From Nodosilinea sp. P-1105 (GTDB lineage Bacteria > Cyanobacteriota > Cyanobacteriia > Phormidesmidales > Phormidesmidaceae): a DNA stretch of 64,000 bases. The notes beneath the pieces are model-generated. The model did no database searches, was not told the DNA's origin, and saw only the letters and a program-made list of their open reading frames with translations. This document shows positions 1 through 64,000 of this stretch, piece by piece. The position numbers and the translations under genes are program-made. The stretch's first letter is position 1. Every line of letters begins with the position of its first letter. The stretch lies in NCBI RefSeq assembly GCF_012911975.1, contig NZ_SMDQ01000015.1, forward strand, positions 1 through 64,000, in the 5' to 3' direction.

Positions 1-76
1 CAACTCTATTTTCAGCGAGGTTTCTATGCTCTATCCCTGATGCAGCAAGCTCTCTAGGTACGTTGTCACCCGTTAA
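1..76. other. foreign sequence joined to the sbtA 3' fragment
   Basis: Read on the minus strand, the SbtA-like reading frame is clear down to about position 80 (ending in KTGVFL). It then continues open to the window edge as sequence unlike any SbtA C-terminus (it includes GDNVPRELAASG). The expected next transmembrane helix is missing. The simplest reading is that a second mobile element or a rearrangement joins sbtA here and only about 76 bp of it lies in the window. The first bases of the foreign side (TTAACGGGTGACAACG on the minus strand) could be an element end. I cannot name a family. Confidence 0.45.
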
Positions 77-273
77 GGTTAAAAACACGCCGGTTTTTTG
101 CAAGTCCTTAATTCTTCTGGCGGCGACTAAACCCATATCCAGCAAAAAGAAGGTGAGCACCCCATAAAACATCTCTTGGGTAAAGGGTGATAACACTTGC
201 CAGCCATGCTCCCCTGTGAGCATGCCGATAATCAGGCTACCCACCAACAAAAACACAGAACTATTGAGAAAGG
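77..273 (-). pseudogene. sbtA: sbtA, 3' fragment (bicarbonate transporter, interrupted)
   Basis: This is the middle-to-C-terminal part of a sodium-dependent bicarbonate transporter of the SbtA (DUF897) family. Minus-strand translation begins AFLNSSVFLLVGSLIIGM and runs through a hydrophobic helix to LLDMGLVAARRIKDLQKTGV, typical of the second half of SbtA. It is in the same frame as the 5' fragment at 2068-2580 once the IS66 insertion and one copy of its 8-bp target duplication are removed, which rebuilds REAFLNSS. Roughly 65 residues are readable before the sequence stops resembling SbtA near position 80. The fragment has no start codon of its own and is presumably non-functional. Confidence 0.8.
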
Positions 274-2067
274 CAACTTCTCAAAAAGTGCTGGTAGCCC
301 ACGAGCTACAGCTTGGGGTTTAGGTTGGGCTGTTTATCTGTCGCAGACCCGATGTCATCGCTCTAATCACATCGGGTAACGGCGGGATTTGCCCATCACC
401 GCGCAGTCGAGACAGCAACAATTGCCAAAAGGATAGGCCCAACTTCCGACAGGTTTTCTTCAGTCCGACGAACGTATCTCTGGCTCGTCGTCCGGCATCA
501 GAGCGAGTCCCCCCACTGACTTTGCGACGGGTGACGTATTCTCGAATATCCGACTCACCCGCATTGTTGTGTAACGGTACCTGAGGGAAATCGAGCATCC
601 GCAATAGCTCAGCCTTGTGGGCTCTAAATTGGCTCAAAACCGTATTGAGCGAGGCGTGGTGCAGGAAGCAGCGACCAAAGCATTGGTCAAAGGCTTGCTC
701 TAGGGTCTCTTTTCCGGCTGCGGTGGGCGCTTGTTGGTAAGCCTTGAGCTGCTGATAGTACTGCCATAAGCCTTGCTGCATCTCCTCAATGTTTTGCCGT
801 TGCTGGCGGGTATTGCCTTCTAAGCGACGCAGGGCCCGCTCGGCATGCACCCAACACAACGCATGGACGAGCACATTGAACTGGGGTGCCCCGTCACTGA
901 GTAGGATCAGGTGGCGATCCACCCCACGCTCAATCACCCCACCCAACAAGGCCGCTTCGCTCACCAGACGAACCGCTTGCGGTGTGACAATCCCTATCGA
1001 GGTGAGATACGTTTGCCACTGAACCGGATCTTGGGCCAGCACTTGAGCCGAAAAGGTCAGGTGCTGCCAATGTTTAGCCGCCAAGGAATACGATTGCAGA
1101 TACTGCTGAGCATACTCGTTGAGCACATAGCAGGGGGTCTCGCCTTGCAACGTCTCTAAAAAGCTCTGACGACTCTTCCGGGTCGTGGTTCTAAAGTAGG
1201 TAAAGTACGCATTCCCGATGACGGTGCAGTACCCGTTTTTGCCCTGGTGACGCGCACCAGTGTCATCAGTGTGCACATAGCTTGCCGTCTCTAACCCGAC
1301 CCGCAGCACCTGTTGCTGCTCAGCGTGGAAGCTCTCCTTGTTTTCGCTCAGCAGGTTGTGTACTTGGCCGGTTGAGATATCAATCCCCCACTCTTGCAAT
1401 TGCTCATGGATCAAGGGATGGGGCACTCGGCACTGATAATGTTGGTAAAGAATGTACCCTATCAGTAGTGGGCCGTAATGGCCATGGCGGTACTCCTCAG
1501 GCAATTGGCCGACTAGCGTGGTGCCATCTTCACAAACATACTCCGCTAAGCGGAAGCGGATGTTGTGCCGCTTCAGCGTTAACTCCTGCACGTCATAGTC
1601 GCGATAGCCGTTGAACTTAGCGGTGTCCGGAATAGCACTCGGGGGGATGATCCGTTCCTCATGGATCTCAAAGCCCACCTTCTTACTCCGCTTGGCTGAG
1701 CCAGGTCGCTTACCCTTGCTCTCGCCGTCTGTCTTAGGCAAGGGCTCATTCAGCCGACTGGGACCCAACTTAGGTTTCCCTTTCAGCTTCTTTTGCGCTC
1801 TGAGTTCGGCTTCTAGCTGCTCAATCCGCTCCTGCTGTTGCCTCAGTTGCCGTTCCAGAACCTCGATGGTTTTTTGCTGCCCTTGGATGGTGGCTTGCTG
1901 CTGACGCACTAGTGCAACCCAGCGATCCACACCATCAGAGGGGGCACTGGATAGGGCATGAGTGAGGACGGGGCTGCTGCTTGATGTCATGTCTCTGTTA
2001 GACCAGATTTTGTCTCTTTTTGCAATCCCTGGAGCCTGGCTTCACCAGCGGTTATTGAGAAATTGCT
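274..2067 (-). mobile_element. IS66-family insertion sequence, complete, inside sbtA
   Basis: The element is 1794 bp with one transposase gene on the minus strand. It is flanked by an 8-bp direct repeat, GAGAAAGG, at 266-273 and 2068-2075, the target-duplication length usual for IS66. The ends are imperfect inverted repeats: CAACTTCTCAAAAAGTGCTGG at the left and, on the opposite strand, CAATTTCTCAATAACCGCTGG at the right, followed by two extra bases. It carries only the large transposase and lacks the small accessory genes (tnpA, tnpB) of classical IS66 elements, like the single-gene IS66 subgroup. Intact ends, an intact transposase and a perfect target duplication suggest recent insertion. 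Confidence 0.9.
320..1990 (-). CDS. IS66 family transposase
   Basis: A 556-residue transposase that fills the element. Residues about 25-65 form a glutamine-rich coiled coil (QQQATIQGQQKTIEVLERQL) likely used for multimerisation, followed by a basic linker. The catalytic core shows a DDE-type pattern: HTDDTGARHQGKNGY for the first Asp, LILLSDGAPQFN for the second, and NNAGESDIREYV for the Glu near the C-terminus. Length and motif order fit IS66 TnpC. Its ATG overlaps by 4 nt (ATGA) the stop of the reading frame running in from the broken sbtA 5' fragment. The transposase could therefore be translationally coupled to sbtA and driven by the sbtA promoter. No frameshift is seen, so it is probably active. 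Confidence 0.93.
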   Translation of the reverse strand: MTSSSSPVLTHALSSAPSDGVDRWVALVRQQQATIQGQQKTIEVLERQLRQQQERIEQLEAELRAQKKLKGKPKLGPSRLNEPLPKTDGESKGKRPGSAKRSKKVGFEIHEERIIPPSAIPDTAKFNGYRDYDVQELTLKRHNIRFRLAEYVCEDGTTLVGQLPEEYRHGHYGPLLIGYILYQHYQCRVPHPLIHEQLQEWGIDISTGQVHNLLSENKESFHAEQQQVLRVGLETASYVHTDDTGARHQGKNGYCTVIGNAYFTYFRTTTRKSRQSFLETLQGETPCYVLNEYAQQYLQSYSLAAKHWQHLTFSAQVLAQDPVQWQTYLTSIGIVTPQAVRLVSEAALLGGVIERGVDRHLILLSDGAPQFNVLVHALCWVHAERALRRLEGNTRQQRQNIEEMQQGLWQYYQQLKAYQQAPTAAGKETLEQAFDQCFGRCFLHHASLNTVLSQFRAHKAELLRMLDFPQVPLHNNAGESDIREYVTRRKVSGGTRSDAGRRARDTFVGLKKTCRKLGLSFWQLLLSRLRGDGQIPPLPDVIRAMTSGLRQINSPT

Positions 2068-2580
2068 GAGAAAGGCTTCTCGGAGCACCTCTGACCAGGC
2101 AAACTCCCGCTTTTGATCCACTGTAAACAGGTTCACAAGAATTAGCCCGACAATAATGGCGGGGGATTCCATCAGGGCCAGTGCTGCCACCATAAACCCA
2201 TCAAAGTCGATGCCCAGCTCAGTCAAGAAGGCACTGGCCGTAATAAAGGTGACCGCACTAATGGAACCGTAAGTAGCTGCGATCGCGGCTGAATCGTAGG
2301 TATCTAGTTTGACTCGCAGAATAAAGTATGTGTACAGCGGTACCACACAAGCCATCAACATGGCTGCCAGCAGGGCAAGGACTACCTCCTGGGTTACACC
2401 ACTTTTGGTCAGCTCTACCCCACCCTTAAAACCTATAGCCAGTAACAAATATAGGGAAAAGAGCTTGGGAATTGGAGCCGGAATTTCCAAATCAGATTTC
2501 ACCAAAACCGCTATCATTCCTAAGAAGAAAAATAACACTGGCGGGTTCAAAATATTAGACATGATCAAATTGGCGTTCAT
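2068..2580 (-). pseudogene. sbtA: sbtA, 5' fragment (bicarbonate transporter, interrupted)
   Basis: This is the N-terminal half of a single-component sodium/bicarbonate symporter of the SbtA family, part of the CO2-concentrating mechanism of the plasma membrane. I place the start at the ATG at 2580 (MNANLIMSNILNPPVLFF), preceded by GGGAGAAG. A frame continues upstream to 2637 but is unlike the family. Several hydrophobic helices follow, with family-typical segments such as AIGFKGGVEL and ATYGSISAVTFITAS. After REAFL the protein enters IS66 sequence and ends about 26 residues later at 1987. The product would lack the second transmembrane bundle. The partner gene sbtB is not in the window. Confidence 0.85.
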
Positions 2581-3277
2581 GTCCACTTCTCCCACGGTAA
2601 GGCTAATCGAAAATTCAAAAAACTTTGCATCTCGCAAACTATTATTGACCTATTCCCCTTGATTTATCCTGTTAAATTACCCCCTGGCAACGATTTCTCT
2701 AAAATCTTTGCTAAAACAGCCAGGTTATCCAACTATGAAAATTTTTGTGATGATATTTTTGGGGGATTTAAGGCAACGTACCCATGGCAGCAGAACACCG
2801 ATCCAGTACAGAAAGGCAGATGCATGTAGGGCTTTGCCCGTGCGTAGGGCGCAGCCCGCACCTAGTAGCAGGCAGAAGGCAGACAGGAAATCTCTTTCCA
2901 CACAAAGGTTTGCGCTAACGGAAATAGGTGGGTTATTTCTATCTCAGAGTACCAGTGAGATGCAGCATAAGCCGAGTGCATCCCAGTTTTGCAGCCCACT
3001 CAAGAGAAGCCGCTCCGCGTCTACACCCTAAATCCCTCTCCCAGAGCGGGAGAGGGACTTTGAATCCGGCCTCCCTTCTCCCATTTTGGGAGAAGGGGCT
3101 GGGGGATGAGGGCCAACTTGCAAAAGTGAGATGCAGCATAAGCCGGCCAACCAGTCCTGATACCTGACACCCAGAATCTGACACCCTCAATAAAGGTGAT
3201 CATATTTCTGACAGCCGATACCGATACCAGATGCTGCTAGCAACTTGCCAACCCAACTGGCCAGGAGATGATCGCCC
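2581..3277. other. non-coding region upstream of sbtA with repeats
   Basis: About 700 bp without a credible gene, since the short open frames here cross repeats. It should hold the sbtA promoter at its left end. A 20-bp direct repeat, GTGAGATGCAGCATAAGCCG, occurs at 2955-2974 and 3126-3145. Between the copies lie two stem-loops of a kind common between cyanobacterial genes: CCCTCTCCC/GGGAGAGGG at 3034-3056 and CCCTTCTCCC/GGGAGAAGGG at 3073-3097. A further 33-bp segment at 3178-3210 has a relative at 16551-16582. The whole looks like a small non-autonomous element or a graveyard of several. Confidence 0.6.
2955..3145. repeat. 20-bp direct repeats flanking paired hairpins
   Basis: Two identical 20-mers, GTGAGATGCAGCATAAGCCG, bracket about 150 bp that contain the two hairpins at 3034-3056 and 3073-3097. 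A MITE-like insertion or a duplication that has captured the hairpins would explain the arrangement. No reading frame inside looks coding. Confidence 0.6.
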
Positions 3278-3859
3278 TTAGGTCGCCGCAAACAGAATTG
3301 AGGTTTGGGTACCGATCGCCCGTAGGTTTTGACTTAGGTCGTGGCGAATGTGGCGTTCAATCAAGCCCACGGGCATGGCTCGGGGCGGTTGAATCAGCAG
3401 GTGATAGCTCAGCCGAGTACCTTCCCTGGCCTGGGTGGTCAACGGGTCTAACAGCCAATGTCCCTCAAACTGGCGAAAGTCCCCTTCTACCATCGAGAAC
3501 CGGAGTTCCCTGGGGAAAGCTTCCACCATATCCAAAACCACCCGCGCACAGAACTTCACGTTCAGAAAACACTGAGCTCCCATTTGCTCTAGCCGAATTC
3601 CCCCATAGGGGTGAGGCAGGCGCTGACTCAGGGAAAGGTTAGGGATAAAGTTAGCTAGGTTGTCATAGTCCGTCAGCACTTGCCAGACCTGATCGGGTTT
3701 GAAAGGAAGATCGGTATAGGCTTGAATGCGCCGCTGGCGACCGGCCAACTTTTCGGTGCGTACTGCTACAGAGCCATTGGCACTTGACCAAGCACCATCT
3801 AGGATTGCCGCTGCAGGCTGCGCTTCAGAGCTGATTAGGTTGGGAGTTTTCGGCGTCAT
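3278..3859 (-). CDS. SRPBCC (START/polyketide-cyclase-like) family protein
   Basis: A 193-residue protein of the helix-grip fold that binds hydrophobic ligands in other members. The core begins RRIQAYTDLPFKPDQVWQVL and continues TDYDNLANFIPNL, the usual start of COQ10/cyclase-dehydrase-like cyanobacterial proteins. It ends with an amphipathic helix rich in Arg (IERHIRHDLSQNLRAIGTQ). I chose the ATG at 3859 because an upstream extension to 4054 would overlap the histidine kinase gene and does not resemble the family. No signal peptide or catalytic residue is evident. The ligand is unknown. It follows the kinase gene by 100 bp on the same strand and could be co-transcribed with it. Confidence 0.75.
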   Translation of the reverse strand: MTPKTPNLISSEAQPAAAILDGAWSSANGSVAVRTEKLAGRQRRIQAYTDLPFKPDQVWQVLTDYDNLANFIPNLSLSQRLPHPYGGIRLEQMGAQCFLNVKFCARVVLDMVEAFPRELRFSMVEGDFRQFEGHWLLDPLTTQAREGTRLSYHLLIQPPRAMPVGLIERHIRHDLSQNLRAIGTQTSILFAAT

Positions 3860-3959
3860 CGTCACAATGATGATAGGTTCGCAAAATGGACACAATGCCC
3901 AACACTTAGCTATACCCATGCCCAGAATACCAGCAAATCTCAGGGCTGCAAGTCGGCTC

Positions 3960-5330
3960 CTATGAATTTTCCCTATGGGTGGGTAAGCCCAGGGTGAAGC
4001 AGGTTTGCCAGAGCCCCTCTGGGGTGGGGTGACTAGCCACGGTGATGGTGCCACCGATTTGTTTTACCAAGCCTTTGACTAAGGCCAGCCCTGCCCCCAT
4101 CCCTGGGATGCCGTTCTGGGTTGCCTTGTGCCCCCGACGGAATTTGTCGAAGATATGGGGCAATTCATTCGGTTGAATCTCGGCACCTAGATTGCTCAGG
4201 TGAATAGCCACGGACTGATCCGCCAGGCGGTTGAGGGTAAGGGTGACCGTTGATTGGGGAGAAGCATACTTACGCGCGTTCGTTAACAGTTCTTGTAAAA
4301 CCCGAGTCAGGGGGGCGACAGCGGTGGTGAGGGTAACAGGGTGGGTCGGCAAGTCAAGCCTTAGGGCCAGTTGGGCGGTGGCAAATTGCCCTTGATCCTG
4401 GGCCGCCACGCTAGCCAAAAGTTGGGACAGGTTGATGGTGGTCAGTAGGGGCTGAGGCGGCTTGGTGTCGACGGTTTGCAGCAGCAGTAGATCATTAACC
4501 AGGTTAATTTCCTGGGAGCATTGTTGCTCCAAAATATCGAGATACATGGCGGCCCGTTCGGGGGTGAGGTCAGGACGGCGCAACATCCGGATGGCCAGCA
4601 TCATGCTGGTTAGAGGGGTGCGCAATTCGTGGTTCAGGGTACTGAGAAAGTCTTCCTTGAGGGAATTGAGGTAAAGCCGTTGTTCGGCATGGCGCTGGGC
4701 CTGGTGCTGTAAGTGGTGCTGGTGGAGGGCGATCGCGACGGCACTAGCCACATGGGCCTTAACCGCTGGATCAAGCCGGTGGTTAAACCGGTGACGCTGG
4801 CTGAGGAGTAGCACACAGCCTTGGGTGTCAGCAGGGGCATCAATGGCGATCGCCTGAAAACTTTTGATTGGGGCCAGCCAATCCAGGGACTGGTTATTGG
4901 GCTGGAGCAGTCCGCTGATGCCATCCATCAGAGTTGATTCGACCGAGCCTGAACGGTTAGAGTCGCCATCGGGACTAGTAACCCGATGGATCAGGCCCAG
5001 GGCCAGCTGGCGCTGTACGTCAGCTTGGCTTGACGGGCTCTCAGCTTGCAAGAGCCAAACCGCCGGTGGTACCTGGTGATGCCAATAGGTATAGGTGATG
5101 ATCTCAGTGGCGGGGTGATAGCTCAACAGTAAACAGGCGTCAGCTCCTAACTGACGCCCCAAGAGTTCTGAGAGGTAAGGTAATGACTCTGGATCATCCA
5201 GGGTGGCCGCTAGCCCATGCACCACCTGAGTGATCAGGGCATTCGCCTCTGGTGCCTGGGAGGCACGGGCCAGCCCCAGGTTGGCAGGGGGGCGAGCCGA
5301 GAACAGGACAGGAGGGGATTCAGATGCCAT
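3960..5330 (-). CDS. GAF-domain sensor histidine kinase
   Basis: A 456-residue soluble kinase. Residues about 30-205 are a GAF-like sensor domain (ALITQVVHGLAATLDDPESL). A short coiled region leads to the dimerisation/phosphoacceptor domain with the H-box EDFLSTLNHELRTPLTSMML (His234). The ATPase domain has the N-box LLTNARKYAS, the F-box HIFDKFRRG and the G2-box GMGAGLALVKGLVKQIGG. No transmembrane helix is visible, so the signal is probably cytoplasmic. No response regulator lies beside it, so it is an orphan kinase whose partner is unknown. The GAF domain has no clear bilin-binding Cys-His pair, so I do not call it a phytochrome. Confidence 0.9.
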   Translation of the reverse strand: MASESPPVLFSARPPANLGLARASQAPEANALITQVVHGLAATLDDPESLPYLSELLGRQLGADACLLLSYHPATEIITYTYWHHQVPPAVWLLQAESPSSQADVQRQLALGLIHRVTSPDGDSNRSGSVESTLMDGISGLLQPNNQSLDWLAPIKSFQAIAIDAPADTQGCVLLLSQRHRFNHRLDPAVKAHVASAVAIALHQHHLQHQAQRHAEQRLYLNSLKEDFLSTLNHELRTPLTSMMLAIRMLRRPDLTPERAAMYLDILEQQCSQEINLVNDLLLLQTVDTKPPQPLLTTINLSQLLASVAAQDQGQFATAQLALRLDLPTHPVTLTTAVAPLTRVLQELLTNARKYASPQSTVTLTLNRLADQSVAIHLSNLGAEIQPNELPHIFDKFRRGHKATQNGIPGMGAGLALVKGLVKQIGGTITVASHPTPEGLWQTCFTLGLPTHRENS

Positions 5331-5628
5331 GGTCCCAGGGTGTAAGGTACGCTACTTGGCTATTGCCTAAGCCAGGGAGTTGGTCAGCTAATGGGGTGTT
5401 ACCAAACTCCCTGACTACTCTTAGCGTACTCACTTCAGGCCGTAGCCGTATCCGTGATTTCGCCAATGTTTCAGCACCACTGCCGGGGTAACTCCGCATT
5501 CTTGAGGGACCAAGGCGACAGCTTTATGCTGTGAGCATAGTCGATTACCGAAAATCAACGGATCAGGACATTAGTATTAGGGTAAATTACAGACAGCACT
5601 GGACCCATCGTCAAGACCAGGTAGGCTT

Positions 5629-7317
5629 ATGGCGCGATCTAAACGACAAACGGCAGCGACAGTGATTGGCACGGTGAAGGGGCCGGGGGAAAACGGTAAT
5701 CAGTACGTCTTTATTACCGTCAATAATCGACAGGTGAAAATTGGTGAGTTTGTGTACTACACCGTGGACCTGGCCGATCTGCCCCAGGCTCAAATTCTAG
5801 GTAAAATTTCCGATCGCCGCCTAATTGACCACCTCCCCGATCGGATTTTTGCCGATCCAGATATCAACCCAGACGCGATCGCAGCTTTGGTGGGGTTTGC
5901 CCATCCCAACCCCGAAATCTATGAAGTGACTGTCGATGTGATTGGGCATTTTCACCCGGCCCTGGGGTTTATGAACCCGCGAATTGCTCCAGACCCTGGG
6001 GCCAAAGTCACCCTAGCCGATGACCAGAGCCTGCGCCAAATCATTAACAAGAAGCAACCCCAGGAAATCGGCTCGGCCCATGTGGGCTCTTTGCTGCTGC
6101 GCCCCGGTGGTCGGGTGCCAGTGGCGTTGGATGTGAAGGAACTGGTCAGCACCCACATGGCGATTTTAGCCGGTACGGGGTCAGGCAAATCTTACACGGC
6201 CGGAGTGTTGATTGAAGAGTTGCTCAGCCCCTACAACCGGGCGGCGGTGCTGATCTTTGACCCCCACGGCGAGTATGGCACCCTCACCGATATGCGGGGG
6301 CATCCCAGCTTTGTGGGGGAGGATGGCTACAGCCCAGAGGTGAGGCTACTGACCCCTGACGACATTCGCATCCGCATGTCTTCCCTCGACTACTACGATA
6401 TTTTGACCCTGCTGCCGGATATGAGCGATCGCCAGCAAGCTATTCTCAACAAAGCCTTTAGCCTGCTGGGCAAGCACAAGTTTGGTGATCACCGCTGGGA
6501 TGTGCAGGATCTAATTTCCGCCTGCTATGAATCTGACCGCAGCACCGATGACGAGGGCAACGAAAAAACCGGTTCTTCGGCCCCGGCCCTAGAGTGGAAG
6601 CTGGGCAAGCTAGAGCGGTCAGACTACTTTCACCGCATGGATCATCTGGCCCCCAAGGATCTGTTTACCCCCGGCCAGGTCACCGTTTTACAAATGAACG
6701 AAATTAGCCAGGAAGAGCAGCAGGTGATCTGTGCGGCGGTGCTCCGCCAAAGCTATCAGGCCCGGATCAATACAGCCAAAGAAAAGATCGCCCCAGGGGA
6801 CGAAAATTACCTGCCCTACCCGGTGTTTATTTTGATTGAGGAAGCCCACCGCTTCGCCCCGGCCCACGAACCGGCCCGGTGTAAGCAGGTCTTGCGCACC
6901 ATCCTCAGTGAAGGCCGTAAGTTTGGCATGGGGGTGGGGTTAATTACCCAGCGCCCGGGCAAGCTGGATTCTGACGTGCTGTCCCAATGTATGAGTCAGT
7001 TTCTGATGCGTATCGTCAACCCAGTCGACCAGGACAGCTTGAAATATGGGGTTGAAGCCGCTGGGCGTGATCTGCTGAAAGAGCTTCCGGCCCTAACGAA
7101 AGGGCAAGTGATTGTGGCTGGGGCCTGTGTCAATACCCCAGTGCTCTGTCAGGTACGCCAACGCCTGACCCAACATGGCGGCGAAACCATGAACGCCCCT
7201 GTAGAGTGGTTAGGCCATTTTCAGCAGCATCGTCAGCGCAGCCGGGCGATTGATCAAGCGGCGATCGCTAGTCCTGGCCAAAAAGCAGAAACCTTCGGCG
7301 GCATCAGCATTGAGTAG
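5629..7317 (+). CDS. HerA-like ATP-binding protein (DUF87/FtsK-HerA ATPase)
   Basis: A 562-residue P-loop ATPase of the HerA/FtsK superfamily. An N-terminal HAS-barrel-like region (residues about 1-120) precedes the ATPase core. The Walker A motif is ILAGTGSGKSYTAGVL, followed by LIFDPHGEYG. The Walker B motif is VFILIEEAHRFAP, with GLITQRPGKLDSDVLSQC downstream as in HerA. In archaea and some bacteria HerA forms a hexamer that pumps DNA to the nuclease NurA for end resection. No NurA-like gene is adjacent, so its partner here is unknown. The ATG at 5629 has a good ribosome site (AGGTAGG) 6 bases upstream. It stands alone between minus-strand genes. Confidence 0.88.
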   Translation: MARSKRQTAATVIGTVKGPGENGNQYVFITVNNRQVKIGEFVYYTVDLADLPQAQILGKISDRRLIDHLPDRIFADPDINPDAIAALVGFAHPNPEIYEVTVDVIGHFHPALGFMNPRIAPDPGAKVTLADDQSLRQIINKKQPQEIGSAHVGSLLLRPGGRVPVALDVKELVSTHMAILAGTGSGKSYTAGVLIEELLSPYNRAAVLIFDPHGEYGTLTDMRGHPSFVGEDGYSPEVRLLTPDDIRIRMSSLDYYDILTLLPDMSDRQQAILNKAFSLLGKHKFGDHRWDVQDLISACYESDRSTDDEGNEKTGSSAPALEWKLGKLERSDYFHRMDHLAPKDLFTPGQVTVLQMNEISQEEQQVICAAVLRQSYQARINTAKEKIAPGDENYLPYPVFILIEEAHRFAPAHEPARCKQVLRTILSEGRKFGMGVGLITQRPGKLDSDVLSQCMSQFLMRIVNPVDQDSLKYGVEAAGRDLLKELPALTKGQVIVAGACVNTPVLCQVRQRLTQHGGETMNAPVEWLGHFQQHRQRSRAIDQAAIASPGQKAETFGGISIE

Positions 7318-7325
7318 TCCGACGA

Positions 7326-8693
7326 CTATCCTTCAGCGCTGGATGTCGGCCGTTCCAATCCCTCCAGTAGCCCCAGCAGTTCCCGTTCAAAGGCCACCTG
7401 GGCCCGGTTGGTACGCCCCCCCACATAGAGCTTGCCCTGGTGCGCTAAGGCCCACACCTGGGAGTGGGACACATAACTCATAATCACCCCTACCATTAGC
7501 AGGCCAAAGCCAGCATACACCAGGGGAATGCCAGGATCGGCCTTAATCTGAAGTCCTGTACTGCCAATCACATCCACCAGGGAGAGGGTAACCCCATTCA
7601 CCTCCGTGGCCATGCCCGTGCGCACCGTCGAGACCAGTTGACCGGCGTTATCGTAGATCAGCACTGACCCTTGTAAATCTCGGGCCAGCAGAGTTACCCC
7701 TTCACTCAGATCAGGCTTGGTGGGCAACCAGGTGCCCCAAAACCGAGGTCCATCGGTATCTAGGGGTTTCATCGGCAGTTGCAGCACCGGACTATTATTC
7801 AACTTCACCTGAACGGCGGCTAGCCCCCAGTCCGCCTGATAGAGGGTGACCCCCTGGTGCCGCAGGGGCTCGTTAACGTAGATGGTCTTACGGTCTAACT
7901 CTTCCCCCGCCTGGTTTAAAACAGACAGATCCGAGTAAAACTGGTCGATATTGCCGTCAGGGGTGTAATCAATCCAAAAGCGGTTTACCCGCACCGACCA
8001 ATCCGTAGGAATTTGTGATTTAGCCCAGGGGCCGGCGTCAAAAATATTGCGAATTTGAAAGGTTTCGCCACTGGGCACCATTTCCTGGGCAAAGAAGCCG
8101 GTCATCGCTCCGACAATCGCCCCCAGCAGGATGATCAACATGCTGGCATGGACGACAATCGGGCCAATGCGTCCAGCTAGACCCTTGCGACCATAAAGTT
8201 GCTGGTCTTGCTGAAACACCCGATAGCGCCGTTGTCCCAGTTGGGTGGCCAGGGTGGCTAGGGTCGCATCCGTGAGTTCGGCGCTAAGGGCCAGCTTTTG
8301 AAATTGGCGGGGCTGGGTGTAATACCGCCATCGTTGGGCCGCCCCTAGGGCGGGAAATTGCCGGGTAAAGGTGCAGGCGGTCAGGCTGGCCCCAAATACA
8401 ATCAACAGGGCCAAAAACCACCAGGTGCGATACACATGGTCCAGACCGCTGACAACAATGACCTTCCAGGTTAAAAAGCCAAAAAGAGCCGGATCCTCTG
8501 GGTAGTTCTCTTGGTAGAACGCTAAGGTCTGCCCCTGCTCTAAGACGGTGCCAGCAATGCTGAAAATGGCAATAGTCAGCAAAAGCGCGATCGCCAATCT
8601 CAGATCCGCTAGCAAAGGGATTAGGTCTTGCCGTAGGTAACGCCTTAAACCCTGGACAATAGGCCAACGGTTAATCGCTTCAGAGGGAGTCAT
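7326..8693 (-). CDS. ccsB: cytochrome c biogenesis protein CcsB (Ccs1/ResB)
   Basis: A 455-residue membrane protein, one half of the System II heme-transport and ligation complex that attaches heme to apocytochromes on the lumenal/periplasmic side. Three N-terminal helices are visible ([60 protein letters not shown]). A large extracytoplasmic domain (residues about 200-390) and a last helix ([20 protein letters not shown]) complete the ResB layout. The ATG at 8693 ([10 protein letters not shown]) is preferred. The frame runs further upstream but only through the 3' end of ccdA in another frame. The ccdA gene lies 19 bp upstream on the same strand, and CcdA supplies reductant to the same pathway. 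Confidence 0.92.
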
Positions 8694-8712
8694 TGATATC
8701 AGTTCTCCGAGG

Positions 8713-9456
8713 TTAGACCAGGGTGGTAGGCAACAGCCGCGACAATAGAGAAAAGACGCCAAAACCCAGCAATAACGCGCCACTGGCGGGGGTAATCCAG
8801 CTAGACCACTGCCGTAGGGCCAAGAGTCGCTTGAGGGTGGTCGTGAAGGTGCCCGCCAGCACCAGGGGCATGACATAGCCGGTAGCATAGGCCAGCAACA
8901 GAGCTCCCCCCAATACCGGGTTTTGGCTAGCGGAAATCCAGGCCAGCAGTGTGGCCAATACTGGGGTGCTACAGGGGGAGGCCACAATGCCGAAGGTGAG
9001 CCCTAAACCATAGGCCTTCAGCCAGGGGGGCAGGTTCCAAGACTCCAGGGTAGGACCACCCGCCGTAGGCAAAGAAATGGATAGGACCCCCAGCAAATTT
9101 AGCCCCATGACAATAGCCACGAGGCTGACGACAATCGGGAGTCCTACCGCCACCTGACCATAGACAACGCCAAACAGCCCAGCCAGCAACCCTAGTAGCG
9201 CCAGTGTGGTGGCCAGGCCTAGGGCAAACCCAAATGAGCGCAGCACCGCCCCTTGACGGGTTTCGCTGTCGTAGCCCCCCATGTAGCCCACCATAATCGG
9301 TAACATCGACAACAAGCAGGGGGACAGGCTGGTGAGCAGCCCGGCCAGGGCCACAACCGACAGGCTAACCCAAGACAGATGCATGAGCTGATGATTCACC
9401 AGCTGGGTAGCCCACTGGGCCAGGTTATAGAGATAAAGCTGAACGCTTTCTAACAT
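8713..9456 (-). CDS. ccdA: cytochrome c biogenesis protein CcdA
   Basis: A 247-residue polytopic membrane protein that passes electrons from cytoplasmic thioredoxin across the membrane to keep apocytochrome CxxCH cysteines reduced. The two redox cysteines sit in the expected helices 1 and 4: [13 protein letters not shown] and [13 protein letters not shown]. About six helices are visible, the family number. It is transcribed with ccsB just downstream, a pairing that makes a System II maturation operon for c6, f and c550-type cytochromes. Confidence 0.93.
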
Positions 9457-9513
9457 GGAGGGACAGGACCGTTACCAGCAATTCCCATTGTAACGATCTC
9501 GCAACCCCCTCCC

Positions 9514-10719
9514 TCATAAACCTGGCCGACTTGCCTGATCTATCAGCCGTAAGCGCGATCGCCCCTGTAAAGGCAGTGGCACTGGCGTCGTCTCTAGATT
9601 GATTTCCCGGGCGGCTCGCACCAGCAAGGCCGCTGCCGCCAGACTAGCCACCATCGAACTGCCGCCATAGCTCAGCATGGGAAACGGTAGCCCAGTGGTC
9701 GGCAAAACCCCAGTGGCCACCCCCATATTGAGCAGGGACTGCCCCACTAACACCACAGTTGCCCCTACCGCCACCAATTGGTGCAGGGGCTGGGTCAAGC
9801 GGAGGGCAACCACCATAGCCGTTGAGGCATAGACCGCCAACAACAGCAGTAATACCAAACAGCCCATAAAGCCGAATTCCTCAGCAAACACCGCAAAAAT
9901 AAAGTCAGTGTATTGAATCGGCAGGGAATAGAGCTTTTGTTGGGAAAGGCCAAATCCCTGCCCCCATAACCCACCAGAGCCAATGGCTAGCAAACTTTGA
10001 ATCAGCTGATACCCCTGATTGCCCGGATCAGCCCAAGGATTTAGAAACGACACAATCCGTTGTCGCTGGTAAGTCTTGATGCTGACACTGACCACCGCTG
10101 CCATACTCCCGCCGAGGGCGGTCATAGTGATATAGCGGTAGGGCATCCCCGATGCTAGGGCAATCAACCAAAGGGTGAGACCGCATACCGCCGCTGTACT
10201 TAAATTAGGCTGCACCAAAATTACAGCCAAGACGGTCACAAAAATACTCAGCCAGGTCAGCCGAGTACGCCATGACAGCTGGTGCCAACGACCAAATAAC
10301 CTTGCCCCCTGTAGCACCAAGCAGGGCTTGATCAATTCTGAGGGCTGAATCATGAACGGACCGAGGGGTAGCCAACGGGTGGCCCCATTTACGGTTACCC
10401 CCAAGGCCGGAATCAATGTCAGACAAACCAGGCCCAAAACAATCAGCAGCACTGTACCCGACAACTTGAGCAGCTGGTCAAGGGAGGTATGCACAATCCG
10501 GTTAAACACCACTAGCCCCACCCCAACCCAAAGCATTTGGATCAGCACATAGTGCAGCCCATAGCCCCGCTCGGCAATGGAGACAGAGTAGGATGCGGAA
10601 AATAAGACCAGAAGACCGATACCCAACCAGAGAAACGTCAACCAGCGCAGCCAGCGTGCCTCCGCAGACCACTGACTAACCGTCGGATCTATCCATGGCA
10701 CGATATGAGTCACGTTCAC
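9514..10719 (-). CDS. ftsW: cell division lipid II polymerase FtsW
   Basis: A SEDS-family peptidoglycan polymerase acting at the division septum, about 401 residues with around ten helices. The family signature is clear: FLNPWADPGNQGYQLIQSLL, then GSGGLWGQGFGLSQQKLYSLP, and near the end TTGLPFPMLSYGGSS. RodA shares this fold. Sequence and length favour FtsW, but a RodA role cannot be excluded by eye. I prefer the GTG at 10719 because GAGGT lies 8 bases upstream; an ATG at 10782 would add 21 residues. It is followed 57 bp later by ccdA on the same strand. Confidence 0.88.
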   Translation of the reverse strand: MNVTHIVPWIDPTVSQWSAEARWLRWLTFLWLGIGLLVLFSASYSVSIAERGYGLHYVLIQMLWVGVGLVVFNRIVHTSLDQLLKLSGTVLLIVLGLVCLTLIPALGVTVNGATRWLPLGPFMIQPSELIKPCLVLQGARLFGRWHQLSWRTRLTWLSIFVTVLAVILVQPNLSTAAVCGLTLWLIALASGMPYRYITMTALGGSMAAVVSVSIKTYQRQRIVSFLNPWADPGNQGYQLIQSLLAIGSGGLWGQGFGLSQQKLYSLPIQYTDFIFAVFAEEFGFMGCLVLLLLLAVYASTAMVVALRLTQPLHQLVAVGATVVLVGQSLLNMGVATGVLPTTGLPFPMLSYGGSSMVASLAAAALLVRAAREINLETTPVPLPLQGRSRLRLIDQASRPGL

Positions 10720-10913
10720 CCTGGTGTACCTCTGCAATGTCACGCCTATTGCCCATGCGGCATCGTTCCAGCCAGTGGACAAAAGTGGGCCAAGTCAATA
10801 TCAAGGGTCAAGTATAGTCGAGGCGCGTCAGAACAACACATCGGATTTCTGAGGGGACAGCCGTTGCAGCACAACGACTTGTGGCGGCTATTTCAAGACA
10901 AATCGGCCAAAGC

Positions 10914-10940
10914 AAAAGAGGGCCCCTGGCGGTACCCTCT
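10914..10940 (-). terminator. rho-independent terminator after apcC
   Basis: On the minus strand AGAGGG pairs with CCCTCT across a 12-base loop and is followed by TTTTGCT. It lies about 70 bp after the apcC stop and before ftsW on the same strand, so it probably ends the apc operon transcript. Confidence 0.6.
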
Positions 10941-11007
10941 CCCTGTCCTGGCTGCAATTCCGCAGCTAGGGTCGATGCTGATTAATGAGTTTGTCGATTG
11001 CCCAAGG

Positions 11008-11211
11008 TTAAAGCAAGCCAGTATTAGCCCCTTGGCGACCTGTAGCTAGCTCGACCTTGACGATTTTACCGCCCATTTTTTGAATCCGCTGTTGCTCACT
11101 GAACCAATTGTCGTAGGGTACTAGCTTGGTAAAAAAAGTATTTTGTAGTTCCCGCTGGGTCCGAATTCTGGTTTGGCTCGGGACACAAGCCGTAATCTTA
11201 AACATGCGCAT
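11008..11211 (-). CDS. apcC: phycobilisome core linker protein ApcC (LC7.8)
   Basis: A 67-residue small linker capping the ends of allophycocyanin cylinders. It has the exact family length and the family start MRMFKITACVPSQTRIRTQR. The Arg/Lys-rich CpcD-like fold follows (IQKMGGKIVKVELAT). A frame upstream to 11265 is not part of the protein. It is the last gene of apcA-apcB-apcC, 249 bp behind apcB, a spacing often used in cyanobacteria to give a separate or processed apcC message. Confidence 0.96.
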   Translation of the reverse strand: MRMFKITACVPSQTRIRTQRELQNTFFTKLVPYDNWFSEQQRIQKMGGKIVKVELATGRQGANTGLL

Positions 11212-11460
11212 GGCAGAAAACGCTCCTACTATCTCAACGGTGGATAACAATACGATGACCCACAACCACCCTCAAAGGCCACAATGGCATCGCAGCCTGC
11301 AAGTCTCAGCTAAACACTGAAAAGCCAGAGTCCAAAGCCAATGTCACAGACCCTAGGTAGACAATACAGCCTCACCTCTTGTCTCTAACACTCGCTTCTG
11401 ACCCTGGCTAACAGATACCTCGACTCAGGGCCGAAGTGGCAACCCTCACTCAGGGAGAGC

Positions 11461-11946
11461 CTAGCTCAAGCCAGAGGAGATGTAGTCGAAGTAAACGCCC
11501 ATTTCCTTGCCAGCGTCAGCACCCACCAGGCTAGAGGTGACTTCTTTCATGGCTTGGATAGCATTAACAGTGGCACCGATGGGCACCCCTAGGGAGTTGT
11601 AGGTTTCCTTTAGGCCATTCAACACTCGCTCATCCAGGATGGAGGGATCCCCAGCCAGCATGGCGTAGGTGGCATAGCGCAGGTAGTAGTCCAAGTCGCG
11701 GATGCAGGCTGCATAGCGACGAGTGGTGTACATGTTGCCACCAGGACGGGTGATATCAGAGTACAGCAGGGACTTAGCCACAGCTTCCTTAACAATTTCA
11801 GCGGCGTTGGCGCTGATGGTGGTAGCGGCTCGAACCCGCAGTTCACCGGTCTGGAAGTAAGCCTTCAGCTTATCCAGAGAGGAGCCGTCCAGGTACTTGC
11901 CCTGCACGTCGGAAGAGTTAATAACAGAGGTAATTGCGTCTTGCAT
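11461..11946 (-). CDS. apcB: allophycocyanin beta subunit
   Basis: A 161-residue globin-like biliprotein. The phycocyanobilin-binding cysteine lies in [20 protein letters not shown]. The N-terminus [20 protein letters not shown] and the C-terminus DYISSGLS are family-typical. With ApcA it forms the alpha-beta monomers of the phycobilisome core trimers. Its start is 63 bp after apcA. The Asn near residue 71, which is methylated in this family, lies in [11 protein letters not shown]. Confidence 0.97.
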
Positions 11947-12009
11947 GGTGAAGCTTCCTTAGAACTGACGTAATCTCAACAACGAATCGACGGTATGGGG
12001 TAGCCTATG

Positions 12010-12495
12010 CTACTGCATAGCGCCGACCACATAGTCGAAGTAAGAAGCCGCTTCAGCAGCATCTTCGCTAGAGAGCAGAGAGGTAGCCACGCTCTTCATC
12101 GAACGTACGGCCTCAGCTACAGCGGGGATGGGAGTACCCAGGGAGTTGTACATCTCGCGCACGCCCACCAAACCAATTTCTTCAATCGGGGTGACATCAC
12201 CAGCAACCACACCATAGGTGATTAGGCGCAGATAGTAGTCCATGTCCCGCAGGCAGGTAGCGGTCATTTCTTCACCGTAGGCATTGCCACCGGGAGAAAC
12301 AATATCAGGGCGCTTTTGGAACAACTGATTGCCGGCTTCTTTAACAATCCGCTCCCGGGACTCGGTCAGCACTTGGGCGATGCGCAGACGACGCTCCCCA
12401 GAGGTTACAAACCCTTTGATGCGATCTAGTTCGCCGGGGCTGAGGTAACGAGCCTCAGCATCAGCATTCACGATTGACTTCGTGACAATACTCAT
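12010..12495 (-). CDS. apcA: allophycocyanin alpha subunit
   Basis: A 161-residue biliprotein. The chromophore cysteine is in [20 protein letters not shown]. The start [20 protein letters not shown] and the end DYVVGAMQ match ApcA. It is the first gene of apcA-apcB-apcC and follows apcE on the same strand after 373 bp, the usual cyanobacterial order. The ribosome site GGAGGAATCC lies just before the ATG. Confidence 0.97.
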
Positions 12496-12868
12496 TGATG
12501 GATTCCTCCGAAAAATATAACCAGATGTCTATGAAACTGGCATTCATGGTCAAATGGCTGATCTGAACGAATCACCCAGGCTCAGCCGCCTTCCCGATTT
12601 ATTGTCCGGTATTGCGTAAGCCTTCTTGAAACTGACGACATATTTTGTAACAGTCTTCCTCAGGTTCTCTAGCTATTGCCCCTAAAGGGATCCGGAGTTA
12701 AATCAGCATAAAAGCAGCCACTAAATCAACCCTGACCTAGAGACTGCTTTTAATATTTTGTTACTCTGCTTGCTGCCCCTCGGCCCAGGTATCAGCCTAA
12801 TGATGTCGCTAGGGCAGAGGGATACATCGCTGATCAAGCGGTCAGCGATCATAGCAAGCTAACAGGCT
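12496..12868 (-). promoter_or_regulatory. apcE-apcA intergenic region with stem-loops
   Basis: 373 bp between apcE and apcA, which must carry the apcA leader and probably its promoter. In the direction of transcription there is first an 8-bp stem ATCGCTGA/TCAGCGAT (12826-12849). A second stem, AAAAGCAG/CTGCTTTT, follows at 12710-12751 and ends in a short T-run, as in a weak terminator or attenuator. Such a site would let apcA-C be transcribed in excess of apcE. That role is inference, and I could not identify a convincing -35/-10 pair. Confidence 0.4.
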
Positions 12869-16812
<3,944 letters not shown>

Positions 16813-17283
16813 GTGGCTTCAACACCCCCCGATTCCACCACTGATATTCAAGATGATGATTCGGCTCAGGGCTTAGATAACCAGAGTGAGGTAGTCGTTC
16901 TGCCTCCTGCTTCTGATACGGCCATGGAAGAGTATTACCGGCTTCAGCAAAATTTGCTGATTTGTACGCTGGTATTTAGTGCATTCATATGTGTAAGTGT
17001 ATGGATTGCGTATTCTTTGCATATTGCTCTCAATTATTTAATTGGAGCGTGCGCTGGTGTGGTTTACTTGAGGATGTTGGGCAAAAATGTCGCTAGCATC
17101 GGGCGTGGCCAAGCAAGGGCAGGAAGCGGTCGGTTAGCTGTTTTCGTCGGCTTGATTTTGGTGGCGACTCAGTGGCAGCAACTTGAGGTGGTGCCAGTTT
17201 TTTTGGGTTTTTTAACCTATAAAGCGGCTCTAATCGCTTATACCCTGTGGACGGCTGTCCTTCCTGGGCAATATGTCGATTGA
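16813..17283 (+). CDS. atpI: ATP synthase operon protein 1 (AtpI/Atp1-like)
   Basis: A small membrane protein (156 residues from the GTG at 16813) that heads cyanobacterial atp operons and is thought to help assemble the c-ring. The conserved part starts [20 protein letters not shown] and has about four helices, including [20 protein letters not shown] and [20 protein letters not shown]. Before it stands an acidic, Ser/Thr-rich tail of about 37 residues. The GTG at 16813 has AAGGA upstream. A GTG at 16747 without a ribosome site, or the ATG at 16924 giving 119 residues, are alternatives. The name follows the uncI/atp1 convention, not the older use of atpI for subunit a. Confidence 0.8.
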
Positions 17284-17345
17284 TAATTCCTCAGCTTAGC
17301 ACGTTTTTCCAGGCAAGTTTTGCGGAAAGTTTTGGTTTGGTAGAG

Positions 17346-18095
17346 ATGGCACTGGATATGTCTATATTTCCTCCCCTGCCCTTGGCAAAGTTAGAAGTTG
17401 GTCAGCACCTCTATTGGCAAATTGGCAACCTTAAAATACATGGTCAAGTTTTTTTGACCTCATGGTTTGTGATTGCTGTGCTGATATTGGTATCAATTCT
17501 GGCTACCCGCAATATCCAGCGGATCCCGACAGGCATGCAAAACTTCATGGAGTATGCCCTGGAGTTTATTCGCGACCTCGCTAAGAACCAGATCGGAGAG
17601 AAGGAGTATCGGCCTTGGGTGCCATTTGTTGGTACGCTTTTCCTGTTTATCTTTGTCTCTAACTGGTCTGGTGCGCTCATTCCCTGGAAGTTGATTCATC
17701 TATCCTCTGGTGAATTAGCCGCTCCCACGAATGACATCAATACGACGGTAGCGCTAGCTTTGCTGACATCCTTGGCTTATTTCTATGCTGGCTTTAGCAA
17801 ACGTGGGTTGGGATACTTTGCCAAATACATTGAGCCAACTCCCATCCTCCTGCCGATCAACATTTTAGAAGATTTCACCAAGCCCCTCTCTCTGAGTTTC
17901 CGTCTGTTTGGAAACATTCTGGCCGATGAGTTAGTGGTTGCTGTATTAGTTTTGCTGGTCCCTCTCTTCGTTCCCTTACCAGTCATGATCTTAGGGTTAT
18001 TTACCAGTGCAATTCAGGCGCTGATCTTTGCAACCCTAGCAGCTGCTTACATCGGTGAGTCTATCGAGGGACATGGTGCAGAAGAGCATGAGTGA
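17346..18095 (+). CDS. atpB: ATP synthase subunit a
   Basis: The proton-channel subunit of membrane Fo, 249 residues from the ATG at 17346. The family-typical N-terminus [20 protein letters not shown] is present. The essential arginine lies in the helix [20 protein letters not shown]. The C-terminal helix [19 protein letters not shown] is also conserved. A frame extends upstream to 17247, overlapping atp1, but does not resemble the family. The ATG at 17358 is another possible start. In cyanobacterial literature this gene is often called atpI. Confidence 0.94.
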
Positions 18096-18201
18096 CCTTG
18101 AATAGAGGCATTCAGTTTCGTCAGCTGATGCGTCAGGTTTCCATCAGCTGAGTTGGCCCCTAGGCCACATTGACAGAGACGCTCCCATGCGTTGTCTATG
18201 A

Positions 18202-18489
<288 letters not shown>

Positions 18490-18598
18490 ATCGGTTCAGC
18501 AGGGAAGGGGAACCTCCTTCCCTGCCCTTCTTTAAAAGTAATTACGAGTTTTACCGTGTTTAAATCCCCCTTGGGTTGCGGGAAGTGGGAGAAAAGTA

Positions 18599-19081
18599 AT
18601 GAATTTGGTTTGGTTGTTGGCTGTTGAAGCCGTAGAAGAGGGTGGCGGTGGGCTGTTTGACCTAGACGCAACTCTGCCGCTGATGGCGGTGCAGTTTGTG
18701 ATCTTAGCTGTGGTGCTCAACGCTTTGTTCTATAAACCGCTAGGTCAGGCTATTGATGAGCGTGACGGCTATATCAGTAGTAATAAGGTAGATGCTGCCG
18801 AGCGCTTAGCTAAGGCTGAGAAAATTGCTCGGCAATATCAGCAAGAGTTGGCCGAGAGTCGTCGTCAGGCCCAGGCCGTGATTGCTGAAGCTCAGGAGGC
18901 TGCTCAAAAAATTGCCGCTCAAAGTATGGCTGAGGCGCAGCAAGAAGCCCAGGCTCAGCGCGAGCAAACCCAGCGGGAACTGGATGAGCAGAAGCAGCAG
19001 GCGATGGCATCCCTAGAGCAGCAAGTGGATGGGTTAAGTCGCCAAATTGTCGATAAGCTACTGAGTTCTGTAGGGGCTTAA
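18599..19081 (+). CDS. atpF2: ATP synthase subunit b'
   Basis: A 160-residue peripheral-stalk subunit. After a short acidic N-terminus a single helix ([20 protein letters not shown]) anchors it, followed by a long Ala/Gln/Glu-rich coiled coil (residues about 60-155). Photosynthetic bacteria have two unlike b subunits, b' and b, that form a heterodimer. This one, lying before b, is b'. It is named atpG in plastid-style nomenclature. Confidence 0.95.
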
Positions 19082-19164
19082 GGGGACTCCGCTAGAGTTT
19101 CTTTGATTCCACAGGTTGGCTGGGTAATAAGGTGTCACCAGCGTCGTTGACGGATAGTGAAGAT

Positions 19165-19686
19165 ATGATTACTGGTTGGTTTCTAGCAGAAGAGGGAGGA
19201 GTTGGTCTTAATTTCGATATTCTTGAGACCAACCTAATTAACCTCATTATTGTTCTGGGCGTTCTCTTCTATTTTGGACGCAAGTTTTTGGGTAAAACCC
19301 TGTCCACTCGTCAGTCGACGATTGAAGAGGCCATCGTTGATGCTGAAACGCGCAAGCAAGAGGCTGCTGCAGCTCTGGCTGAACAGCAGCAAAAGTTGGC
19401 TCAAGCTCAGGAAGATGCCAAGAAAATTGTGGCCGATGCTGAGCAAACGGCAGCTCGTACCAGAGAGAGTATTTTGGCCCAGGCTGAAATTGATGTGGAA
19501 CGGATGAAGACAAATGCGGCCCAGGATTTAAGCTCTCAAGAAGCGAAGGTAATGCGCGAGTTACAACAGCGCATTACGGCTTTGGCCCTAGAGCGCTGCG
19601 AAGCAGAGTTGCCGAATCGGCTTAACGATGATGTGCAAAGACGTTTGGTTGACGCTAGTATCGCGCGGTTGGGAGGACAGTCATGA
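19165..19686 (+). CDS. atpF: ATP synthase subunit b
   Basis: The second peripheral-stalk subunit. A membrane helix (ILETNLINLIIVLGVLFYFG) is followed by the conserved GRKFLGKTLSTRQ and a long charged coiled coil to the C-terminus. I prefer the ATG at 19165 (MITGWFLAEEGGVG, 173 residues), whose hydrophobic start fits the family. A GTG at 19132 would add 11 residues but has no clear ribosome site. The stop overlaps the delta start by 4 nt (ATGA), indicating coupled translation. Confidence 0.94.
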   Translation: MITGWFLAEEGGVGLNFDILETNLINLIIVLGVLFYFGRKFLGKTLSTRQSTIEEAIVDAETRKQEAAAALAEQQQKLAQAQEDAKKIVADAEQTAARTRESILAQAEIDVERMKTNAAQDLSSQEAKVMRELQQRITALALERCEAELPNRLNDDVQRRLVDASIARLGGQS

Positions 19687-20240
19687 AAAATGGCACTGTA
19701 AGTTCTGAAATCACTGCGCCTTACGCCCAGGCGCTTATGTCCATTGCCCAGGATAATAATGTCACGGATCAGGTGGGTGCTGAGGCAGCTGAGCTTTTAG
19801 ATTTGTTGGATAGCAGCGAAGATCTCCAGCAGTTTTTAGCTAATCCGCTGGTGGAAACTGAGGCTAAGAAAGCGGTGCTGAGGCAAATTGCTGAGGGTTC
19901 TGTCAGCCCCTTTGTCCTGAGCTTTTTACTACTTCTAGTCGATCGTGGGCGCATTCCCATGGTTGAAGATATTCTACGGCAGTACCAGGCTCTGTTGCGA
20001 GAGTTAAATCAAACGGTGCTGGCAGAAGTCACGTCTGCGGTGGATCTATCTGAAGAGCAGAGATCTGACATTAAGGCCCGGGTAGCCGGGTTTACCAGTG
20101 CCCGTGATGTGGAGTTGTCGGTTCAGGTCGATCCATCGTTGTTGGGTGGTTTAATTGTGCAGGTTGGGTCTCAGGTGATTGACGCTAGCTTGAAGGGCCA
20201 GCTCCGTCGTATTGGTTTGCAGCTGTCCGCTGCGACTTAA
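19683..20240 (+). CDS. atpH: ATP synthase subunit delta
   Basis: A 185-residue subunit linking the peripheral stalk to the top of F1. The N-terminal helical domain contains PYAQALMSIAQDNN and LQQFLANPLVETEAKKAVL. The C-terminal signature is VDPSLLGGLIVQVGSQVIDA. Its ATG overlaps the end of atpF. It is called atpD in plastid-style naming. Confidence 0.96.
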   Translation: MKNGTVSSEITAPYAQALMSIAQDNNVTDQVGAEAAELLDLLDSSEDLQQFLANPLVETEAKKAVLRQIAEGSVSPFVLSFLLLLVDRGRIPMVEDILRQYQALLRELNQTVLAEVTSAVDLSEEQRSDIKARVAGFTSARDVELSVQVDPSLLGGLIVQVGSQVIDASLKGQLRRIGLQLSAAT

Positions 20241-20284
20241 GATTCAGGGTTTCGTTTCCGTTGTCATATTTGTCATCGTTGTAA

Positions 20285-21823
<1,539 letters not shown>

Positions 21824-21901
21824 CCTTGCCTGCCTTGACGCCAACCTTTCTAAGTCTGTTGTTAGAAGGGTTGGCGCTTCGATTACCGCTGAGGACACAT
21901 A

Positions 21902-22852
21902 ATGGCTAACCTGAAAGCAATTCGAGACCGCATTAATTCTGTCAAAAATACTCGAAAGATTACAGAGGCCATGCGCTTGGTGGCTGCGGCCAAGGTGAGA
22001 CGGGCTCAAGAGCAAGTGATTGCTACTCGGCCCTTTGCTGATCGCCTGGCGCAAGTCTTGTATGGCCTCCAAAGTCGCCTCAAGTTTGAAGAAGCTGACT
22101 TGCCACTACTCAAGCAGCGAGATGTTCAAAGGGTTGCGATTCTGGTGATTTCCGGCGATCGCGGCCTGTGTGGCGGCTACAACACCAATGTAATTCGTCG
22201 GGCTGAGCTACGGGCCAAGGAGATTGCTAGCGAAGGGCTAGACTATCGCTACATTCTGGTGGGACGTAAGGCGAATCAATACTTTAAGCGTCGAGAGCAG
22301 CCGATTGAGGCGTCTTTCATTGGGATGGAACAAATTCCGACGGCGGATGAAGCGTCGCGGATTGCTGACGAACTGCTGTCGCTGTTTCTGTCAGAAGAGG
22401 TGGATCGGGTGGAATTAGTGTATACCCGGTTTGTTTCTCTGGTGAGTTCACGCCCCGTAGTTCAAACCTTGCTACCTTTGGATCCTCAAGGTTTGGAAGC
22501 ATCTGATGACGAAATCTTCCGCCTAACCACCCGGGGTGGGGCATTTGAAGTAGAGCGGGAAAAATTACCAGCTCAAGCGCCTGCGTCTTTTCCCCAGGAC
22601 ATGCTGTTTGAGCAAGATCCGGTGCAAATTCTGGATGCGCTCCTGCCCCTGTATTTGAACAATCAGATTTTGCGATCGCTGCAAGAGTCGGCTGCGAGTG
22701 AGCTAGCGGCTCGGATGACGGCGATGAATAACGCCAGTGACAATGCCAAAGAGCTGGCTAAGACTCTGAACTTGACCTATAACAAGGCTCGGCAGGCGGC
22801 TATTACCCAGGAAATTCTGGAAGTCGTCTCTGGTGCCAATGCTCTTGGTTAG
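21902..22852 (+). CDS. atpG: ATP synthase subunit gamma
   Basis: The 316-residue central shaft of F1. The N-terminus [20 protein letters not shown] and the C-terminal helix [20 protein letters not shown] form the coiled-coil rotor. Between them lies the Rossmann-like domain starting [17 protein letters not shown]. The insert near residues 195-235 ([20 protein letters not shown]) is the photosynthetic-type gamma insertion. As usual in cyanobacteria it lacks the regulatory Cys pair of plant chloroplasts. It is the last gene of this operon and is called atpC in plastid-style naming. Confidence 0.97.
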
Positions 22853-22946
22853 GGTTGGTGAGTTGCCCATGCTATTGACCATGAATTTTGGGGCACTCCA
22901 GGACATAACCCTAGAATCTGCACCCACGTCCTAGTTCTACTCAGCG

Positions 22947-22992
22947 AAATAACAGCAAAAGCCCCCAATATTGGGGGCTTTTGCTGTTATTT
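22947..22992. terminator. bidirectional terminator, perfect 46-bp palindrome
   Basis: A perfectly self-complementary 46-bp sequence with 23-bp arms centred on AAT/ATT. The GC core AGCCCCC/GGGGGCT is flanked by A-rich and T-rich arms. It lies between the convergent atpG (plus) and the DUF2996 gene (minus). Each direction gives a GC stem followed by TTTTGCTGTTATTT, so it can stop both transcripts. Confidence 0.9.
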
Positions 22993-23026
22993 GAATATAT
23001 CGGTCCACCACAGCCCATTCGGGGGC

Positions 23027-23554
23027 TCAATTGCGGGTTAACCACTTCTGAGCGTTGAGCCGCTGCACAGTGTACAGCACCATTAAATCCAAGTTGACTC
23101 TACGCTCATCCCCCATGAACTGTTCAATGGTACTGGGTTGAGACCCTTTGTCAGCAAAATAAAATACCTTGGAACTCTTGATGTCGTCTTTGGTAAAGGC
23201 AATATTGAACTGGCGATCGCCCCCTTGCCACTGCCCTTGAACATGCCAATACGGTTCTGAGTCATCGATGCCAATGACAGCTAGGGGGCGCTGATCCAAG
23301 CTGAGCTGGATATCATCAATACCTTCCTCCTGCAAGGCTGATTGCAGGGACGGAAAGAAGTGCTCCTGAATAAACTCAGGGAAGGGCTTATCTTCCACCG
23401 GAGGCGGCTTTTCCTTCTTTTTCGCCTGGGCTTTAGCCGCTGGTTTTGTATCCCCCTGAGAGGAATCCCCCTTGGCAGAGTCAGCCTTAGGGGCGGGGGT
23501 AGTCTGGTTAGCATTAGACTCGGAAGCAGACTTAGACGTTTTTTCGTCGACCAT
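23027..23554 (-). CDS. DUF2996 family protein
   Basis: A 175-residue protein of a family found mainly in cyanobacteria and of unknown function. The first 55 residues are a low-complexity Lys/Ala/Pro/Ser tail (KPAAKAQAKKKEKPPPVEDK). The conserved domain begins PFPEFIQEHFFPSLQSAL and contains PYWHVQGQWQGGDRQFNIAF. It ends with VLYTVQRLNAQKWLTRN. There is no signal peptide or membrane helix, so it is probably cytoplasmic. It is convergent with atpG. I assign no function. Confidence 0.8.
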   Translation of the reverse strand: MVDEKTSKSASESNANQTTPAPKADSAKGDSSQGDTKPAAKAQAKKKEKPPPVEDKPFPEFIQEHFFPSLQSALQEEGIDDIQLSLDQRPLAVIGIDDSEPYWHVQGQWQGGDRQFNIAFTKDDIKSSKVFYFADKGSQPSTIEQFMGDERRVNLDLMVLYTVQRLNAQKWLTRN

Positions 23555-23777
23555 AGGGAGAAAACCCTGAACACATCAAGAATAACAATGACCCCTGGGA
23601 AAGATTGGGTCCAAGCCCCAGTGCCCCATTCAGCTTAGCCGGAAAGTTGCCAGCCTGACTGGAAAGCAGGGGGTAGTGAAGCCACGATTCTTTCTCATAC
23701 TAGAGGAAAGGCTTTCAAAAAGCATCCCAAATTGCAGCGCGGCACCCCAGACGCTTTCAGAGGTCAAAAGCATACAG

Positions 23778-23845
23778 ACCAAGCCCAGTTCAAGATCTGG
23801 AGGTTTCCCACGGGCAGAATCCAGGGCTGGCCTTGGCTCTGGTTT
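23778..23845. repeat. dispersed palindrome family A, copy 1
   Basis: An imperfect palindrome of about 68 bp beginning ACCAAGCCCAGTTCAAGATC and ending near CTTGGCTCTGGTTT. It is related to the copies at 28222-28298, 37863-37929 and 58931-58992. It lies between the DUF2996 gene and gmd, in a 325-bp interval with no gene. It is more diverged from the consensus than the last two copies. Confidence 0.65.
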
Positions 23846-23879
23846 AATCTACTGGCGCTTGACCTCTGGGTTTCTGTCC

Positions 23880-24950
23880 TTAGGGGGCTAGATTCAGGAT
23901 GGCTTTACGAATGGTAGCCGTATTGTCAGTGTTCTGTCCCTGAGTTACCGGAACGCCCACGGCCTCTAAATCAGCATCAACCATCAGCGTTACCAATTCC
24001 TCAAAAGAAACGCTGGGTTGCCATCCCAATTTTTGGTTAGCTTTGCTGGCATCACCAATCAACAGTTCCACTTCGGCCGGGCGTAGATAGCGGGGGTCAA
24101 ACTCAACATAGTCATGCCAGTCAAGGTTGACATGGTGAAAGGCCAGGTCTAGGAATTCTTTGATGGAGTGGGTTTCGTTGGTGGCCACCACATAGTCGTC
24201 GGGCTGATCTTGCTGGAGCATCAACCACATCGCTTTGACATAGTCTTTGGCGTAACCCCAGTCTCGTTTGGCATCGAGGTTGCCCAGGTACAGTTTTTTT
24301 TGCTGTCCGGTGACAATCCGGGCTACGGCACGGGTGATTTTGCGGGTTACAAAAGTTTCTCCCCGGCGCGGCGACTCATGGTTAAACAGAATGCCATTGC
24401 AGGCAAACAAGTTGTAAGACTCGCGGTAGTTCACCGTTTGCCAGTGGGCGTACACCTTGGCACAGGCATAGGGGCTGCGGGGGTAAAACGGTGTGGCTTC
24501 GGTCTGGGGAATGGTTTGTACTTTGCCAAACATCTCTGACGACCCAGCCTGGTAAAAGCGCACCTCTAAATCAGTCCGGTGTTGATAGTCACGAATCGCT
24601 TCTAAAATCCGCAGGGTGCCCATACCGACTGAATCGACAGTGTACTCTGGCGAATCGAAGCTGACCCGCACGTGGGATTGAGCGCCCAAATTATAAACTT
24701 CGTGGGGTTGGACCTGCTCTAACAGGCGCCGCAGCATCGTGCCGTCAGTCAGGTCGCCATAGTGCAAGAAGAGCCGCGCATTTTCGTTGTGCGGGTCAAC
24801 GTACATATGGTCAATGCGATCGGTATTAAAGGTGGAGGTACGGCGAATAATGCCATGAACCTCGTACCCTTGGTCTAGCAGCAACTCTGCTAAGTACGAA
24901 CCATCTTGACCAGTAATGCCGGTGAGCAGAGCTCGCTTAGACTGAGTCAT
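23880..24950 (-). CDS. gmd: GDP-mannose 4,6-dehydratase
   Basis: An extended short-chain dehydrogenase converting GDP-D-mannose to GDP-4-keto-6-deoxymannose, the precursor of GDP-L-fucose and related sugars for envelope polysaccharides. The NADP-binding motif is [20 protein letters not shown]. The catalytic region contains GSSEMFGK and the Tyr/Lys pair [28 protein letters not shown] is diagnostic of Gmd. It has 356 residues from the ATG at 24950 (AGGT just upstream). The frame continues to 25061 but that extension is unlike the family. The partner fucose synthase (fcl/wcaG) is not next to it. Confidence 0.93.
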
Positions 24951-25110
24951 ACCTGAATGCCCAAAGAACAGTTGACGGGAGATTAATGATCGATTAACCC
25001 ATAGATTAATCAATTCTGGCAGTATAGACCTGAAAATGCAGCTGGTTAACCACAAATTCATACCACATCAAAGAGACAGGAGTATGGCCCAGACAGTTCC
25101 AGGGCATCTG

Positions 25111-26163
25111 CTAAGGGGCTAAGTAGCCCCGAGACACAAAGGGCAGATCGACAATGGTGCCTTGGCTGCTATCGACGGTGACCGTTAACCCTGCCCCCCC
25201 AGCTTTAGTGCGAATGTAGCCTAGGCCTAGATAGCCATCCGGAGTATTGACCACACTGGTTAGGGTGCCGACCTTGTCTTCGCCCACATAGATCGTGGCC
25301 CCGGGGGAAGCATTCTCATTGAGTTGGATACCCCAAAGCTGCTGCTTTACCCCCTGGTAGGTGTTCAGGCGGGCGATGGTTTCCTGGCCGATGTAGCAGC
25401 CCTTGTCAAAGGCGATGGTTTGCCAGAGGCCAGCTTCTAGAGGGTTATAGTCGTCGGTGAGCTCGGCCCCAGGGCTGGGGCGACCTTGGTGAATGCGGAG
25501 TTGGGTCCAGACGGCTTCTCCAGCCGCGATCGCCCCAGCCTGGGTCAATTTAGTCCACAAATGATCGCTGCCTTCGACGGGCACCAGTAGGGTGTATCCC
25601 GGCAGGGCTAGTCCACTACCAGCGGCGACTCTAACGGTGCCATTGCCTAGGGGGGCGCACCCGTGATGCCCAGCTTCTAAGTCGGTATCGATAGCAATGC
25701 TACTATTCTCCAAGACTGAGCGGCTGTCGGGACCCAGCAATGAAAAGATAGCCATCGCTGGGGTGAGGTTGGTCAGGGTGACTTGATCCGCTGGAAAGAT
25801 ATAGCGGTCCATCCAATCCATCAGTCGCTGATCTTGTCCGGGGGAGGTGAGAATCAGCACACTGTCGTCAGTGATATAAGCCGTGGTTAGATCGATGGTT
25901 CTGGCGGTGGAGGTGACAAACACGGTGTCGCAGCTTTCCCCAGGTTGGCGCTGGTTAAAGCTGTTGGTGGTTTGGTTGTGGAGAAAGCGCAGGCGATCGC
26001 GGCCTGACAGTTGTAGCACGCCCCAGTGGCTGCGATCCACTAAGACAGCCCCTGTGTGGGCCGCCGTTAGGGCCACCGGATCATTCCCGAAACTGGTTGG
26101 GATACCGGCCGTATCTAAGGTTGCCCCTTGAGCTTGCTGTACATCTCGTAGTGGTGTGGTCAT
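25111..26163 (-). CDS. ygfZ: YgfZ/GcvT-type folate-binding protein
   Basis: A 350-residue member of the COG0354 family, folate-binding proteins related to the glycine-cleavage T-protein that support repair or assembly of certain iron-sulfur enzymes. The signature cysteine motif is AFDKGCYIGQETIARL (K-G-C-Y-x-G-Q-E). The N-terminal T-fold is recognisable in LQLSGRDRLRFLHNQTTNSF. The start is 11 bp after the stop of the flavoprotein gene on the same strand, so the two are probably co-transcribed. An Fe-S helper beside a succinate dehydrogenase-type subunit makes biological sense. Confidence 0.85.
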   Translation of the reverse strand: MTTPLRDVQQAQGATLDTAGIPTSFGNDPVALTAAHTGAVLVDRSHWGVLQLSGRDRLRFLHNQTTNSFNQRQPGESCDTVFVTSTARTIDLTTAYITDDSVLILTSPGQDQRLMDWMDRYIFPADQVTLTNLTPAMAIFSLLGPDSRSVLENSSIAIDTDLEAGHHGCAPLGNGTVRVAAGSGLALPGYTLLVPVEGSDHLWTKLTQAGAIAAGEAVWTQLRIHQGRPSPGAELTDDYNPLEAGLWQTIAFDKGCYIGQETIARLNTYQGVKQQLWGIQLNENASPGATIYVGEDKVGTLTSVVNTPDGYLGLGYIRTKAGGAGLTVTVDSSQGTIVDLPFVSRGYLAP

Positions 26164-26174
26164 CCGTTAGTTCC

Positions 26175-28085
26175 TTATTTATAACTGCGCTGGGTGAGTT
26201 GGACCTGCTCAAATTGCAGGGGTTCTGAGTGCAGGGTGGGCGTGCGATCGCGCCCTTGATACTCCCAGGCGGCCACACAGGCGAAGTGTTCGTCGTCCCG
26301 CTTCGCTTCGCCGTCCGCCGTTTGATACTCTTCTCGGAAATGGCCACCGCAGGACTCCTCCCGGTACAGGGCATCCCGGGCCATGAGTTCCGCCAGTTCC
26401 ATAAAGTCGGCCACTCGTCCGGCAAATTCCAGGGTTTTGTTCAAGGTGTTGGCCTCGCCGGGCAGCTTCAGGTTCTGCCAGTATTCGCTGCGCAGGTCCT
26501 GAATTTGGATAATGGCCTGCTCTAGGCCCTCCCGGTGGCGGGCCATGCCCACGTTATCCCAGACAATTTGCCCCAGTTGACGGTGAAACGTCATCACCGT
26601 TTTGTTGCCCTGAATGGTCAGCAGTCGGGTCAGCCGCTGTTCCACGCTGGCCTCAGCCTCGCGGAAGGCATCGTCATCGGGAGTAACCGGGGGTAAGTTT
26701 TGATTGGCAACATAGTCCCCCAGAGTGTAAGGGATAACAAAATAGCCATCGGCTAGCCCCTGCATCAGGGCACTGGCCCCAAGCCGGTTGGCCCCATGAT
26801 CCGAGAAGTTGGCTTCCCCCAGCACAAACAGGCCAGGGATGGTGCTCATCAGGTGGTAGTCAACCCAGAGGCCGCCCATGGTGTAGTGGACGGCGGGGTA
26901 AATGCGCATCGGCACCTGATAGGGGTTTTCCCCAGAGATGCGCTGGTACATGTCAAACAGGTTGCCGTAGCGGGCAGCGATGGTGTCACGGCCTTGGGAG
27001 GCGATCGCATCCCGAAAGTCCAAATAGACCGCTAGGCCAGTGTCACCCACCCCACGCCCTTCGTCCGTTATCGCCTTGGCATTGCGGGAAGCCACATCCC
27101 GAGGCACTAGGTTACCAAAGGCCGGGTAGCGGGTCTCCAAGTAGTAGTCTCGCTCCGCTTCAGGAATATCGTTCGGGGGGCGGCGATCCCCCGGTTGCTT
27201 CGGCACCCACACCCGGCCATCGTTACGCAGCCCTTCACTCATCAGCGTCAGCTTCGACTGGTAGTCCCCCGAGACCGGAATGCAGGTGGGATGGATTTGG
27301 GTAAAGCAGGGGTTCGCAAAAAAGGCCCCCCGTTTATGGCAACGCCAGGCCGCCGTCACATTCGAGTTTTTGGCATTGGTAGAGAGGTAGTAGACATTGC
27401 CATAGCCCCCCGTACACAGCAAGACTGCATCCCCGGCATAGCGCTCCAGGGCGCCAGTGACCAGGTTGCGCACCACAATTCCCCGGGCTTGGCCATCGAC
27501 CACCACCAGATCCAGCATTTCTCGCCGGGGATACACCTCGATCTGGCCGGTCTGGACCAGGCGCATCATGGCGCTATAGGCCCCCAACAGTAGCTGTTGC
27601 CCCGTCTGTCCCCGGGCGTAGAAGGTACGCGATACCTGGGCGCCGCCAAAGGAACGGTTATCCAGCAGGCCGCCGTACTCTCGGGCAAACGGCACCCCCT
27701 GGGCCACACAGTGGTCAATGATGGCACTGCTGACTTCCGCCAGGCGATGCACATTGGCTTCCCGGGAGCGGTAGTCCCCCCCTTTGATGGTGTCGTAGAA
27801 CAGCCGCCAAACGCTGTCACCATCGTTGGGATAGTTTTTGGTGGCGTTAATCCCCCCCTGGGCGGCAATGCTGTGAGCCCGCCGGGGAGAATCCTGGATG
27901 CAAAAACTTTTTACCTGGTACCCCAACTCCCCTAGGGTGGCCGCCGCCGAAGCCCCAGCCAAACCAGTACCCACCACCAGAATGGTGTGTCGTCCTTTAT
28001 TTTTGGGGCTAACTAAGCGGCAATGGTCCTTAAAATGGCTCCATTTTTGGTTGAGGGGACCAGGCGGCGTGCGAGGGTCAAGCAT
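26175..28085 (-). CDS. sdhA: succinate dehydrogenase/fumarate reductase flavoprotein subunit
   Basis: A 636-residue FAD protein. The dinucleotide motif is [20 protein letters not shown]. The histidine that usually binds FAD covalently is in [20 protein letters not shown]. Catalytic-site segments ([10 protein letters not shown]-like [50 protein letters not shown]) are intact. It resembles the long Bacillus-type enzymes more than the proteobacterial SdhA. The Fe-S subunit (sdhB) and any membrane anchor are not adjacent, as is common in cyanobacteria. It would feed electrons into the plastoquinone pool of the shared photosynthetic and respiratory membrane. Confidence 0.92.
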
Positions 28086-28221
28086 AGAGACTCAGGACAT
28101 GGAGGAACGTGGGAAAATACCAGGAGCGGCCAGATGCAGGATCTGCCATTGAGTTCAGATCAGGCAGCGGGAACAGCGGCAGGCGGTCACGGGCAGTTGT
28201 TATTACTAGACTAGACTAATT

Positions 28222-28298
28222 CAAGTTCAAGCCTGGCGTTCTGCTTGTGGGTAAACGCCAGATCCGAAGCGGGACCTGGTATAGCAGGACTTGGTATA
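28222..28298. repeat. dispersed palindrome family A, copy 2
   Basis: About 77 bp starting CAAGTTCAAGCCTGGCGTTC and ending ACTTGGTATA. Its reverse complement aligns with the copy at 37863-37929, sharing TATACCAAGTCC, the GGATCTGG core and CAGAACGCC. It is the most diverged copy, with roughly 10 extra bases. Confidence 0.55.
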
Positions 28299-28374
28299 GA
28301 ACTGAAAAAAAGCTGATCAAATGGGGCCTGGCGAGAGGGTTGACCGAGAATGAAATTAACCGCGAGCCCAGTTT

Positions 28375-28486
28375 CCAGTCTCCAGTCTCCAGTCTCCAGT
28401 CTCCAGTCTCCAGTCTCCAGTCTCCAGTCTCCAGTCTCCAGTCTCCAGTCTCCAGTCTCCAGTCTCCAGTCTCCAGTCTCCAGTCT
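28375..28486. repeat. heptanucleotide tandem repeat, 16 x CCAGTCT
   Basis: Sixteen consecutive perfect CCAGTCT units (112 bp). Short tandemly repeated repetitive heptamers are known from cyanobacteria. The array stops 16 bp before the ATG of the [2Fe-2S] protein gene, so it is transcribed as part of the leader or contains the promoter. Copy-number change would alter spacing or leader structure. The reading frame passing through it is not a gene. Confidence 0.95.
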
Positions 28487-28502
28487 CCTCTCCCCCTAGC
28501 TT

Positions 28503-28778
28503 ATGGCTAAAGAAAATCTCTTTCTATGCATGGGTTCTGCCTGTCACCAAATGGGTGTCTATGATGTGCTGCCCAAACTTCAGGCTTTGATTAAAGATCA
28601 TGGGTTGGCCGATACAATCGAGCTGAAGGGGTCCTTTTGCCTAGAAACCTGTAGCCAGGGCATTGTGATGAAGTTTCAGGACCAGCGCTTTGCCAAAATT
28701 AGTCCTCAAAATGTAGATACCGTCTTTACCGAAAACATTCTGCCAGCGGTGCGAGCCGCCACTGCCCATACTCCCTAG
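28503..28778 (+). CDS. thioredoxin-fold [2Fe-2S] protein (NuoE/HoxE C-terminal-like)
   Basis: A 91-residue thioredoxin-like [2Fe-2S] ferredoxin. The four cluster cysteines are arranged as in NuoE: FLCMGSACHQMG for the first pair and GSFCLETCSQG for the second. It matches only the C-terminal half of NuoE/HoxE, so it is a free-standing electron carrier or redox sensor. It starts the cassette, 11 bp before the PAS gene. Similar small proteins stand beside PAS and SpoIIE genes in [FeFe]-hydrogenase clusters of anaerobic Firmicutes (family knowledge). No clear ribosome site precedes the ATG; a heptamer array lies there instead. Confidence 0.85.
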   Translation: MAKENLFLCMGSACHQMGVYDVLPKLQALIKDHGLADTIELKGSFCLETCSQGIVMKFQDQRFAKISPQNVDTVFTENILPAVRAATAHTP

Positions 28779-28789
28779 GATCTGTGCCC

Positions 28790-29392
28790 ATGGCTAATTC
28801 TGCGTCTCCCCACCAGGCGAGTAGTATGAACCCCACCCAGGGGACTGAGGCTAGCGATCATCAGCACCTGTGGCAGTTGATCTGGGAGTATGACCCGAAT
28901 GGGCTGATTGTGGTGGATGCTAACCTCTACATCAAGCTGGTGAATCCGGCCTTTTGCCGGATGTTTCAGGTGCGATCGCAAGATGTGATTGGCGAACCTG
29001 CATCCACCATCTTGGATGACACCAGCGACTTTCGTCGGGTTTGGGAAACAGGGGCCGTGTTTCGGAGCAAGCCCAGAGAATTTCCCAAATATGACCTGTT
29101 GGTGAGTCAGGTGATCTTCCCCATTCCTGAGGAAGGCATCATTGCTTGCATCATGGCCGACTACAGTCATCAATTGATGGAACGGCGAGAACTGATCGCG
29201 ATCAAGGACGAAACCATCAAGAATGTGAACCAAGTTGTCGACAACCAGATGAAAGTCGTCCAAGAGATTGCCGGACTGCTGGGTGAAACCACCGCCCAAA
29301 CCAAAGTGAGCCTCCTGAAGATTGTGCAAATGCTGCAACATGAAGCGGTCGATACGGTGATACCGTCTGAGACCAAAGACAATGAGCCCTAG
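28790..29392 (+). CDS. PAS-domain protein of the hydrogenase-associated type
   Basis: A 200-residue protein from the ATG at 28790 (AGGA 9 bases upstream; a GTG at 28784 is also in frame). After a polar tail, residues about 30-140 form a PAS fold: EYDPNGLIVVDANLYIKLVN, PAFCRMFQVRSQDVIGEPAS. A helical C-terminus follows: ETIKNVNQVVDNQMKVVQEI, then AGLLGETTAQTKVSLLKI. That last segment strongly recalls the C-terminal tail of PAS-containing [FeFe]-hydrogenase-related proteins in Clostridia, but the hydrogenase H-cluster domain is absent. It has no kinase or output domain, so it probably works through the phosphatase encoded 17 bp downstream. A Cys in the PAS core (AFCRM) could bind a ligand; that is speculation. 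Confidence 0.8.
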   Translation: MANSASPHQASSMNPTQGTEASDHQHLWQLIWEYDPNGLIVVDANLYIKLVNPAFCRMFQVRSQDVIGEPASTILDDTSDFRRVWETGAVFRSKPREFPKYDLLVSQVIFPIPEEGIIACIMADYSHQLMERRELIAIKDETIKNVNQVVDNQMKVVQEIAGLLGETTAQTKVSLLKIVQMLQHEAVDTVIPSETKDNEP

Positions 29393-29409
29393 GTCACCTC
29401 ACCTCTCTG

Positions 29410-30576
29410 ATGGCTGTAGATAACTTCATCGATATCCATAGTGCTAGCCTCAACAAGCGGGGCGAGGAATTGTGTGGCGATAAGGTCAAATATTTAAAGA
29501 CAGGTCCTAAAACCACCGTGGTGCTCTCCGATGGGTTGGGTAGCGGGGTCAAAGCCAACATTTTGGCGACCCTGACCACCGAGATTTTGATCACCATGCT
29601 GAACGCGGATGTGCCCCTAGAAGAGGTGCTAAAGACGGTGATTGCCACGCTGCCCATCTGTCAGGTGCGCAAAATTGCTTACTCGACCTTCACCATTTTG
29701 TGGGTCGATAGCCGCACCAACCAATTCAAAGTGATTAACTTTGACAACCCACCACCAGTGTTTTGCCACCAGGGTCGGGTTAACCCCTTAGCGATGCAGG
29801 TTCAGGAAATTCTGGGTCGCAAAATTCAGTCGGCGGAAGGGTGGCTAGAGCGAGGGGATTTTCTGGGGGCGATTAGTGATGGGGTGCTCTATGCCGGCAT
29901 GGGCATGACCATGAATTTTGGCTGGGGGTGGGACAACATTGCCCAGTATGTGGAAGGGGTGCTGGTCGGCAAATCCCACACCGCCCGCACCATTGTCAAA
30001 GAAGTAATCGACCATACCTTTGAGTTATACCAGGGGGCGGTGGGTGACGATGCTACCTTTGTGGGCCTTTACATTCGTCAACGCCATCCCCTAATGATTT
30101 TTACTGGCCCCCCCTTGGCGGAAGCTCAGGACGAACAGTACGTGAATCAACTGCTGGATTTTGAGGGGCGCAAGGTGGTCTGTGGTGGGACTACCGGCAA
30201 TATCGTCGCTAGCTATTTGGGGGAAATCGTAGAGATGGACTTGTCTACCATGCGCCCCGACTTGCCCCCCATTGGCATGTTAAGCTGCGTCGATCTGGTT
30301 ACAGAGGGCATTCTTACCCTCTCTAAAGCCACGGAATACATCCGCCACTGCCACTGTGATCTGGGGCGTCTACGGTTTGACAACAACGGCGCCTACCTGT
30401 TGGCCCGGGAGATTTTGCAGGCGGATGCCATTCACTTTTTAGTCGGCCAAAGCATTAACGAGTTTTACCAAAACCCGCTCTTGCCCAAGAACATCTCCAT
30501 CCGTCGGAGTTTGATTGAGGAGCTAGTGGCGGTGTTACGCCACTTTCAAAAAGAGGTCACAGTGGATTATTGCTAA
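29410..30576 (+). CDS. SpoIIE-type PP2C protein phosphatase with C-terminal domain
   Basis: A 388-residue protein. Residues about 1-225 are a SpoIIE/PP2C phosphatase with metal-binding motifs VVLSDGLGSGVKANILATL, GAISDGVLYAGMGM and VGDDATFVGLYI. Residues about 235-388 form a second domain (RKVVCGGTTGNIVASYLGEI, PPIGMLSCVDLVTEGILTLS). This same two-domain order is familiar from SpoIIE proteins encoded with [FeFe]-hydrogenases in anaerobes. Such phosphatases usually dephosphorylate an anti-sigma-factor antagonist, but none is encoded here. The start is 17 bp after the PAS gene, and the stop overlaps the next ATG by one base (TAATG). The substrate is unknown. Confidence 0.85.
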   Translation: MAVDNFIDIHSASLNKRGEELCGDKVKYLKTGPKTTVVLSDGLGSGVKANILATLTTEILITMLNADVPLEEVLKTVIATLPICQVRKIAYSTFTILWVDSRTNQFKVINFDNPPPVFCHQGRVNPLAMQVQEILGRKIQSAEGWLERGDFLGAISDGVLYAGMGMTMNFGWGWDNIAQYVEGVLVGKSHTARTIVKEVIDHTFELYQGAVGDDATFVGLYIRQRHPLMIFTGPPLAEAQDEQYVNQLLDFEGRKVVCGGTTGNIVASYLGEIVEMDLSTMRPDLPPIGMLSCVDLVTEGILTLSKATEYIRHCHCDLGRLRFDNNGAYLLAREILQADAIHFLVGQSINEFYQNPLLPKNISIRRSLIEELVAVLRHFQKEVTVDYC

Positions 30577-31586
30577 TGACATCACCCTTGGCCATCAATT
30601 GCCCCATCGACGATATTTTAGGCAGCCTCTGGGCCTATGGGCAGCGCTATGGACTGCCCGAACGCCCTGCCCAGCGGCAAGGGCTGGTGGCTACCCTGTG
30701 CCAACTGAGGGCCAGAGCCATGTCTGTGACGGTCTCTACCCATCAGTTGGAGTTATGGATCCAGCAGGTCTTAGCCCAGTTTGAGTCTATGGCGGTGATG
30801 CAGACCGTGGTTGACGCGGCCCAGGATCGGCTGGCCCAGCGGGCCTACCAGTGGCAAACGGCGCTGGAGCAGCAGGTTAGGCACACCTTGAATGCCTATG
30901 TCCAACGCTACGCCCCAGACCTGACGGTGGAGATGATTCAGGATGTGGTCGTAGCGGCCATTCCGCTGCTCGACTACGGCACAATTACTAAGGCAGAGGT
31001 GCATGGGCTGGTGGATCAATTGGCGGAAACCTTTGACGTGCAAATGCCCCTGAGGTCGACCCATAACCCTGTGTATATAGAGCTCGCGGCAACTTTAGCG
31101 ACAGTACTGCGTCAAAACCCCCTAGAAGAGGCCGTAAAGCAAACGGTCACTGCCTATGTGTCCGCTGTGATCCCCAGAATCACCCGGATTGGTGCGGATC
31201 TGATCGCTAACGCCCTCAGCGCCATTCTCAACAACCAGGTGAACTTTGGCATTGATGTCAATGTTCACCTGGTCGATCGTCAATTGTTGATTCAGCAGGT
31301 GAGCTTTAAGCTCAATACCATGGAGCAGTCTCCGATCCCATCCAAATCAGCTGAGCAGATGGCCGCTGAGTTGCATCAGGCGGTGGCAGACTTTCTTCGC
31401 GATCGCGATCATTCCCAGGACTTGAGCGACCCATTAGCAGGCCTAATTAGCGAGGATGGTCTATCCATCTCCAGCCCTTGGACCTCGACCCGTACGCAGG
31501 TCAGTCCAGAAACAGCTTCATCGGAACCGGTCGCCCCCGACACCTCTGTTACAGATGTTACAGAACTTCCTCCTGCTCAGCCTTAA
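30576..31586 (+). CDS. unrecognised helical protein, fourth gene of the cassette
   Basis: A 336-residue protein I do not recognise. The start is the ATG at 30576, sharing one base with the phosphatase stop, so translation is probably coupled. It is mostly helical, with segments such as ALEQQVRHTLNAYVQRYAPD and LEEAVKQTVTAYVSAVIPRI that look like two related halves. An amphipathic or weakly hydrophobic stretch follows (IGADLIANALSAILNNQV). The last 70 residues are a Ser/Thr/Pro/Glu-rich disordered tail. There is no signal peptide. Its place makes it a candidate output or target of the Fe-S/PAS/phosphatase module. Its 3' end overlaps the convergent hydrolase gene by 29 bp. Confidence 0.75.
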   Translation: MTSPLAINCPIDDILGSLWAYGQRYGLPERPAQRQGLVATLCQLRARAMSVTVSTHQLELWIQQVLAQFESMAVMQTVVDAAQDRLAQRAYQWQTALEQQVRHTLNAYVQRYAPDLTVEMIQDVVVAAIPLLDYGTITKAEVHGLVDQLAETFDVQMPLRSTHNPVYIELAATLATVLRQNPLEEAVKQTVTAYVSAVIPRITRIGADLIANALSAILNNQVNFGIDVNVHLVDRQLLIQQVSFKLNTMEQSPIPSKSAEQMAAELHQAVADFLRDRDHSQDLSDPLAGLISEDGLSISSPWTSTRTQVSPETASSEPVAPDTSVTDVTELPPAQP

Positions 31587-33036
31587 TGGTACGGAGAGCC
31601 TGCCAAAAATCCTCGTAGTGGAGCCAACCCACGTAGCCGGAGTACAGGAGTGCCGCCTCGGCATCGACCACAAACACATGGTCGATGCCTAACGGGTGTC
31701 GCCACACATACAGGCTAGTGCCGTCGTCTAAGGTTAAGTATCGCTTGGCTCGATCAAAGGCACGCAGATGGGCATCGGTCATCCCACGAATTTTCCGTAG
31801 CCGCTCTACCAGAGGGTGCTGCATCAGTGGCAGGCTGAGGATCTGGCCATCCCAAAACTGGTGGATATGTTCGACCACAGCCGGATGGTACCGCATGTCT
31901 GCATGGCTGAGGCCCTCTAGACAGACAAATTGAGCATTGGGCACTTTCGTACTTTCCACAGTAATGGTGCCATCGCTGCCTCCGTCGGTATTACCCGCCA
32001 GCACCAGGGTGTTGATGGCAGCGGCGATCGCCATAGCCAGAGGACGGCGATCGCGACCTAAGTCAGCGGCAATTCCCAGGCCCACTTGCAGCGGATCGAT
32101 AATACGGCCCAAGTCGGCCCCGCCCACGGGGGACGCCACCAGCACCAAAGCCTGCACCCTGGGCCACCACTCGGGATGGCGAGTCAGCACTTCCAGCCAG
32201 ACTAGCCCCCCCATGGAATGGCCAATAATTCGGAGAGGCACAGTGGGTTGCTGGTCGATCACCGCCGTGGCGATTTGGTCTACCGCCTCAATTAGCGGTG
32301 CCATGCGCAGCCAGGTCATGGCGTAGTTCAGACTGGGAGCCACAATTTCAGTGGCCTCAGTGGCCAATTCCTGGGCCAGGGCCAGCATCCACCGATTGTT
32401 ATCGGCCCAGCCATGTTGGGCAAACAGAATAAAGTCTGCCGTAGGGTGTTGATGGGTCGTTAACACGGTCATCAGTGGTCTCCAGGGCAGTTTGACAATT
32501 TCGTACAGGTTAGCGCTCTGCTGGTGGTAAATCTGAATCTCTCGGTCTTTAGCCTTAAGCTGGGCTTTGTACTTGCGCTCTGCAGCTTTGAGGGCTTTTG
32601 GGTAGCCCTGCATAAAGCTGCGGTGCAGAGGTTCTTGATCAGAATCGGGAGCCGCCTGGAGTTTGACCACGACCACGCCGTCGCCTTTGTTTTCAATGGC
32701 TTGAATGGCTAACTGGGCATCCCCATGCTCCACCTGTATCTGGTTAAGGGTTTGAATAAATGCCTTCCAATCGACCCCATCGCGGAAGATCAGGTCGATG
32801 GTGTCAAGCACTTCTCGAAACAGCTTGGTAAACTCGCCGGGTCCAAAAACACCGCTGCTGGGGCGGCGCTCTTGCTGATTGCGCAGCAGGTACACATAGT
32901 TCAGGTACACATAGTTGTAGTGTGCCCCCTCTAAATAGATGGAGCTTTCGATGTTCCAGGCTTCTAGGGTGGCCCCAGCTGGCTTCGGTAAAGCCGGCCC
33001 CTTGCAGAAAGCTATCTTAGCTGCCCCGAACTGCAC
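31558..33036 (-). CDS. alpha/beta hydrolase with effector-type N-terminal module
   Basis: A 492-residue two-part protein. Residues about 25-185 carry a module I know from cyanobacterial pentapeptide-repeat and other multidomain proteins: FREVLDTIDLIFRDGVDWKA, IENKGDGVVVVKL, and a coiled end KAKDREIQIYHQQSANLYEI. From about residue 190 an alpha/beta hydrolase begins, with ILFAQHGWADNNRW, nucleophile elbow IIGHSMGGLVWLEV (Ser) and C-terminal His in LEGLSHADM. The start is a GTG with no clear ribosome site. A 15-bp tandem duplication (32887-32916) gives the repeated YNYVYLNYVYL. The likely substrate is an ester or lipid. A role in cell-death or conflict systems is possible but unproven. Confidence 0.8.
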   Translation of the reverse strand: MQFGAAKIAFCKGPALPKPAGATLEAWNIESSIYLEGAHYNYVYLNYVYLLRNQQERRPSSGVFGPGEFTKLFREVLDTIDLIFRDGVDWKAFIQTLNQIQVEHGDAQLAIQAIENKGDGVVVVKLQAAPDSDQEPLHRSFMQGYPKALKAAERKYKAQLKAKDREIQIYHQQSANLYEIVKLPWRPLMTVLTTHQHPTADFILFAQHGWADNNRWMLALAQELATEATEIVAPSLNYAMTWLRMAPLIEAVDQIATAVIDQQPTVPLRIIGHSMGGLVWLEVLTRHPEWWPRVQALVLVASPVGGADLGRIIDPLQVGLGIAADLGRDRRPLAMAIAAAINTLVLAGNTDGGSDGTITVESTKVPNAQFVCLEGLSHADMRYHPAVVEHIHQFWDGQILSLPLMQHPLVERLRKIRGMTDAHLRAFDRAKRYLTLDDGTSLYVWRHPLGIDHVFVVDAEAALLYSGYVGWLHYEDFWQALRTIKAEQEEVL

Positions 33037-33135
33037 AACGTCTGGGGCGGCTAAACTGACACGTCCCTGTCCCCAACCAGGGCGAGAGCACCTGCAAGCC
33101 TATACCCCCTTTGCTGCCTTTTGCCTTTTCAAGCC

Positions 33136-33738
33136 CTAGTCTTCTGCCATTGCCTCCATCTTTTCAGTAATCTTGGCCTTGATCTCCTCCATGCTGGGCA
33201 TGAATTCCTTTTTCTTCTCAAACCCTAGCTTGATCTTTTCGCCAATTTCCTCCGCTGTGGGGGCCATTTCCGCCCCTGGGGTATCCGGTGCAAAAGCATT
33301 CTTAGCTTCCATACCCGCCTTAATTTTCTCGGTAATTTCCTCAGCTGTTGGCATAAACATTTCCTTCTTCTTCATGAAGACTTCCTTCTTTTGCTCGGGG
33401 GTCAGGGTGGCAAACAGTTCCCCTTTGGGTAGAGACTTCATGGCGGCAGACAGCTCTGACTTTTGTTCTAATGTCAAAGCCATAGACTTAAAGGCCTTCC
33501 GCAGGCTGTAGCCATCTTGAATAGCTGCTTCAAACTTTTCCTGCTGTTCGGGAAATAGAATACTTTCGATTTCAGGCACATACTTTGACGCTAAATCATT
33601 GATATAGGCCTGCTGGTCTTCGGTCAGATCTAAATCATTAAGCCAGGGTAAAAAGAAGGGCTTTGCCTGCACTGGGCTAGCAACCAGCACCAGAGATAAA
33701 ACCGCACACAGAATAACGGCCAAAAACTTGCGTACCAT
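33136..33738 (-). CDS. periplasmic LTxxQ (Spy/CpxP-like) protein with C-terminal repeats
   Basis: A 200-residue exported protein. A signal peptide (FLAVILCAVLSLVLVASPVQA) precedes a Spy/CpxP-like helical part with three LTxxQ-type motifs: LDLTEDQQAYI, LTLEQKSEL and LTPEQKKEV. The C-terminal third holds three imperfect repeats of about 25 residues, beginning PTAEEITEKIKAGME, PTAEEIGEKIKLGFE and PSMEEIKAKITEKME. Spy-like proteins act as ATP-independent chaperones or metal-stress sensors in the periplasm. The repeats are extra to that fold. It lies with the DUF1275 and ABM-like genes on one strand with gaps of about 85 and 150 bp. Confidence 0.75.
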   Translation of the reverse strand: MVRKFLAVILCAVLSLVLVASPVQAKPFFLPWLNDLDLTEDQQAYINDLASKYVPEIESILFPEQQEKFEAAIQDGYSLRKAFKSMALTLEQKSELSAAMKSLPKGELFATLTPEQKKEVFMKKKEMFMPTAEEITEKIKAGMEAKNAFAPDTPGAEMAPTAEEIGEKIKLGFEKKKEFMPSMEEIKAKITEKMEAMAED

Positions 33739-33823
33739 GCTGACGTAATCTCCTTGTCTAATCTAGATTGAACAAATCTATATCGAGCAAACGAGCCAGG
33801 CTGGGAGCCTATCTGATCAAGCC

Positions 33824-34618
33824 CTAATCCTTATCCTTGGCAGCCTTGGCATGTTCAGTGAAGGCCACAATCGCCATAAATGAAATTACAATTGTAGGCA
33901 GGACTAAACTCCACCAAGTTTCAGAAATCAGGACAAAATAGGTGGCGGCCAAACCGCCTAGAGCAAACCCAAACATGACCGGCAATACCCGTCCCATGCG
34001 CTCCATCGATTCAGCGGCGGCAGCTACTGCCTTCATATTATCTTTGGCCGCAAACTTGGAAAGAACCACTTCGACAATATCAATGGTGAGCTGCGTCGTA
34101 TTACCCGTCATAACCGTAGTTGGTATATAGCTCTTGAACACCCCTTTAGCCTCTTTCATCAATGCATTCTGAATCGCCATTGCCACGACCCCAGCAATGC
34201 CAATGGGCAAAATGTATTCTTCCTGGATGCTGAAAATTAGAGCTGGAGATAACGTTACCCCAATAATCAAGAAAACGATTAGGGCGATCGCTTCAGCGGT
34301 CAAAAGTACAGCAAATACAGGCCAGTCTTTTTTGCGGGCATAGCGAGCCAGCAACGAGGTGGCTGCTACGGTAATCATAAAAGCTGGGAACATGAGCAGG
34401 TGGGTGATGGTTGCCTCTTCATCAGCATTGACAAACTCATAGCCAGCTAAGGCAATGTTGCCGGTGACATGGGCGGTAAAAATGCCAAATAAAATGATGA
34501 AGGCCGACGTATCGACAAAGCCCGCTACCCAACCTAGCATAAACCCTGCAGGGCCATCGTTAAGTAAAAAGCCGCCAAGGCTGAATTCTGACTTAGTAAT
34601 GGATGGACTTGCAACCAT
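33824..34618 (-). CDS. DUF1275 (YoaK-family) membrane protein
   Basis: A 264-residue integral membrane protein with about six helices. Family motifs are GWVAGFVDTSAFIILFGIFT, AHVTGNIALAG and the TGNTTQLTIDIVE segment. Function in the family is unsettled, though some members are treated as transporters. The N-terminal 25 residues are cytosolic. It shares strand and spacing with the Spy-like and ABM-like genes, so the three may form an envelope-stress unit. That is inference. Confidence 0.88.
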   Translation of the reverse strand: MVASPSITKSEFSLGGFLLNDGPAGFMLGWVAGFVDTSAFIILFGIFTAHVTGNIALAGYEFVNADEEATITHLLMFPAFMITVAATSLLARYARKKDWPVFAVLLTAEAIALIVFLIIGVTLSPALIFSIQEEYILPIGIAGVVAMAIQNALMKEAKGVFKSYIPTTVMTGNTTQLTIDIVEVVLSKFAAKDNMKAVAAAAESMERMGRVLPVMFGFALGGLAATYFVLISETWWSLVLPTIVISFMAIVAFTEHAKAAKDKD

Positions 34619-34769
34619 AGTGAATTTAAGACGGTGAATTTAAGATGAGACCTGGCAAGCAATCAGACAGGATATAGCGGACGGAATTGCAGGTATAGTC
34701 AAAACGGCACCTATGCACAAACATCATCCTGGGTGATAATCACTGCTTCAGTAACAGACGTGACCTTAT

Positions 34770-35660
34770 CTAGTCTTTATCGTACGTTTCTGGCTTTGAC
34801 GAAATCACCTTCACGACTTGATAAAGGTTGTCATCAGTTGTCATCAGCACGGGCTCCTTTTCTGGCTCAGTTGATTCTGGCTTAACTGAGTCCTGCTCAA
34901 CCGATTCAGTTGTCAGGGTGATTCTGGGGATTTGGTCGAGATCAGAAAACTCTGTGGTGTTACCCCAGTTGGCTAAGAGCGCCACATAGGGAGATTCGAC
35001 TCCCTTCAGAAGTACCGTTGTACGCGGGGCTGGATACATGGCTGGCACGGCGGCCAGGGAGGTTTGGGCCATGGCTAAGAGATCATCCTGATGCTCCACC
35101 GTATCCGTGGTAAAACCACTGAACTGAACCAATGATGCACCGCCTGCGATCGCGGCTAATAGACCAGGTGGAGACACCACCTGGTCAATCACGAAAGAGG
35201 CTGTCAAAAAAGGCTCGACTGCGGTAGCCTTGGTTTCTGATTGGCCTTTATCTTTGGCTTTCTTATACTTTTCGTAATATTTTGTATAGTCTTCAGCCTG
35301 ACTGGCGTCGCTAGTTAGAGATGCTTTAAAGGCATCATAGCTGGCCTGGTCTTGCCACTGGGTCAGCTCGATAATGCGGGCACCATCCTGGCTGGCGAGC
35401 ATAGAAAAGCTGTGGAATCCTGGGATCTTTTTGTAGAAGGACTTACTTGTCTTGAAGAAGGTTTTAATGGTGTCAGCCTGGGTTTCAGCGGTGGTTGCAT
35501 AGACCGACACCATATTCACCTCTCCACTCGCTGAATCAAACATCAGCAATTCGGGCGTTTTATTGGCTAGGACTGCTTCTATGACCACCCCCCAGCCCAT
35601 GACCATAACGCTGAAGAATAGTCCAATAGCAAGCAGATTACGTTGCAGTGATCGAATCAT
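34770..35660 (-). CDS. secreted or membrane-anchored ABM-like protein
   Basis: A 296-residue protein beginning with an N-terminal hydrophobic segment (LLAIGLFFSVMVMGWGVVIE), either a signal peptide or an anchor. Residues about 45-110 resemble an antibiotic-biosynthesis-monooxygenase (ABM) ferredoxin-like fold: VYATTAETQADTIKTFFKTS, FHSFSMLASQDGARIIELTQ, then WQDQASYDAF. A second, weaker copy may follow at about 150-235. The tail is acidic and Ser/Thr-rich. Heme-degrading and quinone-oxidising enzymes share this fold, but I see no residue pattern that fixes a reaction. Confidence 0.65.
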   Translation of the reverse strand: MIRSLQRNLLAIGLFFSVMVMGWGVVIEAVLANKTPELLMFDSASGEVNMVSVYATTAETQADTIKTFFKTSKSFYKKIPGFHSFSMLASQDGARIIELTQWQDQASYDAFKASLTSDASQAEDYTKYYEKYKKAKDKGQSETKATAVEPFLTASFVIDQVVSPPGLLAAIAGGASLVQFSGFTTDTVEHQDDLLAMAQTSLAAVPAMYPAPRTTVLLKGVESPYVALLANWGNTTEFSDLDQIPRITLTTESVEQDSVKPESTEPEKEPVLMTTDDNLYQVVKVISSKPETYDKD

Positions 35661-36252
35661 AGACGTGCCGATCTTATCTCCCTAAAAGCAACTCAGCACC
35701 GCCTAACCCAGTGGCGCTCTGTTGTGGACTATGGCTGAACTGGATCGAATCGTAACGCCACAGGTAAACGACTAAATGTAGCCGGATATACGGTCTGGCA
35801 AAATCATGGTTCACAAACCCAAGAAAAGGTATTCTCTGATACTGTTTATCTGGCGCGATCGCCTCTTTGTGACTCTGTTGATGACCCGATGATGACCCGA
35901 TTACAGCTATCTTGTTGACCTGCAAAGCGCCTCAAGGCTAAGTCCCATAGGGCTTCTTCCTGTCTTGTGTTTAGGGTTACAGAACTTGCTCGCCATTACC
36001 TCTATAAAGGTAAACACCTTAAATGTATACAGTACACCGTACGCAAAGAATATAGCCGCAGTTGTTAAACGTTGCTGAAACCTCCCCTGGGAAGGATGCC
36101 GAGACTTGGATTTTTCCTTTTCCGTCGATGTTCCTAACACTCACAGCAAGGGATTTTGTAGCGTCGGCAACAATAAAACTTCTGGGGGCTTGTAACTCTT
36201 TGATAGGTCACGCAAGTTCCGTTTAACTAGCCACGTCTTGTTTGGAGGGTAC
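35661..36252. other. intergenic region between the ABM-like gene and the NCS2 permease gene
   Basis: 592 bp between divergent genes, AT-richer than its surroundings near 36000. It must contain both promoters. Short open frames on the minus strand (for example 35907-36140) show no family resemblance, signal or ribosome site, so I treat them as chance. No riboswitch or tRNA was recognised. The ribosome site GGAGGG before the permease ATG is at 36244-36249. Confidence 0.5.
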
Positions 36253-37689
36253 ATGGCACAGGCAGACCGGGAAAACATAGTTGAAGAAACTAAAGAGGCT
36301 GAAACAGTTCGAATCGATTCTGAGTTACTTTACGGTTTACATGACCGTCCTTCCTTTGGAGAGTCAACGATTGTAGCCATTCAGCACGTTATGGCTTCTT
36401 TCGTCGGTATCATCACGCCGCCACTGCTGATCAGTAATGCGCTTGGTGTGGATGCATTAAACACCAGCATTATTATCAGCATGTCTTTGTTTATGAGTGG
36501 TGTTTGTACCTTCATTCAGTGCCGCCGGTTTGGCCCTGTGGGGTCTGGACTGCTGAGCTTGCAGGGAACTAGTTTTGCCTTTCTAGGGCCAATCATTGGT
36601 GTTGGTGTCGCTACCATTGATGCAGGGAGTACCCCTGAACAAGCCTTGGCCCTAATTTTCGGCTGTTGCTTTTTTGGCTCATCAGTTGAAATTCTGCTCA
36701 GTCAGTTTTTGCATTTGGGGCAACGCATTATCACTCCAGTTGTCTCTGGTACCGTGGTGATGATCATCGGGCTCAGCCTGATTCGGACAGGGATTACTAG
36801 CTTGGCCGGAGGGGCGGCAGCGCAGGCTGGGGGCACCTATGGCAGTGTGCAAAACCTGCTGCTGGGAGGGATGGTGTTAGCGATTGTGGTGGCTTTGACC
36901 CTATCCCCTAACCGCTATTTACGGATGGGGGCGATCGCCATTGGTTTGATCATTGGTTACCTGGTTGCACTGGCTTTAGGTATCGTTAATTTTGGTGCCC
37001 TGAATGAGCTTCCCCTGTTTCGTTTACCTATTCCCATGCGCTTTGGGTTTGACGTCACCTTTGCGGCCCTGGCTCCCTTCTTAATTCTTTACCTGATTAC
37101 GGCGATTGAAACGATTGGGGACTTAACGGCTACCTCGGCTGTATCTGGGGAGCCGGTGAAAGGGAATATCTATTTCCGCCGCATCAAGGGGGGTGTCTTA
37201 GGGGATGGGATTAACTCTGCCCTGGCAGCCGTATTCAACACCTTTCCCAATACCACCTTTAGCCAAAACAACGGTGTCATTCAAATGACCGGCGTCGGCA
37301 GTCGCTATGTGGGTTTCTTTGTTGCCGGTATCTTTGCCCTGTTGGGGCTTTTCCCGCTGTTGGGCGGTGTTTTGCAGGCCATTCCTCAGCCTGTGCTGGG
37401 AGGGGCCACCATCGTGATGTTTGGCTCTATCGCCGTGGCTGGCTTAAACATTGTGGCGTCTACGGGGTTAGATCGCCGCTCAGCGGTGATTGTAGCGGTT
37501 TCCCTAGCATTGGGGCTTGGGGTCGTCTATTCTCCGGAAATTTTGGCCGACAAACCCCCTCTGATTAGGAATGTATTTTCCTCAGGGATTTCGACCGGTG
37601 GTTTAACGGCTATTTTGCTCAACATTATTCTGCCGGGGCGTCCCCCTGCACCCCGCCGCACCCCTGACCCAGCGGCGGCCGAAGCCTAA
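36253..37689 (+). CDS. NCS2 family nucleobase:cation symporter
   Basis: A 478-residue permease with about 14 helices, of the xanthine/uric acid/uracil transporter family (UraA/XanQ/PbuX). The family signature reads FSQNNGVIQMTGVGSRYVG. The substrate-site segments AIETIGDLTATSAVSGEP and VMASFVGIITPPLLISNAL are also present. The purine-type spacing favours xanthine or urate over uracil, but substrate cannot be fixed by eye. The ATG at 36253 follows GGAGGG. A TTG at 36238 is less likely. No purine-metabolism gene is adjacent. Confidence 0.9.
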   Translation: MAQADRENIVEETKEAETVRIDSELLYGLHDRPSFGESTIVAIQHVMASFVGIITPPLLISNALGVDALNTSIIISMSLFMSGVCTFIQCRRFGPVGSGLLSLQGTSFAFLGPIIGVGVATIDAGSTPEQALALIFGCCFFGSSVEILLSQFLHLGQRIITPVVSGTVVMIIGLSLIRTGITSLAGGAAAQAGGTYGSVQNLLLGGMVLAIVVALTLSPNRYLRMGAIAIGLIIGYLVALALGIVNFGALNELPLFRLPIPMRFGFDVTFAALAPFLILYLITAIETIGDLTATSAVSGEPVKGNIYFRRIKGGVLGDGINSALAAVFNTFPNTTFSQNNGVIQMTGVGSRYVGFFVAGIFALLGLFPLLGGVLQAIPQPVLGGATIVMFGSIAVAGLNIVASTGLDRRSAVIVAVSLALGLGVVYSPEILADKPPLIRNVFSSGISTGGLTAILLNIILPGRPPAPRRTPDPAAAEA

Positions 37690-37697
37690 TATCCGCA

Positions 37698-37860
37698 AGC
37701 CTGGAGGGAACCCCAGCCAGGCTATTTCGATGTTTTGGCCAAGGGTTTTGATCGTCCAAAGGTCTTGGCTAAATCCGGCGATTTGAAAAAACGACATATT
37801 TTCTGGGCTGTTCTTTCAGCTACATATCGCCATCAAGTTCCTTGATACCGTCAAGGAGTT
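37698..37860 (+). terminator. stem-loops after the NCS2 gene
   Basis: Two candidate hairpins follow the stop. AGCCTGG/CCAGGCT lies at 37698-37723 with a poor T-run. CCTTGA/TCAAGG lies at 37840-37856 followed by AGTTTTAT. Either could end the permease transcript. Both are short, so confidence is low. Confidence 0.35.
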
Positions 37861-37862
37861 TT

Positions 37863-37929
37863 ATACCAAGTCCAGCTCGAGATCTGGAGTTTTCCCACCA
37901 GCAGAACTCTAGATCTGGACTTGGGTTTG
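37863..37929. repeat. dispersed palindrome family A, copy 3
   Basis: A 67-bp imperfect palindrome, starting ATACCAAGTCCAGCTCGAGA and ending ATCTGGACTTGGGTTTG. Arms CCAAGTCCAG and CTGGACTTGG pair at the outside, and GATCTGGAGTT pairs with AACTCTAGATC inside. It is nearly identical to the reverse complement of the copy at 58931-58992. It lies in the promoter region of the porin gene, 36 bp before its ATG. Confidence 0.8.
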
Positions 37930-37965
37930 ATTTAATTTCAGACATTTATGGTGTGAGGAGTACGA

Positions 37966-39954
37966 ATGCTTAACCATGTTGTTCCTAGCGCAGTTATGCG
38001 CTGGTTTACGGCTGCAAATTGTCGCCGTAGCCTGTGGTCGGTGGCCTTGCTATTGTTGCCTAGCTTATCTGCGGTGGCCGCTGAGCCCCCGACGGCTGAG
38101 TCCGTGTCTTCTGGGGCCGTGTCTTCTGGGGCAGGGTTGGCTGCGATCGCCCCTAGTTCTGCCACCACTGCTTCAGTCGCAACTTTAACTCCAGACGGAT
38201 TAGCCGGGGCTGAGGTTCCCACCACCGTCCCAGTAACAGCTCTGGGGGAAGATAGCTCTCGCCTTGGCTTTGCCGATGGGGGCGTGGAATTGGCGGAAAG
38301 TAGCCTTGCTGAGCCCGCTAACACTTTCCAGGTGAGCTATCTGGCGGCTAGTCTAGACACTAGTGAACGGCTCCTGCCAATGGCGACGGATTTAGCCCAG
38401 GTGACCCGGGTAACTGACTTCTCAGACGTGCTGCCCAGCGACTGGGCGTTTCAAGCCCTGAGCGGCCTGGTGGAAAACTATGGCTGTATTCAGGGGTATC
38501 CCGATCGCACCTTCCGGGGGCAGCGCAGCATCACCCGCTTTGAATTTGCCGCTGGCCTCAATGCCTGTCTAGACGTACTAGCCACCCTGATTGGCGGTGT
38601 GGCTGGGGAAGATTTAGAGGTAATTCGGCGCTTACAAGACGAGTTTGCTGTGGAGTTGGCGTCTCTCGATGGTCGGGTTGACCTGCTGGAAGCGGAGGTG
38701 GCGGAACTGCGATCGCAGCAATTTGCCACCCAAACCAAACTGCGGGGATCGGCTTACTTTAACCTGGGCACCGGCTTTACCAATGGGGCCATTTTGGCCG
38801 AGGGGAACAGCGTCTTTGCGGCCGCCCGAGACGGTGCGGGGCAGCCCGTTGTGCGCACCATCGATCGCGATCCCGGCACCCCGTTTGGTGGGCTCACCTG
38901 GATCAACATGGACACCTCCTTCACCGGAGCTGACCGACTGAAACTACAATTCACCGCTGGCTCTGGGACTGGGGTCGGTAACTTGTATGGCTCTGCCGGG
39001 CTATTCAACACTTTCGGGGTGCCCTTCACCTTCCAAAGCGGTGGTGGTGGTAACTACAGCTTGTTTATTCGGGAGCTCAGCTACCAGTTTCCCCTGGGGG
39101 ATAGTCTCACGGTGGACATTGGACCTCGGATTAACTGGTACGGCTACTTCGATCAAAACCGCTACACCTTCTTTGGCACCGGGGCCAACAGCTTTAACTC
39201 CAGCGGTAGCACCCTAGTCAATAGCCTGGACCGGGGGGCTGGTGTCATCGCCGTGTGGGACATTGCCAACTGGCTCGACCTGCGAGTGGGCTACCTGGCG
39301 GAAAATAACGAGTTTCTACCCGGAACTCGGGCTGCGTCAGATCCGACCCGTGGCCTGTTTGGCGGCACCAACACCCTAACCGGTCAAATTGGCTTGCGCC
39401 CCTTCAACAACCTCAACCTGCGATTCCTTTACACCCGCTCCAACATTGAGCCAGCTCCGGGCACTGGCTTTATTGGCGGTAGCTTCCAACCCATTTACGG
39501 GTTTGCGGATGATGGATTTGGTGGTCCGTTAACCAATGCCCCAGCGGATACTTTTGTGGTCAATTTTGACTGGACCCCGGCCAGCTGGCTGGGGTTGTTT
39601 GGTCGCTATAGTTATGGTTCCACTCAGTTAACGTCTGCCACAACCGGTGCCAGAGTAGGAGACGTCAACGCCCAGGCATTCCAGTTTGGCCTTGCCTTCC
39701 CCGACTTGTTTAAAGAAGGTGCTCTGGCCACCCTGTCCTATGTCATCCCCTTTGACGTAACCGGTGGCCGCGAGTTTCTGATCTCCGGGGGTGGGGATGG
39801 CGGTACCCAGCAAGAGCTGGAGCTATCGTACCGATACCCTCTGACCCGGAATATTGCCCTGATGCCGTCTGCCTATTGGATTATGAACGCCAATAACTTC
39901 GACAGCAATCCGGACATCTTTATCTTTAACCTCCAAACTCAGTTCTCCTTCTAG
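37966..39954 (+). CDS. SLH-domain OprB-like porin (iron-uptake porin type)
   Basis: A 662-residue outer-membrane porin. A long signal region (SLWSVALLLLPSLSAVAAE) is followed by an Ala/Ser/Thr-rich segment of about 100 residues. The SLH domain at about 151-200 (DFSDVLPSDWAFQALSGLVE, GYPDRTFRGQRSITRFEFAA) anchors to peptidoglycan. A coiled coil at about 210-250 precedes the beta-barrel (about 255-662), which ends in the aromatic residue typical of barrels (TQFSF). Cyanobacterial members pass inorganic ions, including iron. GAGGAG precedes the ATG. Two tandem SSGAVSSGA repeats lie in the linker. Confidence 0.9.
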   Translation: MLNHVVPSAVMRWFTAANCRRSLWSVALLLLPSLSAVAAEPPTAESVSSGAVSSGAGLAAIAPSSATTASVATLTPDGLAGAEVPTTVPVTALGEDSSRLGFADGGVELAESSLAEPANTFQVSYLAASLDTSERLLPMATDLAQVTRVTDFSDVLPSDWAFQALSGLVENYGCIQGYPDRTFRGQRSITRFEFAAGLNACLDVLATLIGGVAGEDLEVIRRLQDEFAVELASLDGRVDLLEAEVAELRSQQFATQTKLRGSAYFNLGTGFTNGAILAEGNSVFAAARDGAGQPVVRTIDRDPGTPFGGLTWINMDTSFTGADRLKLQFTAGSGTGVGNLYGSAGLFNTFGVPFTFQSGGGGNYSLFIRELSYQFPLGDSLTVDIGPRINWYGYFDQNRYTFFGTGANSFNSSGSTLVNSLDRGAGVIAVWDIANWLDLRVGYLAENNEFLPGTRAASDPTRGLFGGTNTLTGQIGLRPFNNLNLRFLYTRSNIEPAPGTGFIGGSFQPIYGFADDGFGGPLTNAPADTFVVNFDWTPASWLGLFGRYSYGSTQLTSATTGARVGDVNAQAFQFGLAFPDLFKEGALATLSYVIPFDVTGGREFLISGGGDGGTQQELELSYRYPLTRNIALMPSAYWIMNANNFDSNPDIFIFNLQTQFSF

Positions 39955-39977
39955 ACCTGTCTCAGTTGTCTGTCCTC

Positions 39978-40026
39978 AGACGCCTTTACCCGGTTGGTAC
40001 CAACCAGGGCAAAGGCGTCTTTTTTT
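39978..40026 (+). terminator. rho-independent terminator of the porin gene
   Basis: AGACGCCTTT and AAAGGCGTCT pair around an inner GGTTGGTACCAACC stem and are followed by a run of seven Ts. It begins 23 bp after the porin stop codon. Confidence 0.92.
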
Positions 40027-40048
40027 GGCCCTGCCGCAATCCTGCCAA

Positions 40049-40248
40049 AACGCCGGTACAGCTCCCAGCGCTTGACTAACGGCGGTGCCCTTCGATAGAA
40101 CAGGAAGAAACCCGGTGAGGGCGTTTCTTGGGGCTTGTGGGCAGAGCCCACCCTACGATCGGAGCCGTGTTTCTTAGGAGGGTTCTGTCCTGGAATATCG
40201 AGAAGTTCACAATCTATGAATCCAAGAACCCTGGGATCTTGGGCTAAC
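40049..40248. repeat. dispersed repeat family B, copy 1 (split)
   Basis: AAACGCCGGTACAGCTCCCAG at about 40049 and GAATCCAAGAACCCTGGGATCTTGGG near 40220-40246 match the two ends of the compact copy at 54421-54512. Here the ends are about 160 bp apart, as if the interior had expanded or another element had entered. The interval carries no gene; the minus-strand frame across it (39951-40265) is repeat sequence. Confidence 0.5.
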
Positions 40249-40261
40249 CCCCTCATCCTGG

Positions 40262-41701
40262 TCAATCCTCCCGAATTTTTGGAGTTTTGCGGGCAATCAC
40301 CACCATCTGGTCTTTGTGGGCTAACCGGTAGCTGGCTGGGGGGTTAACGAGGGTGTGACGCTTGGGATGGCCAATTTCTAAGGCAATAATCAGGGCATCT
40401 TGGCGCTGCTTCAGTCGATCCACCGCTTGCCAAAAGGGCAAATCGACCCAGGAGGCGGGCACCGGTAGTTTATAGATTTGGTTGCCCACCTGCACGGTCA
40501 ATAGTTCTGCCAGTACGTCAACAGACCCTTGGGTGCGGGCGGAAGATGCGATCATGTGACTGGCAATTTCATCAGAGACAATCACATCATCTACCCCAGC
40601 GACTTTAAGTTGGACGTCGTTTTGGCGATCGAGTAACTGGGCACAGGTGTAGACTGCTGGGTTTAGCTTTTCAATGGTGAGGGCGGCCAGTACCGTGCGG
40701 GCGTCAATGTCTTGATCGCTGCGGGGGCGGGAAGAATCAGCCAGTAAAATAGCCCGAGAGGCATGGATGATGCGAATGGTTTCCAGCACATCAATGCGGG
40801 TATAGTCGCCGGTATAGCAATACAGCTGCGACAAGTTTAAGTGTTGTAACGCCTTTTCTGGGGTTTCGGTAAATTCGGCAACAATCACAATCACATTATC
40901 TTCGATCTCCGGGTCCATCAACAGCTCTTCTACCACATGGACCCCATTGCGGTTCCAGCCACAGATGACGGTATGGCCGGTCAATTCATCAAGCTCAATC
41001 ATGTGAAATCCTACTGCAGAACGTAGCCGCTGGACCATGGTGGCCGACACCAAACCCGTAACCACCGCAAATAAGGTCAACCCCCCCAACATCAACATCA
41101 ACGTCAGCGCTTTGCCGACAGCCGTTTCAGGTTCCCCACCAATGGGTTCAGCTCCTACTAACATAAACAGGCTCCACCAGATGGTTTTGCCTAAAGAATC
41201 AAGGTCTGGGTTTTGGCTACTTTCAATTAAATAAAGCCCCAGGGCACCAGACAAGACAATCACCCCCAAGGTGGCCAACAATCCCACTTGAGCTCCTAGC
41301 CCAATCGCCAAAGATGAGGAAAATCGGGCTAAGTTATGGTTCACCAAAATGCTGGCCCGCAGCAGCCGCAGCAGCCGCAGCAGCCGCAGTACGGGAAACC
41401 GGTAGGGAAAAGGAAACACCGCTAAAAGGTCAAACCAGTAGTGGCGGAAAAACCGAGCCTTGTTGCGGGCGGCCCAGTAGCGAGTCCCCAGTTCTAGCCA
41501 AAAAATAGCGGTGAGCCCGGTTTGCAGGTGTCGTAGCCGCATGTAGCCTAGACTATCTGGGGTAGACCCCACCTCCACAAACACCAAAATTACCGATAGC
41601 AAAATTAGGATAATTAATACCAGCTCTGTACCAGGGGCATGGAGAAACCGATTGACCCGGGCTTTAAGCGACAACGGCGAAGGCTGTAGCAAATTGCTCA
41701 T
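40262..41701 (-). CDS. six-helix ion channel with RCK/TrkA-N domains, non-canonical filter
   Basis: A 479-residue channel protein. Residues 25-120 form helices S1-S4, the last with Arg at every third position (VLRLLRLLRLLRAS). Residues 135-225 hold the pore: the P-loop is TIWWSLFMLVGAEPIGGEPE, where VGAEP stands in place of the K+ filter TVGYG. The cytosolic half (about 240-479) is an RCK region starting TGHTVICGWNRNGVHVVEEL, with a C-terminal TrkA-C-like lobe. The S4 stretch is encoded by a 9-bp tandem repeat. Ion selectivity is uncertain and it may not be a K+ channel. Its start overlaps the stop of the CPXCG gene by 4 nt. Confidence 0.85.
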   Translation of the reverse strand: MSNLLQPSPLSLKARVNRFLHAPGTELVLIILILLSVILVFVEVGSTPDSLGYMRLRHLQTGLTAIFWLELGTRYWAARNKARFFRHYWFDLLAVFPFPYRFPVLRLLRLLRLLRASILVNHNLARFSSSLAIGLGAQVGLLATLGVIVLSGALGLYLIESSQNPDLDSLGKTIWWSLFMLVGAEPIGGEPETAVGKALTLMLMLGGLTLFAVVTGLVSATMVQRLRSAVGFHMIELDELTGHTVICGWNRNGVHVVEELLMDPEIEDNVIVIVAEFTETPEKALQHLNLSQLYCYTGDYTRIDVLETIRIIHASRAILLADSSRPRSDQDIDARTVLAALTIEKLNPAVYTCAQLLDRQNDVQLKVAGVDDVIVSDEIASHMIASSARTQGSVDVLAELLTVQVGNQIYKLPVPASWVDLPFWQAVDRLKQRQDALIIALEIGHPKRHTLVNPPASYRLAHKDQMVVIARKTPKIRED

Positions 41702-41886
41702 TCTAGATAGTCGGTATTGATCTGGATGTCCAGGCTGACATCATCAACGGTGATATAGAGCTGGTTGGGGCGGCAGCACACCTGGCAGTCTTCGATATAG
41801 GTTTGGCTCAGCCCAGCCGATAGATCCACAAAGGTGGTATTCACCTCTCCACAAAAGGCGCAGGTGTAGTCAGCCGTAGATTCCAT
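41698..41886 (-). CDS. CPXCG-motif cysteine-rich protein
   Basis: A 62-residue zinc-ribbon-like protein. The cysteine pairs are YTCAFCGEVN and EDCQVCCRPNQL, giving a likely Zn site (CxxC...CxxC). The family is widespread but has no known function. Its first motif reads CAFC here rather than CPYC. The stop overlaps the channel gene start (ATGA), so the two are translated together and may work together. Confidence 0.85.
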   Translation of the reverse strand: MESTADYTCAFCGEVNTTFVDLSAGLSQTYIEDCQVCCRPNQLYITVDDVSLDIQINTDYLE

Positions 41887-42025
41887 AGGGGTGCAAAATA
41901 AAGTGCAGGAGTTACCATAGGAGGTTGGGGAACGCCAAAGGTTCCCATAGCGTCATGTCTCCCATAGCGTCATGCAATTAGCCCTGGCCGTGGGGGCCAG
42001 ATTGTTGACTATTTACGAGGCCATG

Positions 42026-42589
42026 ATGAAAACAATTCCATTTGCTACCCTACCACTGGTTTTAGTCGGTTTAGCTGGCATGCCCCAGGGGTTAGTTAAC
42101 GCCCCCGTGGCCCAGGCCCAAGTGTTTGTGTCGGGGCCGGTGCAAGCGGTCAACCCCACCCAAGAAAAGTTGTTCCTCAACAACGATACAGTGGTCGAAC
42201 GATCGCTGACTGTTAGCAGCGCCACCACCATAAACGGTCGGTCAGTGCCCGCTGGGTCGGTGATTCGGGGCCAATTTGAGCCAGCTCCTGGTGGGCTACG
42301 CTATGTGGCCACCTCAGTTGAGGTGGGCAATCAGATTTATCCTCTACAAGCGACCTCTGACCTGCTCCATGATGTCAAAGACCCTCGGGAAACCACAGGC
42401 GGCGCGATCGCCCGAGATGCCGCCATTGGTGCCGCTGGCGGAGCAGCCCTAGGCGGTATTTTTGGCCGTCGGGTCAGCGTGGGCAGCATTGTTGGCGGTG
42501 CCGCCGCTGGAGCTGTCATCGGCAACACCACGGCCCAGCGAGTCGTGGTGATCGAGCCCAACCAGGCCATTACTTTGCACGTGCAATAA
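42026..42589 (+). CDS. exported glycine-zipper protein
   Basis: A 187-residue protein from the second ATG at 42026; an ATG at 42023 is also possible, with ACGAGG just upstream. The N-terminus (TIPFATLPLVLVGLAGMPQG) is a signal peptide. A small beta-rich domain follows (residues about 30-115: NDTVVERSLTVSSATTINGR). A glycine-zipper segment is at about 130-165: AAIGAAGGAALGGIFGRRV, SVGSIVGGAAAGAVIGNTTA. Such zippers can insert into membranes. The protein probably sits in the periplasm or outer membrane. I do not know its function. Confidence 0.75.
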   Translation: MKTIPFATLPLVLVGLAGMPQGLVNAPVAQAQVFVSGPVQAVNPTQEKLFLNNDTVVERSLTVSSATTINGRSVPAGSVIRGQFEPAPGGLRYVATSVEVGNQIYPLQATSDLLHDVKDPRETTGGAIARDAAIGAAGGAALGGIFGRRVSVGSIVGGAAAGAVIGNTTAQRVVVIEPNQAITLHVQ

Positions 42590-42637
42590 ATGGCGTATTC
42601 CTCAAGGCGGGAAGCTATGCCCGTAATAGAATTCAGG

Positions 42638-42684
42638 AGCTAGCAGTCAGAATATAAGAAGGGTTTGGATTCTGACTCCTAGCT
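42638..42684. repeat. 16-bp inverted repeat
   Basis: AGCTAGCAGTCAGAAT and ATTCTGACTCCTAGCT pair at 15 of 16 positions around a 15-bp loop, 48 bp after the glycine-zipper gene. It has no T-run, so it is a dispersed-palindrome type repeat rather than a standard terminator. Confidence 0.7.
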
Positions 42685-42741
42685 TCTGGCCTATCCAAAA
42701 TTTCCCGGCTTAAATGTGACGCACACTCCTTGAAGCATGCC

Positions 42742-42784
42742 AAAAAACAGGAGAGAATAGCAACTATGTCCATTCTCTCCCCTG
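42742..42784 (-). terminator. rho-independent terminator of prk
   Basis: On the minus strand CAGGGGAGAGAAT pairs with ATTCTCTCCTG and is followed by six Ts. It starts about 28 bp after the prk stop codon. Confidence 0.88.
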
Positions 42785-42812
42785 TAGACTAAGCCAAACT
42801 AGCGTCGGTGGC

Positions 42813-43817
42813 CTAAGCGTGGGTAGCCACTTCCATATTGGTCGCGGTTAGGCGCTCATAGGTGGCGCGCATCTTTAACCCCACCAGCACCTGGAATAGG
42901 CCGCTGCCATTGCCCGAGCCAGGATATTCCCGGTGCTTGAGTAGCAGCTCGGTCATTTCACCGTAGTACTTGGTAGAGGTATTGCTAAGGTGACTTTCGA
43001 TATAAATCATCTCTTCTAAACGATCAAACTGACCGTCCACCTCGAGTACAGAGACGTCATGGCCGTAGTAAGAGTCAGGGCCGTAGTGCATGCGAATGCC
43101 GGGGTAAGAACAGGTCAACTTGCGGCCACAGGGAATCCAGTCGATGGTTGACCCCTCGTCGAACAGATAAACTGGATCGAACCCGGCTATGCCTTCCCGT
43201 TGCATCAGCCGTACCCGCAGCACCTTTTTCTCTTCATCGTTGGGAATCAGCTGGGTGGGTAGAATCTGAATCACCACATCAGCGTACTGCTTCTGAATAT
43301 CAACGTACGCTTCAAAGTCGGGACGGCGGGCATTAATCGAGGCCAACACATCTTCGTAGCGGTGCCCCCGCTCAGCCATGTCTCGCTGGATTTTCCAGGC
43401 GATTTTTACCTCATCGCTGATATCGAGGTAAACGCTGAAGTCAATCAGCCCACGTACGCGCTCGTCATAAAGGGGATGGAGCCCTTCGATCACAACGATA
43501 CGGTTAGGGTCAACCCGCTCAGGCGGATCAAGTTCCCCAGTTTCGTGGTTGTAGATGGGCTTATCAATGCTTTTGCCTTCTTTCAGGGCTTTGATCTGCT
43601 CATACATCAGATCAAAGTTGTTAGCCTCGGGGTTGAGGGCTGTAACCCCGGCAGCTTTCCGCTGCTTGCGATCAAGGCTGTGATAGTCATCTAGGCAAAT
43701 AACCGTAATTAGCTCAGCGCCAAACAAATCACTCAGGCGCCGTAGAAAGGTAGATTTGCCGCATCCAGAATCCCCTGCGACACCGATTAGAACGACTTTG
43801 TCTGACTTGCTAATCAT
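42813..43817 (-). CDS. prk: phosphoribulokinase
   Basis: A 334-residue Calvin-cycle enzyme that phosphorylates ribulose 5-phosphate. The P-loop is IGVAGDSGCGKSTFLRRL. The redox-active pair Cys19 and Cys41 (VICLDDYHSL) allows oxidative inactivation and CP12/GAPDH complex formation. The C-terminal pair (DWIPCGRKLTCSYPG) is also present. VVIEGLHPLYDERVRG is the Walker-B region. The ATG at 43817 has GAGGGAA upstream. It is monocistronic, ends at a strong terminator, and faces away from petH across an 884-bp gap. Confidence 0.98.
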   Translation of the reverse strand: MISKSDKVVLIGVAGDSGCGKSTFLRRLSDLFGAELITVICLDDYHSLDRKQRKAAGVTALNPEANNFDLMYEQIKALKEGKSIDKPIYNHETGELDPPERVDPNRIVVIEGLHPLYDERVRGLIDFSVYLDISDEVKIAWKIQRDMAERGHRYEDVLASINARRPDFEAYVDIQKQYADVVIQILPTQLIPNDEEKKVLRVRLMQREGIAGFDPVYLFDEGSTIDWIPCGRKLTCSYPGIRMHYGPDSYYGHDVSVLEVDGQFDRLEEMIYIESHLSNTSTKYYGEMTELLLKHREYPGSGNGSGLFQVLVGLKMRATYERLTATNMEVATHA

Positions 43818-45928
<2,111 letters not shown>

Positions 45929-46169
45929 TGGTCTATCAAGTTAAAGGTGACAGGCTGAAAGGGAGCACGGCTCACGGTTTAAGGTCTACGGCTGGCCTTA
46001 AATCGCAGGTCGTAAATCATCAACCCCAGTTCGCAGAACCCGCCATTATCAGATTGTCTGGGCATTTCTGAGCATTAGTGGGAACTGCCTGAGAAGTCGC
46101 TTTGAGACGCCGCCAAGTCCAGCCATGGCCACGACCTAGGCTGGACCTTGACGTGAATAACGCTAGGCT

Positions 46170-46203
46170 ACAGGAAGGGCGAGTCGTCCTTCCTGTTTTG
46201 TTT
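46170..46203 (+). terminator. rho-independent terminator, likely of petH
   Basis: ACAGGAAGG and CCTTCCTGT pair across a 9-base loop, followed by TTTGTTT. It lies about 240 bp after petH and 90 bp before hom, on the same strand. Confidence 0.75.
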
Positions 46204-46292
46204 GGTGCCATTGCTGATACTAGCGATGGCACCACCGCCCACGAATCCCTTTACAATTGGGTCAGAAATGATGCGATTAGGACTTAAGACCG

Positions 46293-47627
46293 TTGGTGAT
46301 TAACGTTGGTTTACTGGGCTTAGGAACGGTAGGGTCGGGGACCGCCAAGATCTTGCTTGATCCGGCCCACCGTCATCCCTTGGTTAGCCGATTGGCCTTG
46401 GCGAAGGTGGGGGTACGCAGCTTAGATAAGCCCCGCCCAGTGGAGATTCCGACCGATTGCCTAACCACAGATTTAGAGAGCATCGTCAGCGATCCCGCCA
46501 TTGACATTGTGGTGGAGTTAATTGGTGGGCTAGAACCAGCCCGATCGCTGATTCTCAAAGCCATTAGCCACGGCAAGCATGTGGTTACCGCCAACAAAGC
46601 GGTAATTGCCCGCTACGGGGATGAGATTTTTACCGCGGCCAACGCCGCTGGGGTCTATGTCCTACTTGAGGCGGCAGTGGGGGGCGGTATTCCCGTGGTT
46701 CAACCCCTGAAACAAGCCCTGGGGGTGAATCACATCCAGGCGGTGACGGGCATTATCAACGGCACCACCAACTATATCCTCACCCGTATGCAGCGGGAGG
46801 GGGGGGATTTTGAGCCGATCTTGGCTGATGCCCAGCGCCTCGGCTATGCCGAAGCTGACCCCTCCGCTGATGTGGATGGCCTAGATGCGGCTGACAAGAT
46901 TGCGATTTTGGCCTCTCTGGCCTTTGGCGGCCGAATTAAGCTGTCGGAGGTCTACAGTGAGGGGATCCGCCATGTCACCGCTGCCGATATTACCTATGCC
47001 AACCGCCTCGGCTTTGTAATTAAGCTGTTGGCGATCGCCCGCCGCTGTTCTCCCGATCCTGAGGCGGCGTCGGGGGATGAACCAGTAGATGAGCTTCAAC
47101 TGCGGGTGCACCCTACCCTGGTACCAGAGGCGCACCCCCTGGCCACGGTTAACGACGTATACAACGCGATTTTGGTAGAAGGGGACCCAATTGGCCAGGT
47201 GATGTTCTTTGGTCCTGGGGCCGGGGAAGGCCCCACGGCCAGTGCCGTGGTATCAGACATTATCAATATTGCCGCCACCCTGATTTCCGGTCAGGGCACT
47301 ACAATTACCCCCCAAACCGCTAATCCGCTGTTGGCCTGCACCCACCAACACTATTGCAAAATCAGCCCCATGGCCGACCTGGTCAGTCGGTTTTATCTAC
47401 GGCTGCTGGCCGAAGACCAACCCGGGGTCATTGGCAAACTGGGGCTGTGTTTTGGCCGTCACCATGTCAGCCTGGAGTCGATTGTGCAAATTGGCATGCG
47501 GGATAACCGAGCTGAGATTGTGATTGTCAGCCATGAAGTGACGGAAGCCAACTTCCAAACCGCCCTGGATGAAATTCGCGAGTTCTCTGAGATCTATAGC
47601 GTTCCTAGTGTGCTGCGGGTGCTGTAG
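46293..47627 (+). CDS. hom: homoserine dehydrogenase
   Basis: A 444-residue enzyme reducing aspartate semialdehyde to homoserine for threonine, methionine and isoleucine synthesis. The N-terminal nucleotide fold is VGLLGLGTVGSGTAKILL. The catalytic domain contains HVVTANKAVIARYG, EAAVGGGIPVVQPLKQ and the signature YAEADPSADVDGLDAADKIA. The last 80 residues are an ACT domain (DQPGVIGKLGLCFGRHHVSL) for threonine feedback. It starts with TTG at 46293 or GTG at 46296, neither with a strong ribosome site. No aspartate kinase is fused or adjacent. Confidence 0.96.
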   Translation: MVINVGLLGLGTVGSGTAKILLDPAHRHPLVSRLALAKVGVRSLDKPRPVEIPTDCLTTDLESIVSDPAIDIVVELIGGLEPARSLILKAISHGKHVVTANKAVIARYGDEIFTAANAAGVYVLLEAAVGGGIPVVQPLKQALGVNHIQAVTGIINGTTNYILTRMQREGGDFEPILADAQRLGYAEADPSADVDGLDAADKIAILASLAFGGRIKLSEVYSEGIRHVTAADITYANRLGFVIKLLAIARRCSPDPEAASGDEPVDELQLRVHPTLVPEAHPLATVNDVYNAILVEGDPIGQVMFFGPGAGEGPTASAVVSDIINIAATLISGQGTTITPQTANPLLACTHQHYCKISPMADLVSRFYLRLLAEDQPGVIGKLGLCFGRHHVSLESIVQIGMRDNRAEIVIVSHEVTEANFQTALDEIREFSEIYSVPSVLRVL

Positions 47628-47868
47628 AGGATGTCGCGATCGCCCTTGTTGTCATAGCGGCCCACCCGCTTGTATCCCAGTACCTTGACGGATAGTGGGT
47701 CTATGGTTTTAAGTTCTGCTAAGGCAAGGGGGTAAACGATTGACCCTTGGCTCTATGTCATGCATGGCTTGTTGGTTGAGGACTACTGACCCACTCTACC
47801 CATGGGTAAAAGGGGGCCACGGTTGATGATCCCAGCTATCTGGCCAGCGCCATTGATGAGGCCAATCC

Positions 47869-48558
47869 ATGGAATGGATTTCAACTCGACCCATTGCCCA
47901 CCGGGGTCTACACCGGGGGGGCCAGGTGCCAGAGAATTCTTTGGCGGCGTTTCGGGCGGCGATCGCGGCTAATCATCCCATCGAGCTAGATGTGCAATTG
48001 CTGGCCGACGGGCACATAGCGGTGTTCCACGACCGCGATCTAAAGCGATTGACGGGCAAAAGGGGGCGGCTGGCGGGGCAAACCTTGCACAGTATCCAGC
48101 ACTTTCACCTTTTAGGCAGTGATCAAACGATTCCGGCCTTAGCGGATGTACTGGCTCTAGTGAATGGTCAAGTCCCCCTGCTGATTGAAATTAAAAATGA
48201 AAAAAAAGTCGGCCCAGCCGAACAGGCCTTGCTTAAAACCCTGACGGGCTACCAAGGTGACTTTGCGGTGCAGTCTTTCAACCCGCGATCGCTCCAGTGG
48301 TTTAAGCGCCAGGCGCCATCGGTGCTGCGGGGGCAACTGGCCAGCAAGCCCCAGCAGTTTCTGCGTAGCCACCTGCTCCTCACCTGGGCTAGCAAACCCC
48401 ACTTTATTGCCTATAACGTCAAAGCCCTGCCCAATCTGCCCACCACCCTGGCCCGTCACAGCTTTCATCTCCCCCTACTCGCCTGGACGGTCCGAACCAA
48501 AACTGACCAAATCAGGGCCAAGAAGTATGCTGACAACTACATCTTTGATCCGTTTTAA
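47869..48558 (+). CDS. glycerophosphodiester phosphodiesterase
   Basis: A 229-residue cytoplasmic GDPD (GlpQ/UgpQ-type) enzyme releasing glycerol 3-phosphate from phospholipid headgroup diesters. The catalytic pattern is complete: PIAHRGLHRGGQVPENSLAA (His, Arg, Glu-Asn), ELDVQLLADGHIAVFHD (metal-binding Glu and Asp, catalytic His) and LLIEIKNEK (metal Glu). There is no signal peptide, so it is the intracellular UgpQ type. It is convergent with the reductase gene; the two stops are 9 bp apart. Confidence 0.92.
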   Translation: MEWISTRPIAHRGLHRGGQVPENSLAAFRAAIAANHPIELDVQLLADGHIAVFHDRDLKRLTGKRGRLAGQTLHSIQHFHLLGSDQTIPALADVLALVNGQVPLLIEIKNEKKVGPAEQALLKTLTGYQGDFAVQSFNPRSLQWFKRQAPSVLRGQLASKPQQFLRSHLLLTWASKPHFIAYNVKALPNLPTTLARHSFHLPLLAWTVRTKTDQIRAKKYADNYIFDPF

Positions 48559-48567
48559 GAGATTCGT

Positions 48568-49689
48568 TTAAGACAACAGGCCACCGCTGAGACGCTTCAT
48601 CACCCGATTGGCGATGTCGACGTACTGTACTTCCCCCGCCAGAATCTGCCCCAGGCGCTGAGTCGCCGTAGGCCGCTTGATGCCCACTCGATAGCCAATG
48701 CCGGGCACCCGAAAAAACAGCCCCGAAATGCGCTTGGCCCATTGCATGTCGGCTCCCCAGGAGTCATGCATGGTGGCCGTATAGCCCGCCAAGGTGTCAC
48801 TCTGGCCCGTCAGGGCGGCGTGGATGGCGGCAGCAGCGTTCACCCCACTGATCATCCCAGGACGAATCCCCTCAGCACTGAGGGGGTCGACAATGGCGGC
48901 GGCTTCCCCCACCAGCACCGCCCGATGGGTATGGAGGGGATGGTTGCCGTCCCATAGTTTGAGCGGGTGGCTGTGGAGGTGGCCTTGCCCCTGGGACAGC
49001 CCAAAGGACTGACTGTACTGGTCGATGATTGAACTGATGTTTTTGGGGGATTTACCCAAAAAAGTGGCGGCCCCGATCGAGTAGCCCTGCTGCTTGGGGA
49101 AGTTCCACAGACAGCCCTGCTTCAGCAAGCCAAATTCAAAGTTAATGGCGCAGTCATCACTGACTGGGGTTGCCATTGCCACCTCCAGCACGCTGGCCGA
49201 TCGCAAGGGCACCGCCGGAAACCCCAACCACTCAGCCATCGGCCCCTGGGCCCCATCCGCCGCTACCACGTAAGCCGCGTCTAAGGAGCCGGTATCGGTG
49301 ATCACCTGCCAAACATCTCCTTTTGATTCAAGGCCAGTCACGGCGGTGCCTTGCTTCAGCACGGCCCCTTGCCCCCGGGCCTGCTGCACCAAAAACTGGT
49401 CAAACACCTGGCGCTGCACCATCCAGATTGGGTCGGTGGTGGTTAGGGCGGCTTCAATCGGGTCCCCCAGCTTCCAGGTATAGCGGACCCGGCGCATCTG
49501 GCGATCGATGGCGGGGGCAAAGTCAAAGTCAAAGTAAGCGGCCACACTGGGGGAAACTGCCCCGCTACAAGGCTTATAGCGAGGTAGGGAATCTTTTTCG
49601 ACGATTAAAACAGAGTGCCCACGCTTAGCCAGGTGATAGGCAGTGGATGCCCCGGCTGGCCCAGCGCCAACCACAATACAGTCGTACAT
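48568..49689 (-). CDS. geranylgeranyl reductase family flavoprotein
   Basis: A 373-residue FAD-dependent oxidoreductase of the ChlP/GGR family. The FAD motif is YDCIVVGAGPAGASTAYHLA, then VEKDSLPRYKPCSGAVSP with the conserved KPCSG/GG-type turn. The second FAD segment is VLVGEAAAIVDPLSAEGIRP. The family reduces isoprenoid double bonds. The length, shorter than the main phytyl-chain ChlP of about 406 residues, suggests a paralogue acting on another isoprenoid or quinone. The substrate is undetermined. Confidence 0.87.
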   Translation of the reverse strand: MYDCIVVGAGPAGASTAYHLAKRGHSVLIVEKDSLPRYKPCSGAVSPSVAAYFDFDFAPAIDRQMRRVRYTWKLGDPIEAALTTTDPIWMVQRQVFDQFLVQQARGQGAVLKQGTAVTGLESKGDVWQVITDTGSLDAAYVVAADGAQGPMAEWLGFPAVPLRSASVLEVAMATPVSDDCAINFEFGLLKQGCLWNFPKQQGYSIGAATFLGKSPKNISSIIDQYSQSFGLSQGQGHLHSHPLKLWDGNHPLHTHRAVLVGEAAAIVDPLSAEGIRPGMISGVNAAAAIHAALTGQSDTLAGYTATMHDSWGADMQWAKRISGLFFRVPGIGYRVGIKRPTATQRLGQILAGEVQYVDIANRVMKRLSGGLLS

Positions 49690-49755
49690 AGCTAGCAGAT
49701 GAAGGTAATGAAATCAGCTTTCCCTCTAGCATCTTGGCACACTATCGACGCTTGC

Positions 49756-50427
49756 CTATGGCCTCGGTGGGTGGGTTAGCCATTGGCGAAACTGACGGAT
49801 TAAGCTGTTTTCCCCTAACCCAGGCTGAATATCACGGTCGGGGAAGCGGAGGCTGACAAAGTGGGTGATATCGGTGGCGGTAATCGGGGAAAGCGCTAAG
49901 CTGCGATCGCGTTGTACATAGCCACCGTCGTTTAACCCATAGATCGTCAGGGTTTGCCCGTCATAACGCCAAATTTCAGGAATACCCAAGTCAGCATAGA
50001 TAGAAAATCGGTCCAGAGAACTACGGGTGATGTCAATCTCCACGGCTAAATCAGGGGGTGGAAACCGGCTCAGGTCCACCTGTTCAACATCCCGCACCCA
50101 AGCTTCATGTTGGATGTAATAGCACTGATCCGGCTCCAGACCTCGTTCCAAATCAGCGCGATCGCAGGTGCGTGATCCCAAACTGCGAATTTCTAAGCCT
50201 AGTTCCTCAGTTGCAGCCTCAATCAGCCGCCCCAGCAATTTTTTGTAGGTTTCATGGGGGTCTAGGGGCATGCGAATTTCGAGGGTGCCGCGATCATAGG
50301 TCAGACGCACCCTCGGATCTGAATCAAAATCTCGAATCAGCAGCTGGTAGGTTTGCCAGCTGATGTTTCTCAAAATGACCCGATCTGGACTTTGGATCAG
50401 GGTAGCTGCCATAGAGCTTCGGCCCAT
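49756..50427 (-). CDS. Uma2 family (DUF820) endonuclease-like protein
   Basis: A 223-residue member of the Uma2 family, a PD-(D/E)XK-fold group expanded in cyanobacteria. The active-site-like region reads FPPPDLAVEIDITRSSLDRF (Asp...Glu-x-Asp). YDRGTLEIRMPLDPHETYKK stands near the N-terminus. The start is the ATG at 50427, with 50412 as an alternative; upstream sequence to 50727 is not family-like. Lys is missing at the usual third position (EID rather than ExK), so catalysis is uncertain. It is divergent from a second Uma2 gene 175 bp away. A biological role is not established. Confidence 0.88.
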   Translation of the reverse strand: MGRSSMAATLIQSPDRVILRNISWQTYQLLIRDFDSDPRVRLTYDRGTLEIRMPLDPHETYKKLLGRLIEAATEELGLEIRSLGSRTCDRADLERGLEPDQCYYIQHEAWVRDVEQVDLSRFPPPDLAVEIDITRSSLDRFSIYADLGIPEIWRYDGQTLTIYGLNDGGYVQRDRSLALSPITATDITHFVSLRFPDRDIQPGLGENSLIRQFRQWLTHPPRP

Positions 50428-50601
50428 GAAGTCAGTTTCCCTTAGCTTAAACCATTGGACTGTCTCCCACCCACCTCCCCAACCCCCTAGCCACCGCAGC
50501 GACGTATCCTGATGGCTGCCGCGAACAATCGACTGGGGTATGGCATGAGTGTGGTTGTTCTTCGCTATGGTAAGAGCAGCCTGAGCATTGAGGCTTCTGT
50601 T

Positions 50602-51180
50602 ATGACACCCGCAACCAATCGCATTCGATGGACCACAGCAGATCTGGCGCTGTTTTCTGATGATGGCAAGCGCTACGAAATTATTGATGGAGAACTGATC
50701 GTGACCAGAGCGCCGCGATGGAGCCATCAGGAAGTGACTGGTCGAATCTTTGCTGCCCTGGATAACTGGTGCCAGGATACAGGGCTGGGGCGAGCGGCCA
50801 TTAATCCTGGCATTATTTTCACCGATGAAGATAACGTCATTCCTGACGTGGTGTGGGCCAGCAACGAGCGCCTAGACGTTCTAATGGATGAGGCTGAGCA
50901 CCTGACCGGGGCTCCTGAGCTGGTGGTAGAAGTGTTGTCTCCAGGGAAGAAAGACGAACAGCGCGATCGTCAGCTTAAACTCAAGTTGTATTCCCAGCAA
51001 GGGGTGCAGGAGTATTGGATTGTTGATCAGACTCTACGACAGGTACAGGTTTATCGTCGAGATTATGCTGTGCTGACCCTGGTGGTTACCCTGCAGGGGG
51101 CTGACAGCCTGACCTCACCGCTTCTACCTGATTTTGCCTGCCCCCTAAGGCGCATTTTCGGTCGGCAAGGAAGCCCATAA
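50602..51180 (+). CDS. Uma2 family (DUF820) endonuclease-like protein
   Basis: A 192-residue Uma2 protein from the ATG at 50602, with TTGAGG upstream. Typical segments are KRYEIIDGELIVTRAPRWSH, NVIPDVVWASNERL and ELVVEVLSPGKKDEQRDRQL (Asp...ValGluVal), then LYSQQGVQEYWIVDQTLRQV. It is of a different subgroup from its divergent neighbour, so the pair is not a recent tandem duplication. Uma2 genes are spread by transfer and transposition in cyanobacteria. No transposase is adjacent. Confidence 0.9.
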   Translation: MTPATNRIRWTTADLALFSDDGKRYEIIDGELIVTRAPRWSHQEVTGRIFAALDNWCQDTGLGRAAINPGIIFTDEDNVIPDVVWASNERLDVLMDEAEHLTGAPELVVEVLSPGKKDEQRDRQLKLKLYSQQGVQEYWIVDQTLRQVQVYRRDYAVLTLVVTLQGADSLTSPLLPDFACPLRRIFGRQGSP

Positions 51181-51636
51181 CGCACCAGCCTGGTAGTGTT
51201 CTGAACCCAAGTGAACGCGTCTACACCCCATCACCCACACACCTTCCCCACCCGTGGGTTACGGCGGCATTTGATTGGCCTGGCGATCGCCCCAACCCTG
51301 ACCGCCTAACCCACGCTACAGCCTCAACTCCATATCCTTGCCAGGGCGGACACACGGGTCGGCAGATGAAAAACGAAAAACGAAAATAGAAAAACGAAAA
51401 GGGGAGAACTCAAAGTTCAAAGTTCCTCTCGGGAAGCGGTGCATTGCGGGCCCAGGTTGACCGCCAATACCCAGGCCCCGACCGCTAATGCACCCTACGC
51501 TTTCAACAATTCAAAATCCAAAATTCAAAATCCAAAACCACCCCACCTTCCCCATTTCCCCACCTCCCCACCTCCCCACCTCCCCAACCCCCCCCCAGGG
51601 ATTGAATTTTCCTGGCAGACGGGTTAAGTAAACGGT
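51181..51636. other. low-complexity intergenic region before the metal transporter operon
   Basis: 456 bp without a gene. It contains an A-rich array of AAAAACG-type units (about 51365-51402), an AAATCCAAAATTC array (about 51508-51538) and a pyrimidine run built of CCCCACCT units (about 51560-51590) ending in nine Cs. Such arrays recur in filamentous cyanobacteria. The last lies about 40 bp before the next ATG. I saw no B12 riboswitch box or NikR-like dyad, but the regulatory site may be hidden. Confidence 0.6.
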
Positions 51637-52155
51637 ATGACCTATCGAACATTACCTCGACTAATCGCTGCTTTAGCAACAGGGGCCACCCTGGGTTGGG
51701 CAATGCCAACTCTGGCCCACGGTGTGGTTTTGGGCTACGAACCAGTCAATAGCGTAGAGATTCAGGCCCATTACGACACGGGCGAGCCGATGGCGGAAGC
51801 CCAAGTGGTGGTCTACGCCCCTGACGATCCCACTGAGCCCTGGATGCAGAGCACCACTGATGCGGATGGCCTGTTTACGTTTACCCCCGATACCTCCCAG
51901 CCCGGTAACTGGGAGGTGATGATTCGTCAGGCGGGCCACGGTGGCATCGTGACCGTGCCAGTGGCTGCCGCTAATGGCGAAGCGGTGGCTAGTAACGACT
52001 CTGGGGCTGATGACAATGGAACCGCCGTCGTTCAAAGGCAACCCGATACAACCTCGTCAGAAAATCTGTCGTCTGTGCAGCAGGGAATTGCCATTGGTGC
52101 GGTAATCTGGGGATTTATTGGCACAGCGTTGTTTTTTGTTAGGGGTAAGCGGTAG
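51637..52155 (+). CDS. NikL-like accessory subunit of an ECF nickel/cobalt transporter
   Basis: A 172-residue exported membrane protein. A signal peptide ends near MPTLAHGVVLGYEP, leaving His at or near the mature N-terminus. Residues about 30-105 are an Ig/carboxypeptidase-regulatory-like beta domain (VEIQAHYDTGEPMAEAQVVV, TDADGLFTFTPD). One C-terminal helix (GIAIGAVIWGFIGTALFFV) ends in RGKR. In metal ECF systems NikL or CbiN-type small proteins stand beside the M subunit, and this layout fits NikL, suggesting nickel. The stop shares a base with the GTG of the next gene. Confidence 0.72.
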   Translation: MTYRTLPRLIAALATGATLGWAMPTLAHGVVLGYEPVNSVEIQAHYDTGEPMAEAQVVVYAPDDPTEPWMQSTTDADGLFTFTPDTSQPGNWEVMIRQAGHGGIVTVPVAAANGEAVASNDSGADDNGTAVVQRQPDTTSSENLSSVQQGIAIGAVIWGFIGTALFFVRGKR

Positions 52156-52799
52156 TGCATATTCCAGATGGCCTGATTCCTGCTCAGGTCTGTGCCGCCG
52201 GATACGCCATCACCGGGCTAACCACCTGGTATTCGTTGCGGCAAATTAACCGTAAACCTGATCCCACCGCCGAAATCCCAAAGGCGTCTTTACTGACGGC
52301 GGCTTTTTTCGTGGCGTCATCGATTTATGTACCGGTGCCGCCAGTGAGTGTCCATTTGATTTTGAATGGGCTGCTGGGAGTGGTGCTAGGGTATTTTGCT
52401 TTTCCAGCGATTTTGATTGGCTTGTTTTTTCAAGCACTGATGCTTGGCCACGGGGGGCTGACTACCCTGGGGGTAAATGCGGCGATGATGGGAATCCCAG
52501 CCCTGGTGGCTTACCACCTGTTTAACCTGAGGCAGGGTTTGGGGCAGGTTTTACCTGACCGGGTTGCCCTGGGGGGGTTTGCCTTCTTAGGCGGAGCGGT
52601 GGGCCTGGGGTTGTCGACGTTAATTTTTTTGGTGCTGGTAATTACCACGATTCCCGCCGGGTTTGATGTGGACACGGAACGCCAGGTTGTGCTTACCCTC
52701 AGCCTGGCCCATGTTCCTTTGATGGCGATCGAGGGGGCGTTTACCGCCATGCTGGTGTTGTTTTTACATCGGGTGAAGCCTGAGCTGCTGGAGGGCTGA
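52155..52799 (+). CDS. cbiM: ECF transporter S component CbiM/NikM
   Basis: The 214-residue substrate-binding membrane subunit. The protein starts MHIPDGLIPAQ; in this family the N-terminal Met-His and further His residues bind the metal. This supports the GTG start at 52155, which overlaps the preceding stop. Other conserved segments are PPVSVHLILNGLLGVVLG and LMLGHGGLTTLGVNAAMMGI. Six or seven helices are visible. Nickel or cobalt cannot be told apart securely; the NikL-like partner favours nickel. Confidence 0.93.
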   Translation: MHIPDGLIPAQVCAAGYAITGLTTWYSLRQINRKPDPTAEIPKASLLTAAFFVASSIYVPVPPVSVHLILNGLLGVVLGYFAFPAILIGLFFQALMLGHGGLTTLGVNAAMMGIPALVAYHLFNLRQGLGQVLPDRVALGGFAFLGGAVGLGLSTLIFLVLVITTIPAGFDVDTERQVVLTLSLAHVPLMAIEGAFTAMLVLFLHRVKPELLEG

Positions 52800-52803
52800 C
52801 CCC

Positions 52804-53607
52804 ATGGCATTGGTGAGTTCAGACGCCTATGTGCAGGGCACATCCATGGTGCATCGCTGGCCCCCTCGGCTAAAGCTGGTGGGGCTAGGGGCGCTGATGT
52901 TTGCTTTTGCTATGGTGCAGCAGATGGTGTTGCTGCTGCCGATCGCCGCGATCGCCGCTGGACTCTATGGTCTATCGGGGCTGCCCCTGAGCCTTTTAAG
53001 CCATCGACTGCGTTACCCAGGGTTGTTTATTGCCGCCGTAGTGGTGCTGCTGCCCTTCACGTCCGGGGACACGGTGATCGCCCAGTGGGGTTGGTTAGCG
53101 CTACGTCAGGAGGGGCTAGAGGCAGCCGGCTTGATTGTGGTGCGGTTTGTCTCAATTTTGACCCTGGGCTTTATTCTGTTGGGCACCACGCCTTTTTTGA
53201 CCATTATCCAGGCCATGCGGGGGCTGGGACTGCCCAAGATTTTGGCGGATATGACCCTGCTGGCCTACCGCTATCTGTACGAAATTGCTGAAAATCTGGC
53301 CACCATGCAGCAATCTATGGCGCTCAGGGGCTTTGGCCATCAGCCCCGACGTTGGGGAGTGAGTCGTCGCACGGTACAGCAGCTGGCCATGCTGGTGGGT
53401 AGCTTGCTGCTGCGCAGCTATGAACAGTCGGAACGGGTATACAAAGCCATGCGGTTACGGGGGTATGGCTATGGCCCGGGTAACCAGGCTACCTTAGGAA
53501 GGGGCAACGCCAATGGCCAGTTCCGGGCGGGATGGGGGTTAACCGTCGGTGTGTTGGCCATGGCGGTTTGTATTGTTGCAGTAGAGGTGGCGTTATCGAT
53601 AGGCTAA
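52804..53607 (+). CDS. cbiQ: ECF transporter T component CbiQ
   Basis: A 267-residue transmembrane coupling protein. The two ATPase-contact motifs are present: QQSMALRGFGH and YKAMRLRGYGYG (Ala-Arg-Gly type). N-terminal helices include LVGLGALMFAFAMVQQMVLL. It begins 4 bp after cbiM, and its 3' end is overlapped by the start of the ATPase frame, so the four genes form one tight operon. Confidence 0.93.
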   Translation: MALVSSDAYVQGTSMVHRWPPRLKLVGLGALMFAFAMVQQMVLLLPIAAIAAGLYGLSGLPLSLLSHRLRYPGLFIAAVVVLLPFTSGDTVIAQWGWLALRQEGLEAAGLIVVRFVSILTLGFILLGTTPFLTIIQAMRGLGLPKILADMTLLAYRYLYEIAENLATMQQSMALRGFGHQPRRWGVSRRTVQQLAMLVGSLLLRSYEQSERVYKAMRLRGYGYGPGNQATLGRGNANGQFRAGWGLTVGVLAMAVCIVAVEVALSIG

Positions 53608-54392
53608 GTTCTGGTGCGGCCATAGCTAATTCCCAGGGCAGGGCAGGGCAAGAAACAGAGGCGATCGCGACTCGCTCTATCTCCTTTGCGTACCCCGACC
53701 GGCCCGACGTGTTGTGCGACATTTCCCTAGAGATTCGCCAGGGGGAGCGGGTGGGCATCATTGGCCACAATGGCTGTGGCAAGACGACGTTGTTTATGCT
53801 GCTGTGTGGGGTGCTGACTCCAGCATCGGGGGACATTATTCTATTTGGCGAACCTCTAAAACCCGGACAGTTTCGACCAGAGGTGGGCCTGCTGTTTCAA
53901 GACCCCGATGACCAACTATTTTCGGCCTCGGTGTGGGATGACATTGCCTTTGGGCCTCAAAACATGGGTTTTTCCCCAGAGGAGGTGGCCGTGCGGGTGG
54001 CTGAGGCGGCTGAGATGGCGGGGGTAACCCACCTGCTAGATCGCTTACCCCACCACCTATCAGGGGGGGAAAAACAAATGGTGGCGATCGCAGGGTTGCT
54101 GGCCATGACCCCTAAAATCTTGCTCTATGACGAACCGACCGCCAACCTAGACCTGCGTACCCGGCGACGGCTGATTCACTTTTTACAAACCGCCTCGGAA
54201 ACCCTGCTGATTTCCTCCCACGATCTGGAATTTGTGCTGGAGGTCTGCGATCGCGTGGTGCTGATTGACGACGGGCGTATTGTTGCCGATGGCTGCCCCC
54301 AGGTGGTGATGGGGGATCAGACCTTAATGGAGGCCCATGGTTTGGAGAAGCCCCATTCGCTGATGCCCCATCGGTCTAGCCACCACGGCTGA
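53532..54392 (+). CDS. cbiO: ECF transporter ATP-binding component CbiO
   Basis: The ABC ATPase of the metal importer. Walker A is GIIGHNGCGKTTLFMLLCG, the Q-loop VGLLFQDPDDQLFSASVWDD, the signature HHLSGGEKQMVAIAG, and Walker B ILLYDEPTANLDLR. The D-loop and switch His (LLISSHDLEFV) are intact. The only ATG upstream of the domain is at 53532, which overlaps cbiQ by 76 bp. A TTG at 53568 would shorten the odd Gly/Cys/Arg-rich leader. The family-like part starts near TEAIATRSISFAYPDRPDV, so the true start is uncertain. Confidence 0.93.
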   Translation: MGVNRRCVGHGGLYCCSRGGVIDRLSSGAAIANSQGRAGQETEAIATRSISFAYPDRPDVLCDISLEIRQGERVGIIGHNGCGKTTLFMLLCGVLTPASGDIILFGEPLKPGQFRPEVGLLFQDPDDQLFSASVWDDIAFGPQNMGFSPEEVAVRVAEAAEMAGVTHLLDRLPHHLSGGEKQMVAIAGLLAMTPKILLYDEPTANLDLRTRRRLIHFLQTASETLLISSHDLEFVLEVCDRVVLIDDGRIVADGCPQVVMGDQTLMEAHGLEKPHSLMPHRSSHHG

Positions 54393-54420
54393 GATCAAAA
54401 ACGAGCTATGGCAAAACCCT

Positions 54421-54512
54421 AGAACGCCGGTACAGATCCCAGGGCAGAATCCAAGGATACCCCAAGAATCATAGTCAATCAGCCCAAGTCCCCTGGGATC
54501 TTGACATCCTGT
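54421..54512. repeat. dispersed repeat family B, compact copy
   Basis: About 92 bp bounded by AGAACGCCGGTACAGATCCC and CCCCTGGGATCTTG. GATCCCAGGG and CCCTGGGATC pair as terminal arms of a long hairpin. It lies between the convergent cbiO and dnaB genes. The ends recur at 40049-40248, and the GAACGCCGGTACAG end alone at 57620-57633. Confidence 0.6.
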
Positions 54513-54521
54513 ACCCATGCT

Positions 54522-57500
54522 CTAGATGCCTGGGGTAGCCAGGTTGCGGAAGCGGGTGAACTGGGGTTCAAATAATAACTTAACGGTCCCCGTAGGCCCA
54601 TTGCGGTGTTTGGTGACAATGATTTCAGCAATGCCGCGATCGGGGGTATCTGGGTCGTAGTACTCTTCGCGATACAGCATCATAATTAGGTCAGCATCCT
54701 GTTCAATTGCCCCTGAGTTGTGGGAAACAATGCCGTCTGCTAACCACGAAGCAGGCCCCGGTACAGTCAGGTCATAGACTGGCTCTTCCCCTACAGGCTC
54801 GATAGAAACAACCTCATCCCAAAAAATATCGGCTGAGGCAATCTCTTCAAGGTCTTGGGCTACCGCAACTCGACTTCCTTTCTTTAGATACTCAAGTGGC
54901 TGCCAGCCGTCGAGGGTGTAGAGCCGGTGCTTTTCGGTGGCTCGAATTTTGCGCCCGCTAGCAGTAGTCAATTCATAAACCGGACGAGTACCAACTTGCC
55001 ACACCAAATCGGCCTTAGCCTGGGTGAGCTTACCATGGGCATCTAAGCTAATTACCTCTGGGGTACTGCCCACCAACGCTTGAATCGGCACTCGTTGACC
55101 GTTGGCCAGGACAACCAGCGTATCGCCAGTGACGCACTCCCGTAAATCGCTCATCATTGGGCGTTTGTTGGTGCGAGATTCGACCCCCCGGCTGAGCTGG
55201 GAGAGGGCAATGATCGGCACGTTCAGTTCCCGGGCCAGGCCCTTGAGCGATCGCGTCATCTTCGACAGCTCCTGCACCCGGTTATCACCGCCCCCTTCCA
55301 TCAGCTGCAGGTAGTCGATCAAAATCAGCCCCAGGGCACCTCCCTGTTCCGCCTGCAACCGCCGACAGCGGGAGCGAATCTCGGTCACCGAAATATTGGG
55401 GGTATCGTCAATGAACACCGGCATCTGGGACAGAACGCTGATGGCATGGCCTAGCTTTTCCCATTCATGTTGGGCAATGCGCCCGGTGCGCAGGCGGCTG
55501 CTCTCCATTTCCACTTCGCTCGACAGCAGGCGATAGACCAGCTGTACCTTGGACATTTCCAGGCTGTAGATCGCCACCGGCAATTTCTGGAGGGCCGCAA
55601 TGTTGCGAGCAATATTCAACACAAAGCTGGTGTTGTGGACACAGATATCGTTGGCCACAAAGTTGTGGGTATCGGGAACGGTGAGATCGTAGACCTGCTT
55701 AGTCCCCTGGGGTTCGATCGCCACAATCTCATCCCAGTAGACATCGCTGGTAGCGATGTGCTGAAGTTCGCTATGCTCTAGGGCGGTTGCCAGGGCAAAC
55801 AGGCGATGGCGGCTGGGTGCCCGTTTGCCAACATGGATATTGCTGGTGCTCTGGAACCCGGCACGGGTGGCCAGGGAAGCCCAGGATTTATCGCCCTTGG
55901 CGGCACGAAGCATCTCCCACACCTCAAGGGGGATCAGGTCGCGGTTGGTCTGGTAGCGACGGCTGGTCAGGGCCGTTGCCACCTTGGCCAGGGCGGCTTC
56001 TTTGCCAAAAATCCCGATGTCACTCAGGAAAGTCTTGATCGAGGGAGCATCGGTGATGTCGAGTTGCCAGGCGGGGCGGTGGCTATCCAGATATTTAACA
56101 GATCGGGCTTTGAGCTGAGACAAGATGCCAAACCGCAGCAGCAAATGCTGGACTTGGCGGGCCAGGATTTCGCTAACGGTGGCAAACCCCAACTGGGCTT
56201 GTCCCGAAGCCAGCACGGTAGCCCAGCCATCGGTAGCAAATAGGCGATTCAGGAAGAGGGCGAGGAGCGATTTGTTGAGCCGAAAGACAGCCGCCGGAAT
56301 AGTTTTCTGGTGGGCTGACTTACCCCAGCTCCCCAGCTCTTGCAGCCAAAGTGTCAGGTTGTTTTGACTCATCCAACGGATGGTGGCAAGGCCGCCTTGA
56401 GACGTTTCTTGGCGTACCTTTACCCCTGGGAACTGAAGGGCGGCGGCAGTAAAGTCGGCCTGGATAGCCGGGTCCTGGTTGGTGAATTGGGGTGAGGTAC
56501 TTGTCAGACAGCCATCGCCGATCAGGTAGGCCAGCAGCTTAACCTGATAGTCAGGCAAGGTTTCGGTGCCAAACACCGGCAGTATTCTGGGCACCGCTAT
56601 TTTTTGACCCACGGCCAGCTCTGCCAAGGGCCGCCAACCCTGAATGGTGAGGTAGGGGTGGCTCAGGGTAGTCTCGATCTCTCGTCCCGATCGCGTTTTC
56701 ACCCGAAACACCGGCTTTTGACCGTCGTCTACGTAAGCACTGGGCTGAGTGAGCCGCAAGCGCCAGTCAGCCCCCAGGGTGAGCAGGGAAGCAGACTGCT
56801 GCTGATAAATCTCGCCAATGGTTTTGAGGCTGCCATCGGCCAGCACAATCTGGGCATCAGCGCTGAGGCATTTACCCATGGATGGTCTGGCCGCCGCGAT
56901 AATCAGATCAGAGCGCTGGAACCCCTGGGTCATGGCATCCAGGTCATAGAAGCCACAGGGTACACCGGGCAGCACCACCCCCAGGGAGCGCTGCTCAATT
57001 TCTGAGAAGGTATCGATCAAAATATCTGAGGTGGCGGTCAGGCCTCCCTGGGGCCGCACCTGGGTAATGCCAAACAGCTTTTGCTCTGACTGGTCCAGGA
57101 CATTTTCCAGGGGAATGGTGGTGTCATAGCCCAGCTGCGAAATCTCGCCCCCGGTCTGAATCAGCAGCCGCCGGGTGTACTTATCCATCACCAGGGTGGC
57201 GTACTGGTCGATGTTGGCAGCACTGGTGGTGCGATCCACCAGTTGGGCAATGCGGGTTTGCCCTCCCACCTTCTCCAACTTGTCGTGGTCTTTTAACCAG
57301 ACCGTGATCGTCATCAAATCCGTGGGCTGGCCCTTGGCATGCAGGTCCAGGGCCGCCCGATAAATATCTTTGTGGGCCCCAATGTAAAAGGCATCAGGGG
57401 TGAGGATTTCCATCACCCGGCCAATGGCTTCAGGATCTAGCAGAATGCCACCCAAGATCGCCTCTTCGGCCTCAATGTTCTGGGGTGGTAGGCGATCGCT

Positions 57501-57530
57501 GACCGCATCAAACTTGAGATTCTGAACCAT
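54522..57530 (-). CDS. dnaB: replicative DNA helicase DnaB with two inteins
   Basis: A 1002-residue precursor. The exteins (residues 1-220, 634-798, 939-1002) join to a normal 449-residue DnaB: N-terminal domain (PPQNIEAEEAILGGILLDPE) and RecA-like motor (LILIDYLQLM, IALSQLSRGVESR, AIEQDADLIMMLYREEYY). Intein 1 (221-633) splits the Walker A loop between SMGK and TSF. Intein 2 (799-938) sits between SDLRE and SGAIEQDAD. Each begins with Cys and ends HN, followed by Thr or Ser, so both look splicing-competent. Without splicing of intein 1 there can be no ATP binding. rplI lies upstream on the same strand, a common pairing. Confidence 0.96.
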   Translation of the reverse strand: MVQNLKFDAVSDRLPPQNIEAEEAILGGILLDPEAIGRVMEILTPDAFYIGAHKDIYRAALDLHAKGQPTDLMTITVWLKDHDKLEKVGGQTRIAQLVDRTTSAANIDQYATLVMDKYTRRLLIQTGGEISQLGYDTTIPLENVLDQSEQKLFGITQVRPQGGLTATSDILIDTFSEIEQRSLGVVLPGVPCGFYDLDAMTQGFQRSDLIIAAARPSMGKCLSADAQIVLADGSLKTIGEIYQQQSASLLTLGADWRLRLTQPSAYVDDGQKPVFRVKTRSGREIETTLSHPYLTIQGWRPLAELAVGQKIAVPRILPVFGTETLPDYQVKLLAYLIGDGCLTSTSPQFTNQDPAIQADFTAAALQFPGVKVRQETSQGGLATIRWMSQNNLTLWLQELGSWGKSAHQKTIPAAVFRLNKSLLALFLNRLFATDGWATVLASGQAQLGFATVSEILARQVQHLLLRFGILSQLKARSVKYLDSHRPAWQLDITDAPSIKTFLSDIGIFGKEAALAKVATALTSRRYQTNRDLIPLEVWEMLRAAKGDKSWASLATRAGFQSTSNIHVGKRAPSRHRLFALATALEHSELQHIATSDVYWDEIVAIEPQGTKQVYDLTVPDTHNFVANDICVHNTSFVLNIARNIAALQKLPVAIYSLEMSKVQLVYRLLSSEVEMESSRLRTGRIAQHEWEKLGHAISVLSQMPVFIDDTPNISVTEIRSRCRRLQAEQGGALGLILIDYLQLMEGGGDNRVQELSKMTRSLKGLARELNVPIIALSQLSRGVESRTNKRPMMSDLRECVTGDTLVVLANGQRVPIQALVGSTPEVISLDAHGKLTQAKADLVWQVGTRPVYELTTASGRKIRATEKHRLYTLDGWQPLEYLKKGSRVAVAQDLEEIASADIFWDEVVSIEPVGEEPVYDLTVPGPASWLADGIVSHNSGAIEQDADLIMMLYREEYYDPDTPDRGIAEIIVTKHRNGPTGTVKLLFEPQFTRFRNLATPGI
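54717..55136 (-). other. intein 2 of DnaB, mini-intein
   Basis: A 140-residue intein with no endonuclease. Block A starts CVTGDTLVVLANGQRVPI. Block B holds KIRATEKHRLYTLDGW (TxxH-like). Block F is EEPVYDLTVPGPASWLADG, and the end is IVSHN before Ser. The insertion point, between SDLRE and S-IEQDAD, corresponds to the site of the well-studied Synechocystis DnaB intein. Its minimal size means it has lost its homing function and persists only by splicing. Confidence 0.93.
55632..56870 (-). other. intein 1 of DnaB, with LAGLIDADG homing endonuclease
   Basis: A 413-residue intein. Block A is CLSADAQIVLADGSLKTIGE. Block B contains ETTLSHPYLTIQGWRPL with the conserved TxxH. The endonuclease has two LAGLIDADG-type motifs, VKLLAYLIGDGCLTS and FLNRLFATDGWATV, with acidic Asp in each. 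Block F is VYDLTVPDTHNFVAND, and the end is ICVHN before Thr. It lies in the P-loop (GK|T), the most conserved point of the helicase. The endonuclease reads through without stops, so homing may still be possible. Confidence 0.93.
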
Positions 57531-57891
57531 AGGACTCTAGATATGGCGGCTGGGGTCAGGGTTTGGCCTAGGCCATCACTATATCAAGTTCATCTTGGGG
57601 TTGGGGCACCGATTCACCGAGAACGCCGGTACAGAAACCTAGCTGCTTGGCCAGCCAGCCGATTATGTCGCTTGAGCAGCGACGAAGCAACCGGGGTTTT
57701 AGCCATACTGACCGATACCCTAGAAGAACCCGCAAACAAGTTCTTTTGTACTATATTATAGAGCTAAAATAGCCCCAGACATTCCATGCCTGAGGCTACC
57801 TTGGGTGGTTCTAGCAATTGGCCTAAACCCACGGGGGCAATAGAAGAAGCAGAACCTCTGGGGAGTATTCCCACGAAGAGCAAGGGACGAC
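57531..57891. other. rplI-dnaB intergenic region
   Basis: 361 bp between rplI and dnaB on the minus strand. It carries the family B end GAACGCCGGTACAG at 57620-57633 and otherwise no clear structure. The short open frame on the plus strand (57543-57761) has no support. Whether dnaB is read from rplI or from its own promoter cannot be seen. Confidence 0.4.
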
Positions 57892-58350
57892 CTACTCAGC
57901 GATCACCCGCAGATTTACTGTGGCGGTTACTTCAGGGTGCAGCTTGATTTCTGCTTGATATTCGCCCAACTTATTGATGTCGGGAACGCTGATGTCGCGG
58001 CGATCGACCTCTTTGCCAGAAAGAGACTTAATCACATCGGCCACATCAGAGGAGGTGACCGTACCAAAAATAGCGTCGTTCTCACCCACCGGTTTCTGAA
58101 TGGTAAACATGCCGATGGTAGACAGGGCCGTTTTGGTGGCTTCGGCCTCTTGCTTAATCTCTAGCAGGCGCTGCCGCTGCGCTTCCCGTCGTCGTTCCAC
58201 CTGCTTTAGCACACCGGGGGTGGTGCGTACAGCCTTACCATTCGGAATGAGATAATTACGTGCATAACCAGGGGCCACCTCTACCAGGTCGCCGTTATAC
58301 CCTAATTTGCGAATATCTTCTGTGAGAACTACCTGTACCCGTTTTGCCAT
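57892..58350 (-). CDS. rplI: 50S ribosomal protein L9
   Basis: A 152-residue ribosomal protein. The N-terminal 23S rRNA-binding domain has the signature [20 protein letters not shown], followed by [10 protein letters not shown] long connecting helix rich in Glu, Arg and Gln leads to the C-terminal domain ([20 protein letters not shown]). Length is standard. It precedes dnaB on the same strand. Confidence 0.97.
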
Positions 58351-58426
58351 GATTCTTCTCGTATAGCCCAGTTGACTATACTACTCAAAAGACATGTGCA
58401 TTGGCAACTACTAGATCTTGACTGCT

Positions 58427-58660
58427 ATGACTAAACTTGTCCTTGCCCTAGTACCCGCGTTGTGGGTGGTGGCGATCGCCATTATTGCTGTCCAAAACGC
58501 CACTCCAGTGTCGATTCAATGGCTGACGTTCCAGTCCATTGAAATACCGTTTGGGGTGCTGCTAGCCTTTAGTGCCGCTGGGGGCATGATCGCCGCCGCC
58601 CTGGTACTTATCGTCCTCAGCAGCAAAGGATTCAGGCGTCCAGCCCGAAAGCGAAACTAA
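58427..58660 (+). CDS. LapA-domain (DUF1049) small membrane protein
   Basis: A 77-residue protein with two helices: LVLALVPALWVVAIAIIAVQ and IPFGVLLAFSAAGGMIAAAL, linked by NATPVSIQWLTFQSIEIPF. The basic tail is GFRRPARKRN. This is the LapA/YciS pattern, in which E. coli members act with LapB in lipopolysaccharide control. No LapB-like gene is adjacent. The ATG at 58427 is preferred over a TTG at 58418. Confidence 0.82.
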   Translation: MTKLVLALVPALWVVAIAIIAVQNATPVSIQWLTFQSIEIPFGVLLAFSAAGGMIAAALVLIVLSSKGFRRPARKRN

Positions 58661-58889
58661 ACTAGTGCAGCGTCAAGACTTGAATTTAGGGTTTCCAGAT
58701 GTAGAGATTTGTGGTGTCGAGGTCCGAAATCCCCTCCCTTGGAGGGGTAGGGGTGGGTCAAGCAAGCCCGAAAAGACCCACCCCGCCCTCCGGGCACCCC
58801 TCCGTGGGAGGGGATGAAATGTCCTGATGTGTTGAAGCAACCTCCCTGAAGATTAAAAGGCTTTTGCAAAGCACTTACCCTAATTTTTA

Positions 58890-58930
58890 GTCTTGACAGA
58901 CCACTAGTTAGTCTTGACAGACCACTAGTT
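58890..58930. repeat. tandem direct repeat of about 21 bp
   Basis: GTCTTGACAGACCACTAGTT occurs twice in succession, at 58890-58909 and 58911-58930. A related GTCTTGACGCTGCACTAGT is on the minus strand at about 58667-58685, and ACTAGTGGTCTATCAAG follows petH at 45926, with its reverse complement matching this unit. The pattern suggests footprints of a short element. Confidence 0.6.
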
Positions 58931-58992
58931 CCAAGCCCGGACCTGGAGTTCTGCCTGGGGGAAACTCCAGATCCCGAGCTGGACTTGGTATA
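58931..58992. repeat. dispersed palindrome family A, copy 4
   Basis: A 62-bp palindrome, CCAAGCCCGGACCTGGAGTT to GAGCTGGACTTGGTATA. Its reverse complement aligns nearly base for base with the copy at 37863-37929. Inner arms GGAGTT and AACTCC face each other around CTGCCTGGGGG. It abuts the tandem direct repeat at 58890-58930. Confidence 0.8.
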
Positions 58993-59165
58993 AGTCAGGT
59001 CTCCGGCTGGCCGTGAACCGCGACCCTGTTGATCCGCCTCTTGTGGCTTGATAGATCACTAGTACCGCTACGAGGAATTAAAAATGCAAAGTTCAAGGTG
59101 AAAAATTGCTGCTGCGCCAGGATTTTAAGCGTCCTGAACAGTAGGCTGATTTCTGCCTTTCTGTA

Positions 59166-60464
59166 CTAGTTGCTGGGGGCAACCGTCAGGTTTTCCCCGG
59201 ACTGGGCCGCCCGAATCACATCGTTCAGGGTATCGAAAGCTCGGGCAAATTGTGGGTCTTCACTGGTGCCAATGCGATCGCGGTCTTCGGCCAGTAGTTC
59301 CCGTTCCTGATCGCTCAGTTCGACAGCGATGTCAGGGTCAATACCGTGCTTGTCTATATCGCGGCCGCTGGGGGTAAGATACTTGGCCACGGTCACAGCT
59401 ACCCCAGAGCCATCCCCCAGGCTACGCACTGACTGCACCAGCCCTTTTCCAAAGGTGCGGGTACCCACTAAGACAGCCCGTTCATTATCTTGCAGTGCCC
59501 CAGACAAAATTTCACTGGCACTGGCCGAGCCGCCATCCACTAACACCACCAGCGGCTTATCAGTGAGGGCCCGGTTATTAGCACTTTCTTCATCAGCAAC
59601 ACCTTGGCGGTTCACAGTGGAGACAATCGTGCCATCGTTTAGCCACATGCGAGCAATGTCAATACTGGAATACAGTAGCCCCCCCGGATTAGAGCGCAAA
59701 TCAAGAATATAGCCCGTTACCCCCTGCTCTTCAAGAGCCTCAATGGCGTCGCTCATTTCGCTGGCGGCATTGGCACTGAACTGGGTGAGGCGAATGTAAC
59801 CCACTGGCCCTTCAGGACCGGTCTGCACGTCATAGCGCACTGGATGAATCTCAATGCGAGCTCGGGTAATGGGGACATCCATTTCGCGGTTGTCCCGACG
59901 AATGGTCAGCACCACCTCAGAGCCAACGGGTCCCCGAATCTTACTGACAGCATCGTTCAGTTCCATGCCTTCGGTGGACTCGCCATCAATGGACAGAATC
60001 ACATCCTTAGAGCGAATTCCAGCATCTGCCGCTGGGGTATCTTCAATCGGGGCTACCACCACAATCTCTTTAGTATCTTCATCCTGAGAGATTTGGATGC
60101 CGACACCAGTCAGCTCCCCGGAGGTATCAACTTGCATGTTGCGGAACTCTTGGGGATCCATGAAGCGGGTATAAGGATCATCCAGTTGCTCCAACATCTC
60201 GCGGATGGCCACGTAGGCCTCTTCCTGATTGGTATAGTCGCGCTCTAAATATTCAGTGCGGACCGCTTCCCAGTCCACCTGATTGAAGGTGGCATCCACA
60301 TAATTACGATCAATCAGCTGCCAAACTTCATCCACCAGCTCCTTTGGACTTTCTTGGAAGAAGGCTTTGCTCTGGGACAAATGCAGCCCTGCCCCGGTCA
60401 CCGAAACCGCAGCTACAGCTAGGGCAGTTGCGCTTAAAATCAGTCCCCGCTTTGCAATTGTCAT
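59166..60464 (-). CDS. carboxyl-terminal processing protease (S41, CtpC-like)
   Basis: A 432-residue periplasmic or lumenal serine protease. The signal region is LILSATALAVAAVSVTGAGL. A PDZ domain lies at about 110-190 (VVVAPIEDTPAADAGIRSKD). The catalytic Ser/Lys dyad is in DGGSASASEILSGALQ and GTRTFGKGLVQSV. GYILDLRSNPGGLLYSSIDI is typical. Cyanobacteria have CtpA (D1 precursor processing), CtpB and CtpC. The N-terminal region SPKELVDEVWQLIDRNYVDA looks most like CtpC, but a CtpA role cannot be excluded by eye. Confidence 0.9.
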   Translation of the reverse strand: MTIAKRGLILSATALAVAAVSVTGAGLHLSQSKAFFQESPKELVDEVWQLIDRNYVDATFNQVDWEAVRTEYLERDYTNQEEAYVAIREMLEQLDDPYTRFMDPQEFRNMQVDTSGELTGVGIQISQDEDTKEIVVVAPIEDTPAADAGIRSKDVILSIDGESTEGMELNDAVSKIRGPVGSEVVLTIRRDNREMDVPITRARIEIHPVRYDVQTGPEGPVGYIRLTQFSANAASEMSDAIEALEEQGVTGYILDLRSNPGGLLYSSIDIARMWLNDGTIVSTVNRQGVADEESANNRALTDKPLVVLVDGGSASASEILSGALQDNERAVLVGTRTFGKGLVQSVRSLGDGSGVAVTVAKYLTPSGRDIDKHGIDPDIAVELSDQERELLAEDRDRIGTSEDPQFARAFDTLNDVIRAAQSGENLTVAPSN

Positions 60465-60669
60465 ATGGCTTTAGAGTTCTAGCAGCAAATTACGCCCAAT
60501 CTAGCACAGACCACTGGGTTGGGAAGGGAAGATTTGATCAGGAAATCAGCCCCTGTTACTAACATTAACAATAGATCTCAGGACTTGCCTATCTCACCCT
60601 GTGACAGTCAGACAAGTTGCCCAACCCGACCAACCAGTCCAATCCGCTATCTTTCTGTACTAATCTGTA

Positions 60670-61287
60670 CTAATTGGAGGCCAAAATTCCAGTCAGGCAC
60701 TGAAAAAGTTCTTCCAGGTCGGCAGGCACTCGGTACAGGTTCAGGTCTTGCTCGATCCGCCGTTGTTGGCGATGCAGCCGCCCGAACTGCCACACGTCCC
60801 CTGTGGACACAGCACCGTAGAGTAGCGGTTCCTCTGAGGTAGTCCAGCGATCTAGGGCAATCAACTCGACGGCAAGCTGGGTGAACCCCCGGGCCAAATC
60901 AGCATTTTTAGCCTCAATAATCAGCAGACTGCGATCCGTGTGTAGATAGTAGTCTAGGGAACCCCTGAGCTGTTCGGAGACGTTAACAGAGTATTCAATC
61001 CTTAGCTGGGCTTGGGTCTGGTCGATCAGTGCTAGCACAATAGGCGAAATTAAAATTTCCCGGCGGGCGGCTTCACTGGTGAGGCTGACATAGGGTAATC
61101 GGCGCTGGAGACTACTTTTGAGCGCTTTAATTTGCTCAGCGTTACCGCTAGCGTTTGGCAGTGTTAGCGATCGCCGCTCTAGGGCAATCCCAAATTCTGC
61201 CAGAATATCGTCTGGCTCGTAGGCCATTTCAAAATAGTTGCGGAAAGTATAGCCTTTCCCAGGCTCTAGAATACTGGGCTTAGTCAT
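60670..61287 (-). CDS. PD-(D/E)XK nuclease superfamily protein
   Basis: A 205-residue protein with a restriction-endonuclease-like core: LRGSLDYYLHTDRSLLIIEA, giving Asp112, Glu125 and Lys127 (EAK), the PD-(D/E)XK pattern. Gln137 (FTQLAVELIALDRW) fits the conserved helix after the core. N-terminal residues are charged and probably helical. There is no methylase or DNA-recognition domain beside it, so it is not an obvious restriction enzyme. Such stand-alone proteins are common in filamentous cyanobacteria and are of unknown function. Confidence 0.7.
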   Translation of the reverse strand: MTKPSILEPGKGYTFRNYFEMAYEPDDILAEFGIALERRSLTLPNASGNAEQIKALKSSLQRRLPYVSLTSEAARREILISPIVLALIDQTQAQLRIEYSVNVSEQLRGSLDYYLHTDRSLLIIEAKNADLARGFTQLAVELIALDRWTTSEEPLLYGAVSTGDVWQFGRLHRQQRRIEQDLNLYRVPADLEELFQCLTGILASN

Positions 61288-61440
61288 CGCAACTCACCCT
61301 AGGGACCTATCTATCCTAGCTTTGAAAGCTGGGTGAGCCATCGTAAAACCTGACAAGGTCTACTGCTGGGTCTACGGCTATCGGATGACCCTGCGTTCCA
61401 ACCAACCAGATTTTTTCGGCCGCCCCCAGTGCCCTGCGGG

Positions 61441-64000
61441 TCACTTTGCTTTGGCTTCTAGGGCTTCCAGGCGACTTTTCAACGCCTGATTTGTTTTTTT
61501 CAGCTCATCCACCTCCTGGGAGAGCTTTTCCACCGCTTTGTCTTTGCCAATTGCCTTTTGCACCTGCTGCGCGGCTTCCTGGGCGCGACGACGGACGCGG
61601 CCATCCGGGGTGTGGTCGGCCAGACTTTGCAGAATACTGATGGCCCGACTGGTCTCCATGGTGCCGAGGGCTGACACCGCCGACACCTGGGTGAGGAAGA
61701 AGGTTTCGCTGGCAATGGTGTCGAGCCGGTCTAGAATGCGCTCGACATTAGGCTTGCTCTGGCCTGTGGAAATAGTACCCAGGGCGCGAATAGCCGCCAG
61801 CCGCAGAGCTTGGGGGGTGCCAGCCTCGGTGTACTTCAGCACTAGATCCAGAGCATCTTCTGAGGTTTTAAACTGGCTGAGGGCGGCGATCGCCCCGGAG
61901 CGCACCACCTCATTCCAGCCCTGGCGTTCTTTGAGAATGCTCTCTAGCAACTTCAGGGTCTTTTTGTGCTTGGGTTTGTCTTGCCAATCAGCGGCTCCCA
62001 CTTTGCCCAGAGACCGAATCGCCTCCGCCTCGACATAGTAGCTGGGATCCCCCTTGTCGGCTACAGTTTTGAGCGCCTTGTAGCTAGCGGCGGCTTTAAT
62101 CCCCCCCAGGGCACCGACCACCGCCCGCCGCACCCGGGCTTCTGGATCTTTAAGTCCTTTCAAGACCCCATCCACTGCCTGGTCCAGCTTCACGGAGGCC
62201 AATTGCTCGGCAACTTCTACCCGCACTCCCCAGAAAGGGTCATCGGTGAGAGCGGCCGTCAGCGCGGTGACCGCTTCCAGGTTACCTTTCTTGGCCAGGG
62301 CGATCGCGGCTTCAATCCGCGCCAGGGGGTCGGGATCATGCTGGAGCTGGGCCTTCAATTCAGCCATAGGATACTCTAGCTCCACCGTCTTCAGAGTGTG
62401 GTTGCCCAGATCAAAGCTAATGAAGTCGGGCTTTTTATCTAGCGGAAAGAACAGAGCCTGCTCTCGCTCGTGGATCCGCACAGTGAAGGGTTTCACCTCC
62501 ACCTTTTGGGTTTTGCCGTTGCTGACATAGCCAAAGCCCATGGGAATGCGCAGGTCAAACAGACCGCTGGTACTGCTGGTATCACCATCCTTGGCTTGGG
62601 TTTGGGTGACGGTGACCTTGGCTAGGTTACTGTCGCCGTCCCAGTTATAGGCCACCTTATAGTCAGGATGGCCGCCCCGCAGCACATACTGGTCAAACAG
62701 CGGCCGCAGGTTGCGCCCGGTGGCTTTGTCGATCGCCCGCAACAGATCAATGGTTTCCACCGTGCTGTGGGCGTTGTCCTGCACAAAAGTCTGAATCGCC
62801 TGCCAGAAGAGGGGGTCCCCCAGTTCGGCCCGGATCATGTGGTAAACGCAGGCCCCCTTTTCATAAATATGACGGTCATACAGCTCAATCGCCTCCCGAT
62901 AGATGTGGGTGACCATGGGGCGGCGATAGCGGCTTTTGTCTTCGCTGAGGTAGCTGCGGGCTTCTCCCAGTCGGTAGTAGGCCGCGTCATCGGGGCCGTA
63001 CTCCTGCTCGGTCCACATGATCTCGGAGTAGGTGGCCATGCCCTCCTTCACCCAGGCGTGGCTCCAATGGTTGATCACCAGCAGATCCCCAAACCATTGG
63101 TGGGCCAGCTCATGCACTACCAATGATTCAGAGCCACGATTGTCCAGGGCGGCCCGTTCATCCAGCAGGCAGCGATCGGTGAGGATGGTCACCGAGGTAT
63201 TTTCCATACCGCCAAAGATAAAGTCGGCGGCGCACACCTGGGCGTACTTGGGGAAGGCGTATTTATAGCCGTACTTGTCGCTGAGAAAGGCCACCATGCG
63301 GGGGGTCTTACCCATGGTGAGCTGGCCCTGATCGCTGCGGTCTTGCTGCACATAGTAGGTGACGGGAATATCTTGCCACTGGTCTTGGATGACATCGAAC
63401 TGGCCCACAGCCAGGGCCATCAGGTAGGTGGGGTGCACCTGCTGCTGGTGCCAGTGATAGATTTTGTGGTCGCCGTCTTCGCTGGTGTCCACCAGTTCAC
63501 CGTTGGAGACCACCTGGTATTGGGCCGGTACCCGCACCCGAATTTCTGAGGTAGAGAGCATGCCGGGATAGTCGAAGCAGGGAAACCAGAAGCGGGAGTC
63601 TTCGTCTTCCCCCTGGGTCCACACCTGCACCGGTTTGTCGGGATAGTGTTTGTCTGGGCCGATGAAGTAAAGGCCCCGTTCCGGCTGTTCCAGGCGATAG
63701 GCGATGGTGAGGGTAAAGCTCTGCCCGGCAACGGTGGGTTTCTTCAGTCGAACCTGTAGCTGCTCACCGTCGTAGTCAAAGGTTTGTTTGGCACTGCCCA
63801 GCTTCACCGACTCGATCTGCTGGTTGACGGCGTCCAGGGTGAGGCTGTCGATGCCATCCCGCACTGGGTTAATCCGGATCTTGCAGGTGCCCTCGCAGAT
63901 CTTGGCCTCCAAATCCAGACTCAAGTCCAGGGCGATGTGCTCGACCTGCCCAGGGCGATCAGGATTGTAGTGGGGCTTGGCTCCCGGCATTTCAAAGGAC
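61441..64000 (-). CDS. pepN: M1 family aminopeptidase with HEAT repeats (5' end outside window)
   Basis: A zinc aminopeptidase, 853 codons visible. The zinc site is VVHELAHQWFGDLLV (HExxH) with the downstream Glu in WVKEGMATYSEIMW. The exopeptidase motif is DFIFGGMENTSVTIL. Residues about 560-800 of the visible part are HEAT-like repeats (DPLARIEAAIALAKKGNLEA, DPEARVRRAVVGALGGIKAA). A coiled coil ends the protein. The Met at 63990 is probably internal: the frame continues SFEMPGAKPHYNPDRPG, matching the usual SFELPGAKPHYNP, so the true start lies beyond 64000. Confidence 0.93.
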   Translation of the reverse strand, partial: SFEMPGAKPHYNPDRPGQVEHIALDLSLDLEAKICEGTCKIRINPVRDGIDSLTLDAVNQQIESVKLGSAKQTFDYDGEQLQVRLKKPTVAGQSFTLTIAYRLEQPERGLYFIGPDKHYPDKPVQVWTQGEDEDSRFWFPCFDYPGMLSTSEIRVRVPAQYQVVSNGELVDTSEDGDHKIYHWHQQQVHPTYLMALAVGQFDVIQDQWQDIPVTYYVQQDRSDQGQLTMGKTPRMVAFLSDKYGYKYAFPKYAQVCAADFIFGGMENTSVTILTDRCLLDERAALDNRGSESLVVHELAHQWFGDLLVINHWSHAWVKEGMATYSEIMWTEQEYGPDDAAYYRLGEARSYLSEDKSRYRRPMVTHIYREAIELYDRHIYEKGACVYHMIRAELGDPLFWQAIQTFVQDNAHSTVETIDLLRAIDKATGRNLRPLFDQYVLRGGHPDYKVAYNWDGDSNLAKVTVTQTQAKDGDTSSTSGLFDLRIPMGFGYVSNGKTQKVEVKPFTVRIHEREQALFFPLDKKPDFISFDLGNHTLKTVELEYPMAELKAQLQHDPDPLARIEAAIALAKKGNLEAVTALTAALTDDPFWGVRVEVAEQLASVKLDQAVDGVLKGLKDPEARVRRAVVGALGGIKAAASYKALKTVADKGDPSYYVEAEAIRSLGKVGAADWQDKPKHKKTLKLLESILKERQGWNEVVRSGAIAALSQFKTSEDALDLVLKYTEAGTPQALRLAAIRALGTISTGQSKPNVERILDRLDTIASETFFLTQVSAVSALGTMETSRAISILQSLADHTPDGRVRRRAQEAAQQVQKAIGKDKAVEKLSQEVDELKKTNQALKSRLEALEAKAK

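Follow-up and report, generated by a model that had tools for sequence, protein, structure and literature searches.

A short-type, SbtA2-like bicarbonate transporter gene of Nodosilinea sp. P-1105, very probably inactivated recently by more than one insertion sequence

Introduction

The first 2,580 positions of the 64,000-nucleotide stretch of Nodosilinea sp. P-1105 DNA analysed here (the window) carry pieces of an sbtA-type gene on both sides of an insertion sequence (IS), and raise the question of which transporter was lost, by how many insertions and how long ago. The first-pass annotation had read this locus as the high-affinity bicarbonate transporter gene sbtA, knocked out by one recent IS66 insertion that possibly arose in culture under high CO2. 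We compared the locus with the rest of the assembly, in which the window begins at the end of a 99,937-bp contig (C57), and with 25 same-genus relatives. Further along, the window encodes a phycobilisome linker protein of 1077 aa that contains four linker repeats and is presumably ApcE-like (12869-16102, minus strand), and a DnaB helicase with an in-frame intein that carries a LAGLIDADG homing endonuclease domain (54522-57530, minus strand).

Results

An IS66-family element splits an Sbt_1 gene

Both flanks of the IS66 element belonged to a single minus-strand gene of the Sbt_1 family (PF05982). Codons 1 to ~169 (~171 with the duplication), comprising TM1-5 by inspection, lie at 2075-2580 (ATG at 2580; PF05982 positions 1-163, 205 bits), and codons ~171-233, the TM6-7 region by inspection, lie at 78-264 (PF05982 match, profile positions 154-238). 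Joined in a script without the element, the flanks gave one frame of 233 residues, of about 322 codons, which aligned gaplessly and with 88-91% identity to the short-type sbtA of all 15 same-genus relatives that carry this gene. The proposed insertion into an sbtA-type gene is thus borne out, since the insert was absent from this site in all 15 of these genomes (0/15), and the pattern of relatives sharing the insertion next to an intact second sbtA was not found. Their short-type frames measure 322-332 aa in 14 genomes; that of the remaining one (G025, L053) reaches 316 aa and shows an in-frame stop close to its 3' end. The two pieces had been described as SbtA halves; they are in frame, but the downstream piece amounts to only ~63 codons (78-265), because window 1-77 is not sbtA and is the end of another repeat.

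The element spans 1794 bp (273-2066, minus strand) between terminal repeats GCAACTTCTCAA and GCAATTTCTCAA, and is bordered by a perfect 8-bp target-site duplication (TSD), with copies of TGAGAAAG at 265-272 on the left and 2067-2074 on the right. Because the string common to both flanks is 9 bp long (TGAGAAAGG), the position of the ends is uncertain by one base; the intact duplication originally reported, GAGAAAGG at 266-273 and 2068-2075, corresponds to the alternative ends 274-2067, and the placement at 273-2066 fits the terminal repeats better. Members of the IS66 family usually carry tnpA/tnpB. The window's element shares with the family a 556-aa DDE transposase (320-1990, minus strand; PF03050, 73.2 bits, cut-off 23.1), the 8-bp duplication on both sides and short terminal inverted repeats, and differs in that its transposase remains below the NCBIfam IS66 cut-off (NF033517, 131 vs 180 bits). 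The transposase gene runs in the direction of sbtA, whose promoter could now drive its transcription.

The element was single-copy in the assembly, with one 67% relative on contig C124, and megablast with its DNA gave no match in plasmids. At a threshold of 1e-10, three of the 26 genus genomes (the window's genome counted) had a match, one of them (G018) over 219 bp only, at 74%. In the nearest relative, Shackletoniella antarctica (G023), at least nine places matched one end of the element with 89-91% identity and at least two matched the other end with 82-85%, counts that are lower bounds since no more than 12 of the 42 candidates received a score. Because at least 11 end matches were found there, a close relative of the window's element appears to be multicopy in this genome. 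Most of the matches there (loci L243, L245-L252 for the nine places) stop at 142 bp, maybe at an assembly overlap.

An IS4-family end cuts the same gene a second time

Ten further contigs ended in sequence 100% identical to window 1-77, with flanks that diverged directly beyond it, as expected where a multicopy repeat breaks an assembly. We assign these terminal 77 bp, at which C57 ends, to a multicopy IS4-family element on the basis of a related copy in Nodosilinea nodulosa PCC 7104 (G008), the element's interior not being seen in the window's genome. The G008 element is complete (~1.32 kb, terminal CTTAACGGGTGACAA), has a 9-bp duplication in two of the three copies looked at, and encodes a transposase that reaches 304.5 bits against NF033591 (cut-off 152). 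Because such an end adjoins sbtA codon 233 at window 77/78, the gene is cut a second time. The expected copy of the 9-bp duplication is GTTAAAAAC at 78-86, and no contig with the matching 9-mer was found in the assembly.

The window's genome has 11 right ends of this element (on C57, C101, C175, C165, C193, C41, C152, C140, C38, C37 and C13) and 10 left ends, the latter found with the G008 query at 77% identity, so that weaker ends could be missed. An identical 9-mer links eight of these 11 right ends to a left end each, and the sbtA copy is one of the three for which no such partner was found. No similarity to sbtA or sbtB was seen at the retrieved ends of the contigs left unpaired, namely C142 and C19 among the left ends and C193 and C38 among the right ends. 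The eight copies that can be closed across contigs by their matching duplications would scaffold the assembly. A SulP-family gene on C19 (L222, first ~1.5 kb) starts at a left IS4-family end and its first ~60 profile positions were not seen, so that the IS4-family element may have interrupted another anion-transporter gene as well.

When the assembly was queried with a relative's DNA from codon 234 on, the 3' part of sbtA (last ~89 codons) had no match, and no other Sbt_1 protein was found in the assembly. The core domain of Sbt proteins is formed by helices 3-5 and 8-10, as described in the excerpts of PMC13249358. With the IS66 element lying between helices 5 and 6, and everything beyond about helix 7 cut off by the second element (helices by inspection), we would not expect a working transporter from the locus; at best, a 5-helix fragment would be made.

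The broken gene is of a short kind, distinct from classical SbtA

We sorted the Sbt_1 proteins of the 25 relatives by E-value and frame length into a short (~322-332 aa) and a long kind. Both kinds were present in 12 genomes, the short alone in three, the long alone in seven (including G024, whose long form is in two pieces) and neither in three (one of them 86% complete), while the window's genome has the broken short protein only. A tree of 29 of 31 Sbt_1 proteins from the genus and the class (24 short, 5 long; L015 and L026 were dropped, having no full frame) separated short from long with 100/100 support, at a bootstrap not fully settled, and placed the broken gene within the short kind, at a position there that was not resolved. 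Consistently, the identity of the broken protein was 59-91% to short forms and 22-28% to long ones, computed over the greater part of the alignment.

Classical SbtA1 (Synechocystis Slr1512, PDB 7cye) belongs to the same Pfam family, Sbt_1, but has 374 aa and a long loop between helices 5 and 6, compared with ~322 aa for the short form. A long form matched the solved structure with 529 bits, and a relative's intact short form (324 aa, longest frame) with 95 bits. On these scores, the low identity and the separate tree branch, we rejected identity with classical SbtA. The excerpts of a 2026 review (PMC13249358) describe SbtA2/SbtB2, an SbtA-like protein apart from SbtA1 with a PII-like SbtB2/SbtB-like partner, and give marine SbtA2 an intermediate affinity (Km about 150 uM). 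The broken gene shares with this family the separation from SbtA1 and, in relatives, an adjacent gene for a PII-like partner, which here is without the CGPxGC motif. The family is known, in the same excerpts, from marine Synechococcus, and we liken the window's gene to it by description. Thus, the broken gene is a deeply separate short form, probably of SbtA2 type, and the label 'high-affinity' is not supported for it.

The operon-like row continues on another contig

In relatives, the sbtA-like gene is followed, in an operon-like row, by a PII-like sbtB-like gene and a Tat-type beta-carbonic anhydrase gene. A ~103-aa frame directly after sbtA was listed in 13 of the 15 relatives, a longer overlapping frame hiding the place in the other two, and the next frame, of ~235-284 aa, was present in all 15. 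The one ~103-aa frame tested (L047) is P-II by Pfam and has no CGPxGC motif. The second frame corresponds to the carbonic anhydrase, with PF00484 in the copy of the window's genome and an N-terminus that looks Tat-type by inspection.

The relative's DNA from sbtA codon 234 on matched this carbonic anhydrase region on contig C185 with 74% identity, and the same query did not find the first two thirds of sbtB in the assembly. Ahead of the intact carbonic anhydrase frame, C185 retains the last ~32 codons of sbtB, directly bordered by a repeat; contig C23 has the same repeat edge, to the base (95% over 374 bp). This repeat contains a 71-aa frame that resembles the N-termini of ISKra4 transposases and is 53.5% identical to an annotated one; this piece reached 17.7 bits against NF033572 (E 0.0015, cut-off 205) and had no Pfam match. 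Because of the gene order in relatives, C57 and C185 would formerly have been adjacent, and the missing ~485 bp would have been deleted or lie in a small unassembled piece between the two repeats.

The loss is recent on the scale of species divergence

We found no stop or frameshift in the 233 sbtA codons, which sets a 95% bound of ~0.12 neutral changes per site. Pairs that include the broken gene had a mean omega (NG86) of 0.028, taken over 14 of the 15 (the L057 pair, with a dS of -1, was left out), and intact relatives compared with each other had 0.030, with dS near saturation, as it is above 1; the mean dS of 1.958 still includes the L057 pair. The broken gene had seven private replacements, mostly conservative, among 201 columns that do not vary across the 15 relatives, compared with 0-2 in each relative. 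These may reflect a longer branch, mean dN being 0.059 for the broken gene vs 0.030 and its lineage lying about twice as far from the others in dN and dS, or some relaxed constraint. Even if all seven were assumed to postdate the loss, neutral divergence would be ~0.016 (upper 0.033).

The dS to the nearest relative was 1.4. Because of the low dN/dS, the lack of stops and the small neutral-divergence bounds set against this value, the loss of sbtA is recent in terms of species divergence. The earlier dating of the event as recent is retained in this evolutionary sense, on codon evidence, and not on the argument from the duplication, since a perfect TSD alone sets the weak bound of < ~0.19 neutral changes per site; we rejected it as proof of a very recent event.

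Other inorganic-carbon uptake genes are retained

The contig of the broken sbtA also encodes, outside the window, an intact 566-aa BicA (C57:84586-86286; L061:586-2286), with 925 bits against NCBIfam BicA (cut-off 880) and 579 bits to 6ki1, which we take to be the BicA structure. A second BicA-like protein, on C163, reached 474 bits to 6ki1; two of the eight SulP matches in the genome were compared with solved structures and one with NCBIfam. Two ChpXY proteins are encoded on C145 and C26, and at least one was present in 26/26 genus genomes.

Nine NMT1_2 matches were found in the genome, seven of them over the cut-off. The best-scoring solved structures mark the C117 operon as nitrate-type, its nrtA-like protein reaching 673 bits to NrtA vs 438 to the bicarbonate-binding 2i48 and its nrtC-like protein 1037 to NrtC vs 894 to CmpC, and two further NMT1_2 proteins were about equally distant from NrtA and CmpA. 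Among the four of nine matches compared with solved structures, there was no clear case of cmpABCD. The search suggested at the outset for another sbtA, bicA or cmpABCD thus gave no second Sbt_1 gene in the assembly and no clear cmpABCD among the candidates compared, and gave BicA on the same contig. Inorganic-carbon uptake would now rest on BicA and the NDH-1 CO2-uptake complexes.

Discussion

The locus is, very probably, a bicarbonate transporter gene of the short, SbtA2-like type that was hit by more than one IS and lost its function recently. In this reading, an IS66 element transposed, with its 8-bp duplication, into the loop between the two 5-helix repeats of sbtA, a multicopy IS4-family element inserted ~63 codons beyond that site, and an ISKra4-like element abuts the remains of sbtB on the contig that still carries the intact carbonic anhydrase frame. 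Some caveats attach to this explanation: the assembly could mix strains or the allele belong to a sub-population (contamination estimate 3.71%), the stretch now missing could sit on a short contig that was not assembled, the placing of C57 next to C185 depends on gene order in relatives, and the seven private replacements could hint at some relaxed constraint.

That a single recent IS66 insertion knocked out classical high-affinity SbtA in culture under high CO2 is quite improbable. The perfect duplication and an omega that is not relaxed would fit it, and IS insertions at sbt loci are known from laboratory growth, though linked there to reduced carbon (excerpts of PMC8763236); however, the gene is of the short type, only 22-28% identical to the long SbtA1 type, and nothing in the data dates the loss to culture. 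The loss of function originally claimed stands for a gene knocked out by IS66, but not for the characterised high-affinity SbtA (95 vs 529 bits), and the event was not a single one, given the second IS end in the same gene at window 1-77 and the further IS-like edge on the sbtB side. These same multiple hits (two elements at the least, and probably three, within a single operon), together with the missing sequence and the seven private replacements vs 0-2 in each of the 15 relatives, could instead mark an old pseudogene that long served as a landing pad for IS elements. We hold this to be very improbable, since the 233 codons are free of stops and frameshifts, omega is 0.028 vs 0.030, and neutral divergence stays at ~0.016 (upper 0.033) even with all seven replacements placed after the loss, vs a dS of 1.4.

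A chimeric join or strain mixture in place of a real insertion would be in keeping with an assembly of 195 contigs, the contamination estimate of 3.71% and a contig break inside the same gene, but is extremely improbable. A false join at the IS66 junctions, a misassembly considered from the start, is unlikely because the element is single-copy in the assembly, leaving no near-identical repeat to cause one; moreover, the TSD is perfect, and the pairing of 8 of 11 right IS4-family ends by perfect 9-mers speaks for a clean assembly. Beyond multiple insertion as such, the loss of the short-type sbtA-sbtB operon might have been selected, different IS elements striking within a short evolutionary time since shutting it off pays; this is unlikely in our judgement, and shut-off would pay where bicarbonate is plentiful and BicA suffices, or as a saving of the sodium gradient.

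The kind of event is already known, IS strikes at sbt genes having been published for Acaryochloris. According to the excerpts of PMC8763236, laboratory evolution of Acaryochloris marina CCMEE 5410 gave rise to ISAm1 insertions both at sbtAB and in an sbtA homologue (seven populations, 9-27% frequency), which were linked to reduced carbon and not to high CO2. As far as these excerpts go, that case shares with ours an IS in an sbtA-type gene beside an sbtB homologue and several insertions at carbon-uptake loci; it differs in the IS, in concerning laboratory populations, in sbtAB alleles that are mostly intergenic, and in an sbtA homologue 45% identical to SbtA, compared with 22-28% to the long type here. 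Natural Microcystis strains without sbtA or bicA, or with incomplete bicA, appear in the excerpts of PMC4840274, which do not name a transposon as the cause. Our literature search for IS-broken sbtA did not return the present instance.

The broken gene is a modest, well-supported pseudogene, a loss of an ordinary kind that other carbon-uptake genes cushion. It puts right a probable misannotation, the label of high-affinity SbtA on short-type SbtA-like genes, and is a further natural example of a cyanobacterial carbon-uptake gene lost to IS elements, here with bicA kept on the same contig. If the repeated strikes were selected, the locus would be a natural counterpart to the laboratory-evolution result, a parallel to the recurrent sbt insertions of Acaryochloris; if they were not, the pseudogene is an ordinary one.
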